From NCBI RefSeq assembly GCF_014279875.1, contig NZ_CP047952.1, positions 558,001 to 622,000 of the forward strand: DNA of 64,000 nucleotides, read 5' to 3'. The stretch comes from Synechococcus sp. MEDNS5. GTDB taxonomy: Bacteria > Cyanobacteriota > Cyanobacteriia > PCC-6307 > Cyanobiaceae. A model generated the notes under the pieces. It saw only the letters and a program-made list of their open reading frames with translations, ran no database searches and was not told the origin of the DNA. This document shows, one piece after another, positions 1 to 64,000 of the stretch (within the stretch, counting starts at the first letter, position 1; each line of letters opens with the position of its first letter). The translations under genes and the position numbers were made by a program.

Positions 1-414
1 TCTGCAGATGAAGCCCATCGGGTTGCACTGGCCCAGCGACAGTTGCGCCGCATGGAGGCTGTGGCTGAGGGGGAGGGATGCCGCGAGCAAGCACTGCTGC
101 TCTCGGTTGGTGAGTTGGTGCCTCCGTGCGGTCGCTGCGATCGCTGCCAGATGGAGTGTCGCCGGGAAAACTGGTCGGATGAAGCGCAGATCCTGTTGGA
201 AAAGCTCGCTGAGGAACGCGGAACGGATGCCAGACGTTTGAGTGATGCCTTGAATAGTGAAGAGGGGCAATCAGCCCACTGGGGTTGGCTCGCCCGACGT
301 CTGGTTCAGGAAGAGCTGATTCAGGAGAGTGATGATGGAAGCCAGCGCCTCTACATCAGGGAAAGCGGACGACGCTTCATGCATCGTCCATGGCCGCTTC
401 ACTACGCAGCCTGA
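1..414 (+). CDS. recQ: ATP-dependent DNA helicase RecQ, C-terminal part (5' end outside window)
   Basis: The reading frame is open from base 1 and ends at 414, so only the last 137 codons are present. The visible part has the RecQ zinc-binding signature: an upstream Cys in a GCREQALLL segment, then CGRCDRC. A short winged-helix-like tail follows and ends in a HRPWPLHYAA segment. RecQ unwinds DNA 3' to 5' in recombination and replication restart; the helicase core itself lies upstream and cannot be checked here. There is no HRDC-length extension, so the protein is probably a short RecQ. The gene converges on the LysM gene with only 8 bases between stops. Confidence 0.8.
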   Translation, partial: SADEAHRVALAQRQLRRMEAVAEGEGCREQALLLSVGELVPPCGRCDRCQMECRRENWSDEAQILLEKLAEERGTDARRLSDALNSEEGQSAHWGWLARRLVQEELIQESDDGSQRLYIRESGRRFMHRPWPLHYAA

Positions 415-422
415 TCCTTAGA

Positions 423-1400
423 TCAGCCCTTCGAGGACTTGCAGCGGTCTTTCAAGAGGTCGCGTTCGAAGGCTGACTGGGGTGCGATCCACGTCTTCCA
501 GCTGCCATTGGCGCCCGTTACGTTGATCTTTCCAGCAGAGCAGTTCACCGCCACATAAAGGGACTGTCCATCGCTGTTCAACGTGGGTGCGACCTCGCTG
601 CCTCCCATTAACTGCCAGTTTCCCCAGTCCACCTGAAGGGGGCCGTAGGTCTTCCACTCCGCTTTGTTCGGTTGGATGGCAGGTTCTGTTTTTGTTGTGT
701 TGGCCTTCGCAGTGATGACCGGCTTGGCCTTGGCTGTTGGTTGGGGCTGAGGCCTTGGTTGCGCTTTCGTCTCAGGAACTGCTGCCGTATGGGGTTGAGT
801 TTCACTGGCTCGAAGCATCAGCTTGGTGCCCACGGTCACCTGGTTGGGATCAGCAATGGAATTGACGCTCACCAAGGAAGCCACAGGGATTTCGTAGGCC
901 TTGGCGATCTGCGTCAGGGTCTGGCCGCGGGCCACGGTGTGGCTTGTGGCATTGGGATTAGCCTTCACCGGTACAGGTTTGAGCTTGGGTTTGGCAGCTG
1001 TTTTCGGTTTCGGTAGTACTGCGTTGCTGGGAAGTTTCAGTGTCTGGCCTTGTTCCACATGATCGGCACTGGCGAGGCCGTTTAGTGCCATTAGCTGGCG
1101 CTCACTCACGCGGTACTGAAGCGCGATCGCACCAAGCGTGTCTCCGGATCGCACCGTATGCCGGCCTTTTCCAGCTGTGACGCCTGCGGCTGCACCGCTT
1201 GGAAGACGCAGGGTCTGACCCGCTTCCACGTGGTTGGAGTCGCGAAGTCCGTTCACACGCATCAAGCTGCCGACGGACACCCCGTAGCGAGCAGCGATAT
1301 CGGAGAGGGTGTCACCAGCTCTCACCGTCACGTTCGCTGCGCCCGATGGAAGGGGTGACAGGGCGATGAGGGCGAGGAGTGCTAACAGGGTGCGGCGCAT
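423..1400 (-). CDS. Secreted protein with three LysM domains
   Basis: This 325-residue protein starts with a signal peptide (MRRTLLALLALIALSPLPSGAA). Three LysM repeats follow at about residues 24-67, 80-124 and 153-197, each with the GDTL/GQTL turn and an N-G-L or N-S-I segment. A Lys/Pro/Ala/Gln-rich linker (about 205-245) leads to a C-terminal domain of about 75 residues with two Cys that I do not recognise. LysM modules bind N-acetylglucosamine-containing glycans such as peptidoglycan, so a periplasmic wall-anchored role is likely. No hydrolase domain is visible, so a catalytic role cannot be claimed. Confidence 0.8.
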   Translation of the reverse strand: MRRTLLALLALIALSPLPSGAANVTVRAGDTLSDIAARYGVSVGSLMRVNGLRDSNHVEAGQTLRLPSGAAAGVTAGKGRHTVRSGDTLGAIALQYRVSERQLMALNGLASADHVEQGQTLKLPSNAVLPKPKTAAKPKLKPVPVKANPNATSHTVARGQTLTQIAKAYEIPVASLVSVNSIADPNQVTVGTKLMLRASETQPHTAAVPETKAQPRPQPQPTAKAKPVITAKANTTKTEPAIQPNKAEWKTYGPLQVDWGNWQLMGGSEVAPTLNSDGQSLYVAVNCSAGKINVTGANGSWKTWIAPQSAFERDLLKDRCKSSKG

Positions 1401-1478
1401 ACATCTCCGACTGCTGGGCGAACCATAAGGTGCCTTCCGCGGGACGCCAGCCCTGCTTCATCGGCTCGTCAGGGAAAA

Positions 1479-2879
1479 TCAGCTCAAAAGGCGACGGAAT
1501 GTTTCTGGCTTCAGTATGTAGGGGGGATATCGCTGCGGTAAATCGAGCCAGAACGGCCGTTTCAGCACCGATCGTTCATGCGAAAACGTGCGGAATCCGG
1601 CCTCGCCGTGATGGGATCCCATGCCACTGGCCCCTACGCCTCCGAAGGCCAGGCCTGGAACCCCAGCCTGGAGGATGACATCGTTAAAACAGACGGTTCC
1701 AGAGCTCGTGGAGCGCAGCAGGCGTTGTTGCTCGCCCTGATCACCTCCGAACAGGTAAATGGCGAGAGGTTTGTTCTGACCTTGCATGCGGGTGATGGCA
1801 TGGTTGACATCAGGAATTTCAATCATCGGCAAAAGAGGACCGAAGAGTTCATCGGCCATCAGCGGGTCGGTGTCGTCATCGATGCTGATCAGCGTTGGAG
1901 CAATCCTGCGGCGGGTTTCATCGCATTCCCCTCCAAGTAGGACGCGTCCTTCGGCCTGTGCAGTTTTGAGCAAGCCCGCCAAGCGTCCGTAGTGACGCTC
2001 TGAAATCAGTGACGCCAAGTGCTCTGATTCCAGTGGATTCGCGCCATAGAGCGCCCGCCGCTGATCGGCCATGGCCTGAAGAAGTGGGTCTCTCAGGCTT
2101 TGTTCCACCAGGAGGTGATCGGGAGCCACACAGGCTTGTCCGGCATTGAATCCCTTCCCCCAGATCAGTCGCCGTGCTGTGACCTCCAGATCGGCTCCTT
2201 GGATCACCACCGCAGGGTTCTTGCCCCCCAGTTCCAGGGTCACGGGCGTGAGATTGGCCGCCGCTCCTTCAAGCACTTTGGCGCCAATCCGCCCCCCTCC
2301 GGTGAAAAAGATGTGGTCAAACCGGAGCCTGACCAGATCCGCTGCCACCCGGGCATCCCCGTTCACGACCCGGACCACATCGCTTGGAAAGTGGAGAGGC
2401 ACCAGTTGTTCAATCAGTTCTGCGGTTGCCTGTGCCTGCTCGGACGGCTTGATCACGGCTGTATTCCCTGCGGCCAATGCGCTGACCAAAGGCCAGAACG
2501 TGAGACTGAAGGGCAGATTCCAGGGGCCGATCAGAAGCACGCAGCCAAGCGGTTCGCGGATCAGCTGGGCGCGTCCGGGCTGTTGCACGAGCGGGACCCG
2601 GACCGATTGAGGGCGCATCCATCGGCGCAGGTTCCGCCGGGCCAGCTTCAATTCCTGCAGCAGGGACACCACCTCGGCCATCCCCTCGAGGGGAGGTTTG
2701 GCCAGATCTTGATGGAGCGCCTCTAACACCTCCTGCTCGTGGTCGCAGACCAGGGCATGGAGGCGATCCAGCTGAAGCCGTCTCCAGGCTTCCGTGCGGG
2801 TTGTCCCTTCCACCACAGGGGCGCGTAACTCTTCAAGATCCCTTGCTGAGAAGGGATTGGTCCCGGCGAACTGAACCAT
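1479..2879 (-). CDS. Aldehyde dehydrogenase, class 3 / fatty-aldehyde type
   Basis: The protein has 466 residues from the ATG at 2879, which is preceded by an AGGGA ribosome-binding site. The open frame extends further upstream, but that part looks non-coding and crosses the divergent gene. Family marks are the GPWNLPFS segment (Asn about 121), LELGGKNP with the general base Glu (about 216) and GQACVAP with the catalytic Cys (about 250). The enzyme oxidises aldehydes to acids with NAD(P)+. The lack of the longer N-terminus of class 1/2 enzymes fits the class 3 group that includes the cyanobacterial fatty-aldehyde enzymes. It is divergent from the TreS-like gene; the substrate is unknown. Confidence 0.85.
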   Translation of the reverse strand: MVQFAGTNPFSARDLEELRAPVVEGTTRTEAWRRLQLDRLHALVCDHEQEVLEALHQDLAKPPLEGMAEVVSLLQELKLARRNLRRWMRPQSVRVPLVQQPGRAQLIREPLGCVLLIGPWNLPFSLTFWPLVSALAAGNTAVIKPSEQAQATAELIEQLVPLHFPSDVVRVVNGDARVAADLVRLRFDHIFFTGGGRIGAKVLEGAAANLTPVTLELGGKNPAVVIQGADLEVTARRLIWGKGFNAGQACVAPDHLLVEQSLRDPLLQAMADQRRALYGANPLESEHLASLISERHYGRLAGLLKTAQAEGRVLLGGECDETRRRIAPTLISIDDDTDPLMADELFGPLLPMIEIPDVNHAITRMQGQNKPLAIYLFGGDQGEQQRLLRSTSSGTVCFNDVILQAGVPGLAFGGVGASGMGSHHGEAGFRTFSHERSVLKRPFWLDLPQRYPPYILKPETFRRLLS

Positions 2880-2990
2880 CACGCTTCCCTGCGACCGTTG
2901 CATGTTTGCAGGTCTTCCCTTGCATCCATTGCGAAGGGGATGACGGAAGCCTCTGTCGTCATTACTACGGAGTGAGAAAGCATCAGCCGG

Positions 2991-4661
2991 ATGCCGAAGC
3001 AGCAGCCGTGGTGGAACGGCGCAGTGATCTATCAACTGATCGTGCGCAGCTATGCCGATGGCAACGGCGATGGCGTGGGAGATCTGCAGGGGCTGGCGAA
3101 TCGGTTGCCCTATCTGCGCTGGCTTGGGGTGGAAGCAATCTGGCTCACTCCGGTTTATCCATCTCCTCTCCAGGACGGTGGGTATGACATCACTGATTTC
3201 AAGGCGATCCATCCAGATCTGGGTGATCTGGCGGCCTTTCATCGTTTTCTCACTGCAGCCCATGGGCATGGGTTGAAGGTGGTGATGGATCTGGTGCTGA
3301 ATCACACCAGCACGCTTCACCCCTGGTTTCAGAGGGCTCGCTGGGCCGCGCAGGGAACGCCTGAACGGGAGGTGTACGTCTGGAGCGACGACCCTCATCG
3401 CTACGCAGATGCACCCGTGCTGTTCCGCCATTTCGAATCCTCTAACTGGGAATGGGATGAGGTGGCAGGGCAGTACTACCTCCACCGTTTCCTGCGTCAT
3501 CAGCCCGACCTCAACTACGCCAATCCCCTGGTGCAGGACGAGATGCTCGAGGTGGTGGACTTCTGGATTGAGCGCGGTGTTGATGGTTTCCGCTTGGATG
3601 CGGTGCCCTTTCTGTGTGAAGAGGAGAATTCACGCTGTGAGGGCTTGCCGGAAACGCATGCCTTTCTGAAGCGGTTGCGTGAGCGGGTGGATTCCCATGG
3701 CCGCGATGTTCTGCTGCTGGCTGAGGCGATCCAACCCGTGCAGGAGGCTGCGCCTTACCTCGCGGACGATGAACTGCATGGTGCGTTCAATTTCGTTCTC
3801 ACGGCCCATTTATTCGCAGCCATTGCCAGCGGGTCCACAGAGCATCTGCGTCAGTGTCTTCAGGATGCCCAGGACGCCGTGTGTGGCTGCCGCTGGGCCT
3901 TACCCCTGCGCAACCACGACGAGCTCTGGCTTGGAGATGGTCATCTGATTCCCGAGGAGGTGATCCAGATCATTCGTGCCGGGCTTCATCAGGGCCAGGG
4001 CCACTGGCTCAACTGGGGGATCAATCGCCGCCTCGCGCCTTTGCTCAACGGAGACCCCGGTTCGAACCGTGTGTTGCACGGACTGCTCTACAGCCTGCCG
4101 GGGATGCCCTGCCTCTATTACGGCGATGAGCTCGGGATGGGGGACTGGCCCGGCTTGAGAGACAGGGATCCCAACCGCACGCCCATGGCCTGGACACCAG
4201 CCCGGAATGGAGGTTTCTCGTCGGCCCCTGACCCCCTGCTCGTGTTGCCACCGATCACAGCGCCTGGGTACGACTACCGGGTGGTGAATGTGGAGGTGCA
4301 GAAACAACTCCCTGGTTCACTGCTCAACTGGCACCGGCGCATGCTCACCTGCCGTCGGTTGTTGCCGGCGTTGCGCCATGGCGATTTCGAGCTGCTCCCC
4401 AGCGCTCATCCCAGCGTGATCAGCTACGTGCGCTGTGATGGAAGGATGACGGTGCTTGTTGCGGCCAATCTCTCTGCGGCAGGATCTTCCTTACAACTCG
4501 ATCTCAGCCGCTGGGAGGGAGAGCGGACCCGTGAGGTGATGTGGGGGTGTGAGTATCCCGCTGCCTCCGCAGATTGGTTTGTGTATCTGCCGGCCCACGG
4601 CTTCAACTGGTGGTTGCTGGGCGAGGTTGAAGAGCAGAACGACGCGTTGCAAGAAAGCTGA
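2991..4661 (+). CDS. GH13 alpha-amylase family enzyme, trehalose-synthase-like
   Basis: This 556-residue protein is a complete GH13 (beta/alpha)8 barrel with all catalytic residues: the nucleophile Asp in DGFRLDAVP (about 203), the acid/base Glu in LLLAEAIQP (about 245) and the stabiliser Asp in LRNHDE (about 310). The N-terminal WWNGAVIYQ and the CEGLPETHAFLK stretch resemble maltose alpha-D-glucosyltransferase (trehalose synthase, TreS). It has no fused maltokinase. Its substrate could be maltose/trehalose or another alpha-glucoside such as a compatible solute. It converges on glpD 20 bases downstream, and with glpK-glpD and a second GH13 gene it forms a sugar/glycerol cluster. Confidence 0.85.
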   Translation: MPKQQPWWNGAVIYQLIVRSYADGNGDGVGDLQGLANRLPYLRWLGVEAIWLTPVYPSPLQDGGYDITDFKAIHPDLGDLAAFHRFLTAAHGHGLKVVMDLVLNHTSTLHPWFQRARWAAQGTPEREVYVWSDDPHRYADAPVLFRHFESSNWEWDEVAGQYYLHRFLRHQPDLNYANPLVQDEMLEVVDFWIERGVDGFRLDAVPFLCEEENSRCEGLPETHAFLKRLRERVDSHGRDVLLLAEAIQPVQEAAPYLADDELHGAFNFVLTAHLFAAIASGSTEHLRQCLQDAQDAVCGCRWALPLRNHDELWLGDGHLIPEEVIQIIRAGLHQGQGHWLNWGINRRLAPLLNGDPGSNRVLHGLLYSLPGMPCLYYGDELGMGDWPGLRDRDPNRTPMAWTPARNGGFSSAPDPLLVLPPITAPGYDYRVVNVEVQKQLPGSLLNWHRRMLTCRRLLPALRHGDFELLPSAHPSVISYVRCDGRMTVLVAANLSAAGSSLQLDLSRWEGERTREVMWGCEYPAASADWFVYLPAHGFNWWLLGEVEEQNDALQES

Positions 4662-4681
4662 AGGGCGCGAGGGGCCCGCGC

Positions 4682-6259
4682 TCAGCGGGACAGATCCAGG
4701 CGGCCCTCAGCATCAGCACTGCTGTGGCCAGCCTGAGCCAGGAGTTCGCTCACCTCCGGGCGCAGTCGCTCGGCATCCTGCTGGTCCACCATGGCCAGGC
4801 GTGTGCGGCGGCAGAGCACATCAGTGACCCCTCGCGCATGCTCATGGGTGATCGCATGCCGCAGCTCGCCGCGGCAGACAGGAATCACATCACTGAGCGG
4901 TTGTCGGTCGTCGTCCGACCAGCTCGAGACCCACTGTTGTGCTGCAAGCCCATGGTTGCCCAGGAGATGGGCGATCTGCTGCGGGCGCTGAGGCGTGTCC
5001 GGCAACAGTGATTCAAGAGAGGTTGCCTGGCTCTGGAGCAGAGCAGGCGTTTGCAGGGGATCTGGGGCGCTGCCGATCAAAGGCAACATTCCAGGCGCTT
5101 TGAGGGTGTGCCCGAGCTGCTGCTCTACCGCTTGGAGGGTGTCGATGGCCATGGGCCGGCAAGTGGTCCACTTGCCTCCCATCACACTCACCAGTCCACA
5201 GGCCAGGGTTTCCACCTCGTGTTCGCGCACAACCCGGCTGCTGTTCACATCGGCACCTGCCGGCTTCAGTAGAGGGCGTCCCCCGGCCCAGCAGCTGCCC
5301 ACGTCGATGTTGTTGAGGGCAGGAAACCAGTGCTGCACGTAATCCAGCAAGTAACTCACTTCGCCTTCTGATGGAGAGGAGGCCTGCTCCTGGGGGCAGG
5401 GGGTGTCGGTGGTGCCCACCAGGGTTCGCCCGAAGAACGGAAGCATGAACAGCACCCGCCCGTCATCGGTGGACGGCAGCAGCAGGCCAATTCCCTCCGG
5501 GCAAAGGGTTTGCTTGAGCACGAGGTGAATGCCCCGGCTGGTGAGCATCCTCTCCTCGCAGGAGGGATCCGCCATCCTCCGGATCGTGTCGGAGTGGATC
5601 CCAGTGGCATTCACCACAACCCTTGCCTGCCAATGCTCTGTCTGACCGCCCTCGCTTTCGCTGATCGCTCCGCAGAGCCTGCCGCGGCTGTCGGTTTCCA
5701 GGGCCACGACCCGCGTGCGGGTGCGCACGACCGCGCCTGCTTGTTCCGCGGTGAGTGCCATCAGGAGGTTGAGGCGCGCGTCATCAAACTGCCCATCGCT
5801 GTAGGCCACACCCCGGGTGATGTCGTCTCGAAGGGCGGGAAGGGCGTGGCGTAGCTGTTGGCTTGAAAGCAGGCGACTGCTGCCAATGCCTGAGCGGCCT
5901 GAGAGTGCGTCGTATAGGCCCAGCCCGAGGCGGTAGTAGGCCTGGCCAATCACTCCGCCTGTGGGCAGGGCCAGTTCGAGGCGTTTGGCCAGAAACGGAG
6001 CTTGCTGGAGCCAGTGTCCCCGCTCCAGCAAGGCTTCCCTGACCAACCGCAGCTGCGCCGTGTCGGCGGTTTTGAACGCAAGCTCGAGGTAACGAACCCC
6101 GCCGTGCAGCAGCTTGGTGCTGCGGCAACTGGTGCCTCCTCCCAGGTCATGGCTCTCCAGCAAGGCCACACGCAGGCCGCGGCGCACGCCCTCGTAGGCA
6201 ACGCAGGCACCGCTGGCGCCTCCGCCGATTACCAGTAGATCGAAGCACGTGTCATTCAT
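4682..6259 (-). CDS. glpD: Glycerol-3-phosphate dehydrogenase, FAD-dependent
   Basis: The protein has 525 residues from the ATG at 6259. Near the N-terminus is an FAD-binding Rossmann motif (VIGGGASGACVAYEG), followed by GGGTSCRSTKLLHGGVRYLE, typical of GlpD/GlpA. The DAO fold ends with a C-terminal DAO-C domain (about 390-510). It oxidises sn-glycerol 3-phosphate to dihydroxyacetone phosphate and passes electrons to membrane quinone. The open frame continues upstream, but the start is fixed by the FAD motif and by an 8-base overlap with the end of glpK, which shows translational coupling. With GlpK it completes glycerol entry into central metabolism. Confidence 0.93.
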   Translation of the reverse strand: MNDTCFDLLVIGGGASGACVAYEGVRRGLRVALLESHDLGGGTSCRSTKLLHGGVRYLELAFKTADTAQLRLVREALLERGHWLQQAPFLAKRLELALPTGGVIGQAYYRLGLGLYDALSGRSGIGSSRLLSSQQLRHALPALRDDITRGVAYSDGQFDDARLNLLMALTAEQAGAVVRTRTRVVALETDSRGRLCGAISESEGGQTEHWQARVVVNATGIHSDTIRRMADPSCEERMLTSRGIHLVLKQTLCPEGIGLLLPSTDDGRVLFMLPFFGRTLVGTTDTPCPQEQASSPSEGEVSYLLDYVQHWFPALNNIDVGSCWAGGRPLLKPAGADVNSSRVVREHEVETLACGLVSVMGGKWTTCRPMAIDTLQAVEQQLGHTLKAPGMLPLIGSAPDPLQTPALLQSQATSLESLLPDTPQRPQQIAHLLGNHGLAAQQWVSSWSDDDRQPLSDVIPVCRGELRHAITHEHARGVTDVLCRRTRLAMVDQQDAERLRPEVSELLAQAGHSSADAEGRLDLSR

Positions 6260-7757
6260 GCCAGTGGAGGCTCCGTGAAACGGCGTCATCCCACCGTCGC
6301 AACCAAGTCTGTCGCTGATCAAGATCAAGGCGAGGCATGAACAGTTGGGTGTTCTGCTGACGCTGGGGAAGAAGGACCTGAAGGTCGGGAACGACGTCGC
6401 ACTGAAGGCCTGCGAGCAAGGCGACGCCCCTTGCGGTGCTTTCCAGCTGTGAGGGGCGTCGCACCTGCAGCCCTGTGCTGTCGGCCTGGGCCTGGAGAAG
6501 GGGATCCGAGGCGGCTGCACCGCCATCGACGGCCAGTTCTCCCAGCCCATGGCCGATGGCGTCCTCGGCCAGTCGAACCAACCCCGCCACGGAGAGGGCG
6601 ATTCCCTCGAGCGCGGCACGGGCGATGTGCCCCCGTCGGCTGTCGCGGGTGAGCCCAATCAGCAGCCCGCGTGCCTGGGGATCCCAATGGGGTGTGCCCC
6701 AGCCTGTGAAGGCCGGTACGAGCATCACCCCCGCGGCGTTTTCAACACTGAGGGCGAGACGGTTCACCTCATCAGCTGTGGAAATGATCTCCAAACCATC
6801 GCGGAGCCACTGCACGACGGTGCCGGCATTGAAAAGGCTGCCCTCCAGGCAGTAGGTGGGAGTGCCCTGGTCATCGGTCCAGCCGAGGGTGCTCAGCAGC
6901 CCCGCGTCACTGCGCTTGATCTCGGTCCCGGTGTTGATCACCAGGAAGGCACCGGTTCCATAGGTGCATTTGGCTTCTCCTGGTTCCAGGCAGAGTTGTC
7001 CGAGGGTTGCAGCCTGCTGGTCGCCAAGGAGTGCACAGATCGGCACTCCGGCGAAGGGGCAGTCGCTGGCGATCGCTCCGAAGTCACCGCGGCAGGGCAC
7101 CAGATCGGGTAGGGCGCTGGTGGGGAGTCCAATGTGATCACAAAACGCCGGCACCCATTGGCGCTGTTCCAGATCCATGAGCAGGGTGCGACTGGCATTG
7201 CTCATGTCGGAGCAGTGGCTCTTTGATCCGCTCAGGTGCCACAGCAGCCAGCTCTCCACCGTCCCGAAGCAGAGGTCTCCCTGGGCTGCCGCGCTGGAGG
7301 CGGCGTCGTGGTGCTGGAGCAGCCAGTGGATCTTGCTGGCGCTGAAATAGGGGTCGAGCATCAGGCCAGTGCGGGTCCTCCAGTCCCGTTCCATACCGGC
7401 CTTTTTCCAGGCTGCGCAGACATCGGCTGTGCGGCCGTCCTGCCAGACCAGGGCTGGTCCGCAGGGAGAGCCATCGCTGCGGCGCCAAAGGACGGTGGTC
7501 TCGCGCTGATTGGTGATGCCGCAGGCCACCACCGCCTGGCGTTGCTCTGCGCTGATCGTCTGCTCCAGACGCGCCATGGCCTGGCGCTGACTGGCCCAGA
7601 TCTCCATGGGCGCCTGTTCGACCCAGCCATCAGCGGGGTAGTGAATGTTCAGGGGCGCAGAGGCGCTGGCCACCGCCTGCCCCTGCGCATCAAAAAGAAC
7701 GGCGCGTGAACTGCTGGTGCCTTGATCCAGTGCCAGCAGGAGGGGTGGATTATCCAT
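6252..7757 (-). CDS. glpK: Glycerol kinase
   Basis: This is a 501-residue FGGY-family kinase. It has the N-terminal phosphate-binding motif LALDQGTSSSRA, the NQRETT segment, the KCTYGTGAFL segment and the C-terminal ADEVNRLA/GWGTPHWDPQARG region of glycerol kinases. It phosphorylates glycerol to sn-glycerol 3-phosphate. The start at 7757 is chosen because AGGAG lies seven bases upstream; an in-frame start six codons earlier has none. It is the first gene of a glpK-glpD operon and is divergent from a GH13 gene 52 bases away, so a shared regulatory region is likely. Confidence 0.94.
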   Translation of the reverse strand: MDNPPLLLALDQGTSSSRAVLFDAQGQAVASASAPLNIHYPADGWVEQAPMEIWASQRQAMARLEQTISAEQRQAVVACGITNQRETTVLWRRSDGSPCGPALVWQDGRTADVCAAWKKAGMERDWRTRTGLMLDPYFSASKIHWLLQHHDAASSAAAQGDLCFGTVESWLLWHLSGSKSHCSDMSNASRTLLMDLEQRQWVPAFCDHIGLPTSALPDLVPCRGDFGAIASDCPFAGVPICALLGDQQAATLGQLCLEPGEAKCTYGTGAFLVINTGTEIKRSDAGLLSTLGWTDDQGTPTYCLEGSLFNAGTVVQWLRDGLEIISTADEVNRLALSVENAAGVMLVPAFTGWGTPHWDPQARGLLIGLTRDSRRGHIARAALEGIALSVAGLVRLAEDAIGHGLGELAVDGGAAASDPLLQAQADSTGLQVRRPSQLESTARGVALLAGLQCDVVPDLQVLLPQRQQNTQLFMPRLDLDQRQTWLRRWDDAVSRSLHWHE

Positions 7758-7809
7758 GGCACTCCTGTTTCTCAAGTGCTAGCGGTGGTGATGCTCGGCT
7801 GCAAAGACC

Positions 7810-9258
7810 ATGCTTCGGGATGTCTCAACGGCGAGCACACCCGCTTGGGTGTCTGGAGCCGTGGTGTATCAGATTTTTCCCGATCGATTCCGGCGCAGCG
7901 GAAGGGTGAAGGCGCAATCCAGCCTCGCCTTGCAGCCCTGGGGAAGCGATCCCCAGTTGCAGGGATTTCATGGCGGCGATCTTTATGGGGTGATCGAGGG
8001 GCTGGATCACCTGCAGAGCATGGGCGTGACCTGTCTGTATCTCACCCCTGTGTTCAGCTCAGCGGCCAATCACCGCTATCACGCCTACGACTATTTCCAG
8101 GTGGATCCCCTTCTGGGGGGGGATGCGGCTTTGGATGCCCTGATCGAAGCGCTGCATGGCCGGGGCATGCGCCTCATCCTCGATGGCGTGTTCAATCACT
8201 GCGGCCGCGGCTTCTGGGCTTTTCACCATCTGCTGGAGAACGGTCCTTTGTCCCCTTACCGGGACTGGTTCACGGTGCATCGGTGGCCCTTGATCCCCTA
8301 TCCCCATAAGGGGCAGTCCTGCGGCTACAGCTGCTGGTGGAACGATCCAGCGCTACCCAAGTTCAATCACGCCAATCCAGCGGTTCATGACCACCTGCTG
8401 TCGGCGGCACGGCATTGGCTTGAACGCGGTATCGATGGCTGGCGCCTGGATGTGCCGGATGAGGTTCCCCATGGGTTCTGGGTCGATTTCCGCCGCATGG
8501 TGAAGGACGTCAATCCGGACGCATGGATTGTTGGAGAGATCTGGGGAGACGCCCGTCCCTGGTTGCAAGGCGATCAGTTTGATGGCGTGATGAATTACCG
8601 CCTGGGCTGGAGCAGCCTGTGCTGGGCTGCGGCCGGAGAGCTGCAGGTTGGATTTGAGAACCCTCTTTACCCCCTGCGTCCACTGGCGACGGAGGAGCTG
8701 CTGGCGATTTGGCGCCAGACTTCGGATTGGTATGAGCCGCAGGTGAATGCCAGTCAGCTCAACCTGCTCGACAGTCATGACGTGCCCAGGGCCGCCCATA
8801 CCCTGTGTGGTGATCGGGCGGCGTTGTTGCTGGCCCTGTTGCTGCTGGTGCTGCAACCCGGTGCGCCATGCCTCTACTACGGCACCGAGGCGGGGTTGGC
8901 CGGTGGGCCGGAACCGGCCTGCCGGGAGGGCTTTCCCTGGACGGCTCCCTATTTGGAGGACCTGCGGGGGCCGATCCGAGAGCTGTTGGCTTTGCGCTCG
9001 CGACTCCCGAATCGGGCCATGTCCTGGCGTTGGCAGGCGCGGGGGACGGATGTTCTGATCGGTGGGGCGGATGGGGTTGTCGTGCTCGTCAATCGAAGCC
9101 GCAAGACGGGATGTTCGCTTGAAGGTTTGGAGCTGCAGGCGGGGGCCGTGTCTAACCCCTGGTTGATTCTCGGGCGCTACGACTCGACAGTGAAATGGCT
9201 TGACTGTCAATCTGCGCTGGTCTGGCACCAGCTGGGTCAGTCGAGCAGGATGCACTGA
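7810..9258 (+). CDS. GH13 glycosidase, neopullulanase/cyclomaltodextrinase-like
   Basis: This 482-residue GH13 enzyme has YQIFPDRF near the start, GGDLYGV, LDGVFNHCGRGF, then the nucleophile Asp in GWRLDVPDEV (about 214), the acid/base Glu in VGEIWGD (about 243) and Asp in LDSHDVPRA (about 324). The QIFPDRF and DVPDEV signatures point to the neopullulanase/maltogenic amylase group, but the extra N-terminal dimerisation domain of that group is absent. It probably hydrolyses or transfers short alpha-glucans in the cytoplasm, as no signal peptide is seen. It is transcribed away from glpK. Confidence 0.85.
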   Translation: MLRDVSTASTPAWVSGAVVYQIFPDRFRRSGRVKAQSSLALQPWGSDPQLQGFHGGDLYGVIEGLDHLQSMGVTCLYLTPVFSSAANHRYHAYDYFQVDPLLGGDAALDALIEALHGRGMRLILDGVFNHCGRGFWAFHHLLENGPLSPYRDWFTVHRWPLIPYPHKGQSCGYSCWWNDPALPKFNHANPAVHDHLLSAARHWLERGIDGWRLDVPDEVPHGFWVDFRRMVKDVNPDAWIVGEIWGDARPWLQGDQFDGVMNYRLGWSSLCWAAAGELQVGFENPLYPLRPLATEELLAIWRQTSDWYEPQVNASQLNLLDSHDVPRAAHTLCGDRAALLLALLLLVLQPGAPCLYYGTEAGLAGGPEPACREGFPWTAPYLEDLRGPIRELLALRSRLPNRAMSWRWQARGTDVLIGGADGVVVLVNRSRKTGCSLEGLELQAGAVSNPWLILGRYDSTVKWLDCQSALVWHQLGQSSRMH

Positions 9259-9309
9259 TTGTCCAGGATCAGCCAGCCCCATGGGCGGTTGGACGATCGC
9301 GATTGGCTT

Positions 9310-10200
9310 TTAGACATCCGCACGAGCTAGTGGGGTCAGCCTGATCTCGGGATAGCGCTCCTGAAGGGCTTCCAGGCGGGTGCGAAGGTCATGGGCAAGG
9401 GCCTGGATCGTCGGATGCTGGCGCTGTTCACGCTGCACCACCAACACCTCACCCGATGCAAAGGTCAGTTCAAAAGGCAGGGAAACCAGCGACTCGTTGC
9501 ATGCCGCCTGGCTGAGGCAATGGCCGTAGCCGATCGTCACGTCTGTAACGCTGCGGCCTTCCCAGAGTTCCTTGCGATAGCGCGTCATCCGCACTGGGCT
9601 GTTCCACAGCCCGATGGCTCTGAGCTGCTTCTCAGTGGTGGGATAGACGCCATTGGGTAAGGCGAGGCTCGGAAAGGCTTGCAGATCTTCAATGCTGAGG
9701 GATGGTCTGTTCACCAGGGGGTGATCGGCGCGCACCAGCAGCTGGAGCGGCATTGTGCAGAGCGGAAGGATGCAGAGATCGGGATCCTCGGGATCCGGTT
9801 GCTCGGGCAGCCCGCAGATCCAGGCATCACAGATCCGCTCACGGAGCAAGGTCAGATTCGGCTCAACTCCTACCAGGTTGGAAAGCCCAGCGATCCAGCC
9901 GCTGGGCTCGGGATCACAGAGCAGGGGCAGGGTCCAGTAGCTGGCTTCTAAACGCAGCGGTCGCAACCCTTGGAGGCGCGCTGCTTGGTGAACCCTGCGC
10001 TCCATCTTGAGCAGGGTCCGATCGCCTTGGATCACCCATTCCTGCTCTTCCTTTTTAAGCGTGACGCCGAAGCTGCTGGCGCATCGTTGCTGACGGCGAC
10101 TCACCGATGACTGGTCCAAATTCAGTCGGTGGGCAACCTCCCGTCCAGAACGCAGCCAGACCAGGCCGTCCATGCAGGCGAGGGTGTCGAGATCAACCAT
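9310..10200 (-). CDS. LysR-type transcriptional regulator (divergent)
   Basis: This 296-residue protein has an N-terminal helix-turn-helix (about residues 16-45, with SGREVAHRLNLDQSSVSRR). An effector-binding-like domain follows with LVRADHPLVNRPSLSIEDL and a C-terminal half typical of periplasmic-binding-like folds. The HTH is shorter and less canonical than classical LysR proteins, so the family call is moderate. The target is unknown. The gene converges on the GH13 gene and starts just 31 bases past the tRNA-Thr, both on the minus strand. Control of the nearby glycerol/GH13 cluster is possible but not shown. Confidence 0.65.
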   Translation of the reverse strand: MVDLDTLACMDGLVWLRSGREVAHRLNLDQSSVSRRQQRCASSFGVTLKKEEQEWVIQGDRTLLKMERRVHQAARLQGLRPLRLEASYWTLPLLCDPEPSGWIAGLSNLVGVEPNLTLLRERICDAWICGLPEQPDPEDPDLCILPLCTMPLQLLVRADHPLVNRPSLSIEDLQAFPSLALPNGVYPTTEKQLRAIGLWNSPVRMTRYRKELWEGRSVTDVTIGYGHCLSQAACNESLVSLPFELTFASGEVLVVQREQRQHPTIQALAHDLRTRLEALQERYPEIRLTPLARADV

Positions 10201-10231
10201 GACTGGGTGCCGCTGCCATCGGTTGGATGGA

Positions 10232-10303
<72 letters not shown>

Positions 10304-10313
10304 ATGTGGTGGA

Positions 10314-10395
10314 TGGGCCGGGTTGGATTTGAACCAACGTAGGCAGAGCCAGCGGATTTACAGTCCGCCCCCATTAACCACTCGGGCACCGACCC
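10314..10395 (-). tRNA. tRNA-Tyr(GTA)
   Basis: The 82-base minus-strand cloverleaf has a long variable arm, as expected for bacterial tRNA-Tyr. The acceptor GGGTCGG pairs with CCGGCCC (one G-U pair), the anticodon stem CGGA/TCCG encloses loop CTGTAAA with anticodon GTA, and the T arm has GGTTCAAATCC. It lies 10 bases upstream of tRNA-Thr and is probably co-transcribed. Confidence 0.95.
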
Positions 10396-10472
10396 GAACC
10401 ACACCGGATGAACTTACCAGCTCACATGACTGGGGTGGTCGATACGATCAGGGGCCAGCGTTCCTGCGGGTG

Positions 10473-10916
10473 ATGCGTCTGCTGCTGCTCAACGGCCCCA
10501 ACATCAATCTTCTGGGGCAGCGGGAACCAGGCCTTTACGGGCACCAGACGCTTTCAGACATTGAAACGCGCTTGAGGGATCGGGCCACAGCGGCTGAGGT
10601 TCAACTGGAAACGTTTCAAAGCAATTTTGAGGGTGCTCTGGTGGAACGGGTCCATCAGGCGATGGGCTCGGTGGACGGAATCCTGATCAATGCCGGTGCT
10701 TACACCCACACCTCGATCGCCCTGCGCGATGCTCTGCTGGGGGTTGCGATTCCTTTTGTGGAAGTGCATTTGAGCAATATCCATGCACGCGAGACGTTCC
10801 GTCATCACTCCTATCTCGCCGACCGTGCCTTGGGCGTGGTGTGTGGTTTCGGCGCCTTCAGCTACGACATGGCTTTTGACGGCTTGGTGAATCACCTCAT
10901 AAGGGCAAAGGCATGA
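10473..10916 (+). CDS. aroQ: 3-dehydroquinate dehydratase, type II
   Basis: This 147-residue protein has the type II signatures: [20 protein letters not shown] (catalytic Tyr in the lid loop), [42 protein letters not shown] with the catalytic His, and GFGAFSYD. It removes water from 3-dehydroquinate in the shikimate pathway. The ATG at 10473 is chosen because the conserved N-terminus begins there; the longer open frame runs into the tRNA-Tyr. Its stop overlaps the start of miaE in an ATGA, so the two genes are translationally coupled. Confidence 0.95.
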
Positions 10917-11563
10917 GCATCGCCAGTACAACGCTGGGCCGTTCAGGCCCATCGATAGCCTCGATCCGCTGGTTGGCAGCTTCCACGAGCGACCGCTGGG
11001 TTGAGCAGGCCAACGCAAGGCCCATGGAGGTGTTGATTGACCATGCCCACTGCGAACGCAAGGCCGCGGGTTCCGCGGTTCAGTTGATGTTCCGGTATCT
11101 CTGTGAACCGGGTCTGGGCGAAGTTCTCAGCCCTTTGGCGCGGGAAGAGCTGGAGCATTTCGAGCAGGTGCTTGCGCTGCTCAAATCCAGGGGGCGCTAT
11201 TTGGAACCGCTCCGTTCTCCTGCCTACGGAGCCCTTCTCGCCAAGCAGGTTCGACGGGGAGAGCCCGAGCGCATGCTGGATTCCTTTCTGATCGCAGGCT
11301 TGATTGAAGCCCGAAGCCACGAACGCATGGCGTTGCTGGCCCAAAACAGTCCTGACCCGGGGCTTCGAGAGCTCTACGGCAGCCTTTTAAAAAGTGAAGC
11401 GCGTCACTTCGGTCTCTATTGGGTGCTGTGTGAGCAGCGCTATTCGCGTGATGTGATCATTCCCAGGCTGGAGCAGCTGGCAGCGGCAGAGGTTGATGCA
11501 CTGAGAGGAGAGTTGAGCTGTCCTGAGGACGTGCGCATGCATTCAGTTGGTGTGATCGCATAA
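10913..11563 (+). CDS. miaE: tRNA-(ms2io6A)-hydroxylase
   Basis: This 216-residue protein belongs to the MiaE family of ferritin-like diiron monooxygenases that hydroxylate the 2-methylthio-N6-isopentenyl side chain at tRNA position 37. Diiron ligand candidates are visible as paired helical motifs: [29 protein letters not shown] and [10 protein letters not shown]. The first 30 residues are poorly conserved. It overlaps aroQ by four bases. In cyanobacteria this family is common, but the exact substrate of this copy is inferred from the family. Confidence 0.87.
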
Positions 11564-11594
11564 TCCCTGCAAGCTTGAACGAATTTGTTGAGAT

Positions 11595-11777
11595 TTAGAA
11601 AAATGTGCTGCCGGTGATCCAAGCCTGAAACGGCGCCCTGGCTCCTTCCAGAAGTGCCAAATAGCTCGTGCTGAAGATGCCGGCAAAGGTGATGCAAACT
11701 CCGATTGCAATCAGCAGTTCGTAGAGATTCTGGGTGCTCTCGGTTACAGGACTTGGAAGGGTGCGACGACGAGCCAT
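11595..11777 (-). CDS. Small single-pass membrane protein, unknown
   Basis: The 60-residue product has a basic N-terminus (MARRRTLPSPV), one hydrophobic span at about residues 20-43 (YELLIAIGVCITFAGIF and following) and a short polar/aromatic tail. I do not recognise it as any of the small photosystem subunits I can recall (PsbX, PsbY, PsbM, PsbZ, Psb30). The basic N-terminus favours an N-in orientation. It converges on miaE. The coding call rests on a clean ATG, a sensible membrane protein composition and the absence of a competing frame. Confidence 0.6.
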   Translation of the reverse strand: MARRRTLPSPVTESTQNLYELLIAIGVCITFAGIFSTSYLALLEGARAPFQAWITGSTFF

Positions 11778-11963
11778 GGAATCTCCTATGCCTCTTTGTT
11801 ATGAACATCATTCCTCGGCTGCGCCGTTGAAACGAGTGAATGTCAATAAGTCATTACCTTGTGAAGGCCTATGAACCAACAGCATTTCAACTTTGCGAGA
11901 GATGAAGATTGCTGTGGATTGTTGTCGTGATTGTTGAGTCTTTTTGTGCCCACTGGTCGCTTC

Positions 11964-12359
11964 ATGGTGGAGGGCTCAGCAGGCACTCTTGCTTCCAGCC
12001 CTCAAAAGGCGAGACCGCCCGCCTTGAAACGTTTCGCCACGCGAGTCCAAAAGAAGTCTGAAGAGATGCGCCAGTGGTTGAGTGGCAGTTCTAGGATTGA
12101 CCCAATTGTTGTTGGTTGCCAGGTGTCTGACCCCGTAACGGCTGTAGCCGACTCCCTGCAAGCGCTGCGCAATGGCACCACCGACGAGCAGTGGGATGGC
12201 TTGAAAGCCAACCCCTTGGTGCGCGATTTGATCAGTCGATGTGCCGACCTTGAGGCAGCCTGGCTGATCAGCGATCAACCAGCTGTTGATGGGGTTTGCA
12301 CCCGTCGAGGCAAAGTGCAGAGGTCTTCGGTGGACGCCCGTTTGCTTCTTGCCGCCTAA
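11964..12359 (+). CDS. Conserved-looking hypothetical protein
   Basis: The 131-residue product from the ATG at 11964 is not recognised. A basic N-terminal third (KARPPALKRFATRVQKKSEEMR) leads to a region rich in Asp/Leu/Ala that looks alpha-helical (DPVTAVADSLQALRNG, then NPLVRDLISRCADLEAAW). There is no signal peptide or membrane span, so it is probably cytoplasmic. An in-frame TTG eleven codons earlier is possible. A 186-base gap without other signal separates it from the divergent 60-residue membrane protein. Confidence 0.55.
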   Translation: MVEGSAGTLASSPQKARPPALKRFATRVQKKSEEMRQWLSGSSRIDPIVVGCQVSDPVTAVADSLQALRNGTTDEQWDGLKANPLVRDLISRCADLEAAWLISDQPAVDGVCTRRGKVQRSSVDARLLLAA

Positions 12360-12413
12360 GGCGGACCAAGAGAAATCAAGAAGACCCCGGGTGGCGTTGT
12401 TGCCTTGCAGCAG

Positions 12414-12436
12414 TGCTCTTCTTAGAGCAAAGATTT
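12414..12436 (+). terminator. Possible weak intrinsic terminator
   Basis: TGCTCT and AGAGCA form a 6-bp stem around loop TCTT, followed by AAGATTTT. It sits between the stop of the hypothetical gene and the convergent mtnD stop. The stem is short and the T tract is interrupted. Confidence 0.35.
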
Positions 12437-12437
12437 T

Positions 12438-12995
12438 CTATTGCATTGGCTCAGCGCTTTTGAGCGTTGGATACCGTTCAGCGATCGGATCGCCTGTGAA
12501 GTTGGCGACCCAGCCGCTTGGATTGTTGAACAAGCGGATCGCGCAGAAGTAAGGCTTTTCGCCCATGTCGAACCAGTGCCGGGTTCCAGCCGGCACGCTG
12601 ATCCAATCGTTGGTTTCGCACATCACCTGAAGCACTTCCTTGTCGATATGCAGGCAAAACAGGCCACGTCCTTCCACGAACAGGCGCACTTCGTCCTCAG
12701 CGTGAGTGTGTTCGCTTAGGAATTTCTGGCGTAAGGCTTCTCGATCTGGATGATTCGGCTGCATCCGGATGGCATCAACGGTGGGGTAATCACCGAGGGC
12801 CTGGATTCGTTGGATCTCCTCGGTATATGTCGAGAGAATTGCGTTCTGATCAGCATTATGCGCCAGCTCCGCCCTGCTCGCGCACCGATCGAAAGCAATG
12901 CCCCGCAGGTTTAGTTCCTGTTGGATGCGAGCCGGATCGTTCGTGCTGAAAACCGGCTCGCCTGCCTGCGCGGAATAGATGCTCAGCTCACTCAT
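12438..12995 (-). CDS. mtnD: Acireductone dioxygenase
   Basis: This 185-residue cupin has the metal-binding motif HTHAEDEVR (two His and a Glu) and a second-cupin His in PAGTRHWFDMG. It acts in the methionine salvage pathway, cleaving the acireductone made from methylthioribose to formate and the keto acid precursor of methionine when iron-bound. The start ATG at 12995 gives the usual N-terminus (MSELSIY). No other salvage genes are adjacent. Its start is divergent from cobI. Confidence 0.93.
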   Translation of the reverse strand: MSELSIYSAQAGEPVFSTNDPARIQQELNLRGIAFDRCASRAELAHNADQNAILSTYTEEIQRIQALGDYPTVDAIRMQPNHPDREALRQKFLSEHTHAEDEVRLFVEGRGLFCLHIDKEVLQVMCETNDWISVPAGTRHWFDMGEKPYFCAIRLFNNPSGWVANFTGDPIAERYPTLKSAEPMQ

Positions 12996-13071
12996 GGCTA
13001 GGAACCTGTCTGGGGTGCAGTCGACGCTGTTGTTTCAGCATGCTGGACCGGTTGCCGTCATTTCCCCAACG

Positions 13072-13839
13072 TTGCTCAATCATTCAGGGTCATCGTCGAC
13101 GTGCCTCACACTTGTGGGTGTAGGCCCCGGAGATCCGGAGCTGCTCACGATTGCTGCTCTGCGGGCCATGGAGCTTGCAGATGTGGTGGCTTATCCGGTA
13201 GGCCGGGAGGGAGGCACGGGGATGGCGCTCACCATTGCCGAGCGTTGGCTGAAGCCTGAACAGCAGCGGTTGCCGCTGTTGTTCCCGATGGTGGCGGAAG
13301 CGCTCCCCCGAGTTGATGCCTGGCGCCGTGCTGCCGATCAGCTGGCTCAGCTGGTCGGTGAGGGTTCCAAGGTCGTCCTTCTCTGTGAGGGCGATGTCTC
13401 CCTGTTCGCGACCGGTAGTTACGTGCAGCTGGCCCTGCGTGAACGGCATCCTGATCTCCCTTTCAGGCTTGTTCCCGGCATCCCTGCGGTGTGTGCTGCT
13501 GCAGCTGCCGCACCCGCGCTGGGCCTGGACCTTCCGCTTGCTTTTCAACAGGAAGGCTTTCTCATGCGTCCTTGTCCCGATTCCATTCGTCCACTGGAGA
13601 ACCTTCTCCAGATGGCTGAAGAGAACCAAACTGTGCTCGGCCTGATCAAAGTGGGGCAGCGCTGGCCCTGGGTCCGCACCGTTCTGCAACGGCGGAACCT
13701 TCTCGAACAGGCTGTGTTTGCCCAGCGGGTGGGTTGGCCTGACCAGTGGATTTCCCGCGCTGCCGAGGTATCAAAAGACACGAAACCCTATTTTTCTCTT
13801 CTGCTCATCCGACAGTCCTGGCCCCAGGTGTTGCCCTGA
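13072..13839 (+). CDS. cobI: Precorrin-2 C20-methyltransferase
   Basis: The protein belongs to the tetrapyrrole methylase family: LTLVGVGPGDPELLTIAALRA is the SAM-binding start, followed by VVLLCEGDVSLFATGSY (the GD-x-S/T-F region) and RLVPGIPAVCAAAA. It methylates C20 of precorrin-2 in cobalamin (pseudocobalamin) synthesis. The start is uncertain: the conserved fold begins near base 13105, and I choose the TTG at 13072 (255 residues); a GTG at 13015 and ATGs at 12994 and 12979 are also in frame but lie in poorly conserved sequence, the last two overlapping mtnD. It is directly followed by a DUF4079 gene. Confidence 0.87.
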   Translation: MLNHSGSSSTCLTLVGVGPGDPELLTIAALRAMELADVVAYPVGREGGTGMALTIAERWLKPEQQRLPLLFPMVAEALPRVDAWRRAADQLAQLVGEGSKVVLLCEGDVSLFATGSYVQLALRERHPDLPFRLVPGIPAVCAAAAAAPALGLDLPLAFQQEGFLMRPCPDSIRPLENLLQMAEENQTVLGLIKVGQRWPWVRTVLQRRNLLEQAVFAQRVGWPDQWISRAAEVSKDTKPYFSLLLIRQSWPQVLP

Positions 13840-13853
13840 ACGAATCTCTTCTT

Positions 13854-14462
13854 TTGCTGACTCCTTTGCAGTGGCTGGCGCTGGCGCATCCAGTGCTGAT
13901 CATTTTGTTCGTGTATCCCGTGATCGGTGCCACCATCCGCCTCGGCATCCTGGCCAGGGAGCGGCGGCTCCAGATCAATTCCATCGCTGCCACGGTTCCC
14001 GTTGAGCATGCGGAGCACGGCCGTTGGGCCACCGGTGGGTTGCTGGTAGCCGTATTGCTCGCGTTCACCCACGCCTTGGCTTCTGGGCAGGCGAGTGTGG
14101 CCCTTTGGGGAACGGCGGCTGTTGCTGTCGTTGTGGCTGCTGGGTCATTTGTGGTTCTGTTGCGCTCCAGGCGTCTGGTGCCAAAGCTGATCGGTGCCTG
14201 GGGCTGCTGGCTGATGCTTCTTTTGATTGCTCTGCAACCTCTCCCAGGTGCTGGCGAGGCATTCGGGGAGACCACGATCTGGCACTCCCATACCTGGGGT
14301 GGACTGCTTCTTCTGGCGCTGCTGCTGCTCACCATGGCTGTGCAGAGGGAAATTGCTGCACGGCTTTGGCTGCGCCGGATGCATGTGCTGGTGAACGTGT
14401 TGGTGGCTTTGCTCTTGGCCACGCAGGCGATCAGCGGCACCCGCGACCTTCTGTTGCGTTAG
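13854..14462 (+). CDS. DUF4079 family membrane protein (copy 1)
   Basis: This 202-residue polytopic protein has about six hydrophobic segments. Aligning it with its paralogue at 48238 places the start at the TTG at 13854, since the LTPLQWLALAHP segment matches TTVDWLGILHP there; the longer open frame overlaps cobI out of frame. Shared features are HPxL in the first segment, an RxGIxxRxRR-like loop, a W-x-SH-x-W segment, RRxHVxxN, and a C-terminal TGTRDLL-like motif. The function of the family is unknown; the conserved membrane His residues would suit heme or quinone contacts (inference). It lies 14 bases after cobI. Confidence 0.75.
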   Translation: MLTPLQWLALAHPVLIILFVYPVIGATIRLGILARERRLQINSIAATVPVEHAEHGRWATGGLLVAVLLAFTHALASGQASVALWGTAAVAVVVAAGSFVVLLRSRRLVPKLIGAWGCWLMLLLIALQPLPGAGEAFGETTIWHSHTWGGLLLLALLLLTMAVQREIAARLWLRRMHVLVNVLVALLLATQAISGTRDLLLR

Positions 14463-14471
14463 GCCCGCGCT

Positions 14472-16487
14472 TCAACCAGCACGGCTGCCCGAAGCGTTGA
14501 CTTCAGCCTGCTGCATCAGGCAGCGTTGAAAGGGGCGTCTCGATGGTGCAGTGAACAGCCTTGTGAGCAGGGCTCCAAGGGCTTTCCACTCCGGAGGGGC
14601 CATGCGATCGCGCCAGCAGTTCGGACGGCAGAACAGCCAGCGGATCAGCTGCTTGTGCTCCACGGCGTTCAAGGGGCCCCAGCAGACCGCCAATCGCTGT
14701 CCTCTCGCCATCTCCAGTTGCACCGGCAAGGGGGGCACCTCCTTGCACCAGCCAAGACTGGTGCTTGCCACCAGGGGTGTTGTTTCTTCGTGCAGTTGCA
14801 GCTCCGCTCCGCTTTCACTGATGGCCTTGAGGGTGCAGGCATAACGATGACCTCCATCGTCTTGCAGCCATGCTGAGGTTTCGATGGCCTGCCAGGGTGA
14901 CGGATCCTGAGATGGGGGGTCCCAGCAAGCGCGCAGAGCGATGACGAGGCTCAGCAAGTTGAGCACAGCCCACAGAAGGCCGAGAGGGCGACCGTCGAAT
15001 GCGGCGGAATCCAGAGCACTTTGCGGTTTGAGCAGACCGTTGAGATTGAACAGGTTGAGGGCCAGCAAGGCCAACAGGGGTAGCGAGAGTTGCAAGCTCC
15101 AGCTGCCCCGGTCGCGCCGCTGGTGTTTCGGAGTCACCCTGAACCCACCGATGCGTCCCATCAAATTGGCCAGCACGGTCACTGTGAGCGGAACGGTGAG
15201 AACCCAGCCCGTGAGTTCGCTCAAAAACGCGGTGCGCGATCCCCGGTTCAACCAGCCTACCCCCATCAGGAGCGTCGCCCAGAGCGGTAACAGCAGCCTG
15301 ACGGCATCGTCGGCGGTGATCAGGATTGGCACAGTCCCGAGCAGTCCGTAGCTCAAGGGCATGAGCATCAGCACCAGACGCGGCAGGTTGTTGACCCAGT
15401 GCACTACGCCCTCGAGATACGCCACCCTTTGCCAGGGCGTGAGGCCGGCTCCGCGCAGAGGCCCTTCCGGTAGCCGCAGGCTTTGCAATGTGCCGCTTGC
15501 CCAGCGCTGCCGCTGGCGCACGAAGTCCGCCATGGTTTCTGCGGCCAGCCCGGCGCTCAGCTTTTGTTGCAGATAAAGGAGGCTCCAGCCCTTGCGTCGG
15601 AGGTTGATTCCGGTGACGAAATCCTCTGAGATCGCCTTTTCCACAAAACCACCCACGGAGTCCAGCGCAGAGCGGCGGGCCAGGAATGCCGTGCCGGCGC
15701 AGACCACCGCTCCCCAGCCGTCACGCACCGGTTCAATCCAGCGGTAAAAGCTTTCCTCATCCGAAAGCAACCAGCGTTCCATCCCCAGATTCCGCATCAC
15801 GGGATCGGCGTTGATGAAGGTTTGGGGTGTCTGCAGAAGCCCCACCTTGGGATCCAAAAGAAAGCCGATGCTGTTCTCGAGAAACGTGGTCTGTGGGATG
15901 AAATCAGCGTCGAAGACGGCCACGAGCTCCCCTCGGCACCGGCGCAGACCATGGTTCAGATTCCCCGCTTTGGCGGAGGTGCGGACCGGTCGATGCACAT
16001 AGGTGCAGCCTTGGCGTGATGCCAGGGACTTCACCTCCCGGCGTCCGCTGTCATCCAGGACCCACACACGGGTGTGGGGGTAGGTCTGGTTGCAACAGCC
16101 GATCAGCGTTCTTTCCAGAACATTGATCGGTTCGCCGAAGGTGGGCACGAGGATGTCCACCGTTGGGGTCCAGGGGCTTTGCCGCCATTGCTCCCGCAGC
16201 TGATGCATGGCTGGACGGCGGTCGGGGAAGCGACGCCAAGCGAGCAGAAGCGGCACCATTCCGCTGAGCAGCAGCCAGGCTTCGGCGGCCAGCAGCAGAA
16301 GGCTCAGGGTTGTGCTCAGTGGGGTGCTCAGATTCAGGCTTGCGCTGACCCGCCAGAGCAGATAACGCAGGGTGAAGAAACCGATCAGAACAATCAGGCT
16401 GCGCCTGCGCCAGATCGGGCTCAATTGCTCCGGAGTTCTGCTCAGCCAGGCGGGCCAGATCAGGACGAGCAGCGGTAGCCAGCTCAT
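14472..16487 (-). CDS. Cellulose-synthase-like processive glycosyltransferase (GT2)
   Basis: This 671-residue membrane enzyme resembles BcsA. Membrane segments lie in the first 90 residues and after about residue 360. Between them is a GT2 domain with VLDDSGR, VFDADFIP, AISEDFVTG (SED in place of the usual TED) and the processive RQRQRW motif. A PilZ-like C-terminal region (about 540-620, with LKAISESGAELQL) follows, although I do not see a clear RxxxR c-di-GMP motif. It should polymerise a beta-glucan or other polysaccharide across the plasma membrane. Its ATG overlaps the stop of the dihydrouridine synthase gene by four bases. No bcsB, bcsC or bcsZ partner is adjacent. Confidence 0.85.
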   Translation of the reverse strand: MSWLPLLVLIWPAWLSRTPEQLSPIWRRRSLIVLIGFFTLRYLLWRVSASLNLSTPLSTTLSLLLLAAEAWLLLSGMVPLLLAWRRFPDRRPAMHQLREQWRQSPWTPTVDILVPTFGEPINVLERTLIGCCNQTYPHTRVWVLDDSGRREVKSLASRQGCTYVHRPVRTSAKAGNLNHGLRRCRGELVAVFDADFIPQTTFLENSIGFLLDPKVGLLQTPQTFINADPVMRNLGMERWLLSDEESFYRWIEPVRDGWGAVVCAGTAFLARRSALDSVGGFVEKAISEDFVTGINLRRKGWSLLYLQQKLSAGLAAETMADFVRQRQRWASGTLQSLRLPEGPLRGAGLTPWQRVAYLEGVVHWVNNLPRLVLMLMPLSYGLLGTVPILITADDAVRLLLPLWATLLMGVGWLNRGSRTAFLSELTGWVLTVPLTVTVLANLMGRIGGFRVTPKHQRRDRGSWSLQLSLPLLALLALNLFNLNGLLKPQSALDSAAFDGRPLGLLWAVLNLLSLVIALRACWDPPSQDPSPWQAIETSAWLQDDGGHRYACTLKAISESGAELQLHEETTPLVASTSLGWCKEVPPLPVQLEMARGQRLAVCWGPLNAVEHKQLIRWLFCRPNCWRDRMAPPEWKALGALLTRLFTAPSRRPFQRCLMQQAEVNASGSRAG

Positions 16488-17500
16488 GCCAGTTGGTCCT
16501 GCTTCCGGCGCAGCAAGCTGAGGGCTTGATCTGGAGTGGGTGCTCGCATCAGTTGCTGGCGAAATTGGGAAGCTCCACTGAATCCTGTGCAGGTCCAGCT
16601 CATGTGTTTCCTGGCGATCAGCAGACCGTGATCGCCGCGAGCGGCCACGAGCGCTTGGAGCTGGTCGGCAGCGAGCATGAGTCGTTCGCTCACTCCAGGG
16701 GTGGGGGGGACCGGCAAGCCTTTCAGCGCGGCGTCGATCTGACCGACGAGCCAGGGAGCACCCATGGTTCCCCGGCCGACCATCACACCGTCAGCGCCGG
16801 TGAGATCAAGGCACTCGCGGGCATCCTCTGGGCTGAACACATCGCCATTGGCGATCACAGGAATGCTCAGGGTGCGTTTCACTGCTGCGATTGCCTCCCA
16901 GTCGGCGCGACCGCTGAACCGTTGTTCCCGGGTGCGGCCATGCAGGGTGAGTAACTGAGCCCCGGCGGCTTCGAGCCTGCGGCACCAGGCCATGGCCGCG
17001 GCGTGGCTGTCTGCACCCTGGGGATCACTGCACCATCCAAGGCGGGTCTTCACGGTGACGGGGATGCCGACGGCGGCAACCACGGCCTCCACGATTGAGC
17101 AGGCCAGGTCGGGATCACGGATCAGGCCGCTGCCCCCGCCTTTTCGGGCGATCTTGCGCACAGGGCAGCCCATATTGATGTCGATCAGAAAAGCACCGGC
17201 AGCTTCAGCCCGCCGCGCCGCATCAGCCATCGACTCAGGCCTGTGATCAAAGAGTTGGACGGCGATTGGCCCTGCTTCCTGCTGGAGCTCCTCCACCTTT
17301 CCGCGGCCATGACCCAGTTCGAGGCTGGTGGCATTGACCATTTCGGTGAAGAGCAGCGCATCACGGCTCCAACGGCGCACCAGGGCCCGGAAAATTTTGT
17401 CGCTGACGCCGGCAAGCGGTGATTGCAGCACTCTGCTTGTGAGAACACGACAGTGGCGACGGCCGCTCAGATGCAAATCCGAATGCAGGTTCGGGGGCAT
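16484..17500 (-). CDS. tRNA-dihydrouridine synthase
   Basis: The 338-residue protein has the Dus fold: SPLAGVSDKIFR near the start, FTEMVNATSL, INMGCPVRKIARKGGGSGL with the catalytic Cys, TVKTRLGW, LHGRTREQRFSGRADW, and NGDVFSPEDA with DGVMVGRGTMG for FMN phosphate binding. It reduces uridine to dihydrouridine in tRNA D loops with FMN and NADPH. The ATG at 17500 is chosen; a TTG eleven codons upstream is possible. The gene overlaps the glycosyltransferase gene by ATGA, an unusual pairing of tRNA modification with polysaccharide synthesis. Confidence 0.93.
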   Translation of the reverse strand: MPPNLHSDLHLSGRRHCRVLTSRVLQSPLAGVSDKIFRALVRRWSRDALLFTEMVNATSLELGHGRGKVEELQQEAGPIAVQLFDHRPESMADAARRAEAAGAFLIDINMGCPVRKIARKGGGSGLIRDPDLACSIVEAVVAAVGIPVTVKTRLGWCSDPQGADSHAAAMAWCRRLEAAGAQLLTLHGRTREQRFSGRADWEAIAAVKRTLSIPVIANGDVFSPEDARECLDLTGADGVMVGRGTMGAPWLVGQIDAALKGLPVPPTPGVSERLMLAADQLQALVAARGDHGLLIARKHMSWTCTGFSGASQFRQQLMRAPTPDQALSLLRRKQDQLA

Positions 17501-17551
17501 CGGACGTGATCTAATTCGTCTCATTCTGGCCAATCCGCGCAGTCGATCGGC

Positions 17552-18133
17552 TCAGGCAACCGACTCATCCAGCCCCAGCCGTTGCCGGCTGCGACGCGCC
17601 TGGGACTCGATCGCATTTCGCAACCAAGCTTGGGTCGACCAGTCCTCCTGAGTCGCCAGTCGTTCCACTTCCTGCATGAGGTCGAGGGGCAGCTGGAGAT
17701 TCACACTCTGAATGCTGTGAGGGCTTGCTGGGCCTCCTTTAGGAATCGCGTCCAGATCGAGCACCTGAACTTTGAGCACCTGCAGTCGGCTGCCAGGACG
17801 GGGATGGCGCCGTCGCACCTGACGGATGGAGAGCCTCACCCTGCTTCCCATGCGAATGCGCTGGACGGCGCTGCGGCTCAGGGGGTGATCGCGGCGATCG
17901 GAGAACACCGGCGCGCTGCTCCCGTTTTCGGCACTGAAGCTGAAGGTGACGAGCCCCTTCTCGTTCCAGGGTGTGCTGGCGGCTTGATCTGAATCACGCG
18001 ATGCCAGCAGGCGGACATGATCGCGCTTGGCTGCTTTCATCACCTCTCTGGGCAGGCGGAAGACCAGCCTCTGAAGATGCGCGTTCCCATGAAGGGTCGT
18101 GGAGTCCTCGAGAGAGGTGTCGAACACATACAT
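17552..18133 (-). CDS. Hypothetical protein with C-terminal ribbon-helix-helix-like segment
   Basis: This 193-residue protein is not assigned to a family. The last 55 residues read as a ribbon-helix-helix pattern: a strand (SVNLQLP), a helix (LDLMQEVERLATQED), a turn with S/T, then a second helix (TQAWLRNAIESQARRSR). The first 140 residues are rich in Arg and Ser with strand-like pieces (LQRLVFRLP, VRLSIRQVRRR). An RHH element suggests DNA binding; this is inference from pattern only. The ATG at 18133 is clear and it shares a 79-base divergent region with a DUF1823 gene. Confidence 0.6.
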   Translation of the reverse strand: MYVFDTSLEDSTTLHGNAHLQRLVFRLPREVMKAAKRDHVRLLASRDSDQAASTPWNEKGLVTFSFSAENGSSAPVFSDRRDHPLSRSAVQRIRMGSRVRLSIRQVRRRHPRPGSRLQVLKVQVLDLDAIPKGGPASPHSIQSVNLQLPLDLMQEVERLATQEDWSTQAWLRNAIESQARRSRQRLGLDESVA

Positions 18134-18212
18134 CTCTCGAAGGTAATGGACTCTTTAAGGGACCGCCAGGGCGATCGGCTCGCGTCTTTGGGGGAGTTTT
18201 AGGGTCGATTCC

Positions 18213-18677
18213 ATGGAGTCCCTGTCTTGGCCTCTGAGCCGATCGCTTCTGGAGGCCGTGCTTTCGGATCGTCTCAGTGACCGCTTGGTCGCTGCGCTGG
18301 TCTGGGAGCGTCTGGGATACCGGCAGCAGTCCGGAGGGGGCGGTCCCTGGTTGGCCGGGCCTCAAACTCCGGAGGCCTGGCGCGATGCATTTCCCGAAGC
18401 TCCTGAGGTCGTGGCCACCCGGCCGGCGTCGGTGGCCTTGACCCGGTCGATTCCGCGAGAACACAAGCAGCTCCTCAAGGAGCAGCTTCACTTCGCTGGC
18501 TATCGCATTGGTGAGCTGTACCCCCGCAGAACACGTCGGGCGACAGTCGTGAGTTGGTTGCTGGCCTGGCTCGCCGACAAGGGGGGTGAGCTGCCTTCGG
18601 CCGGTCCTCTTCCCGAACTGCGCGATCCCCCCGAGAACCCCGTGCAGGGGCATCCGGGGGACCCGCCGGTGGGCTGA
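18213..18677 (+). CDS. DUF1823 family protein
   Basis: The 154-residue soluble protein has the hallmarks of cyanobacterial/plant DUF1823: ALVWERLGYR, a W-R-D-A-F-P-E-A-P segment, RPASVALTRSIPREHKQLLK, and then GYRIGELYPRRTRRAT with a following VSWLLAWL helix. The function of the family is unknown. The C-terminal 25 residues are Pro/Gly-rich and probably disordered. It ends two bases before the convergent L,D-transpeptidase gene. Confidence 0.8.
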   Translation: MESLSWPLSRSLLEAVLSDRLSDRLVAALVWERLGYRQQSGGGGPWLAGPQTPEAWRDAFPEAPEVVATRPASVALTRSIPREHKQLLKEQLHFAGYRIGELYPRRTRRATVVSWLLAWLADKGGELPSAGPLPELRDPPENPVQGHPGDPPVG

Positions 18678-18679
18678 GC

Positions 18680-19093
18680 TCAACCCTGAATGATCACCTT
18701 CGTTCCCTTGCGGGTGTTGTCAAAAAGCCATCGGGCCTGGGCCGTGGGCATGCGCACGCAGCCGTTGCTGCGGGGCACGCCGAAGGACTGGCCGGCATCC
18801 TCTTGCCAGGGGGCACCGTGCATGCAGATCAGTTCGTTGGCGGTGATGCACATGGCGTAAGGAACGCCTGGCGCCACGTAATTGCGCCCGCGCATGGTCA
18901 CGGAGCGGTATTTCGTGATCACCGAGGCGTGTCCAGTGGGCGTGGGTGTGGAGGCTTTCCCCGTGCTCACTGGGATCACCCGCACGATGTTGTCTTGGGT
19001 GTCCAGGACGGTGAGCTTCTGGTCAGAGAGGTCCACAACCAGGGTGGCGATGAGGTCCAGCATGGTGATGTGACAGCGGCGGCACTGCACCAT
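18680..19093 (-). CDS. L,D-transpeptidase (YkuD) without visible signal peptide
   Basis: This 137-residue protein is almost entirely a YkuD domain: VVDLSDQKLTVLD, TPTPTGHASV, MHGAPW with the conserved His, and SNGCVRM with the catalytic Cys. The family cross-links or trims peptidoglycan stem peptides through meso-DAP. No signal peptide is seen from the ATG at 19093 or from the ATG at 19063, which is odd for a periplasmic enzyme; the true start may lie elsewhere or export may be non-classical. It is divergent from der. Confidence 0.83.
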   Translation of the reverse strand: MVQCRRCHITMLDLIATLVVDLSDQKLTVLDTQDNIVRVIPVSTGKASTPTPTGHASVITKYRSVTMRGRNYVAPGVPYAMCITANELICMHGAPWQEDAGQSFGVPRSNGCVRMPTAQARWLFDNTRKGTKVIIQG

Positions 19094-19214
19094 CGGTAGC
19101 TGTCTTGTTTGAGTCTCATTAGTCTTCCTTGGAAAGAATTCCCATTCGTCCGTTGTCCGCGGAGCGCGTCATGGTGCCTCTGTACTGTCAAGACAGTGTT
19201 TGCATCGGTCTGAC

Positions 19215-20582
19215 TTGGCGCGTCCCGTCGTCGCGATCATCGGGCGCCCCAACGTTGGCAAGTCCACGCTGGTGAACCGTCTCTGCCACAGCAGAGAGGC
19301 GATTGTGCACGATCAGCCCGGTGTGACCCGTGACCGCACCTATCAGGACGGTTACTGGAGTGACAGGGAATTCAAGGTGGTGGACACCGGCGGGCTGGTC
19401 TTTGATGACGACAGCGAGTTCCTGCCTGAGATCCGCGAGCAGGCTGCTCTTGCCCTGGAGGAGGCCAGTGTCGCCCTGGTGATTGTCGATGGTCAGCAGG
19501 GGGTGACAGCCTCGGATGAAGCCATCGCTGAATTTCTGCGCGGCCAGCGTTGCCCCGCTCTGCTCGCCGTGAATAAATGCGAGTCGCCGGAGCAGGGACT
19601 TGCGATGGCCGCTGAGTTCTGGAGCCTTGGCCTCGGAGAGCCCTACCCGATCTCTGCGATTCACGGCGCTGGGACCGCTGAGCTGCTGGATCAGGTGCTC
19701 ACTTACCTGCCACCGAAGTCCGAGGAGGGTGACAGCGAAGAGCCGATTCAGCTCGCCATCATCGGCCGCCCGAATGTGGGCAAGTCGAGCTTGCTGAACG
19801 CCATCTGCGGTGAGCAACGGGCGATCGTGAGCCCGATTCGCGGCACGACCCGCGACACCATCGATACCAGTCTCGTGCGCGAGAACAGGCCTTGGCGCCT
19901 GGTCGACACGGCGGGCATTCGTCGCCGTCGCAGTGTCAGTTACGGCCCTGAATTCTTCGGGATCAACCGCAGCTTCAAAGCGATCGAGCGCAGTGATGTT
20001 TGCGTGCTTGTCATCGATGCTCTGGACGGCGTCACAGAGCAGGATCAACGGCTTGCTGGTCGTATCGAGGAAGACGGACGAGCCTGTGTGGTGGTGGTGA
20101 ATAAATGGGATGCCGTGGAAAAGGACAGCCACACCATGACGGCCATGGAGAAGGAGCTCAGAGCCAAGCTCTACTTCTTGGACTGGGCTCCCATGCTGTT
20201 CACCTCAGCGCTGACAGGCCAGCGAGTGGACAGCATCTTTGCCTTGGCCGCTCTGGCTGTGGAGCAGCACCGCCGGAGGGTCAGCACGTCTGTGGTGAAT
20301 GAGGTGCTGAAAGAGGCCTTGAGCTGGCGCAGCCCGCCCACCACCCGGGGCGGGCGCCAGGGCCGCCTTTACTACGGCACTCAAGTCGCCAGCCGTCCCC
20401 CCAGCTTCACCTTGTTCGTGAACGAACCCAAGTTGTTTGGGGATACTTATCGCCGCTACGTGGAGCGACAAATTCGCGAGGGTCTCGGCTTTGATGGCAC
20501 CCCGTTGAAGTTGTTCTGGCGGGGCAAGCAGCAGCGCGATGCCGAACGTGACCTTGCCCGTCAGCAGAACCGCCAGGGCTGA
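19215..20582 (+). CDS. der: Ribosome biogenesis GTPase Der (EngA)
   Basis: The protein has 455 residues with two tandem GTPase domains. Each has a P-loop GRPNVGKS (residues about 9-16 and 182-189), a DTGG or DTAG G3 motif, and NKCE or NKWD as G4. A C-terminal KH-like domain follows (about 360-440). Der assists 50S subunit maturation. The start is the TTG at 19215 giving [11 protein letters not shown]; a TTG five codons upstream is also open. ecfT follows 5 bases later. Confidence 0.96.
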
Positions 20583-20587
20583 GGGGC

Positions 20588-21505
20588 ATGGACTGGCTGC
20601 GGCAGATACCGATTGGGCAATACGTGGATGGGCAGGAGGGATGGCTGCGTCGTCTTGATCCCAGGCTCAAATTTGCCTGGGTGCTGATGTTTCTGCTCAC
20701 TCCTGTGCTCGCGGGGCCGATCTGGAGGGTCGGTCTGGTAATCGGGCTGCTTCTGGTCACTGGGTTGAGCGGTTTGCCGCCGAGACTGTGGTGGCGTTCC
20801 CTGCTTTTTCTTTCAGCGTTGGGATGTGGCGTCGGTCTGTTGGCCATGCTGCTGCCCACCGGAGACCCTGGGGCCTCGCTGAATTTGCGCTCAGCCCGCG
20901 AGGTGCCCGGACTGCTGCTGCAGGCACCGTCCTGGGAATTGCTGCGCCTTGGTCCCCTCCAGCTTGGACCGCTCCAGCTCGGTCCATTGGTGGTGGACCG
21001 GCGATCAGCCGAGCTCGGCTTGAACAGCGCGACGCTGATTGTGACGGTGGTCCACAGCGTGAATCTCATGCTGCTCTCGACTCCGAGTGAAGATCTGATG
21101 TGGGCTCTGCGTTGGTGGCTGACTCCGCTCACTTGGCTGGGGGTGCCGATGGACAGGCTCAGTTTTCAACTCTTGCTCGCTCTTCGGTTTCTGCCGCTGG
21201 TGCAGGAGGAGTTGCAGAACTTGCTGCGCTCCCTGGCGAGCCGTGCTGTGAATCTCCGCCGTCTCGGCTTCAAGGCATCCTTTGGTCTCGTGCTTGCTGT
21301 TGGGGAACGGCTGTTGGCCAACATCCTGCTGCGAGCAGAACAGGGCGCTGAGGCGCTTCTTGCACGCGGTGGTGTCTGGTTGCCAGCGGAGGCTTTTCGG
21401 CCTGTTCCCGTGTCCGCTGCCGCAGGCCAGCGTGCTCTCAATTGGTTGTCTGCGGCGGCACTGCTTCTGGTGATCGGACTGCGTGGCAGGTACGGTGCCC
21501 TTTGA
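20588..21505 (+). CDS. Energy-coupling factor transporter transmembrane protein (EcfT/CbiQ family)
   Basis: This 305-residue membrane protein starts with GQYVDGQEGWLRRLDPRLKFAW, the typical EcfT opening that includes the DPR-K motif. Several membrane spans follow, and the cytoplasmic coupling helices carry ALRFLPLVQEEL and a RRLGF region before ILLRAEQGAEALLARG. EcfT is the scaffold that couples ATPase subunits to a vitamin- or metal-binding S component. No ATPase or S gene is adjacent, as is usual for solitary cyanobacterial EcfT genes. A short in-frame tandem repeat lies in the periplasmic loop (20948-20992). Confidence 0.85.
   Translation: MDWLRQIPIGQYVDGQEGWLRRLDPRLKFAWVLMFLLTPVLAGPIWRVGLVIGLLLVTGLSGLPPRLWWRSLLFLSALGCGVGLLAMLLPTGDPGASLNLRSAREVPGLLLQAPSWELLRLGPLQLGPLQLGPLVVDRRSAELGLNSATLIVTVVHSVNLMLLSTPSEDLMWALRWWLTPLTWLGVPMDRLSFQLLLALRFLPLVQEELQNLLRSLASRAVNLRRLGFKASFGLVLAVGERLLANILLRAEQGAEALLARGGVWLPAEAFRPVPVSAAAGQRALNWLSAAALLLVIGLRGRYGAL
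20948..20992 (+). repeat. Three imperfect 15-base tandem repeats inside ecfT
   Basis: Three in-frame units begin CTTGGTCC, CTTGGACC and CTCGGTCC and encode LGPLQ, LGPLQ and LGPLV. The units are a multiple of three, so copy-number change would keep the frame. Confidence 0.7.
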
Positions 21506-21508
21506 TAA

Positions 21509-21790
21509 ATGCAAGTGAGTCCTGTGAGCGCTGAGGGTTATCTGAATCACCCCACGTTCGGAATGCTGTACAGGGTGACTCCGGCTGGAGATGGCCGTGA
21601 TGTGTATGCAACGCTCTACGCGCAGAGAATGTTTTTCCTGGTCACGTTGCAACCGCGGGGTGCTCAGTTTGAGGTGATCCCTTATCTGGATGCGCGTCAT
21701 CACGCGGAACTGAATCTGGCGAGGCGTCGCCGGGAAGGGGCCGCAGACCTTGAGAGTTGGAAACAATTGTTTGATCAGACCTTCATCTGA
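21509..21790 (+). CDS. pipX: PII-interacting protein X
   Basis: This 93-residue protein matches PipX: YLNHPTFGMLYRV, ATLYAQRMFFLVT, then a Tudor-like domain ending in FEVIPYLDARHHAEL, and C-terminal helices (NLARRRREGAADLESWKQLFDQTFI). PipX swaps between the PII signalling protein and the nitrogen regulator NtcA according to 2-oxoglutarate and ATP/ADP. The ATG at 21509 is used; a GTG at 21524 would give MSAEGYLNHP, closer to known N-termini. It overlaps the open frame of pipY's upstream region and is almost certainly co-transcribed with pipY. Confidence 0.93.
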   Translation: MQVSPVSAEGYLNHPTFGMLYRVTPAGDGRDVYATLYAQRMFFLVTLQPRGAQFEVIPYLDARHHAELNLARRRREGAADLESWKQLFDQTFI

Positions 21791-21812
21791 ATCGCTTGAG
21801 GGGGCCGCACCG

Positions 21813-22463
21813 GTGACGTCTATCCAGAGCCGCTGGCAGCAGCTGTCGTCGGTGTTGCCAAGTGAGGTGAATCTCTTGGCCGTAAGCAAGGGCCATCCGG
21901 CCGACGCGATTCGAGATCTGGTGGCATGCGGTCAGCTGGATTTCGGCGAAAGTCGTGTGCAGGAGGCTCTTCCAAAGCAAGAAGCTTTGCGTGATCTTCC
22001 TCAGATTCGTTGGCACTTCATCGGTCGTCTCCAGGCCAACAAAGTGCGAGCCGTGGTGAAAGCCTTCAGCTGGATCCACTCCATTGATTCGCTTGCCCTG
22101 GCGCAGCGCACCTCGCGCATTGCCCTAGAAGAACAACAACGGCCCACTGCACTTCTCCAGGTGAAGCTGAGGGACGATCCAGCCAAGGGGGGCTGGGAGA
22201 TTGATGCCCTGAAGGATGCCTGGCCTGAGCTTCAGATGCTGGAGGGCCTTCAGATCTCAGGGCTGATGACGATGGCCCCAATGGGAGTTGCGGCCGAAGA
22301 CCGCGCAGAGCTGTTCAGGGAGTGCCGTGATCTGGCTGATGCCCTCGGACTTCAGCATTGTTCGATGGGGATGAGTGGAGATTGGCGCGAGGCCTCTGCC
22401 GCAGGGGCGACCTGGGTGCGCCTGGGTTCTGTGCTGTTCGGTCCTCGTCAGTCCCCGACATGA
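21813..22463 (+). CDS. pipY: PLP homeostasis protein PipY (YggS/PLPBP family)
   Basis: This 216-residue alanine-racemase-fold protein has the PLP lysine in [32 protein letters not shown], and the phosphate-binding [10 protein letters not shown] with [13 protein letters not shown] at the end. The family buffers pyridoxal phosphate and has no known enzymatic reaction. The GTG at 21813 has a GAGGGGG site just upstream. It starts 22 bases after pipX, matching the conserved cyanobacterial pipX-pipY linkage. Confidence 0.94.
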
Positions 22464-22539
22464 CGCGTCAATCGATCCGGACACGCTTGCTCACAACTCC
22501 ATGGAGCGCTATCCAGGGTCAAGGTTCCGCAGTTTCCCG

Positions 22540-23112
22540 GTGTCGCTGATTTCTCGCCTTCGTGCTGTTGTCGCAGGAGATGACTATCTCGACGGCGATT
22601 ACGACGACCTCGACTATGACGCGGGGGAGCACGACGACAGCCCTCAGGCCATGGCGTCGGCATCCAGTGCCCTCGCTCCCCTCGATGCTGCAAATCCTTT
22701 TGAGATGGACCAAGCATTCTCGAGTTCCAATGTGATCGGGATGCCCGGAATCAGCTCCAGTGCTGCCGAAGTGTCACTGATGGAGCCCAGAAGCTTCGAT
22801 GAGATGCCCCGTGCGATTCAGGCCCTGCGCGAGCGCAAGACCGTGATTCTCAACCTCACGATGATGGAGCCTGATCAGGCCCAGCGTGCGGTGGATTTCG
22901 TGGCAGGTGGCACCTTCGCTATCGACGGTCATCAGGAACGCGTCGGCGAAAGCATTTTTCTGTTCGCTCCCAGCTGTGTCACGGTGACCAATTCAGCCCA
23001 CGAAGAAGCCACCACGCCCACCGTCGTGACGAAGGACGTGGAGCAGGCGTCCGCAGAGGCCAGCGTCGCTCCGGCGCCTGCCTGGGCTGCCCCCGGTGCC
23101 GCAGCGCTCTGA
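22540..23112 (+). CDS. sepF: Cell division protein SepF
   Basis: The 190-residue product begins [18 protein letters not shown] from the GTG at 22540, the usual cyanobacterial SepF amphipathic membrane-binding N-terminus. An acidic linker follows (about 14-75). The SepF core domain (about 85-150) has [23 protein letters not shown], then [15 protein letters not shown] and [12 protein letters not shown]. The tail is Ala/Pro-rich. SepF bundles FtsZ and tethers it to the membrane at midcell. An ATG at 22501 is an alternative start. It sits between pipY and proC, a common cyanobacterial and Gram-positive order. Confidence 0.92.
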
Positions 23113-23121
23113 TCCTGATCC

Positions 23122-23940
23122 GTGAGCTTTGCCGTTGGTGTGATCGGCATGGGGCGCATGGCTCAGGCCCTGGTTCGTCCTTTGGTTGAAAGCGGTGCCC
23201 TTCGGGGTTCTGAATTGATTGCAGTGGTAGGTCGTGAGCCGTCAGTAGCTCGGCTCAAGCCTGAACTGCCCTCTGAAATCACAGTGATTTCCGGTAGCGA
23301 TCCTCGTGTTCATGAAGCATGGCAAGCCTCGGTTCAGCTTCTGGCTGTCAAGCCGCAGCAGCTGGATCAGGTCGCAGTAACCGCCGGCAACACTCCTTCA
23401 GGTGAGGCACCGCTGCTGATTTCTGTGTTGGCCGGAGTCACCTTGGCACGATTGCAGAGCACATTTCCAGGCAGGGTTTGCGTGCGCGCTGTTCCCAACA
23501 CCCCGTGTCTGGTGGCTGAAGGGTTGTGTGGGCTCGCTTGGGGGCGTGATGTGTCGCCAGAGCAAAAAGCGTGGGTGCGAAGGATGTTCGAGCCTGTCAG
23601 TGAAGTGCTCGAGTTGCCGGAATCGCAACTTGATGCCTTCCTCGCGCTCACCTCATCCGGACCGGCTTACGTGGCGTTGATGGCCGAGGCGATGGCGGAT
23701 GGAGCCGTGGCTGCCGGTCTGCCCCGTGTTCTCGCCCATCATCTGGCCCATCGCACCCTGGCGGGCACTGCGGCCCTTCTGCAGGAGCAGGAGCTTCATC
23801 CCGGTCAGCTCAAAGACATGGTGGCGTCCCCAGGGGGCACGACCATCGCTGCGCTCCGCGTTTTGGAAAAGGCTGGATTGCGTTCAGCTTTGATCGAGGC
23901 CGTGATGGCAGCTACCGAGCGGGGACGCGCTCTTCGTTAA
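23122..23940 (+). CDS. proC: Pyrroline-5-carboxylate reductase
   Basis: The 272-residue protein has the NAD(P)H-binding GVIGMGRMAQAL, LLAVKPQQL, VRAVPNTPCLVAEG, and the C-terminal dimer domain with LTSSGPAYVALMAEAMADGAVAAG and MVASPGGTTIAALRVLE. It makes proline from pyrroline-5-carboxylate. The start is a GTG 9 bases after sepF. Its TAA stop overlaps the convergent glycosyltransferase stop by four bases. Confidence 0.95.
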   Translation: MSFAVGVIGMGRMAQALVRPLVESGALRGSELIAVVGREPSVARLKPELPSEITVISGSDPRVHEAWQASVQLLAVKPQQLDQVAVTAGNTPSGEAPLLISVLAGVTLARLQSTFPGRVCVRAVPNTPCLVAEGLCGLAWGRDVSPEQKAWVRRMFEPVSEVLELPESQLDAFLALTSSGPAYVALMAEAMADGAVAAGLPRVLAHHLAHRTLAGTAALLQEQELHPGQLKDMVASPGGTTIAALRVLEKAGLRSALIEAVMAATERGRALR

Positions 23941-25109
23941 GCGGCCATCGGTTCGTGTCGCATCACATCGGCGTACAGGCGCTCGAGGGCATCGATGTTG
24001 CTCTGCATGGTGTAACGCTCGAGGACGCGCTCTCGAGCTTGTCGACCCAGTTCGCGGGTGAGCACGGGTTGATCTCTGAGCACGGGAAGCAGCGTTCGCA
24101 GCTGTGTGGTCACCCCCTGGGTGCTCAGCACGATGCCTGCTCCGCCAGCCAGGACCTCGCCGTCAGCACCGGCATCCGTGGCCACACAGGCGCAACCACT
24201 TGCCATGGCTTCCAGAAGCGCAAGGGAAAGGCCCTCAACCAGTGAGGGGAGCACAAACACCTCAGCCGACTGCAGCAAGGCCACTCGGGTTGCCAGATCA
24301 GCTTCGTAGCCCCACCAGAGCACGTCATTGCTGCTGTAGGTGTTCTGAAGGGTCGCGTGGAGCGGACCGTCACCAACGATGACCAGATGGCACCCTTGCG
24401 GTTTCACAAGCCTCCACGCCCTCAGTAGGGCTTCCACGTTCTTCTCGGTGGCCACTCGCCCCATGTAAAGGAACATTCGCTTGTCGCCGATGCGTGCACG
24501 CACGGACCGCAGAGGGCTGCCGATGGTGGAGAGGGGCATATCGGCCGGTCGCCAGCAGTCAGGGTCGACGCCGTTGGGAATCACTGCAAGCCGTTCCTCG
24601 CGAACGCCCAGCCGGGCCAGCACCTCGGCCTGCAGATCGGAAAACACAATGACCCTGTCGTACTTGGCCAAAGAAGGGGCGTAGAGCTGATAGGTGAGTT
24701 GCTGGGTCCCAGCGGTGAGATTGCGCAGTCCGGCATCAAACGGCGGGTGGAAGGTGCCCACCAGCGGAACCCCCAGTTGCTGGCAGAGGTCAGGGAGTCG
24801 GAAGTCGAGCGGCGACAACGTGAGGCTGGCGTGGACCAGATCGGGCTGGAGACGCTCCAAGGATTCCCTCAGCTCCCGTTGTGCCCCCGGTGAAGGAATG
24901 GTGTAAACCTGCGATTTCACCAGATACGGCAGGCTGACGTCTGGATCGTTTGCCAGCAGCGACGTATCGCTGCCGGGGGCCCCGGGGTTGGCGAAATGGA
25001 TAAAACTGATCTGGTGACCACGCGCTCTCAGCGCTTCCGTGGTGCTGAGGCCGTAGGTGACGTTCCCGCAGAACGGAGATTTTTTGCCGAGCCAGGCGAT
25101 ATGCCTCAC
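23937..25109 (-). CDS. GT4 family glycosyltransferase, possible digalactosyldiacylglycerol synthase
   Basis: This 390-residue GT-B protein has an N-terminal acceptor domain starting MRHIAWLGKKSPFCGNVTYG, the hinge region VIPNGVDPDCW, then FLYMGRVATEKNVEALLRAW and the donor-site motif LPSLVEGLSLALLEAMASGCACVA. From memory, this N-terminus resembles the cyanobacterial DGDG synthase DgdA (Synechocystis slr1508 type), which adds galactose to MGDG in thylakoid lipids; I cannot confirm this without a search. The general GT4 assignment is secure. It is convergent with proC and 28 bases downstream of an MFS gene. Confidence 0.82.
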   Translation of the reverse strand: MRHIAWLGKKSPFCGNVTYGLSTTEALRARGHQISFIHFANPGAPGSDTSLLANDPDVSLPYLVKSQVYTIPSPGAQRELRESLERLQPDLVHASLTLSPLDFRLPDLCQQLGVPLVGTFHPPFDAGLRNLTAGTQQLTYQLYAPSLAKYDRVIVFSDLQAEVLARLGVREERLAVIPNGVDPDCWRPADMPLSTIGSPLRSVRARIGDKRMFLYMGRVATEKNVEALLRAWRLVKPQGCHLVIVGDGPLHATLQNTYSSNDVLWWGYEADLATRVALLQSAEVFVLPSLVEGLSLALLEAMASGCACVATDAGADGEVLAGGAGIVLSTQGVTTQLRTLLPVLRDQPVLTRELGRQARERVLERYTMQSNIDALERLYADVMRHEPMAA

Positions 25110-25136
25110 CGCACCGTTCCAGCGCTGGCTCTGAAG

Positions 25137-26519
25137 TTAGCAGCGTTGCCACGGACGCTCGATCACCGCTGCGATTAGAGCGAAAGCTGCAAGCACCCAA
25201 AGCACCGGAAGCAGTCCGATGCTGCTCACCAGGGCTCCGGCCAAGACAAGGGGAAGGCTGAGGGCGATGTTGATCAGGTTGTTTTGCAGACCAAACACCC
25301 TGCCGCGCTGGGATTCAGGCGTGTCCTCCTGAATGGTGGTCTGCGCAGGGATCGCGACCAGAGCTGCACCGAGCCCGAGAAGACCGCAAAGCCCGAGGGT
25401 GTAACCAAGGTTTCCGCGAAGCTGCCCCAGAAGCACCAGGCTCCAGGTGATTGCCCCAAGGCCTGCTGCTGCCAAGCGGCGACGACTAAAGCTATGGCCC
25501 ATCTGGGCGACCACCACCGCTCCGATGGCCATCCCTAGACCACTCATCGCCAGCAGGGATCCGAAACCGGTGGGCCCTAGCCCCTGGATGGCCGAAGCCA
25601 GGCTGATCGCCAGCACGTAGAGCGCTGCCAGCAGGCTGTAAAGCAAGACCAGATGAACCATGGCGGTTCGCACGGATGGTCGTTCACGCAACACCTGCAG
25701 ACCGGCCACGATCTCCCGCCAGACCGACTCACCGCCTTGGGATCGTGGCTGTTCGCGCATCCGGATCGTGCTGAGACAGAGGGCCGCCATTCCGTAACAG
25801 AACGGCAGGAGCAGGAACTCGCCCCCACGCAGCCCCACCAGCTGAAAGAGGTGGTTCAATCCGCGGAGGATCGGATCGCCAAGGGCGAATCCCACGATCG
25901 TGGCGCCCATGCTGGTGGCTTGATACAGCGAATTCGCTGCCAGCAGGTGTTCTTTGGGCACAAGCAGGGGGATGGCTGCCTGTTCCGCTGGCGCGAAGAA
26001 CTGGGTGAGCACGGATTCCAGGAAGGTCATCACCAGCAGGGCCCAGTAGCCCCAACTGAGGCCAAGCCAGTGCGGTCCAGGAAGCAGAAAGAGCGGAGTG
26101 AAGAGCACAAGCAGGGCGCGCAGTCCATTGGAGGCAACCATCACGCGCCGTTTTGGCCAGCGGTCCACCCACACCCCTGCCACTGATCCCAGAACCATCG
26201 CTGGGATGGTGTTGGCCACGTAGACGCCAGTTGCCAGGAGCGTGATTCGCTGGGCTCGGGTCTCGAAATCCATGCGAATGGCCGAGGCGATCTCCGCCAG
26301 GGCCCCATTCTCCTGTGGGGTGCTCGTCACCCAGTACTGGGCGATGAGGTACACCATCAGCACGATGTAGAACTTGTCGGCCAGCTGGGAGAAGATCTGG
26401 CCGATCCAGAGGCGGCGGAACCCCTCGAAACGCACCACGGCCTGCAGGCCACGGGGACCTTCCGGATTCCCCCCGGTGGGAAGTGTCGGTTCCGGGTTGT
26501 TCAGGGAGGATCCGCTCAA
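25137..26519 (-). CDS. MFS transporter
   Basis: This 460-residue protein has about 12 membrane spans. It has an MFS_3-like layout: FRRLWIGQIFSQLADKFYIV in the first span, GVWVDRWPKRRVMVASN as the A-loop between spans 2 and 3, FAPAEQAAIPLLVP, and a C-terminal half with GRVFGLQNNLINIALSLPL. Substrate is unknown; relatives export siderophores or drugs. The start is a TTG at 26519. It starts 9 bases after recO in what looks like a recO-led operon. Confidence 0.85.
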   Translation of the reverse strand: MSGSSLNNPEPTLPTGGNPEGPRGLQAVVRFEGFRRLWIGQIFSQLADKFYIVLMVYLIAQYWVTSTPQENGALAEIASAIRMDFETRAQRITLLATGVYVANTIPAMVLGSVAGVWVDRWPKRRVMVASNGLRALLVLFTPLFLLPGPHWLGLSWGYWALLVMTFLESVLTQFFAPAEQAAIPLLVPKEHLLAANSLYQATSMGATIVGFALGDPILRGLNHLFQLVGLRGGEFLLLPFCYGMAALCLSTIRMREQPRSQGGESVWREIVAGLQVLRERPSVRTAMVHLVLLYSLLAALYVLAISLASAIQGLGPTGFGSLLAMSGLGMAIGAVVVAQMGHSFSRRRLAAAGLGAITWSLVLLGQLRGNLGYTLGLCGLLGLGAALVAIPAQTTIQEDTPESQRGRVFGLQNNLINIALSLPLVLAGALVSSIGLLPVLWVLAAFALIAAVIERPWQRC

Positions 26520-26528
26520 GGGTCCTGG

Positions 26529-27341
26529 TCAAGTCGGCTCATGATCGCTCAAAGGAGCAGCGCTCAGGCAGTCGCGCACCATTGCCAGGGAGCGCACCGG
26601 CCGGGGCAGGTGGGTGCGGCACCAGCACTCCAGCACCGCAAGCAGCTTCAGCCAGACCGGTCGCGGTCCGAGGAGATCCCCGTTGCTGCGGCGAGGCAAG
26701 TCGGCTCGGGGCAGGCGCTGCAGCAGAGCGAGCTCCGAGGGATTCAGCTGGAGTCTGGCTCCAGCCAAGGCCCCGATGGCCAGTCCTTCCTCCGGCAGGA
26801 CGCTGCATCGCCACTCCCACTGACCAATCGGTGGTGTCAAGGTCTCCCCGCTGCGACAGCAGGCCTGAAGAGGCAGCCCATAGCCCCCAAGCGCGAGCAG
26901 ATGCACTCCCGCCTGCACCACGTTCGCCAGGCAGAGATCAGCTTCTTCCCCTGGAGTGCGGCTGAGGCTGTCCAGGCGGTCGAGATGGATCAGCACCGCA
27001 TCGAGCAGGCCAGGAACGGGATCATCCGAGCTCACCAGGGCGATCGCCAGCTCTGCGAGTGCTTGGGCTGAGGCCAGGGTGTCCAGGCGCTGGCCCAAGC
27101 CGTTGTAGCTGCGCAGCACCCGAAGCTGACGGACCCGCGCCAGGCCGCGGCGACCGACCACCTGAAGGTCCAGGCAGGTCAGTGGCACGGCAGCGGCCAG
27201 GCTGCTGCGGGGTCTTCTGGCGCCTGGAACCGCCAGTCGAATCACGCCGACGTCGTCGCTCAGAAGCGTGAGCAGCCGGTCATGCTCACCGAGGGGACCC
27301 ACCTTGAGGGCCAGTCCCTGCAAACGTCTGTCGCCACTCAT
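26529..27341 (-). CDS. recO: DNA repair protein RecO
   Basis: The 270-residue protein has the RecO N-terminal OB fold (LQGLALKVGPLGEHDRLLTLLSDDVG, then VPGARRPRSSLAA) and the helical domain. The region where many RecO proteins carry a four-Cys zinc site retains scattered Cys (LPLQACCRSGE). RecO loads RecA with RecF/RecR at gapped DNA. The long upstream open frame is an antisense shadow of deoC; the ATG at 27341 overlaps the deoC stop as ATGA. Confidence 0.88.
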   Translation of the reverse strand: MSGDRRLQGLALKVGPLGEHDRLLTLLSDDVGVIRLAVPGARRPRSSLAAAVPLTCLDLQVVGRRGLARVRQLRVLRSYNGLGQRLDTLASAQALAELAIALVSSDDPVPGLLDAVLIHLDRLDSLSRTPGEEADLCLANVVQAGVHLLALGGYGLPLQACCRSGETLTPPIGQWEWRCSVLPEEGLAIGALAGARLQLNPSELALLQRLPRADLPRRSNGDLLGPRPVWLKLLAVLECWCRTHLPRPVRSLAMVRDCLSAAPLSDHEPT

Positions 27342-28018
27342 CCCGGATGCCGTAAGGCCTGCACCAGGGCAGGGCCGTGGCCTGTCCCAAGGGCCGTAGC
27401 GCCGGCCTCGACCAGGTCGAGGGCATGGTCCAGGGTTTTGATGCCACCGACGGCCTTGAGACCGCAGCGTCCACCCGTCAGCTGACGCAATTGCTTCACC
27501 TGTTCCGTGGTGACCGCGCCGCCGAAGCCATTGCCCGCCTGCAGCGCGGCCGCTCCAGCATCGAGAGCCGCTTCGGCTCCAAGAGCCAACTGCTCTGGCG
27601 AGAGCTGATTCACATCCATGACCACGGTCATGGGTAAATCGAGAGAGGCGATCGCGGCCAATTCTTCGGCATAAACATTGGGCTGTCCGTTCACCAGCGC
27701 TGCCAGGTTGGGGGTGACATCGAGGGCATCGGCGCCTTCGGCGGCAGCCCATTCCGCCTGGGATTGTTTTAAGTCGGCCGGAAGAGCACCGAATGGGAAG
27801 GCCACAGCGGCAATCAGCTTCACCGGCCCGCTTCCACCGAGACGTTGGCGGATGGTCTGAAGGTGAATCAGGCAGGCCCCCACGCCACCGAAGCCGTACT
27901 GACGGGACGCGTCACAGAGGCTCAGCAGGTCGTCCTCAAGCAGCAGGGGGTTGAGGAGAGCTTGATGAATCAAGGGGGGCAGGTCCGGAAGGTCCTGCCG
28001 GCGCGCTGGCGCGGTCAT
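27338..28018 (-). CDS. DeoC/LacD-type aldolase homologue lacking the Schiff-base lysine
   Basis: This 226-residue TIM-barrel protein aligns with deoxyribose-phosphate aldolase Deo[23 protein letters not shown] with the active-site Asp (about residue 100), and [10 protein letters not shown] with the second active-site Lys (about 188). At the position of the E. coli Schiff-base lysine K167 (FIKTSTG) this protein has ALQAGNG, so Lys is replaced by Gln near residue 160. Normal aldolase chemistry is therefore doubtful. The gene lies between lrtA and recO, with an ATGA overlap into recO. It is annotated as DeoC by homology only. Confidence 0.8.
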
Positions 28019-28054
28019 CACAAGGGACAGGCAAAGCAGTCAATGGGTCGTTGT

Positions 28055-28642
28055 TCAGCCGCGCGCCTCGATCACGCCATAACCACCGTGGTTCCGGCGG
28101 TAGATCACCTGCAGCTCGCCGCTGCCGCTGTCGCGGAACACATAAAAGTCGTGATCGATCAGATCGAGCTGCTGCCTGGCCTGTTCCAGGGTCATCGGTG
28201 GCATAGCGAAATATTTGCGGCGCACCCCTGGGCTGGGCAATTGCACCTCCTTGCCGTCGAGGAGGGACTCGACGACGGCTTCGTTGTCGAGCACCGCTTC
28301 CGTTGTGGGGGTTTCGCTGGCCTTGTGGCCGTGGCTGTGGTGATGGTCGCTGTGGCGATCTTTGTAACGCCTCAGCTGGCGAGCGAGTTTGCTGGCCACC
28401 AGGTCGATGCTGGCGTAGAGGTTTTCACTGCGTTCCTGGGCACGGATCACCGTTCCGTTGGCGAACACAGTCACCTCCGCTGTTTGCTGCGGGACCCGTG
28501 GATTCCGGGCCACGGAGAGATGCACATCCGCCTCTTTCACGAGATCGCCGAAATTGTGAATCGCCCTGTCGAGCTTGGTTTCGGTGTAGTCGCGCAGTGC
28601 AGGTGTCACATCCAAGTTGCGACCATGGATCAACAGCTTCAT
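28055..28642 (-). CDS. lrtA: Long-form ribosome hibernation factor LrtA/HPF
   Basis: The 195-residue protein has an N-terminal ribosome-binding domain (residues 1-100: [48 protein letters not shown]-like segment). A His-rich linker follows (about 113-120, [11 protein letters not shown]), then the C-terminal dimerisation domain with [19 protein letters not shown] and [29 protein letters not shown]. Long HPF proteins dimerise 70S ribosomes into inactive 100S particles; the cyanobacterial form was first described as a light-repressed transcript. It leads the lrtA-deoC-recO-MFS run. Confidence 0.93.
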
Positions 28643-28654
28643 GGCATCCCTCCG

Positions 28655-29395
28655 GTGCCTCGTCCTATCGGCAACCTAGAGACGACGACCGATTCCGGAA
28701 CAGGGTCTGCGGCATTTCTTTTCCAGCCGGCGCACCTGGTGCCTTTTGCACAGGCCTGGGCTTGGCAGCGCTGTTGGCAGGAGCGCTTGTTGAAAGAGTC
28801 TGAGGGCCTCGATTCTTCGCAGGCAGGAGCCGTTTGGCTGCTGCAGCATCCTCCCTGTTACACCCTGGGGCGTGGTGCATCGGAAGCTCACCTCCTCTTC
28901 GATCCTGAGCACCCCCCTGCCCCTCTGCACCGCATCGATCGCGGCGGGGAGGTCACCCATCACAGTCCCGGTCAACTTGTGATTTATCCGGTGCTGGATC
29001 TCCACCGCCACCGCATGGATCTGCATTGGTACTTGCGTCAGCTGGAGCATGTGGTGATCGATGTGCTGGCTGAGCTCGGTCTCAAAGGCGAGCGATTCCC
29101 CGGACTCACAGGGGTCTGGCTCGATCAGTGCAAGGTGGCGGCCATCGGTGTGGGGTGCAGGCGCTGGATCACCCAACACGGGGTTGCTCTAAATGTGTGT
29201 TGCGCCATGGAGGGGTTTGAGGCTGTTGTTCCCTGCGGCATCGCCGGGCGGGCCGTGGGACGTCTCAGCGATTGGATTCCCGGCTTGAGCGTCTCTGAGG
29301 TGCAACCCCTTGTTTGTGAGGCGTTGGCAGCACGGTTCGGCCTGCGCTGGAAGGACACTCCGAGCACGGCGATTGCCGAAGGTCGAGGTTGGTGA
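28655..29395 (+). CDS. lipB: Lipoyl(octanoyl) transferase
   Basis: The 246-residue protein has the LipB landmarks: [35 protein letters not shown], the Lys in [21 protein letters not shown], and [12 protein letters not shown] with the catalytic Cys. It moves octanoyl from ACP to lipoyl domains, including the PDH E2 encoded at 31951. The start is taken as the GTG at 28655; an in-frame ATG at 28625 would overlap the divergent lrtA start. The ORF upstream of that is antisense to lrtA. Confidence 0.9.
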
Positions 29396-29423
29396 TAGGG
29401 CTGGGCGACTGCGTTTCACTCCT

Positions 29424-31367
29424 GTGACTGCCACCGCACACGCTTCCTGGCGCCCAACCCCGCGCGAGCAGGCTGCCCTGGCCCGTCAGCAACACGTTCA
29501 GAGTTTTGGGCGTGTTGATCAACTCTGGCCGTGGCTCTCCGATCACCACGGCGAGGTGCTCGCCGTGGATGCTCCCCATGCAACCCATCCCGAGCGCTTC
29601 AGCTACAGGGAGCTGGCCGACCGGATCAGCCTGGCAGCGGCTGCCTTCCGCAGGATCGGCGTCACGGCGGGGGATGTGGTGAGCCTGTTTGCAGAAAACA
29701 GCCCCCGATGGCTAGTGGCCGATCAGGGGCTGATGCGGGCGGGTGCCATCGATGCGGTACGGGGTGCGGCGGCACCTGTGGAAGAGCTTCGCTACATCCT
29801 CGAAGATTCAGGTTCGGTTGCTTTGGTGGTGCAAAACGCCGAGCTGCTGCAACGGCTCGAACTGTCGGCGTCATGGCGAGAGCAACTGCGCTTTGTGCTG
29901 GTTCTGGAGGGAGAAGCACCGGATGGTGCCCTCTCCTTCGATGCCTTTTTGGCACTTGGCGCGTCGGCCTCGGCGCCGGACCCACTGCTCGGCAGGGACC
30001 GGGCTTCCGCGACCGGCACCATTGCCACACTCCTCTACACAAGCGGCACCACCGGGCGGCCCAAGGGCGTGCCCCTCAGTCACGCCAACTTGCTCCACCA
30101 GATGCGCAGCCTGGCCTGTGTCGCTCGCCCCGAAGCAGGTGATCCAGTGCTGAGCGTGCTGCCGATCTGGCATGCCTACGAACGCAGCGCCGAGTACTAC
30201 TTCTTTTCCTGCGCTTGCTCGCAGAGTTACACCACGATCAAGCAGCTCAAACGGGATTTGCCCCGGGTTCGACCTGTGGTGATGGTCACGGTGCCTCGGC
30301 TCTGGGAGGCCGTTCAGGCTGGTTTTGACGATGTTTTGAAAACGTTCCCTCCCGCGCGCCAGCGGCTGCTGAAAGCAGCACTGGCCAACAGTGCCGCCTA
30401 TGCACTGGCACGTCGCCGCAGTCGCAATCTGATGCTGGACCCCGTGCGCAAGCGGGAACGTGTCATCGCTGCTGCCGAGGCCTCGAGCCGCTGGCCGGCC
30501 CATGCCCTGGCTTCCCGTCTGATCTGGCCCAAGGTGCGACTTCAGCTCAGTGGTGGTTCCCTGCGCTTTCCGATCAACGGTGGCGGTGCCATCGCTCCCC
30601 ACGTGGATTCCTTCTTCGAAGCGGTGGGCATTGAACTGCTTGTGGGGTATGGCCTCACGGAAACCAGCCCGGTGGTGAGCTGCCGGCGTCCTTGGCGCAA
30701 CATCCGAGGTAGCTCAGGGCTGCCCATGCCTGAAACGGAGTTTCGGATCGTCGACGCCGAAACCCGGTTGCCTCTCGGCTATCGCCAGCGGGGGGGCGTG
30801 CAGGTGCGTGGCCCCCAGGTGATGGGGGGCTATCTCGGCAAACCCGAGGCCACAGCCAAGGTGCTGGATGCTGAGGGTTGGTTTGACACCGGTGATCTGG
30901 GTCTGCTGCTCCCGGATGGGTCGGTGGTGCTCACCGGCCGTGCCAAGGACACGATTGTTCTCAGCAGTGGCGAGAACATCGAGCCGGGCCCCCTGGAGGA
31001 AACCCTGGTGGCCAGTCCTCTGATCGAGCAGGTGATGCTCGTGGGACAGGACGAACGTCAGCTGGGGGCCCTGGTTGTGCCTCGTGTCGAGGCGATGCGT
31101 GCCTGGGCCTGTGATCAGATCGCTGACCCTGGGGAGGATCTGGGCGGGTCTCCAGGAGATCCAGGCTTGAGGCGGCTGCTTCGCGGAGAGCTCAACCGTG
31201 TGCTGAGTGAACGGGTGGGCGCTCGGGGGGATGAGCGCCTTGTGGGTGTGGCACTGGTGGATCCGTTCTCGATCGACAACGGATTGCTGACGCAGACGCT
31301 CAAACAGCGGCGCGATCGGATCACTGCGCGGGATTCCGAGGCGATTGAAGCGCTATACGGGCGCTGA
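29424..31367 (+). CDS. aas: Long-chain acyl-ACP/acyl-CoA synthetase
   Basis: This 647-residue AMP-forming adenylating enzyme has the P-loop LLYTSGTTGRPKGVPLSHANL, VLSVLPIWHAYERSAEYYF, GYGLTETSPVVSCRRP, and DGWFDTGDLG-like EGWFDTGDLGLL followed by GRAKDTIVLSSGENIEP. In cyanobacteria the single enzyme of this type recycles free fatty acids by activating them to acyl-ACP; ACP versus CoA preference cannot be read here. The GTG at 29424 starts the conserved protein, 28 bases after lipB; the earlier open frame overlaps lipB. Confidence 0.9.
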   Translation: MTATAHASWRPTPREQAALARQQHVQSFGRVDQLWPWLSDHHGEVLAVDAPHATHPERFSYRELADRISLAAAAFRRIGVTAGDVVSLFAENSPRWLVADQGLMRAGAIDAVRGAAAPVEELRYILEDSGSVALVVQNAELLQRLELSASWREQLRFVLVLEGEAPDGALSFDAFLALGASASAPDPLLGRDRASATGTIATLLYTSGTTGRPKGVPLSHANLLHQMRSLACVARPEAGDPVLSVLPIWHAYERSAEYYFFSCACSQSYTTIKQLKRDLPRVRPVVMVTVPRLWEAVQAGFDDVLKTFPPARQRLLKAALANSAAYALARRRSRNLMLDPVRKRERVIAAAEASSRWPAHALASRLIWPKVRLQLSGGSLRFPINGGGAIAPHVDSFFEAVGIELLVGYGLTETSPVVSCRRPWRNIRGSSGLPMPETEFRIVDAETRLPLGYRQRGGVQVRGPQVMGGYLGKPEATAKVLDAEGWFDTGDLGLLLPDGSVVLTGRAKDTIVLSSGENIEPGPLEETLVASPLIEQVMLVGQDERQLGALVVPRVEAMRAWACDQIADPGEDLGGSPGDPGLRRLLRGELNRVLSERVGARGDERLVGVALVDPFSIDNGLLTQTLKQRRDRITARDSEAIEALYGR

Positions 31368-31438
31368 GCGCTGGCTCGGCTGCTTGGCTTGACCATCGGC
31401 CGTTGGGCTGAGACGCTTGGCGCTTCTTCCTGGCTCCC

Positions 31439-31882
31439 ATGTCCGACGGCACCACCCTGTCGATCAAGCGCTCCATCACCGTCCGTGCTGTGGTTACACC
31501 GGCTTGGAAGGAGGAAGCCGAGCGCGAATTGAGCACGGCGATCGCCACCACCGACCAGCAGCTGGCTCAATTGGAGCAGGAGGGTCAGCAGGTTGTTGAC
31601 GACATTCGCAGCCAAAGCTCCAACCCTTTGGATCCCAGGGTTCAGGAGCAGGTCGCGCAGGTGCAGCAGCAGGTGGCAGCCAAGCGCGCAGAGATCGAAG
31701 AGCAGAAGCGCAACCTGCTGCAGCAGCAATCTCAGGTGCGTGAGCTAGAGATGGAACAGATCGTGGAACAAGGCCAGCTGGAAAGCTTCTGCGATGTGCA
31801 GGTGGGAGACAACCTCGTCAGCAAGATGCAGGTGGCTGTTGTGGTGCGCGACGGGGTGATTGAGTCGATCGAGCAGGGTTGA
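31439..31882 (+). CDS. YlqD family coiled-coil protein
   Basis: This 147-residue protein is mostly one long coiled coil (about 28-105, Gln/Glu-rich, with QLAQLEQEGQQVVDDIRSQ and QEQVAQVQQQVAAKRAEI). It is flanked by a strand-rich N-terminus (LSIKRSITVRAVVTPAWKEE) and a C-terminal piece (FCDVQVGDNLVSKMQVAVVV). This architecture matches the YlqD family, found in Firmicutes and cyanobacteria and of unknown function. It lies 71 bases after the acyl-activating enzyme. Confidence 0.78.
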   Translation: MSDGTTLSIKRSITVRAVVTPAWKEEAERELSTAIATTDQQLAQLEQEGQQVVDDIRSQSSNPLDPRVQEQVAQVQQQVAAKRAEIEEQKRNLLQQQSQVRELEMEQIVEQGQLESFCDVQVGDNLVSKMQVAVVVRDGVIESIEQG

Positions 31883-31890
31883 TCCAGTGA

Positions 31891-31914
31891 ACGGGCCGCG
31901 GTCTGCTGGCCCGT
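31891..31914. repeat. Inverted repeat between ylqD and the PDH E2 gene
   Basis: ACGGGCC (31891-31897) and GGCCCGT (31908-31914) are perfect inverse copies around a 10-base spacer. It is followed by AAAATCC, not by a T tract, so it is not a canonical intrinsic terminator. It may be an RNA hairpin or a binding site. Confidence 0.5.
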
Positions 31915-31950
31915 AAAATCCCCGTCTACCCAGTCCATCCGGAGACGGCT

Positions 31951-33300
31951 TTGGCGACCCACGACATCTTCATGCCTGCCCTCAGCTCCACCATGACGGA
32001 GGGCAAGATTGTGGAGTGGCTCAAGAAGCCAGGTGAAAAGGTTGCCCGGGGTGAGTCCGTTCTCGTCGTTGAGTCGGACAAGGCCGACATGGATGTGGAG
32101 TCGTTCAACGACGGGTTTCTGGCTGCTGTGCTGATGCCTGCGGGCAGCACGGCACCGGTGGGGGAAACCATTGGACTGATTGTGGAATCAGAGGCGGAAA
32201 TTGCGGAGGCGCAAGCCAAGACACCGTCCGGTGCTGCTGCGGCTCCGGCCAGTGCACCTCCGAAAGCGGCACCACCGGCGCCCACTCCAGCTCCACCCGC
32301 TCCGGTTTCGGTCTCCGCTCCGGCTCCCGCTCCGGCTCCCCAGGTCCCGCCAGCCCCTGCGGCGACGCCCTCACCAGCACCGACAGGGACCGGGCGCCTG
32401 ATCGTCAGTCCGCGTGCCAAGAAACTCGCCGCCCAGATGGGTGTGGATTTGTCTTCTGTGCGTGGAAGTGGCCCCAACGGTCGCATCCAAGCGGAGGACG
32501 TTGAGCGGGCCGCTGGCCGGCCGGTGAGTCCGCCCCGAGTGGGTGAAGGCACAGCCCCCGCCGTTGCGCCTGGGGGTTCTGTGCCTGTTCCGCCGAGTGC
32601 TCCCGCTGGAAACAGCTTCGGGCGCCCCGGGGAGACGGTGCCCTTCAACACCCTGCAAGCTGCGGTGAACCGCAATATGGAGGCCAGTCTGGCTGTGCCC
32701 AGCTTTCGGGTGGGTTACACCATCACCACCGACAAGCTCGATGCCTTCTACAAACAGGTCAAACCCAAGGGCGTGACAATGACAGCCCTTTTGGCCAAGG
32801 CGGTGGCGGTCACGCTGGCGCGCCATCCCCAGGTGAACGCCGCCACAACCCAGGCAGGGATGGCCTACCCCGCGGATGTGAATGTGGCGGTGGCCGTGGC
32901 GATGGAAGACGGTGGATTGATCACGCCCGTGCTGCGTCAGGCCGATCGCATCGACCTCTATGAACTCTCCCGTCAGTGGGGTGATCTGGTGAAACGGTCC
33001 CGCAGCAAGCAGCTGCAGCCCGAGGAATACAGCACAGGCACGTTCACCCTCTCGAACCTCGGGATGTTCGGTGTGGATCGCTTTGATGCCATCCTTCCTC
33101 CCGGCACCGGTGCGATCCTTGCGGTCGCGGCCTCTCGGCCAACGGTGGTGGCTGGAAAAGACGGTTCGATCGCGGTGAAGCGCCAGATGCAAGTGAACCT
33201 CACGGCGGATCACCGGGTGATCTACGGAGCTGATGGAGCCGCCTTCCTCAAGGATTTAGCTGAGCTGATCGAGACGCGTCCTGAAAGCCTGGCTCTCTGA
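31951..33300 (+). CDS. pdhC: Pyruvate dehydrogenase complex E2, dihydrolipoamide acetyltransferase
   Basis: The 449-residue protein has an N-terminal lipoyl domain with the lipoylated Lys in VESDKADMDVES (about residue 44). A long Ala/Pro linker follows (about 88-145), then a peripheral-subunit-binding domain (VSPRAKKLAAQMGVDL to GRIQAEDV) and a second Ala/Pro/Gly linker. The catalytic acetyltransferase domain ends with DHRVIYGADGAAFL; the catalytic His is about 421, and the spaced DHR-IYGAD form is the plastid/cyanobacterial type. It transfers acetyl to CoA. The start is a TTG at 31951. lipB, needed for its lipoylation, lies 2.5 kb upstream on the same strand. Confidence 0.94.
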   Translation: MATHDIFMPALSSTMTEGKIVEWLKKPGEKVARGESVLVVESDKADMDVESFNDGFLAAVLMPAGSTAPVGETIGLIVESEAEIAEAQAKTPSGAAAAPASAPPKAAPPAPTPAPPAPVSVSAPAPAPAPQVPPAPAATPSPAPTGTGRLIVSPRAKKLAAQMGVDLSSVRGSGPNGRIQAEDVERAAGRPVSPPRVGEGTAPAVAPGGSVPVPPSAPAGNSFGRPGETVPFNTLQAAVNRNMEASLAVPSFRVGYTITTDKLDAFYKQVKPKGVTMTALLAKAVAVTLARHPQVNAATTQAGMAYPADVNVAVAVAMEDGGLITPVLRQADRIDLYELSRQWGDLVKRSRSKQLQPEEYSTGTFTLSNLGMFGVDRFDAILPPGTGAILAVAASRPTVVAGKDGSIAVKRQMQVNLTADHRVIYGADGAAFLKDLAELIETRPESLAL

Positions 33301-33371
33301 GCCTGGCTCCAGGTTCTGTGCCATCAGCGCAAGCGGTCTGAATTGAAGAGTTTTGCCACTCTTGAAATGGC

Positions 33372-35258
33372 TTGGCTGGACGCGTGTCCGTCTCAATTTT
33401 TTCCCGTTTGATCGGTCGCCCTCTGCCGCGTTCGAGCGGTGATGACGAGCGACTGCCACGCATTCAGGCACTACCGATTCTTTCGTCGGATGCGTTGTCG
33501 TCGGTGGCCTACGCCACAGAAGCAGCGCTCGGCATCCTGATCCTCGGCGGGAGTGCGGTTCTGCGCCTGTCGGTGCCAATCACCCTGGCGATCATCGCTC
33601 TGATCGCCATTGTGGTGCTGTCTTACCGCCAGGCCATTGCGGCCTATCCCAATGGTGGTGGGTCCTATGTGGTGGCGCGGGACAACCTTGGCCGCAATGT
33701 GGGCCTGGTGGCCGCCGCTGCGCTGCTGATCGACTACACCCTCACAGCGGCCGTGAGCTTGATGGCTGGCACCCAGGCGCTGTCGTCCCTCGCTCCCAGC
33801 CTTCTGCCTTACGAAGTGCCGATTGCCCTGGTCCTGCTGGTGCTGGTGGGTTGGGCCAATCTGCGGGGCGTGAAAGAGGCAGGCCGTGTGTTTGCGGTAC
33901 CCACGTATGTGTTCGTGGTGATGATCGCCCTGCTCACCGTTGGAGGCCTGAAGGACCTCACCTTTCACCATGGCTGGACACCCGATGCACCCCCGCTCAC
34001 TGCCGGGCTGGAGCCCATCGGCTTGTTTCTGATCCTTCGTGCTTTCAGTTCGGGATGTTCAGCGATGACCGGCATCGAGGCCATCGCCAACGGCGTGAAG
34101 GTCTTTCGGGAGCCAGCTGCCCAGAATGCGCGCAAGACGCTCCTGGTGATGGGACTTCTCCTCTCCGCCATGTTTTTTGCGGTGAGTGGAATGGGGTTCA
34201 TGTACGGGATCGCTCCCAATCCCGACATCACGGTTCTCGCCCAGATCGGCCAGCGCGTGTTTGGCTCCGGAAGTGTCCTGTTCTGGGTTCTTCAGATCGC
34301 CACGCTGCTGATTCTTGTGCTGGCGGCCAACACGGCGTTTGCCGGATTCCCCAGGCTGGCGGCCATGTTGGCGGAAGACCGTTGCCTGCCATTGCAGATG
34401 AGCTGGCAGGGCGACCGCCTGGTTTATCAGAACGGAATCGGTGTGCTGCTGGGCATCACCGCCGCGATCATCCTGGTTTGTCGCGGCGACACCACGGTTG
34501 CTGTGAACCTGTATGCCCTCGGGGTGTTCAGCGCTTTCACCCTCTCGCAGCTTGGCCTCGTGCGGCGTTGGTGGCGGCTGCGGGGTGAGGGGTGGCAGGG
34601 ACGCATGGCGATGAACGCCCTGGGTTCATTCACCACCTTCGTGGTGCTGCTGGTGATCGTGGTGAGCAAATTTGACGAGGGCGCCTGGACGGTGGTGATT
34701 GCCATTCCCTTGCTTGTGTGGGGGCTGGCCGGAATCAGAGGCCGTTACCGGGAGGTGTATGAGGCCATCGCGCCGGACGAGGCCATGAGCCCACTCCAGG
34801 TGATCCCAAGGGATCCTCCCCTCGGCCACCACGCCATCGTCTGGTTGGCTGCATTGAGCCGCCCATCGTTTGAAGCCGTGCGTTACGCCTGCTCCTTTGC
34901 CGATTCGGTCACGGCCGTGATCGTGCTGGCGAACCCTGAGCAGGCTGGTCCGATCAGTTCAGCCTGGGATCGCTACGCCGGACGTGAGACCGGAGCATTG
35001 GAACTGGTTCTCCTGGAGAGTCCGTTCAGTTCGCTTCTCGATCCGTTCTGCGATTTCGTCAAAGAAACGGAGCGATTGCGACCGGAGTGCATCACCACCG
35101 TGGTCATGCCGGTGGCCATCCCGCGCGACCGACTTGATGCCATGTTGCTGAATCAGCGGGCCCGCAACCTTTTTGCTGCGCTGTCCAATGATCACAGCCG
35201 GGTGTTTTCGATTGTTCGTTATTTCATTCAAAAGCAGTCATCCGGGGCGTCGTCCTGA
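33372..35258 (+). CDS. APC-superfamily permease, KimA-like potassium transporter
   Basis: The 628-residue protein has 12 predicted spans in the first 460 residues and a soluble C-terminal domain of about 160. The start (FSRLIGRPLPR, LPILSSDALSSVAYATEAAL, SYRQAIAAYPNGGGSYVVARDNLG, LLIDYTLTAAVSLMAGTQAL) closely follows Bacillus KimA (YdaO), a high-affinity K+/H+ symporter controlled by cyclic di-AMP. I infer K+ uptake. The start codon is probably the TTG at 33372, though a GTG at 33384 is possible. No c-di-AMP riboswitch fits in the 71-base leader. Confidence 0.83.
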   Translation: MAGRVSVSIFSRLIGRPLPRSSGDDERLPRIQALPILSSDALSSVAYATEAALGILILGGSAVLRLSVPITLAIIALIAIVVLSYRQAIAAYPNGGGSYVVARDNLGRNVGLVAAAALLIDYTLTAAVSLMAGTQALSSLAPSLLPYEVPIALVLLVLVGWANLRGVKEAGRVFAVPTYVFVVMIALLTVGGLKDLTFHHGWTPDAPPLTAGLEPIGLFLILRAFSSGCSAMTGIEAIANGVKVFREPAAQNARKTLLVMGLLLSAMFFAVSGMGFMYGIAPNPDITVLAQIGQRVFGSGSVLFWVLQIATLLILVLAANTAFAGFPRLAAMLAEDRCLPLQMSWQGDRLVYQNGIGVLLGITAAIILVCRGDTTVAVNLYALGVFSAFTLSQLGLVRRWWRLRGEGWQGRMAMNALGSFTTFVVLLVIVVSKFDEGAWTVVIAIPLLVWGLAGIRGRYREVYEAIAPDEAMSPLQVIPRDPPLGHHAIVWLAALSRPSFEAVRYACSFADSVTAVIVLANPEQAGPISSAWDRYAGRETGALELVLLESPFSSLLDPFCDFVKETERLRPECITTVVMPVAIPRDRLDAMLLNQRARNLFAALSNDHSRVFSIVRYFIQKQSSGASS

Positions 35259-35294
35259 CCCTCAGGCACGATGGACGGATGATCAAATCAGAGT

Positions 35295-36407
35295 GTGGCT
35301 GATCCCAGGGATCTTCAGCTGAGTGCCTACGACTACCAGCTTCCTGATGCGCGGATTGCTCAGAGGCCGGTCGAGCCGCGCCATGCCGCGAAATTGCTAT
35401 TGGTTCCTCCCCTGAAGGAGCCGTCTTCGCAGGTGCGGCATGGGACGGTCTGGGATTGGCAGAACGAACTTCAGAACGGTGATCTGCTGGTGGTGAATGA
35501 CACCCGGGTGCTGCAGGCCCGCTTGCGGTTGAGGCGTTCAGGTGGCGGACTGGGGGAATTGCTGGTGTTGGAGCCGAGGGGAGAGGGGCGCTGGTTGTGT
35601 CTGGCACGCCCTGGCAAGAAGTTGCGGCCCGGTGATCAGGTTTGGCTTGAGGCGCTCGAACAGGATCCGCTGCCCCTTCAGGTTCTGGCGAGCGATCCAG
35701 CCAGTGGCGGACGCATTGTGCAATTCCCGCCGGCCTTTGCTGACGCCATCGCGATCGAGGCCCTGCTGCAGCGTTATGGAGAAGTTCCGCTTCCGCCCTA
35801 CATCACCTGCCACGACGACTCCGATCAGGAGCGTTATCAGACGCGCTATGCATCACGTCCAGGGGCTGTGGCCGCACCAACCGCTGGCCTGCATCTCAGT
35901 GATGATCTTCTGCAGGCAATCCGCGAGCGTGGCGTGCAGATGTCCACAGTGACCCTTCACGTGGGGCTGGGGACCTTCCGGCCCGTGGAAACTGAGGATC
36001 TGCGCGAACTCAGCCTGCACAGTGAATGGGTGGAGGTGTCTTCGGAGCTCGTGGCTGCTGTGGAGGCCTGCCGCCAACGTGGTGGGCGGGTGATTGCTGT
36101 GGGCACAACGAGTGTGCGGGCTCTGGAGGGGGCTGCTGCAGCTGGCGGTGGACGCCTGCAACCTCTCAAAGGGCCGGTGGACCTGGTGATCCAGCCCGGT
36201 TACCGATTCAAGGTGGTGGATGGATTGCTCACCAATTTCCACCTTCCCAAAAGCTCCCTGCTCCTTCTGGTGAGTGCCCTGATTGGGAGAGAGCGGCTGC
36301 TGGATCTGTATGAGCTTGCGATGGCAAGCGACTATCGCTTTTATTCCTACGGGGATGCGATGTGGATCGCACCGGGAGCGGTGCTCATGGAGGCCCGCCC
36401 CAGGTGA
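35295..36407 (+). CDS. queA: S-adenosylmethionine:tRNA ribosyltransferase-isomerase
   Basis: The 370-residue protein has the QueA signatures: [44 protein letters not shown], then [29 protein letters not shown] and [17 protein letters not shown]. It adds the epoxycyclopentanediol moiety in queuosine synthesis at tRNA position 34. The start is a GTG at 35295, 36 bases after the KimA-like gene. It converges on cysK. Confidence 0.96.
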
Positions 36408-36416
36408 TGAGTTCGA

Positions 36417-37403
36417 TCAGACAGCTACAGGCTGTTCGATGATGCCGGTGGGCACATCCGCGAACATCACGGACGACAGGTAACGCTCGGCCAGGTCGGG
36501 CAAGACGACCACGATGGTTTTGCCGGCGTACTCATCTTTCTCCGCCAGACGAATGGCCGCGGCTGCAGCGGCACCGCAGGAAATTCCCACCAGCAGACCC
36601 TCCTCTTTGGCGAGGCGCAGAGCCATGTCAATGGACTCCTCGTTCGTCACCTGCTCGACCTTGTCGACCACGGAGAGATCGAGGTTCTTGGGAATGAAAC
36701 CAGCACCGATGCCCTGGATCTTGTGGGGGCCAGGCTTGATCTCCTCGCCATTGAGGGTCTGGGTGATCACGGGGCTGTGGCTGGGCTCCACGGCCACGGA
36801 CTCGATCGCCTTGCCAGCCTCATTTTTGATGTAACGGGATACGCCGGTGATCGTGCCGCCGGTGCCGACGCCGGCCACCAGCACATCGATGGCTCCATCG
36901 CAATCGTTCCAGATCTCAGGCCCTGTGGTTTTGAAGTGGATTTCAGGGTTGGCAGGATTCTCAAACTGCCCGGGCATGAAGTATTTGGCTGGGTCGGTAG
37001 CGGCGATTTCCTTGGCCTTGGCAATGGCACCGGGCATGCCCTTGGCGGCCTCGGTGAGCACAAGCTCTGCGCCGAGCACGGCCATCACCCGACGACGTTC
37101 GATGGACATCGACTCGGGCATGGTGAGCACGAGCTTGTATCCGCGCGCTGCGGCGGTAAAGGCCAGGGCAATGCCGGTGTTGCCGGAGGTGGGTTCCACG
37201 ATCACCTTGCCTTCGGTGAGATCCCCACGCTTTTCGGCGTCCCAGATCATGTTGGCGCCGATGCGGCACTTCACGCTGTAGGCAGGGTTGCGACCCTCAA
37301 CCTTGGCGAGCACGGTGGCTTTGCAGCCCTTGGTGACGTGATTGAGACGCACCAGCGGCGTGTTGCCGATGGCCTGGCTGTTGTCGGCGTAAACGCGTGA
37401 CAT
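36417..37403 (-). CDS. cysK: Cysteine synthase A
   Basis: This 328-residue fold-type II PLP enzyme has NTPLVRLN, the PLP lysine in [14 protein letters not shown], the [12 protein letters not shown] substrate loop, and [16 protein letters not shown] for phosphate binding. It makes cysteine from O-acetylserine and sulfide. It is the third gene of a sulfur amino acid run on the minus strand, 79 bases after the long cystathionine gamma-synthase-like gene. Confidence 0.96.
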
Positions 37404-37482
37404 GTCGGTGAAGGCGTTTCTAGTCCGCCAATTTTAAAGAGCTCATCACGTCTTGATTGCTGCTGTTAAGAGGATCTTCAGG

Positions 37483-38967
37483 TCAGGCCGAAAGGGCCCG
37501 ATCGAAACGGCTCCAGAGTTCGTCGTGATCTTCTAGTCCCACAGACACCCGCAGCAGGTGTGAGGGAACCCCGCAAGTCTCGGCCCAGGGCAATTCCCCG
37601 TAATGGGCCAGCAGCACGTAGGGGCAGACCAGGGTGAATGCGGTGCCGAGACTGGGTCCTTTGCAAACCTGCAGGGCGTCGTAGACCCGTGCTGCCTTCT
37701 CAGCTCCTTCTTTCAGCGTGAACGACAGCAGGCAACCATGGCCTCCCTCGGAACGGCGAAGCCTGTTGAATCTCTCGCAGCGTTCCGGATGGAACACCTG
37801 GGCGACGGCGGGATGCTGCTGAAGCTTTGCCGCCAGTGACTGAGTGTTGGCATTGAGCTTGGCAACACGCTCGGCTACATCGCGGCTGCCCTGTTCCAGG
37901 ACGATGGCGTCGGCGCCTGCGAGATCCGCAACGGCCTGAGCTGATGCCTTGCTCCGGGCCCAGCTCTCCCACCAGGGGGAAAATGGACTGATCACCAGGC
38001 TCCCTGCCATCACATCGCCCCGTCCCGCAAAGCTTTTGGTGAGGGAGCTGAACACCAGATCCGCATGGGGGAGCGCATTGATGTTGAGTCCCGAGCCGAT
38101 CGTGTCATCGGCGATCACCGGGATCCCCCGTTCGTGGGCCAACGCTGCAATGTCGGGCAGATTCACGCAGCGAAGCAAAGGGTTGCTCGGCAGTTCCACC
38201 ACGATGGCTCCCGGTTGGAGGCGATCCAAGGCCGTCTTCACTTGTGAGGGTGCGTCGTCGAGGAGCAGCTCTGCTCCGCTGAAGACCTCCTGGGGCAGCT
38301 TGAGCACATCCACATAGGGAAAGCCGATCTGCAGCACCGGCCGCCCGGGATGGAGGACTTCGATGCGTTGAAGCGCCCGGTGCAGTGCCGCCATCCCGGA
38401 GGGATGCAGGCTGATAGCGCTCTCTTGGCAGCCGTAGATCCCAGCCAGGCGTTGAATCAGCGTGTTCAGGGCCGCCTTGGCGATCGCCGCATCAGGCGAA
38501 GCCTCCTCGCCCAGGGCGATGGCCGCCAGGCGCGACGATGCACCCAGGCCCGTGTGTTGCCAGAAGGCTTTCGCGGCCATCGTCCTGATCGGATCGGCGA
38601 CCAGGCAGGGCACTCCCCGCACCGTTTGGATCGTGCTGAAGCCGTCCGGGGCCTTTCGTTGGCAATGGTTCGCGGCTGCTTTGGCCGCGGCTTCACTGGG
38701 ATAGGGCCAACTGCTGAATCCAGTTGACGACGCCCAGCCAGATTCCTTCAGTGCCAGATCCGCCAGTTCCCTGACCAGTGGATGCAGTCCGAAGCGCGGG
38801 TAAACAGCGCGAAGCGCCGCACGGCACGAGGGCTCGTTCTCCTCGTAGGAGATCACGTCGCTCCAGCGGGGCAGCGCGACGGAAACCGCATGGATGGCAT
38901 CCGGCAGGGGATGGCCGAGGTCGTGCCCCTGCCAGCAGGGATCCTCCAACAGGTTGCGCGGACTCAT
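37483..38967 (-). CDS. N-extended cystathionine gamma-synthase-like PLP enzyme
   Basis: At 494 residues this is about 110 longer than its upstream neighbour because of an N-terminal region that I do not recognise (HPLPDAIHAVSVALPRW, YPRFGLHPLVRELADLAL). The rest is a fold-type I Cys/Met-metabolism enzyme: LHPSGMAALHRAL, VVELPSNPLLRCVNL, IADDTIGSGLNI and the PLP-lysine segment SSLTKSFAGRGD. The N-extended layout resembles fungal-type cystathionine gamma-synthases. The ATG at 38967 overlaps the stop of the shorter paralogue. Reaction and substrate are inferred from family. Confidence 0.82.
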   Translation of the reverse strand: MSPRNLLEDPCWQGHDLGHPLPDAIHAVSVALPRWSDVISYEENEPSCRAALRAVYPRFGLHPLVRELADLALKESGWASSTGFSSWPYPSEAAAKAAANHCQRKAPDGFSTIQTVRGVPCLVADPIRTMAAKAFWQHTGLGASSRLAAIALGEEASPDAAIAKAALNTLIQRLAGIYGCQESAISLHPSGMAALHRALQRIEVLHPGRPVLQIGFPYVDVLKLPQEVFSGAELLLDDAPSQVKTALDRLQPGAIVVELPSNPLLRCVNLPDIAALAHERGIPVIADDTIGSGLNINALPHADLVFSSLTKSFAGRGDVMAGSLVISPFSPWWESWARSKASAQAVADLAGADAIVLEQGSRDVAERVAKLNANTQSLAAKLQQHPAVAQVFHPERCERFNRLRRSEGGHGCLLSFTLKEGAEKAARVYDALQVCKGPSLGTAFTLVCPYVLLAHYGELPWAETCGVPSHLLRVSVGLEDHDELWSRFDRALSA

Positions 38968-40121
38968 CACAGCGTCGCTAGTGCCTGATCGAGATCTGAA
39001 ATCAGGTCGGCGACGTCTTCACAGCCAACTGACAAACGGATCAACCCGTCGGTGATGCCCAGCTTGCTCTTGACTTCAGGGGACACAGCTGCGTGGGTCA
39101 TGGTGGCGGGGTGGCAGATCAAGCTCTCCACGCCCCCCAAGCTTTCCGCCATGGTGAACCAGCGCAGTGCCTTGCATACCGCATAGGCCTGTTCTCGGCT
39201 GGTCTCTAGACCGATGGTCACAATGGCTCCACCGCCGTGCATCTGTCTAAGGGCTACAGCCTGCTGGGGATGGTCAGAGCGATGGGGATAGCGGGTCCAT
39301 TCCACCTGGGGGTGGTCGGCCAGATGGTCGGCCAGTGCAGCCGCGTTTTCGATCTGTTGGCGCAGCCGCAGTGGCAGGGTTTTGATGCCGCGGGTGATCA
39401 ACCAGCAGTCAAAGGGAGACGGCATCAGGCCCAGAGCCTTCTGGGCGAACACCATGCGCTCATGCCATTCAGGGGCATCTGTGCAGACGGCACCTCCGAG
39501 GGCATCGGAATGCCCGTTGATGTATTTGGTGGTGCTGGTGAGCGAGAGCGTGGCACCCAGCTGTAAAGGGCGCTGCACCAGGGCTGTGGCGAAGGTGTTG
39601 TCGACCACAACAGGCACCTCAACGCTGCGGGCTGCGCTGCAGACCGCTTCTAGATCAATCACCTTGAGCAGCGGGTTGGTTGGGCTCTCTAGCCAAATCA
39701 TGGCGGGCTGGAGCTCGGTGATTGCTGTTAGTGATGAGGAATCTGTGAAATCCACCCATTCAGTACGCACGCCGAATTTGGCGAAAACCTGTTCGAACAA
39801 ACGCACGGTGCAGCCGTAGAGGTTCTCCTCGCACAGCACCAGGTCTCCCTGTTGGAGGGTGGAGGCGATGGCTGTGATCGCACTCACCCCCGAGCCGAAC
39901 ACGGTGGCGTGGTCGCACCGTTCCACCGAGGCCAGCACACCTTCAAGAATGCGGAAATTGGGGTTGCCTGAACGGGTGTAGTCAAAGCCTCCGGGATTGC
40001 CATGGGCGAAGGTGGAGGTGGCGTAAATCGGCGGCATCACCGTGCCGGTGTCATCCGCGAAGCTCTCGCCGTGATGGATGGCACGGGTGGCATCAGCGGG
40101 TGCGATCGCGGGATGCTGCAA
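38967..40121 (-). CDS. metB: Cystathionine gamma-synthase/lyase family enzyme
   Basis: The 384-residue protein has the canonical family segments: PPIYATSTFAHGNPGGFDYTRSGNPN, the GSGVSAITA PLP-phosphate site, WLESPTNPLLKVIDL, VVDNTFATALVQRPL, the PLP-lysine STTKYINGHSD, and ESLGGVESLICHPATMTHA near the end. Gamma-synthase (methionine synthesis) and gamma-lyase cannot be separated by eye. The start is a TTG at 40121 preceded by GGAG. It leads a three-gene operon with the N-extended paralogue and cysK. Confidence 0.88.
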   Translation of the reverse strand: MQHPAIAPADATRAIHHGESFADDTGTVMPPIYATSTFAHGNPGGFDYTRSGNPNFRILEGVLASVERCDHATVFGSGVSAITAIASTLQQGDLVLCEENLYGCTVRLFEQVFAKFGVRTEWVDFTDSSSLTAITELQPAMIWLESPTNPLLKVIDLEAVCSAARSVEVPVVVDNTFATALVQRPLQLGATLSLTSTTKYINGHSDALGGAVCTDAPEWHERMVFAQKALGLMPSPFDCWLITRGIKTLPLRLRQQIENAAALADHLADHPQVEWTRYPHRSDHPQQAVALRQMHGGGAIVTIGLETSREQAYAVCKALRWFTMAESLGGVESLICHPATMTHAAVSPEVKSKLGITDGLIRLSVGCEDVADLISDLDQALATL

Positions 40122-40203
40122 GGGGTGACTCCGCTCAGCTTGTAAGGCTAGGAAATGGTCTTTGCGAACCCATTAGGGTCAGGCCCCGTGTTCAGGCGTC
40201 ATC

Positions 40204-40458
40204 GTGACTGAGAACCCTTTGCAGTCCCAGAAAGACGAGTGGAGAGATCACGTTCTCAGCGAAATCGTTTCTTTTTTGAGCGAGAACAAAGAAGCAATTC
40301 ACTCTCGCTATTTCGAACAACGAGAGGGCAAGCTTTCTCGCGAATTCATTGAAGAGGCAGGGTTGATGGATTTTGAACTTGCGATCACCTTCCTCGAAGA
40401 TAAGCCGAAAGGTTTTGGTTTAGGTCTTGGTTTCTTTAAGGCCAATCTCATTCGCTGA
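40204..40458 (+). CDS. Small hypothetical protein
   Basis: The 84-residue product (GTG start) is not recognised. It is charged and helical in the first 50 residues (DEWRDHVLSEIVSFLSENKEAI), with a Gly/Phe-rich end (KPKGFGLGLGFFKANLIR). It has no signal peptide. Base composition is AT-richer than the genes upstream and like the desaturase gene it faces, 9 bases away. Confidence 0.6.
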   Translation: MTENPLQSQKDEWRDHVLSEIVSFLSENKEAIHSRYFEQREGKLSREFIEEAGLMDFELAITFLEDKPKGFGLGLGFFKANLIR

Positions 40459-40467
40459 CCAATGAAA

Positions 40468-41604
40468 TCAACGCTTGAGTGATTGTTTTGCGGAGACGAG
40501 TTGCAGCGTCTCATTGTCCCAAAGGATGAGCGAGAAGCAGTCCCAGAGCTGATCTAGCCGGAGCCTCTTGACTCCTTCAAAATTGTTTTGTCGGTCTTCG
40601 TGGCAATGGCGGAGGCGATAGTTGGGAATCCTTTCTGACAGGTGGTGAACGTGGTGATAAGCGATATCGGCGGTAAACCAGTTAAGAATAGGAGGCATGA
40701 TAAGAAACGATGAACCATCGATAGCTCCTTTGAAATAACTCCAATGATCTTCGTCACTCGCATAAGAGCCAGGAAAGTTGTGCTGAACAAAGAAGACAGC
40801 AATCATGATTGCTGCGCTTGTGCTCATGATTAAGGTGTAAAGAATCCAGAAGTGCCAATATCCGATTGCGCTTCCTATCCACCACCACGCGAGCGAGATG
40901 CAAATGGTATTGGCAAGTGTGTCGTAAACCTCTTCTTTTGTGTAGAAGAAGCTGGATTTGTGATCGTTGATAAATGTAAATGGATTGAATAACTTTCTGT
41001 TAGAAATTTTTCGAAACCCATCAATGATTCCATTGGCCATCAATTCAATAAACCCCAAAAGCAATGCCACTCTTGGCTTGATCACTAAGTAGTAAAAGCC
41101 TCCAGGGAAAAGAGTTAATGGGTGGCGCAGTGCTTGATAGAGGAGCTGAGAATTCTTGCTCTTTTTCTCGTATTCGAGACGCGTCGTTAAAGCCGACGGG
41201 CCTCTGTATCGATTCCAATTGCCATTGTGTTTGTGGTGGAAGGCATGGCCTCTTGACCAGGGGTGGTGCGGCATTGCATGGAAAATGCTCAGTAAGAATG
41301 CGGCAGAGCGATTAGCAGTTTTAGACTTGAATAAGCTGTGATGACCGCAGTCATGCATTAATGAGAAGCTTCTGCTTAAAAATAAAATGATTAAGGCGAA
41401 CAGAGCTGGCGTTAATATCAACGACAACACGTTTAGCTGTTCGGTGGTTTTAGCGATCGCAATGCAGCACAGGACTAAGGGAACGGCTGTATTGATAATC
41501 TGCCATGAGGCAATTCTGTTGTCACTTGCCATGTAAGGCTTGATATTTAAATCAATGCGCCTTAGTGGTGTTGATGGCAAAGTTTTGGTGACGGCGCTGG
41601 TCAA
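40468..41604 (-). CDS. Membrane fatty acid desaturase
   Basis: This 378-residue desaturase has the three His boxes of the membrane diiron family: HDCGHH (first), HAFHHKHN (second) and HHVHH (third, in DIAYHHVHHLS). Hydrophobic pairs lie between the boxes. The substrate and double-bond position cannot be read; a delta-9/12-type acyl-lipid desaturase and a beta-carotene-type enzyme are both conceivable. The TTG start at 41604 retains a DLNIKPY segment that looks conserved; an ATG at 41532 is the alternative. The gene is clearly AT-richer than its neighbours. Confidence 0.85.
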   Translation of the reverse strand: MTSAVTKTLPSTPLRRIDLNIKPYMASDNRIASWQIINTAVPLVLCCIAIAKTTEQLNVLSLILTPALFALIILFLSRSFSLMHDCGHHSLFKSKTANRSAAFLLSIFHAMPHHPWSRGHAFHHKHNGNWNRYRGPSALTTRLEYEKKSKNSQLLYQALRHPLTLFPGGFYYLVIKPRVALLLGFIELMANGIIDGFRKISNRKLFNPFTFINDHKSSFFYTKEEVYDTLANTICISLAWWWIGSAIGYWHFWILYTLIMSTSAAIMIAVFFVQHNFPGSYASDEDHWSYFKGAIDGSSFLIMPPILNWFTADIAYHHVHHLSERIPNYRLRHCHEDRQNNFEGVKRLRLDQLWDCFSLILWDNETLQLVSAKQSLKR

Positions 41605-41820
41605 GGGGATTGCCTTCGTTGGTCAATGGTGTGGCGCGAATCATTCGGAGAACTTTTTTGTAGGGAGGTCGTGCCGAACGATGGAGCTAATGGTAAAAAT
41701 CAATTCAACATGGCGCGAAATTTCACGGTCTCGCCATTGTGTCACTGACCTTAGTGGATTTTGTGAATGGTTGACCCATCTGTGCTCCCTGGAAAGCTGA
41801 GAGCCCTGACCTATTCAGAG

Positions 41821-41958
41821 ATGATGAATGGTGGTCGCGCGCAGATGGATGAGCAAGCTTACGAGCGAGAGCTCGAACTGAAACAACGCGAAGCGACCCT
41901 TGAGCACCAGGTCAGCCATCTGGAGCAATCTCTCAAAAGTGCCGAGTCGTTGCGCTGA
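41821..41958 (+). CDS. Small coiled-coil hypothetical protein
   Basis: The product of about 45 residues is nearly all helix with heptad-like spacing (YERELELKQREATLEHQVSHLEQSL). It could start at either of two adjacent ATGs (41821, 41824) or at 41848; the open frame extends to 41767. No family is recognised. It sits just before the rpsD terminator, converging on rpsD. The preceding 160 bases (41605-41766) hold no gene that I can support. Confidence 0.4.
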   Translation: MMNGGRAQMDEQAYERELELKQREATLEHQVSHLEQSLKSAESLR

Positions 41959-41971
41959 ATCGGGCAAGATC

Positions 41972-42012
41972 AAAAAAAAACTCCTGCCCGCCAACAGTCG
42001 TGGGAGCAGGAG
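41972..42012 (-). terminator. Intrinsic terminator of rpsD
   Basis: On the minus strand CTCCTGC pairs with GCAGGAG, the stem can extend inward, and it is followed by nine T. It lies 50 bases after the rpsD stop. This is the clearest terminator in the window. Confidence 0.88.
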
Positions 42013-42061
42013 GAGTGCCAGGCTCTTGGAGTGGCTCCAAAAGCCAGTTGGTGAGTGCAGG

Positions 42062-42670
42062 TCAGACCTTTCTGGAGTAATACTCCACCACCAGCAGTTC
42101 GTTGATTTCCAGGGCGACCCACTCGCGTTCGCAGCGGCCCACCACCTTGGCGTTGAGCTTGGGCTTGTCGAGTTCCAGGTGCGGGGGCACGTTGGCCAGT
42201 CCTGGAAATTCCAGGTTGCCTTCAGCCAGTTGCTTGCTGCACTTGCGCTCACGGATGGCGATCACATCGCCGGGCTTGCACTGGTAGCTGGCGATGTCGG
42301 TGACACGACCATTCACAGTCACGTGTCCGTGGTTCACCAGCTGACGGGCGCCGGGGACGGTGGGTCCAAAGCCAAGGCGGAAGCAGACATTGTCGAGACG
42401 GTTCTCGAGCAGCTTGAGCAGGTTGGTTCCAGTGGAACCCTCCTGGGCGCGCGCTTTCTTCACGTAGCGCACGAGCTGACGCTCGGAGACTCCGTAGTTG
42501 AAGCGAAGCTTTTGCTTTTCTTCGAGACGGATCGCGTATTCAGAGCGCTTGCGACGGGCTTGGCCGTGCTGACCGGGGGGATAGGACCGCTTTGCGGCCT
42601 TCCGGGTGAGACCGGGGAGGTCTCCCAAGCGCCGCGTGATCCTCAGACGAGGGCCGCGGTAACGAGACAT
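42062..42670 (-). CDS. rpsD: 30S ribosomal protein S4
   Basis: The 202-residue protein is a full-length S4: [57 protein letters not shown], and the S4 domain with [24 protein letters not shown] and [16 protein letters not shown]. It is a primary binder of 16S rRNA in small-subunit assembly. It is monocistronic here, with its own terminator, and divergent from yidD over 72 bases. Confidence 0.98.
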
Positions 42671-42742
42671 AGGGGAAGGAATGGTTGGACCTTCGCGCCG
42701 TTGGCACGCCATGCTGAACGCAGTGTCAGCATCGCGATCAAC

Positions 42743-43021
42743 ATGCACGAATCAGCCATCTTATCTGGCGATCGGAACACCTTCTTTGCGGGGCGCATCA
42801 ATCGTGCGCTCGCTCAGGTGATGTTGACCCTGATTGGCTTCTACCGCCGCTGGTTTTCGCCGCTGCTCGGCCCTCGCTGCCGCTTCATCCCGAGCTGCAG
42901 CGCTTACGGGCTCGAGGCGATTCAGCGACATGGTCCCTGGCGGGGCGGCTGGCTCACGTTGCGCAGAGTCAGCCGTTGCCACCCTCTCACCCCCTGCGGG
43001 TGTGACCCCGTACCGGATTGA
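42743..43021 (+). CDS. yidD: Membrane protein insertion efficiency factor YidD
   Basis: The 92-residue protein has the YidD core: [24 protein letters not shown]-type segment, [28 protein letters not shown] and a CGCDPVPD end. YidD is a small membrane-associated factor that helps YidC insert proteins. The ATG at 42743 gives a longer N-terminus than typical; a start nearer 42800 is possible. It heads the yidD-glutaredoxin-murE run. The longer open frame upstream is antisense to rpsD. Confidence 0.9.
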
Positions 43022-43043
43022 TCGGCTTGTGGTTCACCCTTCC

Positions 43044-43334
43044 ATGCTTCATGTGTTGACGCTCTACAGCCGCCAGGGCTGCTGTCTGTGTGAAGGGCTT
43101 GAGCAGCGGCTTCATGCCCTTGACCTCACAGCTCTTGAGCCTCCCCTTGCTCTGCAGGTGGTGGATATTGATGCCCCTGGGGTGGAACCTGGTCTGAAGG
43201 CTCGTTATGACCTCGAGGTTCCAGTTCTGGCTCTGAACAGCAGCCCCTTGCCGCGGGTGTCTCCTCGTCTTTCCGGGGAGGGACTGTTCAGCTGGTTGCA
43301 ACGGGTCTGCGCCAGCGCTGCAGGATCGGTCTAG
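43044..43334 (+). CDS. Glutaredoxin-like protein (DUF836 family)
   Basis: This 96-residue thioredoxin-fold protein starts [23 protein letters not shown], so its active-site region is G-C-C-L-C, a CxxC with an extra Cys. [26 protein letters not shown] follows, with the cis-Pro in VPVL. The family is glutaredoxin-like with no defined partner. It starts 22 bases after yidD and ends 26 bases before murE. Confidence 0.83.
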
Positions 43335-43360
43335 AACGATCTCTCATTCAGGGATTGGTG

Positions 43361-44860
43361 ATGACGCAGACGCTCCATGCCCTGCTCAATTCTGTGGGTT
43401 TGCCTGTGCCTGCTGGGGTGGCGAATGCAACGGTGACAGCACTCACCTGTGATTCTCGCTGTGTTGGCAAGGGCAGCCTGTTCATTGGCCTGCCTGGAGA
43501 ACGGGTTGATGGAGGCAGCTTCTGGCCACAAGCGCTGGCGGATGGTGCTGCTGCAGTTCTGATCGGTGAACAGGCTGCCGCTGAGCATCCACCCGGCCCT
43601 GGAGACTGCGTTCTCGTGGTGCCAGATCCCGTGGCCTTTTGGGCTGGTGAGTTGGCGTCGGCCTTCTGGCAGCGGCCCTCCATGCGTATGGAGTTGATCG
43701 GTGTGACCGGCACCAATGGCAAAACCACCACCACCCACCTAATTGAACATCTCAGCCAGGCTTGCGGTCGGCCTGCTGCTTTGTTTGGAACCCTGGTGAA
43801 TCGATGGCCCGGCCACAGCCTCACCGCCACGCACACCACAGCGGCGGCCGATCGCTTGCAGGCTCAGCTGGCGGAAGCCCTGGAAAGGGGAACCCAGGTG
43901 GCAGCCATGGAAGTCAGCTCCCATGCCCTCGATCAGCAGCGCGTGGCGGGATGTCGCTTCTCGGGAGCCGTCTTCACCAATCTCACCCAGGACCATCTCG
44001 ACTACCACCCGTCGATGGAGGCTTATTTCGAGGCCAAGGCCCTGTTGTTCGCCTCGCCCTATCTGGTGGGTGAGGGGCCCAGGGCGGTGGTGAACGTGGA
44101 TGATCCCTGGGGCCGGCAGCTGGCGGATCGGTTGGGTGAGCGAGCCTGGCGATGCAGTCTTGAGCACGAAGCTGATTTGACCATGGGCGACTTGCGCATG
44201 ACGTCCAATGGCGTGGATGGATTGCTTGTCACGCCTCTGGGTGAAGGCCGGTTCCACTCACCGCTGGTGGGACGCTTCAATCTGATGAATCTTCTGCAAG
44301 CTGTGGGTGCCCTGCTCCAGCAGGGATTGCCCTTGGCACTGCTGTTGCGCTCTCTTCCTTCCTTCCGCGGCGTGCCAGGGCGGATGGAACGGGTTGTTGT
44401 GACTGGCTCAGCCGCAGAGGATCATCCCGCCGTGCTTGTGGACTATGCCCACACACCAGATGGTTTGCGCAACGCACTGGAGGCCTGTCGTCCCTTTGTG
44501 AGGGGGCAGTTGATCTGCGTGTTCGGCTGCGGCGGTGATCGCGACCGGGGCAAGCGACCGCAGATGGCGGCCATCGCTGCTGAGCTGGCGGACCGGGTGG
44601 TGGTGACCTCTGATAACCCGCGAACGGAGGATCCAGGCCAGATTCTTGAGGATGTGGTGGAGGGTCTACCCGCCGTTGCCGAGCGTCAGGTTGAGGTGGA
44701 TCGTGCCAAGGCCATTGCCTTGGCGATCGCGCAGGCGCGCTGCGGTGATCTGGTTCTGATCGCCGGCAAAGGGCATGAGGACTACCAGATTCTCGGCACC
44801 GAAAAAGTGCATTTCGATGATCGGGAAGAGGCAGAGCAAGCTTTGCGCCACTGGCGGTGA
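43361..44860 (+). CDS. murE: UDP-N-acetylmuramyl-tripeptide synthetase
   Basis: This 499-residue Mur ligase has [13 protein letters not shown], the ATP loop [68 protein letters not shown], and [10 protein letters not shown]. The DNPR motif marks the meso-diaminopimelate-adding type, as expected for a cyanobacterium. It builds the third residue of the peptidoglycan stem. The ATG at 43361 is preferred to the TTG two codons upstream. Confidence 0.96.
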
Positions 44861-44869
44861 GATCGCTTT

Positions 44870-45703
44870 TCAGATCAGCGTGTCCACAACACGCAGGCAT
44901 GGAAGCCGGCCGATCAGCAACCCAATGCTGACTGCAAATCCCATCACGAGCAGCAGCACATAGAGACGGAAGAACTGGGTTTCTGAGGCCTTCAGGAAAA
45001 ATCGTTTTCCAGCAAGGCTGCCAGCCAGGGTGACTGGAATCAAGAAGAAGCCGGCGGTCGCGTTGATGGGAGTGAGCAGTCCCAGGCTGATCAGAGGGAT
45101 CAGCTTGAGGATGTTCTGCACCAGCATGTAACTCAGCTGGGCAGGCACAAAGGTCCCTCGGTTCAGCCCGTGGCGCAGAAAGTAGAGCGTCATCAGCGGG
45201 CTGCCGGTGTTGCTCACGGTTTGGCTGATACCCACCGCGGATCCCATCAGCACGAGGCCGCTGGCGCGGGGGGCTCCAGCTCCTCCGCCGAGGTGCGCCA
45301 GCCTGTCCCTTAGGACCAACAGCAGGCCATACACCAGACAGAGCAAAGCCACGAGCAGTTCGAGGCGCCGGTGCACCTCGGCTTCCTCCCCGCTGGAGAC
45401 CAGGCCCCAGAGGATTAGCCCGCCAATAGCAGTTCCGATCGCTGCGCTGGGTAAGAGGGGCAGGAGCAGAGTGCGTCGCGCTCCCGCGCGATGTTGCCAA
45501 ACACCGAGCAGGGCTGCTGGAAGCATCAGTAGCGCCACAACGGCGACACCGTTCACAGCGCCGATGGCGAAGACCATCAGGGGTGAGGCGATGAATCCTC
45601 CGGTGCCCAGGCCACTGCGGCCGAATCCCATCAGAAAGGCTGAAAGGATCGCGAGAACGACGGCGAGCCACGGGATGGGCTGGCTGACGAAGGGTTCCAG
45701 CAA
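44870..45703 (-). CDS. TauE/SafE family permease
   Basis: This 277-residue protein has eight or so spans. It starts with AVVLAILSAFLMGFGRSGLGTGGFIASPLMV and has a second repeat-like half with GSAVGISQTVSNTGSPLMTLYFL. This is the inverted-repeat layout of the TauE/SafE (DUF81) family, which exports sulfite, sulfoacetate or similar anions. Substrate is unknown. The start is a TTG at 45703. It converges on murE with 9 bases between stops. Confidence 0.82.
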   Translation of the reverse strand: MLEPFVSQPIPWLAVVLAILSAFLMGFGRSGLGTGGFIASPLMVFAIGAVNGVAVVALLMLPAALLGVWQHRAGARRTLLLPLLPSAAIGTAIGGLILWGLVSSGEEAEVHRRLELLVALLCLVYGLLLVLRDRLAHLGGGAGAPRASGLVLMGSAVGISQTVSNTGSPLMTLYFLRHGLNRGTFVPAQLSYMLVQNILKLIPLISLGLLTPINATAGFFLIPVTLAGSLAGKRFFLKASETQFFRLYVLLLVMGFAVSIGLLIGRLPCLRVVDTLI

Positions 45704-45757
45704 TGGATCAGCCCATTCGGACCAAAGCTAGCAATGAACGCTTGCGTCACTTTGGCG

Positions 45758-45871
45758 TTACGTTGCTAACGCGTTGACGTGGCAGATTGCGTTGACGAGG
45801 GTCTGCAGGTCGTTGTCGTTGCTGCACACGTGGGTGCAGGCTCTCAGGCAGCTCGGATCGGCGAGGTCGCG
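45758..45871 (-). pseudogene. Relic of the C-terminal 37 codons of a class V aminotransferase
   Basis: Read on the minus strand, this stretch encodes RDLADPSCLRACTHVCSND, then NDLQTLVNAICHV and a TAA. It matches the end of the aminotransferase gene at 46675-46788 over the same 114 bases, with the first 85 or so nearly identical and the last 25 diverged. It has no start and no upstream remainder. The COQ4-like gene ends inside it in another frame. Confidence 0.85.
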
Positions 45872-46563
45872 AGCCAGGCATCCCGTTCTTTGGGGAAAGG
45901 CGAAGACTCCAGGAATGGAGTGAGCCCAAGGAGATCACGCCAAGCGGGCACTGATCGTTCCCAGTTCTCCTCCCAGCGCACAGCCAGCAGTGGCTGATGC
46001 CAGTCTTGAGCCAAGATGATTCCAAAACGCAGGGCTCGCCAGATCAAGTCGTGCTCCTCTGGTTGCAGTAGTCCATGGGTCATCCAGGCGCCGACGACAG
46101 CAACGGCTCCAGCATTGCGGTAGCGGCAGGCGTAGAAACTGGCTGTCACCATTTCCCCGGCAGTGCTGTCGGGGACTCCGAGGATGAGATGGTGTAGATC
46201 ATGGGTGCGTCGAAGGCGTTCTGCCAGGTACTGCCAGGGTTGATCTCCTTGATTCGAGCTGGGCGGTAGATCATTCAGCCCCTCTGCATCAAATCGGCGT
46301 TGAAGGCAAGCCCCCAGGCTGTCGGGTGGCATCCGGCGGCGCTGCTCTGCCTCAGGCCAAGCTGGTTGGTATCGCTCCGCGGCGATTTTGATGTGGTGTG
46401 AGTCGAGAGCCAGCGCTTCAAAACTGCTGCGGGCGAGCGGGGTTCCATCAACGACCTGCAGCAATCGGAACACATGGGTGCTGAGATGCTCTGGATCACG
46501 AGCGCTCTGCAGCAGGCCCACTGCAGCACGGAAAGCAGCGGCTCTAAGTTCTGTTCTCTTCAC
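45844..46563 (-). CDS. COQ4-like protein
   Basis: The 239-residue protein has the COQ4 signature: YLAERLRRTHDLHHLILGVPD followed by AGEM, giving HDxxH-x11-E with His 121, Asp 122, His 125 and Glu 137. COQ4 is a metal-binding protein of eukaryotic ubiquinone synthesis; cyanobacteria make plastoquinone, so this copy's job is open. The start is a GTG at 46563 without a clear ribosome-binding site. The last nine residues (LATSPIRAA) are read out of frame from the duplicated aminotransferase tail, so the present C-terminus is not ancestral. Confidence 0.75.
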   Translation of the reverse strand: MKRTELRAAAFRAAVGLLQSARDPEHLSTHVFRLLQVVDGTPLARSSFEALALDSHHIKIAAERYQPAWPEAEQRRRMPPDSLGACLQRRFDAEGLNDLPPSSNQGDQPWQYLAERLRRTHDLHHLILGVPDSTAGEMVTASFYACRYRNAGAVAVVGAWMTHGLLQPEEHDLIWRALRFGIILAQDWHQPLLAVRWEENWERSVPAWRDLLGLTPFLESSPFPKERDAWLATSPIRAA

Positions 46564-46674
46564 GTCAGTTTTGATTCAAAAGTTCTCGCCTGAAGTGCCA
46601 GTTCGGATCGAAGCGATTTCCATAGCCAGTCGCCCTTGGTGGATTTCTTGCTTCGAATGATGCCGCGGATGGCG

Positions 46675-46788
46675 TTACTCAACTGGGCCGATTACTTGGC
46701 GCATGGCGTTGACGAGTTCCTGCAGGTCGTCGTCATTGCTGCACACATGCGTGCAGGCTCTCAGGCAGCTCGGATCGGCGAGGTCGCG
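46675..46788 (-). repeat. Second copy of the 114-base direct repeat (tail of the aminotransferase gene)
   Basis: This is the intact counterpart of 45758-45871. Both copies have the same orientation and both end in TAA in the same frame. They bracket the COQ4-like gene and about 110 bases in front of it. Confidence 0.85.
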
Positions 46789-47919
46789 GATCCAGATGCC
46801 TTGATCTCCCAGTCGTTTCACCACCCGCGCCGGTTGCAGCGCAGTGGCTGTCTGGTCGAGCGCAAAACTCACCAATCCTGCAGCGGGAGGGCCATCGAGC
46901 AGAGGCATCACCCCGGGAACGGCCGCGAGCTCTTGCCAGAGACGCTCACTGAGAAGGCGAATGCGTTCCAGGCGCTGGCCTGGTCCCCCCTCCTGTTCCA
47001 GCAGATCCAGGGAACAGCGCAGCCCTGCCATCAGCGGTACACAACTGGTGGCCACTTCGAATCTGCGGCTGTCGGCGTGGAAAGGATGGGGATCGTCGAG
47101 GGACGCTCGGGTTTCATCGCGCAGGCTCCGCCATCCGATCAAGGTTGGCTTGGACTCCTGGAGCACACGCTCTGACAGAGCGACCCCGCCAAGTCCCTCA
47201 GGGCCGCAGGCCCATTTGTGACCTGTAAAGGCATAGATGTCTGCGGCGGCAGCGGCCTCATCAACTGGTATTTGGCCCACACTTTGGGCTGCATCCACCA
47301 AGAGAAATGGTTTGGCAGGGTGCTGTTGAAGTTGGGCGGCGACGGCGGCGATCGGCATCCGCTGTCCGGTGTTCCAGAGCAGATGGGAGAGCACCACCAG
47401 GCGGGTTTTTGAGGTGAGCTGCTGCTCGAGGGCCTCCAGCACGGCCGTGTCGGTCTGGTCCTGATCGTTGCGCCCTCCCCGCAGATGCTTCACGGGAAGC
47501 TCATTCACGCTGAGGCCCATCCGGCGGGCGAGTTCCAGGCAGGCTGCCACCACACCGGGATGCTCACAGTCGCCGATCAGGATGTGATCGCCTTCGCTGA
47601 TGGGTAGTCCCCATAGCGGCAGAACGCAGCCACTGGTTACGTTTTCACTTAAGGCCAAGCGATGGGGAGGGACGCCGCAAAGCATGGCCAGCTGCGCCCG
47701 CGTGCTGTTCACCTCGGCGCTGACGTAGGGCCAGACATCCGTGGTGAACGGACCCAGCTGCTGCATCCGTTTCCAGCTGGCCGTGATCGCATCTAAGGAG
47801 GGATCGGGCAAGGGTCCTTGCCCCCCGTAGTTGAAATAGGTCTTGCCGCTTAGGGCTGGGCAGAGGTCTCTCAGCATGCGTTCAGGAGAGGGGGGATGGA
47901 TGGGGCGGTTCAGGCTCAT
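46675..47919 (-). CDS. Class V aminotransferase / cysteine desulfurase-like
   Basis: The 414-residue PLP enzyme begins with an AGGAGG site upstream of the ATG at 47919. It has TYFNYGGQGPLPDPSLDAI, ALSENVTSGCVLPLWGL, LVLSHLLWNTGQ-type and LLVDAAQSVGQIPVD segments, and the PLP lysine in YAFTGHKWACGPEGLGG. It resembles the isopenicillin-N-epimerase/SufS-like branch. A cysteine for persulfide chemistry is not obvious in the usual place, although the tail carries CLRACTHVC. A cyanobacterial cystine C-S lyase-type role is possible; the substrate is not known. Confidence 0.85.
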   Translation of the reverse strand: MSLNRPIHPPSPERMLRDLCPALSGKTYFNYGGQGPLPDPSLDAITASWKRMQQLGPFTTDVWPYVSAEVNSTRAQLAMLCGVPPHRLALSENVTSGCVLPLWGLPISEGDHILIGDCEHPGVVAACLELARRMGLSVNELPVKHLRGGRNDQDQTDTAVLEALEQQLTSKTRLVVLSHLLWNTGQRMPIAAVAAQLQQHPAKPFLLVDAAQSVGQIPVDEAAAAADIYAFTGHKWACGPEGLGGVALSERVLQESKPTLIGWRSLRDETRASLDDPHPFHADSRRFEVATSCVPLMAGLRCSLDLLEQEGGPGQRLERIRLLSERLWQELAAVPGVMPLLDGPPAAGLVSFALDQTATALQPARVVKRLGDQGIWIRDLADPSCLRACTHVCSNDDDLQELVNAMRQVIGPVE

Positions 47920-47936
47920 GATCGCGAACCTCCTCT

Positions 47937-48110
47937 TCAGCTCGCATCGCGGAGCTGCCGGGTGCAGGAGATGGTGCAGTCTCTGTCGTTGAGGTCGCAA
48001 AGGCTGATGCAGTTGAAGTAGATCTCCACGGCATCCCAGGTGGCTTCGCGGTCTTTTTGATTCACCATGACTTGCACCGACCTGATCAGATGGCACTGAC
48101 TTTGGTTCAT
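47937..48110 (-). CDS. Small Cys-containing hypothetical protein
   Basis: This is a 57-residue product from the ATG at 48110, preceded by GGAG. It has five Cys (QCHL, FNCISLC, RDCTISC) and a mixed strand/helix pattern. No family is recognised. It lies 17 bases upstream of the aminotransferase gene on the same strand and is probably co-transcribed, so a link to sulfur or PLP chemistry is a guess. The longer open frame to 48263 overlaps the divergent DUF4079 gene. Confidence 0.6.
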   Translation of the reverse strand: MNQSQCHLIRSVQVMVNQKDREATWDAVEIYFNCISLCDLNDRDCTISCTRQLRDAS

Positions 48111-48237
48111 GACAAGCTCCGCTGACTGCTTCCAGCTTCCTCCTGTTGAAGGGTGAGAACGCGCAAGGCAATCAGCGGATTCCCACCCGGTGGATGTGCT
48201 CAATCCATGGCTACGTTGCCGCTGTGGAGAGATCGCC

Positions 48238-48960
48238 ATGACGACCGTCGACTGGCTCGGCATCCTTCACCCCGCGTTGGCGGTGGTGATCATCTATCCC
48301 TTGATCGGGATGGTGGTGCGATTGGCGATCCAGACCCGGGCACGACGGTTGCAAACGCTGAAGTGTCCTCCCACCGTGGGCCGCGAACACAGTGATCTGG
48401 GCCGCTGGCTGGCGGTGGGTGTTGTGATGCTGGTGCTCGTGGCCCTCACCGTGGCGATTGCGACTGATCAACCCTTGATGGCCTTTCAGGGCGGAGCCGC
48501 GAGGGCTGCGCAGTTGCTGCTGGTGCTTGCTGGCACCCTTGCGGGATTGGCGGCGCTGTGGGTGTCCAAGGCGCCGGGGCTGCGGCTCGCGTTCGTGCTG
48601 ATCACCTGGGCCGGGGTCCTGGGCCTGGGCGCGCAGCCTGAGGTCTGGCGGCTGTCCGACGATCCCTTGTCGCCAGCCTTCTGGCAGTCCCATTACTGGT
48701 CAGGTGTGGCTGTGGTGGGTCTGATGCTGTTTTCTCTCGGTGCCCAGCCAGAGATTCAGCGTGACCTGCGCCTGCGGCGGTTGCATGTCACCGCCAATGT
48801 GCTGGCGGCTGTGTTGTTCGTGGTGCAAGGCATCACCGGAACAAGGGATTTGCTCGAAATCCCCCTGAGCTGGCAGAAGGCAACGATCTATTCCTGCAAC
48901 TTCAACACGCGCACCTGTCCGCCGCCGGCCTCAACACAGCCGCCTGTGATCAGTCCTTGA
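48238..48960 (+). CDS. DUF4079 family membrane protein (copy 2)
   Basis: The 240-residue polytopic protein is a clear paralogue of the one at 13854: WLGILHPALAVVIIYPLIGMVVRL, GREHSDLGRWLA, WQSHYWSGVAVVGLML, RRLHVTANVLAAVLF and QGITGTRDLL. It has an extra C-terminal tail with two Cys (ATIYSCNFNTRTCPPP). The ATG at 48238 has GGAGAG upstream. Its function is unknown. Its stop overlaps the convergent UrtA-like gene by 11 bases. Confidence 0.8.
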   Translation: MTTVDWLGILHPALAVVIIYPLIGMVVRLAIQTRARRLQTLKCPPTVGREHSDLGRWLAVGVVMLVLVALTVAIATDQPLMAFQGGAARAAQLLLVLAGTLAGLAALWVSKAPGLRLAFVLITWAGVLGLGAQPEVWRLSDDPLSPAFWQSHYWSGVAVVGLMLFSLGAQPEIQRDLRLRRLHVTANVLAAVLFVVQGITGTRDLLEIPLSWQKATIYSCNFNTRTCPPPASTQPPVISP

Positions 48961-50224
48961 TCAGGGGCGGCACCCGGTGATCGCAGGTTGCCCCCGCTGA
49001 CTCTGCAAGGTCAGGGTTCCAGGGCATGGGTTCGATCAACCCGAAGTCCTCCAGCACCTTGAAGCCCCCTTTGGCGTCGGCCTGGGCCAAGAGAGACCGC
49101 TTCCTCAGATGAAGGCTGGAACTCACCTGAAGATCACCCTGGGGTGCAGTGAAACGGCTGCCGATGAGCGACTGGCGCACAGCGTCGGTTTCGAGGCTGC
49201 CGGAGGTCTCCACCGCCTGAGCCCAAAGGTGCACCAGGCTGTAGCCAGCCTCTGCCGGGTCGTTGATCACGCGGTGGTAGCCGTAGCGTCGCCGGAAGCG
49301 TTGCGCGAAAGCGGTGGATTCCGGCGTCTTCAGGCTCTCGAAATAACTCCAGCTTGCGTAACTGCCGGCGATATTGCGTCCTCCGATCGCGATGGCCTCT
49401 TCTTCCGATACGGAAAGGCTGAGCACCTTGAGTTCAGAACGCTGATTCAATCCTTGTTTTTGCAGGGCCTGGAAGAAAGCGATATTGCTGTCGCCGTTGA
49501 GGGTATTCACCACGACAACCGGACCTGCGTTGAGAGCGGCTTGAATCTCTGCGATCAGCGGTTCAACAGCTGCACTCCCCAGCGGCAGGTAGCGCTCTTG
49601 AAGCACACGCGCTTGTGCGCGCGCTGCCTGAGCGCGGATGATGCGATTGGCTGTTCTCGGGTAGACGTAATCCGAGCCGATCAGCAGCAGCCGTTTGCTG
49701 TGATTGTCCAGCATCCATTTCAGGGCCGGTTCGGATTGCTGGTTGGGAACCGATCCTCCATACACCACAACAGGAGAGCACTCCTGTCCCTCGTATTGCA
49801 CTGGGTAGAACAGAAGCTTGTTGTTGGTCTCCATCACTGGAACCATGGCTTTGCGGCTGGCGGAGGTCCATCCACCGAAGATCGCCACCACCTTGTCTTC
49901 GTTCAGCAGTCGTTGTGCCTTGCGAGCGAACTCGGCGGGTTCAGACATGCCGTCTTCTTCAATGGCCTCAACCAGCACCGCCCGGCCGTTGAGCCTGAGG
50001 CCGCCAGCGGCATTGATCTCTTCGATCGCCAGACGCTCCGCCTCGGCCACCGTGGCTTCAGAGAGCGCCATGGTGCCGGTGCGCGAGTGCAGGATGCCAA
50101 CGCGGATTGTGGCTGTGTGCTGCGGCTCATTACGGTGCCCGCAGCTGAGGAGCAACAGCGAGCCCAGCAGGCTGACCAGGCTTGAAAGGCTCTTCCGCGT
50201 CGCAGTCGCGATTCCCTGGTTCAT
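48950..50224 (-). CDS. UrtA-family substrate-binding lipoprotein, partner of an ion channel
   Basis: The 424-residue protein has a lipoprotein signal (lipobox LLLLSC, Cys about 28) and a type I periplasmic-binding fold that closely follows urea-binding UrtA. Shared segments include VGILHSRTGTMALSE, RLAIEEINAAGG, FGGWTSASRKAMVPV, LLFYPVQYEGQECSP, PNQQSEPALKWML, LIGSDYVYPRTAN and NTLNGDSNIAFF. It should sit on the periplasmic face of the plasma membrane and bind urea or a short amide. No urtBCDE genes are nearby. Its ATG overlaps the stop of the ligand-gated channel gene as ATGA, so the two are made together. Confidence 0.9.
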   Translation of the reverse strand: MNQGIATATRKSLSSLVSLLGSLLLLSCGHRNEPQHTATIRVGILHSRTGTMALSEATVAEAERLAIEEINAAGGLRLNGRAVLVEAIEEDGMSEPAEFARKAQRLLNEDKVVAIFGGWTSASRKAMVPVMETNNKLLFYPVQYEGQECSPVVVYGGSVPNQQSEPALKWMLDNHSKRLLLIGSDYVYPRTANRIIRAQAARAQARVLQERYLPLGSAAVEPLIAEIQAALNAGPVVVVNTLNGDSNIAFFQALQKQGLNQRSELKVLSLSVSEEEAIAIGGRNIAGSYASWSYFESLKTPESTAFAQRFRRRYGYHRVINDPAEAGYSLVHLWAQAVETSGSLETDAVRQSLIGSRFTAPQGDLQVSSSLHLRKRSLLAQADAKGGFKVLEDFGLIEPMPWNPDLAESAGATCDHRVPPLIKD

Positions 50225-51363
50225 CGTCTTCCCCAGCTGATCACCGCGGTCAGCACCAGCAGGCCCAGGGAGAGGTACTGAAAGCGCGTGTCGGCTTGAT
50301 TGATCCGCCGCATGGTGCTGGCCTTCTGCTCATCCGGTGCAGCCACGTAGGTGTTGTACCCCCACGTGAACAACCCGAACAGAGCCATGGCAATCAGATA
50401 GCTCGTTGTGAAGAGATCATCGAGGAAGGTGGTGTAAGGAAGCTTCGGCAAGGAGGAGTGGTACGACTGCTGCAGAAAAATCAGGGTGAGCAGGGCCGTT
50501 GACGGAATGGCAAGGCGTACATCGGAGAGGGTTCCCTCCACCGATGGCGCCATCAGCACGATCGAATTGATGATCATCAGGGGGATGATCCAGTTCACAA
50601 TCCCTGGCCACAGATTCGACTGATAAATCACTTCCAAGCGCACCTGGCTGAGCTGGGGGCGATACCAGGTGCCCAGGCTGTTGGAGCTCCGGCGTAGAAA
50701 TGGTTTGAAACTGGCGCCCTGAAGCTGGTAGCCGCTGAGGGAGCCCAGTTCCCCCACGAGATTGTCGTTGGAGGGAGCAGGCAGCAGACGCAGATCGGCG
50801 TATTTCTGGGAGGTCCAGAGGGGTTCGAGCTCGATGATGATCGGCACCTTCAGCACATCGAAGGGATCTCTTCGGAAGTCCACCGCATCGTCGTAGAACC
50901 GACTCGAGAAGCGGAAGAGCAGCTGATGTCGTCCTCCCGAGAGCTCCCGCGGCCCTGCAGCGGATGGCTCAAAGGTGGAGTCCCATGTCTCAATGCGATT
51001 GGTCAGTGAAATCAGATCGGCTGGCTCAGTGTCGTAACGCTCAAGTAGCTCCTCCACCTCGGGGAGCCACTCCAACCAGATTTCACCGTCGGCTGTGAAG
51101 GTGCGCGAGTTGAGATTGAGTTCGTAGATCTTGTCGAGATGAATACCCGCATAGATGAACGGGTGTTTGGCGATGAGCTCCTCGGAGGGCTGGACGGCCT
51201 CCAGACCTGCGGTGCCTTCCATCTCCTCCTGCATCGCGTCAGGGTGAATCGTTTCCGCACTCGGGCCGCGATCAACGATGGCGCGTGTGCCCAAAAGCAG
51301 AGTGATTGCCAGAACCGAGGCAATGAGCAGAAACCTGAAGCGTTTTGAGATGGTCCGGCGCAT
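50221..51363 (-). CDS. Pentameric ligand-gated ion channel (GLIC/Cys-loop type)
   Basis: The 380-residue protein has an N-terminal hydrophobic signal/anchor (about 11-25), an acidic linker (about 30-65), then an extracellular beta-sandwich starting FIYAGIHLDKIYELNL with ADGEIWLEW. The pro-loop is DFRRDPFD (162-169), matching the GLIC pro-loop and lacking the Cys pair of animal receptors. Four membrane segments follow: M1 (about 251-272), M2 (281-302), M3 (317-340) and M4 (361-378). The M2-M3 loop is LPKLPYTTFLDD, and the short M3-M4 loop is typical of bacteria. The ATG at 51363 has AGGGG upstream. It would gate ions on ligand binding; the UrtA-like lipoprotein is the obvious ligand partner. 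Confidence 0.9.
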   Translation of the reverse strand: MRRTISKRFRFLLIASVLAITLLLGTRAIVDRGPSAETIHPDAMQEEMEGTAGLEAVQPSEELIAKHPFIYAGIHLDKIYELNLNSRTFTADGEIWLEWLPEVEELLERYDTEPADLISLTNRIETWDSTFEPSAAGPRELSGGRHQLLFRFSSRFYDDAVDFRRDPFDVLKVPIIIELEPLWTSQKYADLRLLPAPSNDNLVGELGSLSGYQLQGASFKPFLRRSSNSLGTWYRPQLSQVRLEVIYQSNLWPGIVNWIIPLMIINSIVLMAPSVEGTLSDVRLAIPSTALLTLIFLQQSYHSSLPKLPYTTFLDDLFTTSYLIAMALFGLFTWGYNTYVAAPDEQKASTMRRINQADTRFQYLSLGLLVLTAVISWGRR

Positions 51364-51384
51364 TCGTCCCCTGGCGTTCACCCT

Positions 51385-51630
51385 TTAGAGCACTTGCACC
51401 ACTTCGCTCACCTCGGGAATGGACTCGCGCATTTTGCGTTCGATGCCCATCTTCAGCGTCATGGTGCTGCTGGGGCAGCTGCCGCAGGCTCCTTGAAGAC
51501 GCACCTTCACCACTGGCCCGTCAATCTCAACCACTTCCACGTTGCCACCGTCAGCCATTAGGAAGGGGCGAAGCTCGTCGAGCACCTTCTCCACGTTTTC
51601 GCTGGTCAGCGGCATCGTTTCGGAGCTCAT
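51385..51630 (-). CDS. Nfu/NifU C-terminal domain iron-sulfur scaffold protein
   Basis: The 81-residue protein is a stand-alone NifU-C domain: [25 protein letters not shown], then [22 protein letters not shown] with the CxxC cluster-binding motif. It carries a [4Fe-4S] cluster to target proteins, in cyanobacteria chiefly for photosystem I. It is 21 bases upstream of the channel gene on the same strand, so the channel operon may share its promoter. It is divergent from mqo. Confidence 0.93.
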
Positions 51631-51715
51631 GGCCGGATTCAAGACGTTCAGACCCAGCGTAGGCATGCGCCCGTCGAGGTTGATCCATACGCTTGGAGAA
51701 GGGTGACTCTGTGCT

Positions 51716-53197
51716 GTGGACCGATACGACGCTGTGCTGGTGGGTGCCGGGATCATGAGTGCCACCCTGGCATCGCTTCTGCATGCCCTGGACCCAAGGC
51801 TCAGGCTGCTGATGGTGGAAGGCTTGGAGGCCCCAGCGCTGGAAAGCAGCGCCGCGGCGAACAACGCCGGCACCGGCCATGCGGCCAACTGCGAACTCAA
51901 TTACACCCCCCAGCGCGATGACGGATCAGTCGCGACGGACAAGGCCCTGGCGATCAATGCGTCGTTTGAACGCAGTCTTGAGTTCTGGGCCTCACTGGCG
52001 GAGCTGGGATCCCTTCAACCCAATCGTTTTCTGCATCGTGTTCCCCACCTGAGCTTCGTGTGGGGCGAGCAGGATGTGGCGTTTCTGCGGCAGCGGCACC
52101 GCCAACTCAGTGCTTTGCCGGCGTTTGCAGCGATGGAGTGGAGCACGGATGCCAGTGAGATCGCCGAATGGATTCCGCTGATGATGGCAGGACGGAATGG
52201 GCATGAGCCCCTCGCTGCCACGCGTGTTCAGCGAGGGATGGATGTGGATTTCGGCAGCCTGACGCAGATGCTGCTGGCACCCCTACAGAATGCAGGAGCT
52301 TTGGACGTGCTGTTCGGCACCCGTGTGCAGAGGCTCAGGCGCAGCCGCACCCAACAGATGACGTCTGGTGATTGGCAGATGGATCTGCGCAGTCCCTCCG
52401 GCGGCCGTCATGTGAGGGCTCCATTTGTGTTCCTGGGTGCAGGAGGCGGTGCCTTGCCGCTGCTTCAGAGCAGTGGGATTTCCGAGGCTGCCGACTTTGC
52501 TGGGTTTCCTGTGAGCGGCCAATGGTTGGTCTGCCAGCAACCGGAACTTGTGGATCATCACTTCGCCAAGGTGTACGGGAAAGCCAAGGTGGGAGCACCA
52601 CCGATGTCGGTTCCCCATCTCGACACCCGCTGGATTGATGGGAAAAGGTCGTTGCTGTTCGGTCCCTATGCCGGCTTCAGCAGCAAGTTCCTCAAGACGG
52701 GCTCGCTGTTGGATCTGCCGAAGTCGGTTCGCATCAGCAATCTGCAGCCCATGCTTCAAGTGGGAGTGAACAACCTCCCCTTGGTGAACTACCTGATCAC
52801 GCAGCTGCGCCAAAGCCGCACCGATCGCATGGATGCCCTTCGGGATTTCCTTCCGCAAGCCAGGGAGCAGGACTGGACTCTTTCCGTGGCCGGTCAGCGT
52901 GTGCAGATCATCAAGCGAACGCCTGAAGGCGGTCGCCTGCAGATGGGAACCGAAGTGGTGAGCTCCGCGGATGGCTCTTTGGCTGCCCTGCTCGGAGCCT
53001 CCCCGGGGGCCAGCACGTCAGTGTCGATCATGCTCACCGTGCTTGAGCGTTGTTTCTCAGAGCCACTGGCGACAGCCGCCTGGCAAGAGCGCCTCAGGGC
53101 ACTGATCCCCTCCTTCGGCCAAGACCTCAACGCGGATGGAGACGCTCTGCGCCGAACCCGTGAGCGCAGCGATGCGCTTCTCGGCTTAGCTGGCTGA
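51716..53197 (+). CDS. mqo: Malate:quinone oxidoreductase
   Basis: The 493-residue flavoprotein has [19 protein letters not shown] at the N-terminus, [48 protein letters not shown], and [18 protein letters not shown], all characteristic of Mqo. It oxidises malate to oxaloacetate and reduces membrane quinone. The start is a GTG. It overlaps the end of the convergent VTT-domain gene by 12 bases. Confidence 0.94.
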
Positions 53198-53857
53198 TCC
53201 ATCCTTTCGCTGCTGGGCACGCTGCTTCACCAGCCCGGCGACCAGGGCCAGGGCGAACACCCCGAGCAGGGCTGCGCCCAGGAGAAGCTTGCCGCCGCCG
53301 AGAATCCCCGCCCCAAGTGCCACGATCGGGGCATCACTGAGCAGCACACTCACCAGCAAGGGCAAGGAAAAGGCACGCCAGCTGGTGCCACCGAGGCCAG
53401 CGGCATAACTCACAAAATCAAACAGACCCGTCATCAGAAGACCCGTGAGTAAAAACGGGTTTCCCTCCAATTGATTCCGACTGAATCCTTCCACCTTGGC
53501 CATGGCCTTGTCTCCGACAAGACGTTTGATCGGCCCCCTGCCATATCTGCGCGCCAACAGAAAAGCGCTTTGGCAGAACAGAAGATCTGCGATCACGATG
53601 GCGATGAAGCCGGTCTGAAAGCCCAGGAGAGCGCCGGCCAGTAGGGAGTAAGCCGTGCTCGGCAAGGCCGGCAGCAGGATGCTGACTCCGCGGAGCAACA
53701 CGATGCCGACTGGAGCCCAGACTCCCAGGCGTTCCACCTGGTTGCGCAGCGGCTCAAGTCCGTGCACCTGGATCAGGTGAAACAGCACAGCGAGTCCGGC
53801 GACGCTCGCAGCGATCAGCAGGAATCGGCGAAGGCGAAGCATGGGCTGGTGACGCAT
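53186..53857 (-). CDS. VTT-domain (TVP38/TMEM64, DedA-like) membrane protein
   Basis: The 223-residue protein has an N-terminal span, then [25 protein letters not shown] and the SNARE-associated (VTT) domain with [20 protein letters not shown] and [21 protein letters not shown]. Relatives act as lipid scramblases or flippases. The ATG at 53857 is chosen without a strong ribosome-binding site; a GTG at 53914 and an ATG at 53842 are also in frame. Confidence 0.8.
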
Positions 53858-53927
53858 TTCACACCATCGAAGTTCCCACAGGGAGTGTGATGTCTGTGCA
53901 TCGATCGGCGTCACTGCAACGCTGTTT

Positions 53928-54269
53928 TCAGCCTTTGGTCAGGGGAGACGACAGATTCACAATCAGCACACCCGCTGTGATCAGCCCCATCCCGATCAGC
54001 TGACCTCCTGTGGGGACCTGTCGGTAGGCCACCACGCCAATCAGCACGATCGCCACAATGCCGATTCCGCTCCAGAGGGCGTAGCTGATGCCCATGGGAA
54101 TCGTCTTCACCACCCGTGACATCAGCGTCATCGAAAGTCCATAGGCTGTGAGCACCACCAGGGTTGGCCATGGACGGCTGAATCCGTCCGACACCTTCAG
54201 GCAGGAGGTGCCGATCACCTCAGCGCCGATGGCGAGCAGCAACAGAGCCCAGGGGGAGAGGGACGGCAT
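53928..54269 (-). CDS. Small multidrug resistance (SMR) family transporter
   Basis: This 113-residue four-span protein has the SMR signature: LLLLAIGAEVIGTSCLKVSDGFSRPWPT with the essential membrane Glu, SYALWSGIGIV, and a final span ending in VNLSS. SMR dimers export cationic drugs, or guanidinium in the Gdx subgroup; the subgroup cannot be decided by eye. It is 70 bases past the VTT gene and divergent from ppa. Confidence 0.88.
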   Translation of the reverse strand: MPSLSPWALLLLAIGAEVIGTSCLKVSDGFSRPWPTLVVLTAYGLSMTLMSRVVKTIPMGISYALWSGIGIVAIVLIGVVAYRQVPTGGQLIGMGLITAGVLIVNLSSPLTKG

Positions 54270-54340
54270 GGAATCGGATCGCTTCGTTTCAGTGTGCCGA
54301 TCCAGCCCCCGTAGGATCACCGCGCTGAATGCCGTCTCCA

Positions 54341-54928
54341 ATGGCCAATCTCGACCAGGCTCCCAGCCGCAGCATGCCCAATCTGTTGCATGTGCTCCCG
54401 GCCTTCGCCGACGAATCTGAGCTGCGTCTGAACACGATCGTGGAACTCAACTCCAACACGATCAACAAGTACGAGCTGATCACAGAAACCGGTCATCTGA
54501 AGCTGGATCGCGTTGGTTATTCTTCGCTGGCTTATCCCTTCGCCTATGGCTGCATTCCTCGCACCTGGGATGAGGATGGCGATCCACTTGATATTGAAAT
54601 CGTCAACGTCACCGAGCCGCTGATCCCCGGATCAATCGTTGAGGCCCGCATCATCGGCATCATGACGTTTGATGATGGTGGTGAAGTCGACGACAAAGTG
54701 ATCGCTGTGCTGGCTGACGACAAGCGCATGGATCACATCAAGAGCTTCGAGGATCTTGGTGATCACTGGAAAAAGGAAACCACCTATTACTGGGAGCACT
54801 ACAAAGATCTCAAGAAGCCAGGAACCTGCACGGTGAACGGATTCTTCGGCACCGAGAAGGCCGTTGAGATCATTAAGACCTGTGAGGCCAGGTACATGGC
54901 AGAGATCGATCCCAAGCTCGTTGACTGA
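54341..54928 (+). CDS. ppa: Inorganic pyrophosphatase, family I
   Basis: The 195-residue protein has the family I active site: NKYELITETGHLKLDR, YPFAYGCIPRTWDEDGDPLD with the metal-binding Asp cluster, and DDKVIAVLADD. It hydrolyses pyrophosphate and so drives biosynthetic reactions. The ATG at 54341 is chosen over an ATG four codons upstream. An intrinsic terminator follows 45 bases after the stop. Confidence 0.95.
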   Translation: MANLDQAPSRSMPNLLHVLPAFADESELRLNTIVELNSNTINKYELITETGHLKLDRVGYSSLAYPFAYGCIPRTWDEDGDPLDIEIVNVTEPLIPGSIVEARIIGIMTFDDGGEVDDKVIAVLADDKRMDHIKSFEDLGDHWKKETTYYWEHYKDLKKPGTCTVNGFFGTEKAVEIIKTCEARYMAEIDPKLVD

Positions 54929-54972
54929 GTCGGCTTGAGGCTCTGAGACCTCTGAGATCCCCCACATCCTTG

Positions 54973-55006
54973 ATGCCGCTCGCGAAAGCGTGAGCGGCAT
55001 TTTTTG
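54973..55006 (+). terminator. Intrinsic terminator of ppa
   Basis: ATGCCGCTCGC and its inverse copy GTGAGCGGCAT form a long GC-rich stem closed by a GAAA-type loop, followed by six T. It points away from ppa and faces the convergent COQ4-motif gene. Confidence 0.9.
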
Positions 55007-55019
55007 GGTTTGATCGTTC

Positions 55020-56051
55020 TTAGGGTTTGATCAGCAAGGGGCCGGGAGTGGCTGGGATGTTGTACGTCGCCCTCAACTCCGCAACGGGTTGATCGGCGAC
55101 CGTCCAGAAATCAAGGTCTTGAATGAGATTGACGGAGCAGGCCAAGCCTTTTTCATATCCAGCCATCGCCGCATCAGGAATGAATTGACCAGTTTTCGGA
55201 GGGATGATGCTGTTACTCGTGCTGAAAGCCTTGCCGAGGTGGAAGTCGAGAATCACCTCCAGCAGGGATTCAAATCCGAATCCGTCAGTGAATAGACCTG
55301 CCTGAAAGGCCGCCACATTCATCTCTCCAGCACTGTCTGTGTTGAATCCGCCCAGGATGTGGCAGCAGTCGTGATTCACCAGAAGCTCTGAGGTGCTCTT
55401 GTGCTCCCCTGGTAAGGCCCAGCCGCGGTCTCGGTACCAGTGAAAGAACGTGTGGCCGAGAGTTCCCTCATCGAACGTGCTGAGAGTGGCATACCTGCTG
55501 GCGATGGACGCATCCCCGATGGCCTGATGGACGGCCGTGATGACGCCGCGAACGAAGCGAGAGGGAGTGTCCAGTCCTAAAAATTCACCCATGCTTCTGC
55601 GCCCGTAGTCGAGAAGCAAGCGTCTGAGATGGTTGTCTCTCACCTGGTGCAGGTCTTGCAGAGTCTGAGGGGCGATTTCGAGGAATGATGCGAAATCGTC
55701 CACAACGCCCACCATGCGTGGATCCACGTTCATGTCCACATAGGGAATAAGCACGAGGATTTGAATCAGCTGTTCCCGCTTGCTTCGATCCGTGATCAGC
55801 GCGGGGTAATCGGGAGGATGGCGAATCTCAAGGCTTTCGAGATCCACTGAGGAATGCAGAACATGGCGCTGAATGGCCTCCATCATCTCCAGCGTGATCG
55901 ACTCCAGTGAAAGCACGCCTCCCGCTGTTCCAACGGTTTTGATCGCCTGCAGAAAGAGTCGCGCTTCCGCGTCCGTCCACTGAAGTTGCTGGGGCATTGA
56001 TCGGAATCGGGTCCCCCGATCTAGCACCCAGGTTTTGGATGACGTTGTCAT
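55020..56051 (-). CDS. Two-domain protein with C-terminal COQ4-like HDxxH motif
   Basis: This 343-residue protein is not recognised as a whole. The N-terminal third is helical (DAEARLFLQAIKTVGTAGG, REQLIQILVLIPYVDMNVD) and vaguely TerB-like. The C-terminal half has LVNHDCCHILGGFNTDSAGEM, that is His 227, Asp 228, His 231 and Glu 243, with exactly the spacing seen in the COQ4-like protein at 45844. It probably binds a divalent metal. The ATG at 56051 keeps it clear of the divergent L,D-transpeptidase; the open frame extends to 56330. Function is unknown. Confidence 0.65.
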   Translation of the reverse strand: MTTSSKTWVLDRGTRFRSMPQQLQWTDAEARLFLQAIKTVGTAGGVLSLESITLEMMEAIQRHVLHSSVDLESLEIRHPPDYPALITDRSKREQLIQILVLIPYVDMNVDPRMVGVVDDFASFLEIAPQTLQDLHQVRDNHLRRLLLDYGRRSMGEFLGLDTPSRFVRGVITAVHQAIGDASIASRYATLSTFDEGTLGHTFFHWYRDRGWALPGEHKSTSELLVNHDCCHILGGFNTDSAGEMNVAAFQAGLFTDGFGFESLLEVILDFHLGKAFSTSNSIIPPKTGQFIPDAAMAGYEKGLACSVNLIQDLDFWTVADQPVAELRATYNIPATPGPLLIKP

Positions 56052-56156
56052 TGCGGTGACCAGCTGTTCGGTTTCTTCAGAAAGTCCTCCGATGGTTGAC
56101 GGTTTTTGCTCTGACCGATGAATAGCTTGAGACCAGTAAGTCTTGAGTGTCTCGAG

Positions 56157-56666
56157 ATGAAACACTTCTGTTTCAGGCGGGGAGCCTGCTCTGTTGCTGC
56201 TGTCACTGCTGTTCTCCTGGGCAGTGCAGCTCCCGGTACGGCCTCGATGGCGCTTGCTCCGGTCGCTGAGGACACGCATATTCATCTCGATCTGAGACAG
56301 CGGCGCATCAGCGTGATCCGCAACGGTCAACGCATCGGACCTTGGCCTGTGGCCATTGGCGACCCAAAGACTCCCACTCCGACGGGTGTCTTCCAGGTTG
56401 AGAACAAGCGGGTGAATCCCCAGTACGAAAGCACCAAGTCAGGTCGCATTCATCCGGTGACTGGACCCTCCAGTCCCCTGGGCCATCGCTGGATTGGTTT
56501 TCTTCAGCAGGGGCCCAACCAATTCGGGATTCATGGAACCCCCTGGCCCCATTGGGTGAAGATCCGGGCGGCAGTCTCCAATGGGTGCGTGCGCATGCTC
56601 AACGCCCATGTGCAAAAGCTCTATGAACTTGTGGATGTGGGCACCCCAGTGAAGATCACCCGCTGA
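56157..56666 (+). CDS. Secreted L,D-transpeptidase (YkuD)
   Basis: The 169-residue protein has a signal peptide (MKHFCFRRGACSVAAVTAVL to about 30). The YkuD domain has LDLRQRRISVIRNGQRIG, VAIGDPKTPTPTGVF, FGIHGTPWPHW with the conserved His, and AVSNGCVRM with the catalytic Cys. It should make or exchange 3-3 cross-links or protein anchors in the wall. An ATG thirteen codons upstream is open but would spoil the signal peptide. It overlaps the convergent marC-like gene by 11 bases. Confidence 0.88.
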   Translation: MKHFCFRRGACSVAAVTAVLLGSAAPGTASMALAPVAEDTHIHLDLRQRRISVIRNGQRIGPWPVAIGDPKTPTPTGVFQVENKRVNPQYESTKSGRIHPVTGPSSPLGHRWIGFLQQGPNQFGIHGTPWPHWVKIRAAVSNGCVRMLNAHVQKLYELVDVGTPVKITR

Positions 56667-57288
56667 TGCCCAGCTCCCTCAACACAGGGAAGCCTGCGCG
56701 TAAACCAGTGAAAATCATCTGCACCGCGATTGAGGTGAGAAGAAGCCCCATGATCTTGGTGAGCACTTGAAGCGCTGACGCACTGATCTTGGAGGAGAGC
56801 ATCTCCCCCGCTTCGAAGATCAGATACACCACGGCGGTTAGTGCCAGCACCACCACACTCAGTCCAATTTTGCCGCCCATGCTGGCTGCATTGGGGTCTG
56901 CGATCACCACTGTGAGTGTGCCTGGGCCTGCCAACAGAGGGATGCCGAGGGGCACAATCCCTTTCACCGCGGAGTTCTGATCCCGTTCGATGGACTCTGG
57001 ATCATGGTGAACCTTTGATGGTTCTGAGCGCAGCATGGAGAGGCCGATCAGAACCACGATCAGCCCGCCGGCCACCTGGAATGCCGAGCGTGAAATTCCG
57101 AAAAATCCAAGTAGGTCGTTGCCCAGCCAGGTGGCCAGCATCAGGCTGATTAAAAACGTGATCGCACTGCTGCGAGCAATGGCGCGATCTTTGCGCCTGT
57201 TCCCATCCGTAAACGACAGGTAGATCGGCAGATTGCCGATGGGGTTCGAGATCGTGAAGATGCCAACAGCTGTGTGCAGAAGAGACAT
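56656..57288 (-). CDS. MarC family membrane protein
   Basis: This 210-residue protein has six spans. It begins LLHTAVGIFTISNPIGNLPIYLS, the N-P-I-G-N-L-P family motif, and a second PLGIPLLAGPGTLTVVI motif near the middle repeats the pattern. MarC was once tied to multidrug resistance, but its function is unknown. It is 2 bases after hemC on the same strand. Confidence 0.9.
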   Translation of the reverse strand: MSLLHTAVGIFTISNPIGNLPIYLSFTDGNRRKDRAIARSSAITFLISLMLATWLGNDLLGFFGISRSAFQVAGGLIVVLIGLSMLRSEPSKVHHDPESIERDQNSAVKGIVPLGIPLLAGPGTLTVVIADPNAASMGGKIGLSVVVLALTAVVYLIFEAGEMLSSKISASALQVLTKIMGLLLTSIAVQMIFTGLRAGFPVLRELGISG

Positions 57289-57290
57289 GG

Positions 57291-58244
57291 TCAGGCTTCG
57301 GGGCGCACCGCGGCAAAGATCTCCTGAAGGATCTCTCCCGCACCGCGGGATTTCAAGTCTGCAGCCAGGGCTCGGCCGATGGCTTCAGGATCGGTGAGGC
57401 TTCCGCGGCGCTCGTCACGGATCAGGCGTTGGCCATCCAGGCTGGCCACCATGCCGGTGAGGATCAGTTCCTGTCCATCGATGCGGCTGTTCACCCCAAT
57501 CGGAACCTGGCATCCACCCTCCAGTTCGCGTAGGAAAGCCCGTTCGGCCAGGCAGCGCCCGGCTGTGGGCGCATGCTCAAGAACCTGAATGAGCTTCAGC
57601 ACCTCAGGCCGATCACAGACGCACTCAATTCCGAGAGCACCCTGCCCCACAGCGTGAAGAGAGATGTGGCCAGGGATGATCTGGTGGATGCGGTCCCCGA
57701 ATCCCAGCCGGCTCAGGCCAGCGGCCGCGAGAATCAGGCAGTCGTATTGCCCCGCATCGAGTTTCTCGAGGCGAGTGATCACATTCCCGCGCACATCCTT
57801 GAACTGGAGATGGGGGAAGTGATGGCGCAGCTGGGCCAGTCTGCGCAGAGAGCTTGTGCCCACCACCGAGCCTTCAGGAAGGGTTTCCAGGGTGTGGTCC
57901 GCGTTTTTGCTGTTGACTACGAGGGCGTCCGCGGGATCCTCTCTTTCGGTGATGCATCCCAGCATCAGCCCCTCAGGAAGGTTGGTGGGCAGATCCTTCA
58001 GGGAATGGACGGCAATCTCCGCCCTGCCCACGAGCATCTGTGCTTCGAGTTCTTTGGTGAACAGGCCCTTGTCGCCAATCTTGGCGAGGGCCACATCGAG
58101 AATCTTGTCGCCCTGGGTGGCCATCGCCTCAACTGAGATCGCCAAGCCGGGATGTGCCGACTCCAGTTCTGCCTTCACCCAGTTGGTTTGAACCATGGCC
58201 AGCTGGCTGCGGCGGGATGCAATGCGCAGGTGCTCGAGAGCCAT
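57291..58244 (-). CDS. hemC: Porphobilinogen deaminase (hydroxymethylbilane synthase)
   Basis: The 317-residue protein has [46 protein letters not shown] with [19 protein letters not shown], and the dipyrromethane cofactor Cys in [12 protein letters not shown]. It makes hydroxymethylbilane for heme, chlorophyll and cobalamin. The start is the ATG at 58244; an ATG two codons upstream is equally possible. The longer open frame has no family similarity. Confidence 0.96.
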
Positions 58245-58445
58245 GGACATTTCAAAACGATGGGTCACCCTACGAAGCCAACGGATCCAAACCCCCTCAG
58301 CTTGAAGAGAGTGACACGGAATGAATGCGGTGGATTCCATCGCAGCCGTTGCCTCTTCGCGCGTTGCTGACCATCCATCTGCCTGCGACGGCAGCCCAGG
58401 AAGCGCACGAGTCGGCCTACCATCGATTCCTATCGATTGGGTTTC

Positions 58446-58898
58446 ATGCCAGGACCTGTCGTCAACGGTGTGAAAGTGGGACGTTCCGCATCCGGTGAAG
58501 CTGCCTCTCAAGTGGCTGAAGCCCTTCCATTTCTGCCAGTTCTCAGTGAGGGAACGATCCGCGTGGTGTTACTCACCAGTGGGCATTTGGTCGTGGCGCG
58601 TCTCCGGCAGACCACCGACCCTGATGGTGATAGTGCTTATCAATTGATTCGCCCCCTACGCCTGGTCGGGGACCTCGATGGGGATGAATGGTCCCTGCAT
58701 CCATTTCTGGCGGGGCTGACACCGCAACGCAACATCGTGATGCTGAAGGCAGCAGTAGCCGCAGTGCTTGAGCCCGAAGCCAGAATTCTTCAGGTGTACA
58801 CCCGCTCCACGAATCAGGAATGCCCGCCATCAGAAACCCCGGTTGAGCGGTTGAAAAAAGCTTTCCAGGAATTCACCGACAGCATTGAGCCTGGTTGA
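58446..58898 (+). CDS. Hypothetical protein, cyanobacterial type
   Basis: The 150-residue soluble protein is not assigned. It has a strand-rich centre ([32 protein letters not shown]), then [29 protein letters not shown] and a helical tail ([15 protein letters not shown]). No motif indicates a reaction. A 201-base region separates it from the divergent hemC. A 122-base gap with no clear terminator separates it from the end of rpoD. Confidence 0.65.
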
Positions 58899-59020
58899 AC
58901 CAACATTGAAAAGAGCCATTAAGAGCCTTTTTGCTCTCGTTGAAAGACAGTTCTTTCTGGCTCATTAATCAAGCGACTGACACCGTTTTGGTCTGTGATG
59001 CCAGTCCAATTCAGGTTTAT

Positions 59021-60364
59021 CTATTTGATGTATTCCTTGAGAACTCCGTTGCGGTTCGGGTGGCGCAGCTTGCGCAGGGCCTTGGCTTCAATCTGGCGGA
59101 TGCGTTCGCGGGTGACATCGAAGATCTGTCCGATCTCCTCAAGGGTCTTCATGCGACCGTCATCGAGGCCATAGCGAAGCCGCAGCACATCCCGTTCCCG
59201 TGGGCTCAGGGTGGCGAGGACGCCTTCAAGGTCTTCCCTGAGCAGGTTCTTGGCGACATCCTGCTCTGGATTCTCGATGTCGGCTTCAATGAAGTCGCCA
59301 AGGCGCGAATCTTCCTCCTTGCCGATCGGTGTCTCCAAAGAAATAGGCAGCTGGGCGCTCTTGGCAATGAACCGCAGCTTTTCGATGGTCATCTCCATCG
59401 ATTCGGCGATTTCTTCTTCTGTGGGCTTGCGGCCGAATTCCTGACTCAGAACTTTGGTGGTCTTCTTGATCCGCGAGATTGTCTCGTAGAGGTGAACAGG
59501 AAGTCGGATCGTGCGGCTCTGGTCGGCAATGGCGCGCGTGATTGCCTGGCGAATCCACCACGTGGCGTAGGTGGAGAATTTGTAACCCTTTTCGTGATCA
59601 AACTTTTCCGCGGCTCGGATCAGACCCAGGCTGCCCTCCTGAATCAGGTCCTGGAAGCTCAGGCCCCGGTTCATGTATTTCTTGGCAATCGATACCACCA
59701 GCCTCAGGTTGGATTGCACCATCTTTTCCTTGGCTCTGCGGCCCAACATCAGTCGCCGGCGGAAGCGAATGAGTGGCATTTCCACCAGAGCAGCCCATTC
59801 CTTGTTGTCGGGAAGCTTGCCGTTGTCGCTTTCAAACTGAGCTGCGAGTTCCTCGAGATGGAGGAGGTCGGCAATCTTTCGGGCCAGTTCGATTTCTTCA
59901 TCGGGGCGTAGGAGCCGGATGCGACCGATTTCCTGGAGGTACACGCGAATGGAGTCTTCGGTGTAAACACCTTTGGGCCCCACCTTGATGCTGGCGAGAA
60001 CCTTGGCTTTGGCGTCTGCTTTGGCTTTTTCTTCTTTGCCAGCGGTTGCAGCATCAAGGGCTGCCTTAGTGGTCTCCGCACCCTTGCCTGAGGCTTTGGC
60101 CAGCAGCTGATCAGCTGCTGCATTGAGATCGACCGCAGCGGGGGCAGCCGTCTTGCTGCGGCTGCTGGTTTTTGCAGTTTTGGTTGTCTTCGCGGCGGGT
60201 TTGGCCTTGCTGCTCTTAGGTGACGACGAAGCCGCTTTGCTCTTGGGCTTGGCCTTGGCTTTAACAGTCAACTCCTTGGGTTGGCCGTTGGCATCGGCCA
60301 CCATTACGATCGCTGGGGATGTCGTGGCGTCAGCCTGAGCTGACTTGCTCGCAGCAGGGCTCAT
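59021..60364 (-). CDS. rpoD: Principal RNA polymerase sigma factor, RpoD1/SigA type
   Basis: The protein has 447 residues. The N-terminal 130 are Ala/Lys/Ser-rich and look disordered. Then come region 1.2 ([22 protein letters not shown]), region 2 ([46 protein letters not shown]), region 3, and region 4 ([45 protein letters not shown]). This is the housekeeping sigma. It is divergent from priA. Confidence 0.95.
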
Positions 60365-60662
60365 GGGAATCAGGCGAAGAACTTCAATGTCGAACTTGCA
60401 ACTGTGGCGGCTGAGCAGAGCTCAGAAACGCTTCACTGTGTTTTGATCTCCCCTTTGCTCAGGGGCAGACAACACGAGACAGTGATCAAGGTCAGGGTGA
60501 TGGGTCGGGTTGATGCAGGGCTGTCAGGGGCTTTCTCAGACCGGTGAGCCGACAGGTAAACCGTGGCTCGAGCTTCGTGTCTTCCCACTGGACGGAACTC
60601 TGCAGTGTTCCGACAACAGCTTGTGAGCTGTCCAACAAAACCATCTTAAGAAAAAACATGTG
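60365..60662. other. Divergent rpoD-priA intergenic region
   Basis: This is the longest gene-free stretch (298 bases). It must hold the promoters of both genes. A perfect inverted repeat, ACAGCT-TGTG-AGCTGT, lies at 60616-60631, about 30 bases before priA. I cannot point to convincing -35/-10 pairs. Confidence 0.5.
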
Positions 60663-62954
60663 ATGTCTGCAACCCCCGAGGAATCCTTTCAATCGGAAGG
60701 TGTTGCATGCCCGATGCAGGTGGTGGATGTCTGGCTTGAGGCTGGTCGGGAGGGGCGGACGTTCACCTATGCGGACCATCGCCGACTGGGGGTATCCCTT
60801 GGTGATCTTGTCGTGGTGCGTCTGCGCGGTCGGCGTCTGCAGGGGTTGGTGACAGCATCCCGTTCTTTGTGCGACGACGACGAGCAGGAGCGATCCCATC
60901 ACCTTCAGCCCGTGGAGGCCTTGCTCCAGCAGGCTGCCGTGGACTCTGAATGGCAGGCCTGGCTCAACGCCATGGCGGCCTCCTTGCATACCAGTTCCTT
61001 CAGGATGCTCAAAGCAGCCCTGCCACCAGGCTGGCTGGGGCAGCGGGCCAAGCCCCCTGCATCCGGTCGAAAGCTGTGGTGGATCGCTCTCCTGCCCGCA
61101 GGCGTTGTGCCTCCGCCTCGATCCGCTCGTCAGCAAGCCTTGCTGGACTGTCTGAAGGCTGCTGGTGGGGGAGCTTGGCAACGGGATCTCCTCAACCAGG
61201 GGTTTCACGCCGGGATGGTGCAGTCACTGCATTCCAAGGGATACGTACGTCGAGAGCAGCGGCTTGCTTCGGCCTCCGAGCCCTTTAACGAGCGCCATGG
61301 CGCTCGTTGCGATCAAGACGAGCTGGAACCACCACGCAACCTCACCGTGGAGCAGCAGGCTGCGCTCGAACGTTTTCAGGAGTTGCCTGAGGGCGGCGGT
61401 CTTCTCCTGTGGGGAATCACTGGCTCAGGCAAAACAGAGGTGTATCTGCAGTTGGCGGCCGCGGAGATCGTCCGTGGTCGTCATTGCCTTCTTCTCACTC
61501 CTGAAATTGGCTTGATTCCCCAGTTGGCGGACCGCTGTCGCAACCGTTTCGGCCGGCGAGTGCTCGAATACCACAGCGGTTGCAGCGATGGGGAGAGGGT
61601 GCGCTGCTGGCGTCGCTGCCTTGAAGCGGAGGAGCCTCTGGTGGTGGTTGGAACGCGCTCAGCGATCTTTCTCCCCTTGCGTCCCCTCGGTCTTGTGGTG
61701 CTCGATGAAGAGCACGACAGTTCCTACAAGCAGGAATCCCCGATGCCCTGCTATCACGCACGCAATCTTGCTCTCGATCGGATTCGCCGTCAGGGAGGAC
61801 GACTTCTGCTTGGTAGTGCCACCCCCTCTTTGGAGTCCTGGAGTCGGCTGAAGCCGAAGGGCCCCCTTGAACTGGCCAGGCTTTCCTCCCGGATCTCCCG
61901 GCAATCCCTGCCCCCGGTTCGCGTCATCGACATGCGCCACGAGCTTGCGGAAGGCCATAAGCAGCTCATCAGTCGCGCTCTGATGGACCGGTTGGCGGCC
62001 CTTCCTGCCAAGGGAGAACAGGCTGTCGTTTTGGTTCCGCGCCGCGGCTACAGCACATTTCTCAGCTGCCGCAGCTGCGGTGAGGTGGTGATGTGTCCTC
62101 ATTGCGATGTCGCCATGACCGTTCATGGAAGCCGTTCTCAGCAGCAGTGGCTTCGCTGTCATTGGTGTGACCATCGCGCTGCTGTGACAGACCACTGCAC
62201 AGCCTGCGGTTCCTCTGCTTTCAAGCCGTTCGGTGCGGGTACGCAAAGGGTGATGGAGCGCTTGTCCGAGGAGCTGGAAGGGCTGCGCCTGCTCCGATTC
62301 GATCGCGACACAACAGGAGGGCGCGACGGTCATCGGCGCCTGTTGGCCCGTTTTGCCGACGGTGAAGCTGATGTTCTGGTAGGGACCCAGATGCTCGCCA
62401 AGGGAATGGATCTGCCCCAGGTCACCCTGGCTGCGGTGCTCGCGGCTGATGGCCTTCTGCACCGCCCTGATCTGCGGGCCGGTGAGCACTCTCTGCAGCT
62501 CATGCTCCAACTGGCTGGGAGGGCAGGCCGTGGAGAGAAACCTGGTGAAGTGCTTGTGCAGACCTACAGCCCGGATCACCCGGTGATCCAGCATCTGATC
62601 GATGGCCGCTATGAACGGTTTCTCGATGAGGAATCGACGCTCAGACAGCAGGCGGGATTGGTTCCCTACGCGCGAGCCTGTCTGCTGCGATTGGCGGGGC
62701 GTTCCGCAGCCGCCACAGCGACTGCCGGAACTCTTCTGGCTGAACAACTTCGCCCTCTTTGCGTCGCTGCCGGGTGGCAGCTGCTTGGACCAGCGCCAGC
62801 GCCGGTCGCCCGTGTGGCAGGGCGCAGCCGCTGGCAGCTGTTGCTGCACGGCCCGCCGGAGTCGCCCATCCCTCTGCCTAAGGGCTCGGACCTTTGGGAT
62901 GGGTTGCCCAAGGATGTGACCCTCTCTGTGGATCCCGATCCACTTCAGCTCTGA
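60663..62954 (+). CDS. priA: Primosomal protein N' (replication restart helicase PriA)
   Basis: The 763-residue protein has an N-terminal DNA-binding domain (VVDVWLEAGREGRTFTYADH). Its helicase domain has LLWGITGSGKTEVYLQ (Walker A), VVLDEEHDSSYKQE (DEEH box) and GSATPSLESW. A zinc region follows with paired Cys (CRSCGEVVMCPHC, CHWCDH, HCTACGS), then AGTQRVMERLSEEL, VGTQMLAKGMDLPQVTL and LAGRAGRGEKPGEVLVQT. It restarts stalled forks. The ATG at 60663 directly follows a possible GTG start. Confidence 0.94.
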   Translation: MSATPEESFQSEGVACPMQVVDVWLEAGREGRTFTYADHRRLGVSLGDLVVVRLRGRRLQGLVTASRSLCDDDEQERSHHLQPVEALLQQAAVDSEWQAWLNAMAASLHTSSFRMLKAALPPGWLGQRAKPPASGRKLWWIALLPAGVVPPPRSARQQALLDCLKAAGGGAWQRDLLNQGFHAGMVQSLHSKGYVRREQRLASASEPFNERHGARCDQDELEPPRNLTVEQQAALERFQELPEGGGLLLWGITGSGKTEVYLQLAAAEIVRGRHCLLLTPEIGLIPQLADRCRNRFGRRVLEYHSGCSDGERVRCWRRCLEAEEPLVVVGTRSAIFLPLRPLGLVVLDEEHDSSYKQESPMPCYHARNLALDRIRRQGGRLLLGSATPSLESWSRLKPKGPLELARLSSRISRQSLPPVRVIDMRHELAEGHKQLISRALMDRLAALPAKGEQAVVLVPRRGYSTFLSCRSCGEVVMCPHCDVAMTVHGSRSQQQWLRCHWCDHRAAVTDHCTACGSSAFKPFGAGTQRVMERLSEELEGLRLLRFDRDTTGGRDGHRRLLARFADGEADVLVGTQMLAKGMDLPQVTLAAVLAADGLLHRPDLRAGEHSLQLMLQLAGRAGRGEKPGEVLVQTYSPDHPVIQHLIDGRYERFLDEESTLRQQAGLVPYARACLLRLAGRSAAATATAGTLLAEQLRPLCVAAGWQLLGPAPAPVARVAGRSRWQLLLHGPPESPIPLPKGSDLWDGLPKDVTLSVDPDPLQL

Positions 62955-62956
62955 TG

Positions 62957-64000
62957 TCAGGAAGGGAGCTGCGGGTATCCAAAGCCCAGGGATTGCCGGA
63001 TCGACTGCAGCAGGGTGCTGACCAGCAGAAGCCCCAGGATCACGAGGCTGCCGAGGCCGAGGCGGCTCCATTGCCATCGGTGCAATTCCAGATGGTTCAC
63101 TTCCCCCTGGACCAGGGACCAAACGATGCGTTGGTCCTCGAGACGCGCCGGGATCGGCACGCTGCTCACGTGACGCAGGTCGGTGCCTGGGCTAATGGTC
63201 ACCGACAGGGAATCGTTGGGAAGGGAGGCGATCTCCGTTAGATCCAGGTTCAGGGTCAGGTCCTGCTGCACGCCGACCAACCAGTTCCGTTCGTGCATGC
63301 TGAGATCGGGTGGTGGCAGCGACAGTCCTGCGAAGCGTCCCGCGCGTTCAACGGTGTCGGCCATCAACCTTGCGGCCGCGTCAGCATTCATAGGCCGACT
63401 GGTGAGATTGAGTTTTCCATCGCGCAGGAAGGTCTGAGTCCAGTTCGGCTCCTGATCGCGCATCGCTGCTCGGAAATTGCTCTGCCAGGGCAGTGTGTGG
63501 CCGCTCAGGCTGTTGATGTGCCAAGACATCTCAAGGCGGTCCGGGCCCACCAGATCCAGGTCCGCCCGGATCTGCATGCAGCCTCCCAGAAGAAGGGTGA
63601 GACCCACGAGCACCACGAGCACCACCGCGGCAAACCCTGCCGATGGACCTGGGGTTGGCCCTGTTGGTGGTGGTGGTGGCGGAGTCGGTTGCCGACGACG
63701 TCGGCTGATGCGTGGACGCTGGCCCATGCGTGGCGTCATCTCGAGGGTGGGGAGCTGCATCGACCAGCGCGCAGGCCGTTCCAGGCTGGGTGCCTCCAGC
63801 ACATTCAGAAGCTGTTTGGCCCGATTGCGTAGGTCTGGGTCTTTACAGCGAGTGAGAAGCCTGCAGGTGCTGATCGCGCGTCGCTCTTCTCCTTGCCCCA
63901 TCCATGCTGTGACCATCAGCATGCGGATCATCGCCCCCTCGGGTTCGCTGATGGGGTGAGTGGATGCCAACGGTTCCAGAAGACGAAGGCACCGGCCATA
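62957..64000 (-). CDS. DUF3153 family membrane protein (5' end outside window)
   Basis: The frame is open through base 64000, so the N-terminus is cut off. The visible part begins with a helical, TPR-like segment (MLMVTAWMGQGEERRAISTCRLL, NRAKQLLNVLEAPS). A Pro-rich linker and one span ending in a lipobox-like LLLGGC follow. The DUF3153 domain (IRADLDLVGPDRLEMSWHINS to VSVTISPGTDL-like) leads to a final span near the C-terminus. Family function is unknown; it is common in cyanobacteria. It converges on priA with 2 bases between stops. Confidence 0.78.
   Translation of the reverse strand, partial: YGRCLRLLEPLASTHPISEPEGAMIRMLMVTAWMGQGEERRAISTCRLLTRCKDPDLRNRAKQLLNVLEAPSLERPARWSMQLPTLEMTPRMGQRPRISRRRRQPTPPPPPPTGPTPGPSAGFAAVVLVVLVGLTLLLGGCMQIRADLDLVGPDRLEMSWHINSLSGHTLPWQSNFRAAMRDQEPNWTQTFLRDGKLNLTSRPMNADAAARLMADTVERAGRFAGLSLPPPDLSMHERNWLVGVQQDLTLNLDLTEIASLPNDSLSVTISPGTDLRHVSSVPIPARLEDQRIVWSLVQGEVNHLELHRWQWSRLGLGSLVILGLLLVSTLLQSIRQSLGFGYPQLPS

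Follow-up and report, generated by a model that had tools for sequence, protein, structure and literature searches.

A pentameric ligand-gated ion channel gene paired with an UrtA-type binding lipoprotein in a Synechococcus genome: a candidate two-part chemoreceptor

The locus and its two products

The stretch of DNA analyzed here, hereafter the window, comprises 64,000 nucleotides from Synechococcus sp. MEDNS5. It carries two reverse-strand genes, which respectively encode a subunit of a pentameric ligand-gated ion channel (pLGIC) of the Cys-loop/pro-loop type and a binding lipoprotein of the UrtA family, henceforth the channel and the binder (Table 1). The ORFs agree with the original prediction on the coordinates of both genes and on their four-base ATGA overlap, through which translational coupling is to be expected. 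The NifU-domain gene directly upstream, which has a homologue in seven of the ten loci with the pair, is possibly co-transcribed with the channel. No NtcA-type site (GTA-N8-TAC) was found within the window, with 0.35 expected by chance. Both genes are under purifying selection, the dN/dS of the channel being 0.10–0.18 against six orthologues.

Table 1. Positions of the genes and their features within the window
Feature	Position	Strand	Basis or remark
Channel, pLGIC subunit P0001	50221..51363	-	380 aa; ORF
Possible alternative GTG start of channel	51381	-	18 bases upstream
Binder, UrtA-family lipoprotein P0002	48950..50224	-	424 aa; ORF and PF13433, E 4.3e-125
ATGA stop/start overlap, channel/binder	50221..50224	-	4 bases; in 10/10 orthologous pairs
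NifU-domain gene	51385..51900	-	ORF; PF01106
DUF4079 gene, convergent with binder	48190..48960	+	ORF
Channel N-terminal hydrophobic helix, residues 7–30	51274..51345	-	AF2 model helix; hydropathy peak
Channel extracellular beta domain, residues about 68–250	50614..51162	-	AF2 strands, low confidence; ELIC alignment from residue 70
Channel pro-loop DFRRDPFD, residues 162–169	50857..50880	-	Sequence
Channel membrane domain M1–M4, residues 251–378	50230..50613	-	Four AF2 helices
Channel pore helix M2, residues 280–304	50452..50526	-	Alignment to ELIC M2
Channel M2–M3 loop LPKLPYTTF, residues 305–313	50425..50451	-	Sequence
Binder lipobox LLSC, lipidated Cys at residue 28	50141..50152	-	Sequence
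Binder ligand pocket, part 1: W119, S121, Y140, Q143, E145 (UrtA W120, S122, Y141, Q144, E146)	49790..49870	-	Residue comparison
Binder ligand pocket, part 2: Y186, Y188 (UrtA Y190, F192)	49661..49669	-	Residue comparison
Binder pocket N243 (UrtA N246)	49496..49498	-	Residue comparison
Binder pocket S271 (UrtA S274)	49412..49414	-	Residue comparison

The channel protein has no match in Pfam and a weak one in NCBIfam (LGIC_1, E = 0.19). A phmmer search against the PDB aligned its residues 70–333 with ELIC (E = 1.7e-4); the profile A3, built from 12 rows of its own clade, matched ELIC at 4.3e-7 and GLIC at 3.2e-5, and the wider channel profile A1 matched ELIC with an E-value of 8.4e-32. These profile matches place it, as had been predicted, in the pLGIC superfamily, with homology to the solved structures extending across both the extracellular domain (ECD) and the transmembrane domain (TMD). 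A search with Pfam PF02932 found no match in this genome and likewise none in 14 control genomes, and is hence uninformative.

The pLGIC plan described in the original prediction is indeed present: the pro-loop, the M2–M3 loop, four C-terminal helices and a short M3–M4 connection. Across 16 diverse rows the pro-loop residues P167, the invariant proline of the beta6–beta7 loop, and F168 are invariant, as are L305 and P306 of the M2–M3 loop across 16 rows. In prime numbering, M2 bears T6', L9' and an acidic residue at -2', a position occupied by D or E in 12 of 12 rows. The protein also has an additional hydrophobic helix at residues ~7–30, which the original prediction did not mention and which is either a signal anchor or a signal peptide. 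A single-chain AF2 prediction from five input sequences, used for the order of helices and strands and for one fold search of the PDB, gave strands at residues 69–246 followed by four helices at 251–378, at a mean pLDDT of just 54.6. With this weak model, Foldseek returned sTeLIC and GLIC at the top (best E = 3.6e-12), with a TM-score of about 0.3 and an rmsd of about 20 Å. Given the poor model and these weak scores, the fold assignment rests on the sequence. The channel is predicted to be homopentameric, cation-selective and ligand-gated.

The second product is, in line with the original prediction, an UrtA-family lipoprotein: it matches PF13433 with 418 bits and, in the PDB, UrtA (7s6e, E = 1.1e-112) and AmiC of Pseudomonas (1pea, E = 4.8e-46), and it has a lipobox at C28, with a lipobox-type cysteine close to the N terminus in all ten binder heads. 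It shares its fold family and, as far as the accessible account of the MIT 9313 structure goes (PMC10392092), all eight conserved urea contacts with the UrtA of the UrtABCDE transporter. However, it differs from the latter in falling below the NCBI UrtA cut-off, in forming its own clade, and in occurring beside a channel in a genome where no UrtB was found. Specifically, three members of the binder clade scored 443.2, 440.8 and 436.4 bits against TIGR03407 (443 for the binder at this locus), all missing the cut-off of 492.75 that was passed by all four canonical UrtAs tested (563–612 bits). This clade is monophyletic (SH-aLRT 100), separate from and outside canonical UrtA.

Conservation of the pair and its genomic setting

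As would befit the operon that had been predicted, our survey of adjacency found the channel and binder as same-strand neighbors with the ATGA overlap in all ten genomes carrying the pair, and in none of the ten had one gene been lost with the other retained. The binder subfamily (≥65% identity) is confined to these ten among 400 sampled genomes of the host's family, where the next listed matches have ≤50% identity. The MEDNS5 genome itself codes for just two PF13458 (Peripla_BP_6) genes and two strong pLGIC genes, which form two neighboring couples; the chance of both type I periplasmic binding protein (PBP-I) genes adjoining both channels is of the order of one in a million, taking two among about 2,600 genes, the latter being our estimate. 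The locus, marked by the NifU-domain, Mqo and aminotransferase genes, is a variable spot: the genomes G012, G026 and G030 have no UrtA-type pair there and carry a different channel–binder unit across the aminotransferase gene, while G029 and G008 contain broken copies of the channel. No relative of the channel or the binder was found in viral contigs.

Beyond this pair, a PBP-I adjoins or is fused to 75 of the 132 cyanobacterial pLGIC genes examined, with 50 divergent, 10 same-strand, 6 convergent and 9 fused arrangements; all nine fused proteins contain a PF13458 domain. As we chose these genes from ranked lists in a manner favoring strong matches (118 regions and six short search loci), this non-random sample does not furnish an unbiased rate. 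Genes were counted as neighbors if fewer than 150 bases separated their ORFs; three pieces with fewer than 230 aligned residues and a partial second copy of a counted channel were dropped before the count, and one locus (L029) had no scored channel ORF. Three genes with very long branches (L032, the second gene of L103, and L028) may be distant. The other 57 channels, five of which are flanked on one side by less than 1.2 kb of sequence, have no adjoining binding-protein gene; as they include three of the four members of the sister channel clade, a binder partner is not universal. A sister channel from another genus has a convergent UrtA-type neighbor with an 11-base overlap, which is nested inside canonical UrtA and is probably a separate recruitment. 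The binder at L134, at 558 bits, lies above the UrtA cut-off and may thus be a stray, additional copy of UrtA; there is another UrtA in the same genome. Where other channels have LivK-type partners, these match binding proteins for Leu/Ile/Val and for amino acids/amides.

We also looked for the machinery of urea use, with searches directed at the urease alpha subunit, UrtB and PF02653 permeases. In the MEDNS5 genome, which is 99.98% complete, we found neither a urease alpha subunit nor any UrtB/LivH-type or other PF02653 permease, the UrtB and PF02653 searches being positive in 11 and 12 of the 14 controls, respectively. A PF02653 permease was not found in five of the ten pair genomes (G000, G009, G010, G015 and G029, with the G015 and G029 assemblies being just 73% and 85% complete); the remaining five have permeases along with a second, canonical UrtA. 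Urease alpha was not found in MEDNS5, G009, G010 and G015 (G029 lay outside this search) and is present in G008 and G016. This makes the "nutrient" signal envisaged by the original prediction doubtful: for MEDNS5, urea would serve as a cue, or else the binder would recognize another small amide. The accessible text of one published survey records 36 cyanobacteria without any urea genes (PMC6737895).

A putative two-part chemoreceptor and its alternatives

We propose, at a probability of roughly 0.6, that the two genes specify a two-part chemoreceptor, in which an UrtA-derived binder loaded with its ligand gates a pLGIC by docking. This proposal draws on the homology of both parts, the strict ATGA linkage, the missing transport context, the retained urea pocket and the frequent association of such genes in cyanobacteria. 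Briefly, the channel gene would give rise to a homopentamer in the plasma membrane. On the periplasmic side, the lipid-anchored binder would act as a "Venus flytrap" closing on urea or a comparable small amide. Once loaded, the binder might dock onto the ECD and shift the gating of the channel. A periplasmic solute would thereby be converted into a cation flux, to which a downstream response might be coupled. It is the gene linkage that suggests a part for the binder in channel function; with neither a urea permease nor a urease found in the genome, the binder is most likely the channel's detachable sensor. The original prediction had the receptor handing its ligand over to the channel; we regard it as no less likely that the closed binder docks directly.

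With regard to the ligand, the part of the original prediction that stands is the urea-type pocket of the putative urea/amide receptor; its nutrient role, as noted above, is doubtful. The eight conserved urea-contact residues are all present in all ten binders, and the binder clade is altered at 70 of the 169 columns that are invariant in 16 canonical UrtAs; the chance of the eight pocket residues being spared is about 0.012, a figure that takes no account of the slow change of buried residues. L156 and L157, two stand-alone proteins of the UrtA type whose pockets are altered, are not among the 16; L157 adjoins UrtB. We infer, on the strength of these residues, that the ligand is urea or a similar small amide. 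A two-part receptor for a different ligand, i.e., an aliphatic amide, an amino-acid amide or another neutral solute, seems unlikely to us, if still a serious contender. It would fit the relationship to AmiC, the ligand classes of the LivK-type partners elsewhere, the failure to find a urea permease or urease in this genome, and the replacement of UrtA F192 by tyrosine in all ten binders. However, urea-transport-type UrtAs (L148 to L151 and L146) also have this tyrosine, which is hence no sign of a changed ligand, and the full complement of urea contacts speaks against it.

More improbable, in our assessment, is a scheme wherein the channel's own ECD site binds the ligand and the lipoprotein just enriches it nearby, with no gating by contact. 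ELIC binds amines in its own ECD site, and the channel retains a full ECD, as might be expected were this the case; the 57 relatives with no adjoining binder gene point the same way. The accessible text of Tasneem et al. (PMC549065) proposes such a role for PBP partners. The nine fusions of channels to a binding domain favor physical coupling, yet they are compatible with concentration.

There is little to commend the notion that the binder serves some ABC permease in urea uptake, with its place beside the channel being incidental. Its UrtA ancestry and urea pocket would suit such a function, and the accessible part of a 2021 review suggests that the products of orphan urtA genes may rely on other ABC systems (PMC8786288). 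Against this stand the negative permease searches in MEDNS5 with most controls positive, the lack of a detectable urease alpha subunit, and the strict pairing with the channel. A transport role in this genome is thus unlikely, and we reject urea transport given that no UrtB or PF02653 permease was found. Least likely is that both genes merely share a variable island between conserved genes without joint function: the spot does vary, with another unit in three genomes and broken channels in two, but its variable content is the channel–binder units themselves, channels and binders also adjoin elsewhere, in three gene arrangements in addition to fusion, and we reject chance in view of the two couples of this genome and the 10/10 pairing.

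Known systems and biological significance

To our knowledge, little has been established about the native roles of bacterial proteins related to the neurotransmitter receptors of animals. The standard models, GLIC and ELIC, have been studied as channels on their own, with no binding protein as partner. The channel described here resembles them in its homology over the ECD and TMD, its pro-loop and its M2–M3 loop; it differs in its identity of just about 20%, a linker of about 40 residues following the N-terminal hydrophobic helix, and its partner. AmiC offers a parallel for the binder, being an UrtA-like flytrap that senses amides and is not for transport; unlike the lipoprotein, it is cytoplasmic and controls an antiterminator. 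DeCLIC, so far as the accessible text on it extends, also has an extra periplasmic module affecting a pLGIC, but that module lies within the channel chain and was studied for Ca2+, whereas here the module is a separate small-molecule binder.

The fusions and operons of bacterial pLGICs with periplasmic binding proteins were already reported in 2004, together with a proposed chemoreceptor role (Tasneem et al., PMC549065); the premise of the original prediction that such combinations exist was thus correct. The accessible text of that study describes PBP-I fusions in Magnetospirillum and Bradyrhizobium and operons with PBP-II and Cache, and ascribes a simple architecture to the cyanobacterial pLGICs then known. 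Those systems likewise join a pLGIC core to a fused or adjacent binding protein; in the present case, the partner is a separate UrtA-family lipoprotein, linked by an ATGA overlap, in a genome with no UrtB-type permease found. A literature search on cyanobacterial pLGICs with binding proteins or on orphan urtA yielded no title on this pairing. New here are the UrtA-type partner, the missing transporter and a candidate partner for the orphan urtA genes. In its accessible part, the 2021 review (PMC8786288) describes "orphan" urtA genes in marine Synechococcus (e.g., clade IIIa) with no transporter subunits, and lists their partner as unresolved. Our binder resembles these in being an UrtA-type protein without transporter subunits, but differs in its context: phage-associated genes are nearby in the orphans so described and a pLGIC here.

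We also put forward a wider, more tentative suggestion, which we place a little short of even odds: the agonist of a Cys-loop-type channel would here be a loaded, membrane-tethered binder, in effect a detachable receptor subunit, rather than a small molecule. The units with UrtA-type and LivK-type binders in picocyanobacteria and the fusions in other cyanobacteria might then constitute an organic-nitrogen sensory toolkit, with urea or amides serving, in this instance, as a cue in a cell for which our searches revealed no urease and no uptake of the UrtB type. The pair offers a candidate answer to the question of the partner of the orphan urtA genes raised in the accessible text of PMC8786288. 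More generally, by pointing to a probable partner and a probable class of ligand, the operon makes the native gating of such a channel directly testable.

Identity of the channel and its lipoprotein partner

The two ORFs (table) lie in a genome that forms a single contig of 2.44 Mb, and their boundaries bear out the ATGA overlap of channel and UrtA-family genes claimed in the original prediction. Of the named relatives found, Synechococcus WH7803 is the closest, its channel being 94% identical. The predicted channel subunit has no match in Pfam. A single-sequence search retrieves ELIC over residues 70–333 (E 1.7e-4), a profile of its own clade does so at 4.3e-7, and a broader profile, built from 16 relatives, detects ELIC (8e-32) and GLIC (4e-23), the best 60 of 248 matches to this last profile being by name all bacterial pLGICs or chimaeras of them. 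Profile search thus places the protein in the pLGIC superfamily, as had been proposed. AlphaFold2 gives a low-quality model (mean pLDDT 54.6) in which the elements follow the expected order: one N-terminal helix, strand-rich domain and four helices. In a Foldseek search with this model the top-ranked entries are sTeLIC and GLIC (best E 3.6e-12), and ELIC and GABA-A structures also come within the top 50; the TM-scores of ~0.3 and rmsd of ~20 A probably arise because the domains of the model are misplaced. Aligned to ELIC, M2 has T at 6' and L at 9' in prime numbering, and its position -2' is acidic, with D or E in all 12 clade rows, a pattern that, by analogy with GLIC, would favour cation selectivity.

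The binder belongs to the UrtA family (PF13433, 418 bits) and matches UrtA structures at E about 1e-112, AmiC being a more distant match. At 443 bits it falls below the NCBI UrtA cut-off of 492.75, as do two more members of its clade (441 and 436 bits); four canonical UrtAs score above it (563 to 612 bits). In a 97-row tree of binding proteins the 10 channel-linked binders form a single clade (SH-aLRT 100), separate from 18 other stand-alone UrtA-type proteins.

Features of the pair, its locus and related systems
Feature	Location	Strand	Remark
Channel ORF	51363..50221	-	380 aa; ORF reading
Binder ORF	50224..48950	-	424 aa; overlaps channel ORF by ATGA
Variable locus, window	46675-53197		
Broken extra channel copy	L040:7537-8690		near two-unit locus
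Broken extra channel copy	G008:C2:1032524-1032786		near two-unit locus
Channel gene in pieces	L031:4394-4960		G035
Tandem gene	L115:900-4463	-	G541; 1187 codons
Tandem gene	L115:4550-8101	-	G541; 1183 codons
UrtA-type fusion	L158:2840-5803		
UrtA-type fusion	L159:2961-5987		
UrtA-type fusion	L160:2893-5556		

Linkage of the genes and arrangements in relatives

A search of 99 genomes found intact members of the channel clade (at least 69% identity) in 10, and the binder subfamily (at least 65% identity) in the same 10; the survey of neighbours upheld the predicted pairing, the two genes adjoining in every genome that carries them. Extending the sample to 400 genomes from the family adds no further case of the binder subfamily. 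Each of the 10 pairs overlaps by ATGA and has a lipobox-type cysteine, with diverged signal peptides, and both genes are under purifying selection (dN/dS 0.10–0.18 for the channel and 0.15–0.34 for the binder, six comparisons). That they are a real pair and a functional unit is well supported.

In the window, as in loci L036, L037 and L039, genes for an aminotransferase, DUF4079, a NifU-domain protein and Mqo form a stretch recurrent in the genus. It is a variable spot for channel–binder units, with a LivK-type unit across the aminotransferase where the UrtA-type pair is missing. Two loci (L033 in genome G008, L040 in G029) hold a same-strand UrtA-type and a divergent LivK-type unit about 2.5 to 3 kb apart. 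Broken channel copies also occur (table), the one in pieces giving three separate matches on one contig.

Besides the paired channel gene, the window's genome contains one more strong pLGIC gene (L024), flanked by a converging gene for a LivK-type binding protein and by a PLP-dependent enzyme gene, read by eye as trpB; this LivK-type protein and the binder are the genome's only PF13458 (Peripla_BP_6) matches. Within the genus, 19 of 31 genomes searched have a pLGIC match, and the 27 intact channel genes comprise 10 window-type pairs, 6 convergent, 7 divergent and 4 without an adjoining binder. In a census of 132 pLGIC genes favouring strong matches (105 belonging to the window's family and 27 to others), a binder gene lies divergently beside 50, on the same strand beside 10 and convergently beside 6; 9 channels are fused to a binder and 57 stand alone. 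All 66 neighbouring cases (<150 bases between ORFs) fall in the window's family, where 39 channels are alone; other families show 9 fused, 18 lone and no other arrangement. From the N terminus, the fused proteins carry a helix (in those examined for it), a Peripla_BP_6 domain (9/9) and then the channel. Channel and binder distances correlate (r 0.85 for the 50 divergent and 0.92 for the 10 same-strand pairs), which co-evolution and shared descent fit alike.

Each of the two tandem genes of L115 places a pLGIC between two different binding proteins, with a Peripla_BP_6 domain before it and, at the C terminus, a type II solute-binding domain (SBP_bac_1, starting at residue 799 in both). Weak pLGIC-profile matches confined to the extracellular domain (E about 1e-12 to 1e-15; ORFs of about 350–384 aa in G155, G177, G210, G224, G128 and others) perhaps represent a more divergent channel family.

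The sister group of the window channel clade comprises four rows. One channel, from another genus (L134), has a converging UrtA-type gene with an 11-base overlap; the other three have none adjoining. Because the L134 binder nests within canonical UrtAs (SH-aLRT 99 and 85), outside the window binder clade, and passes the NCBI UrtA cut-off, an UrtA-type channel partner was probably gained twice; since that genome has a second UrtA elsewhere, this binder may instead be a stray copy.

Urea pocket and transport context

Eight urea-contacting residues of UrtA are reported as conserved (PMC10392092). All eight are kept in 10/10 binders; at the ninth contact, Phe192, the binders carry Tyr, a residue also seen there in some canonical UrtAs. 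Of 169 columns invariant in 16 canonical rows, 70 are changed in the binder clade, against 0 of the 8 pocket residues (p about 0.012, uncorrected for buried residues and with L156 and L157, whose pockets are altered, outside the 16 rows). Retention of the pocket thus exceeds, modestly, what drift would be expected to leave.

A permease match lies close to the UrtA of nine loci (L143 to L147, L153, L155, L157 and L161), and for L148 to L151 gene beginnings read by eye resemble those of transporters. The urease alpha subunit, UrtB and the PF02653 permease are absent from the window's genome, G009 and G010 (all at least 99% complete); PF02653 is absent from all five pair genomes with one UrtA-type protein (G015 and G029 of these being incomplete), and the five with an extra canonical UrtA have permeases. 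In the window's genome, lacking UrtB and PF02653, there is thus no permease of the binder's family for it to work with.

A candidate mechanism and its precedents

Association of PBPs with pLGICs has been in print since 2004 (PMC549065). Jaiteh 2016 (PMC4795631) mentions Synechococcus pLGICs, and the terms 'periplasmic', 'fusion' and 'operon' are absent from its text. A 2021 review (PMC8786288) treats the partnering of orphan urtA products as unresolved, and open-licence PMC literature yielded no report of an UrtA-type partner of a pLGIC. The general association is hence already known; the UrtA-type partner is a variation on it, and the mechanism set out here is a proposed one.

The main rival to direct gating casts the binder as a concentrator feeding the channel's own site, a role suggested for PBP partners in the 2004 text (PMC549065). 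In three class-level relatives (L158 to L160) a histidine kinase or an adenylate cyclase carries a fused UrtA-type (PF13433) domain, so such domains do act as sensors elsewhere; pocket residues are largely altered in both cyclase-fused domains. Under direct gating, the lipid-anchored flytrap would close around its ligand, urea or a small amide akin to it, a step supported by homology and the pocket. The loaded binder would then touch the channel's extracellular domain and the gate would open or close, as we infer from the strict linkage and the fusions in relatives, and the resulting cation flux would signal the solute.
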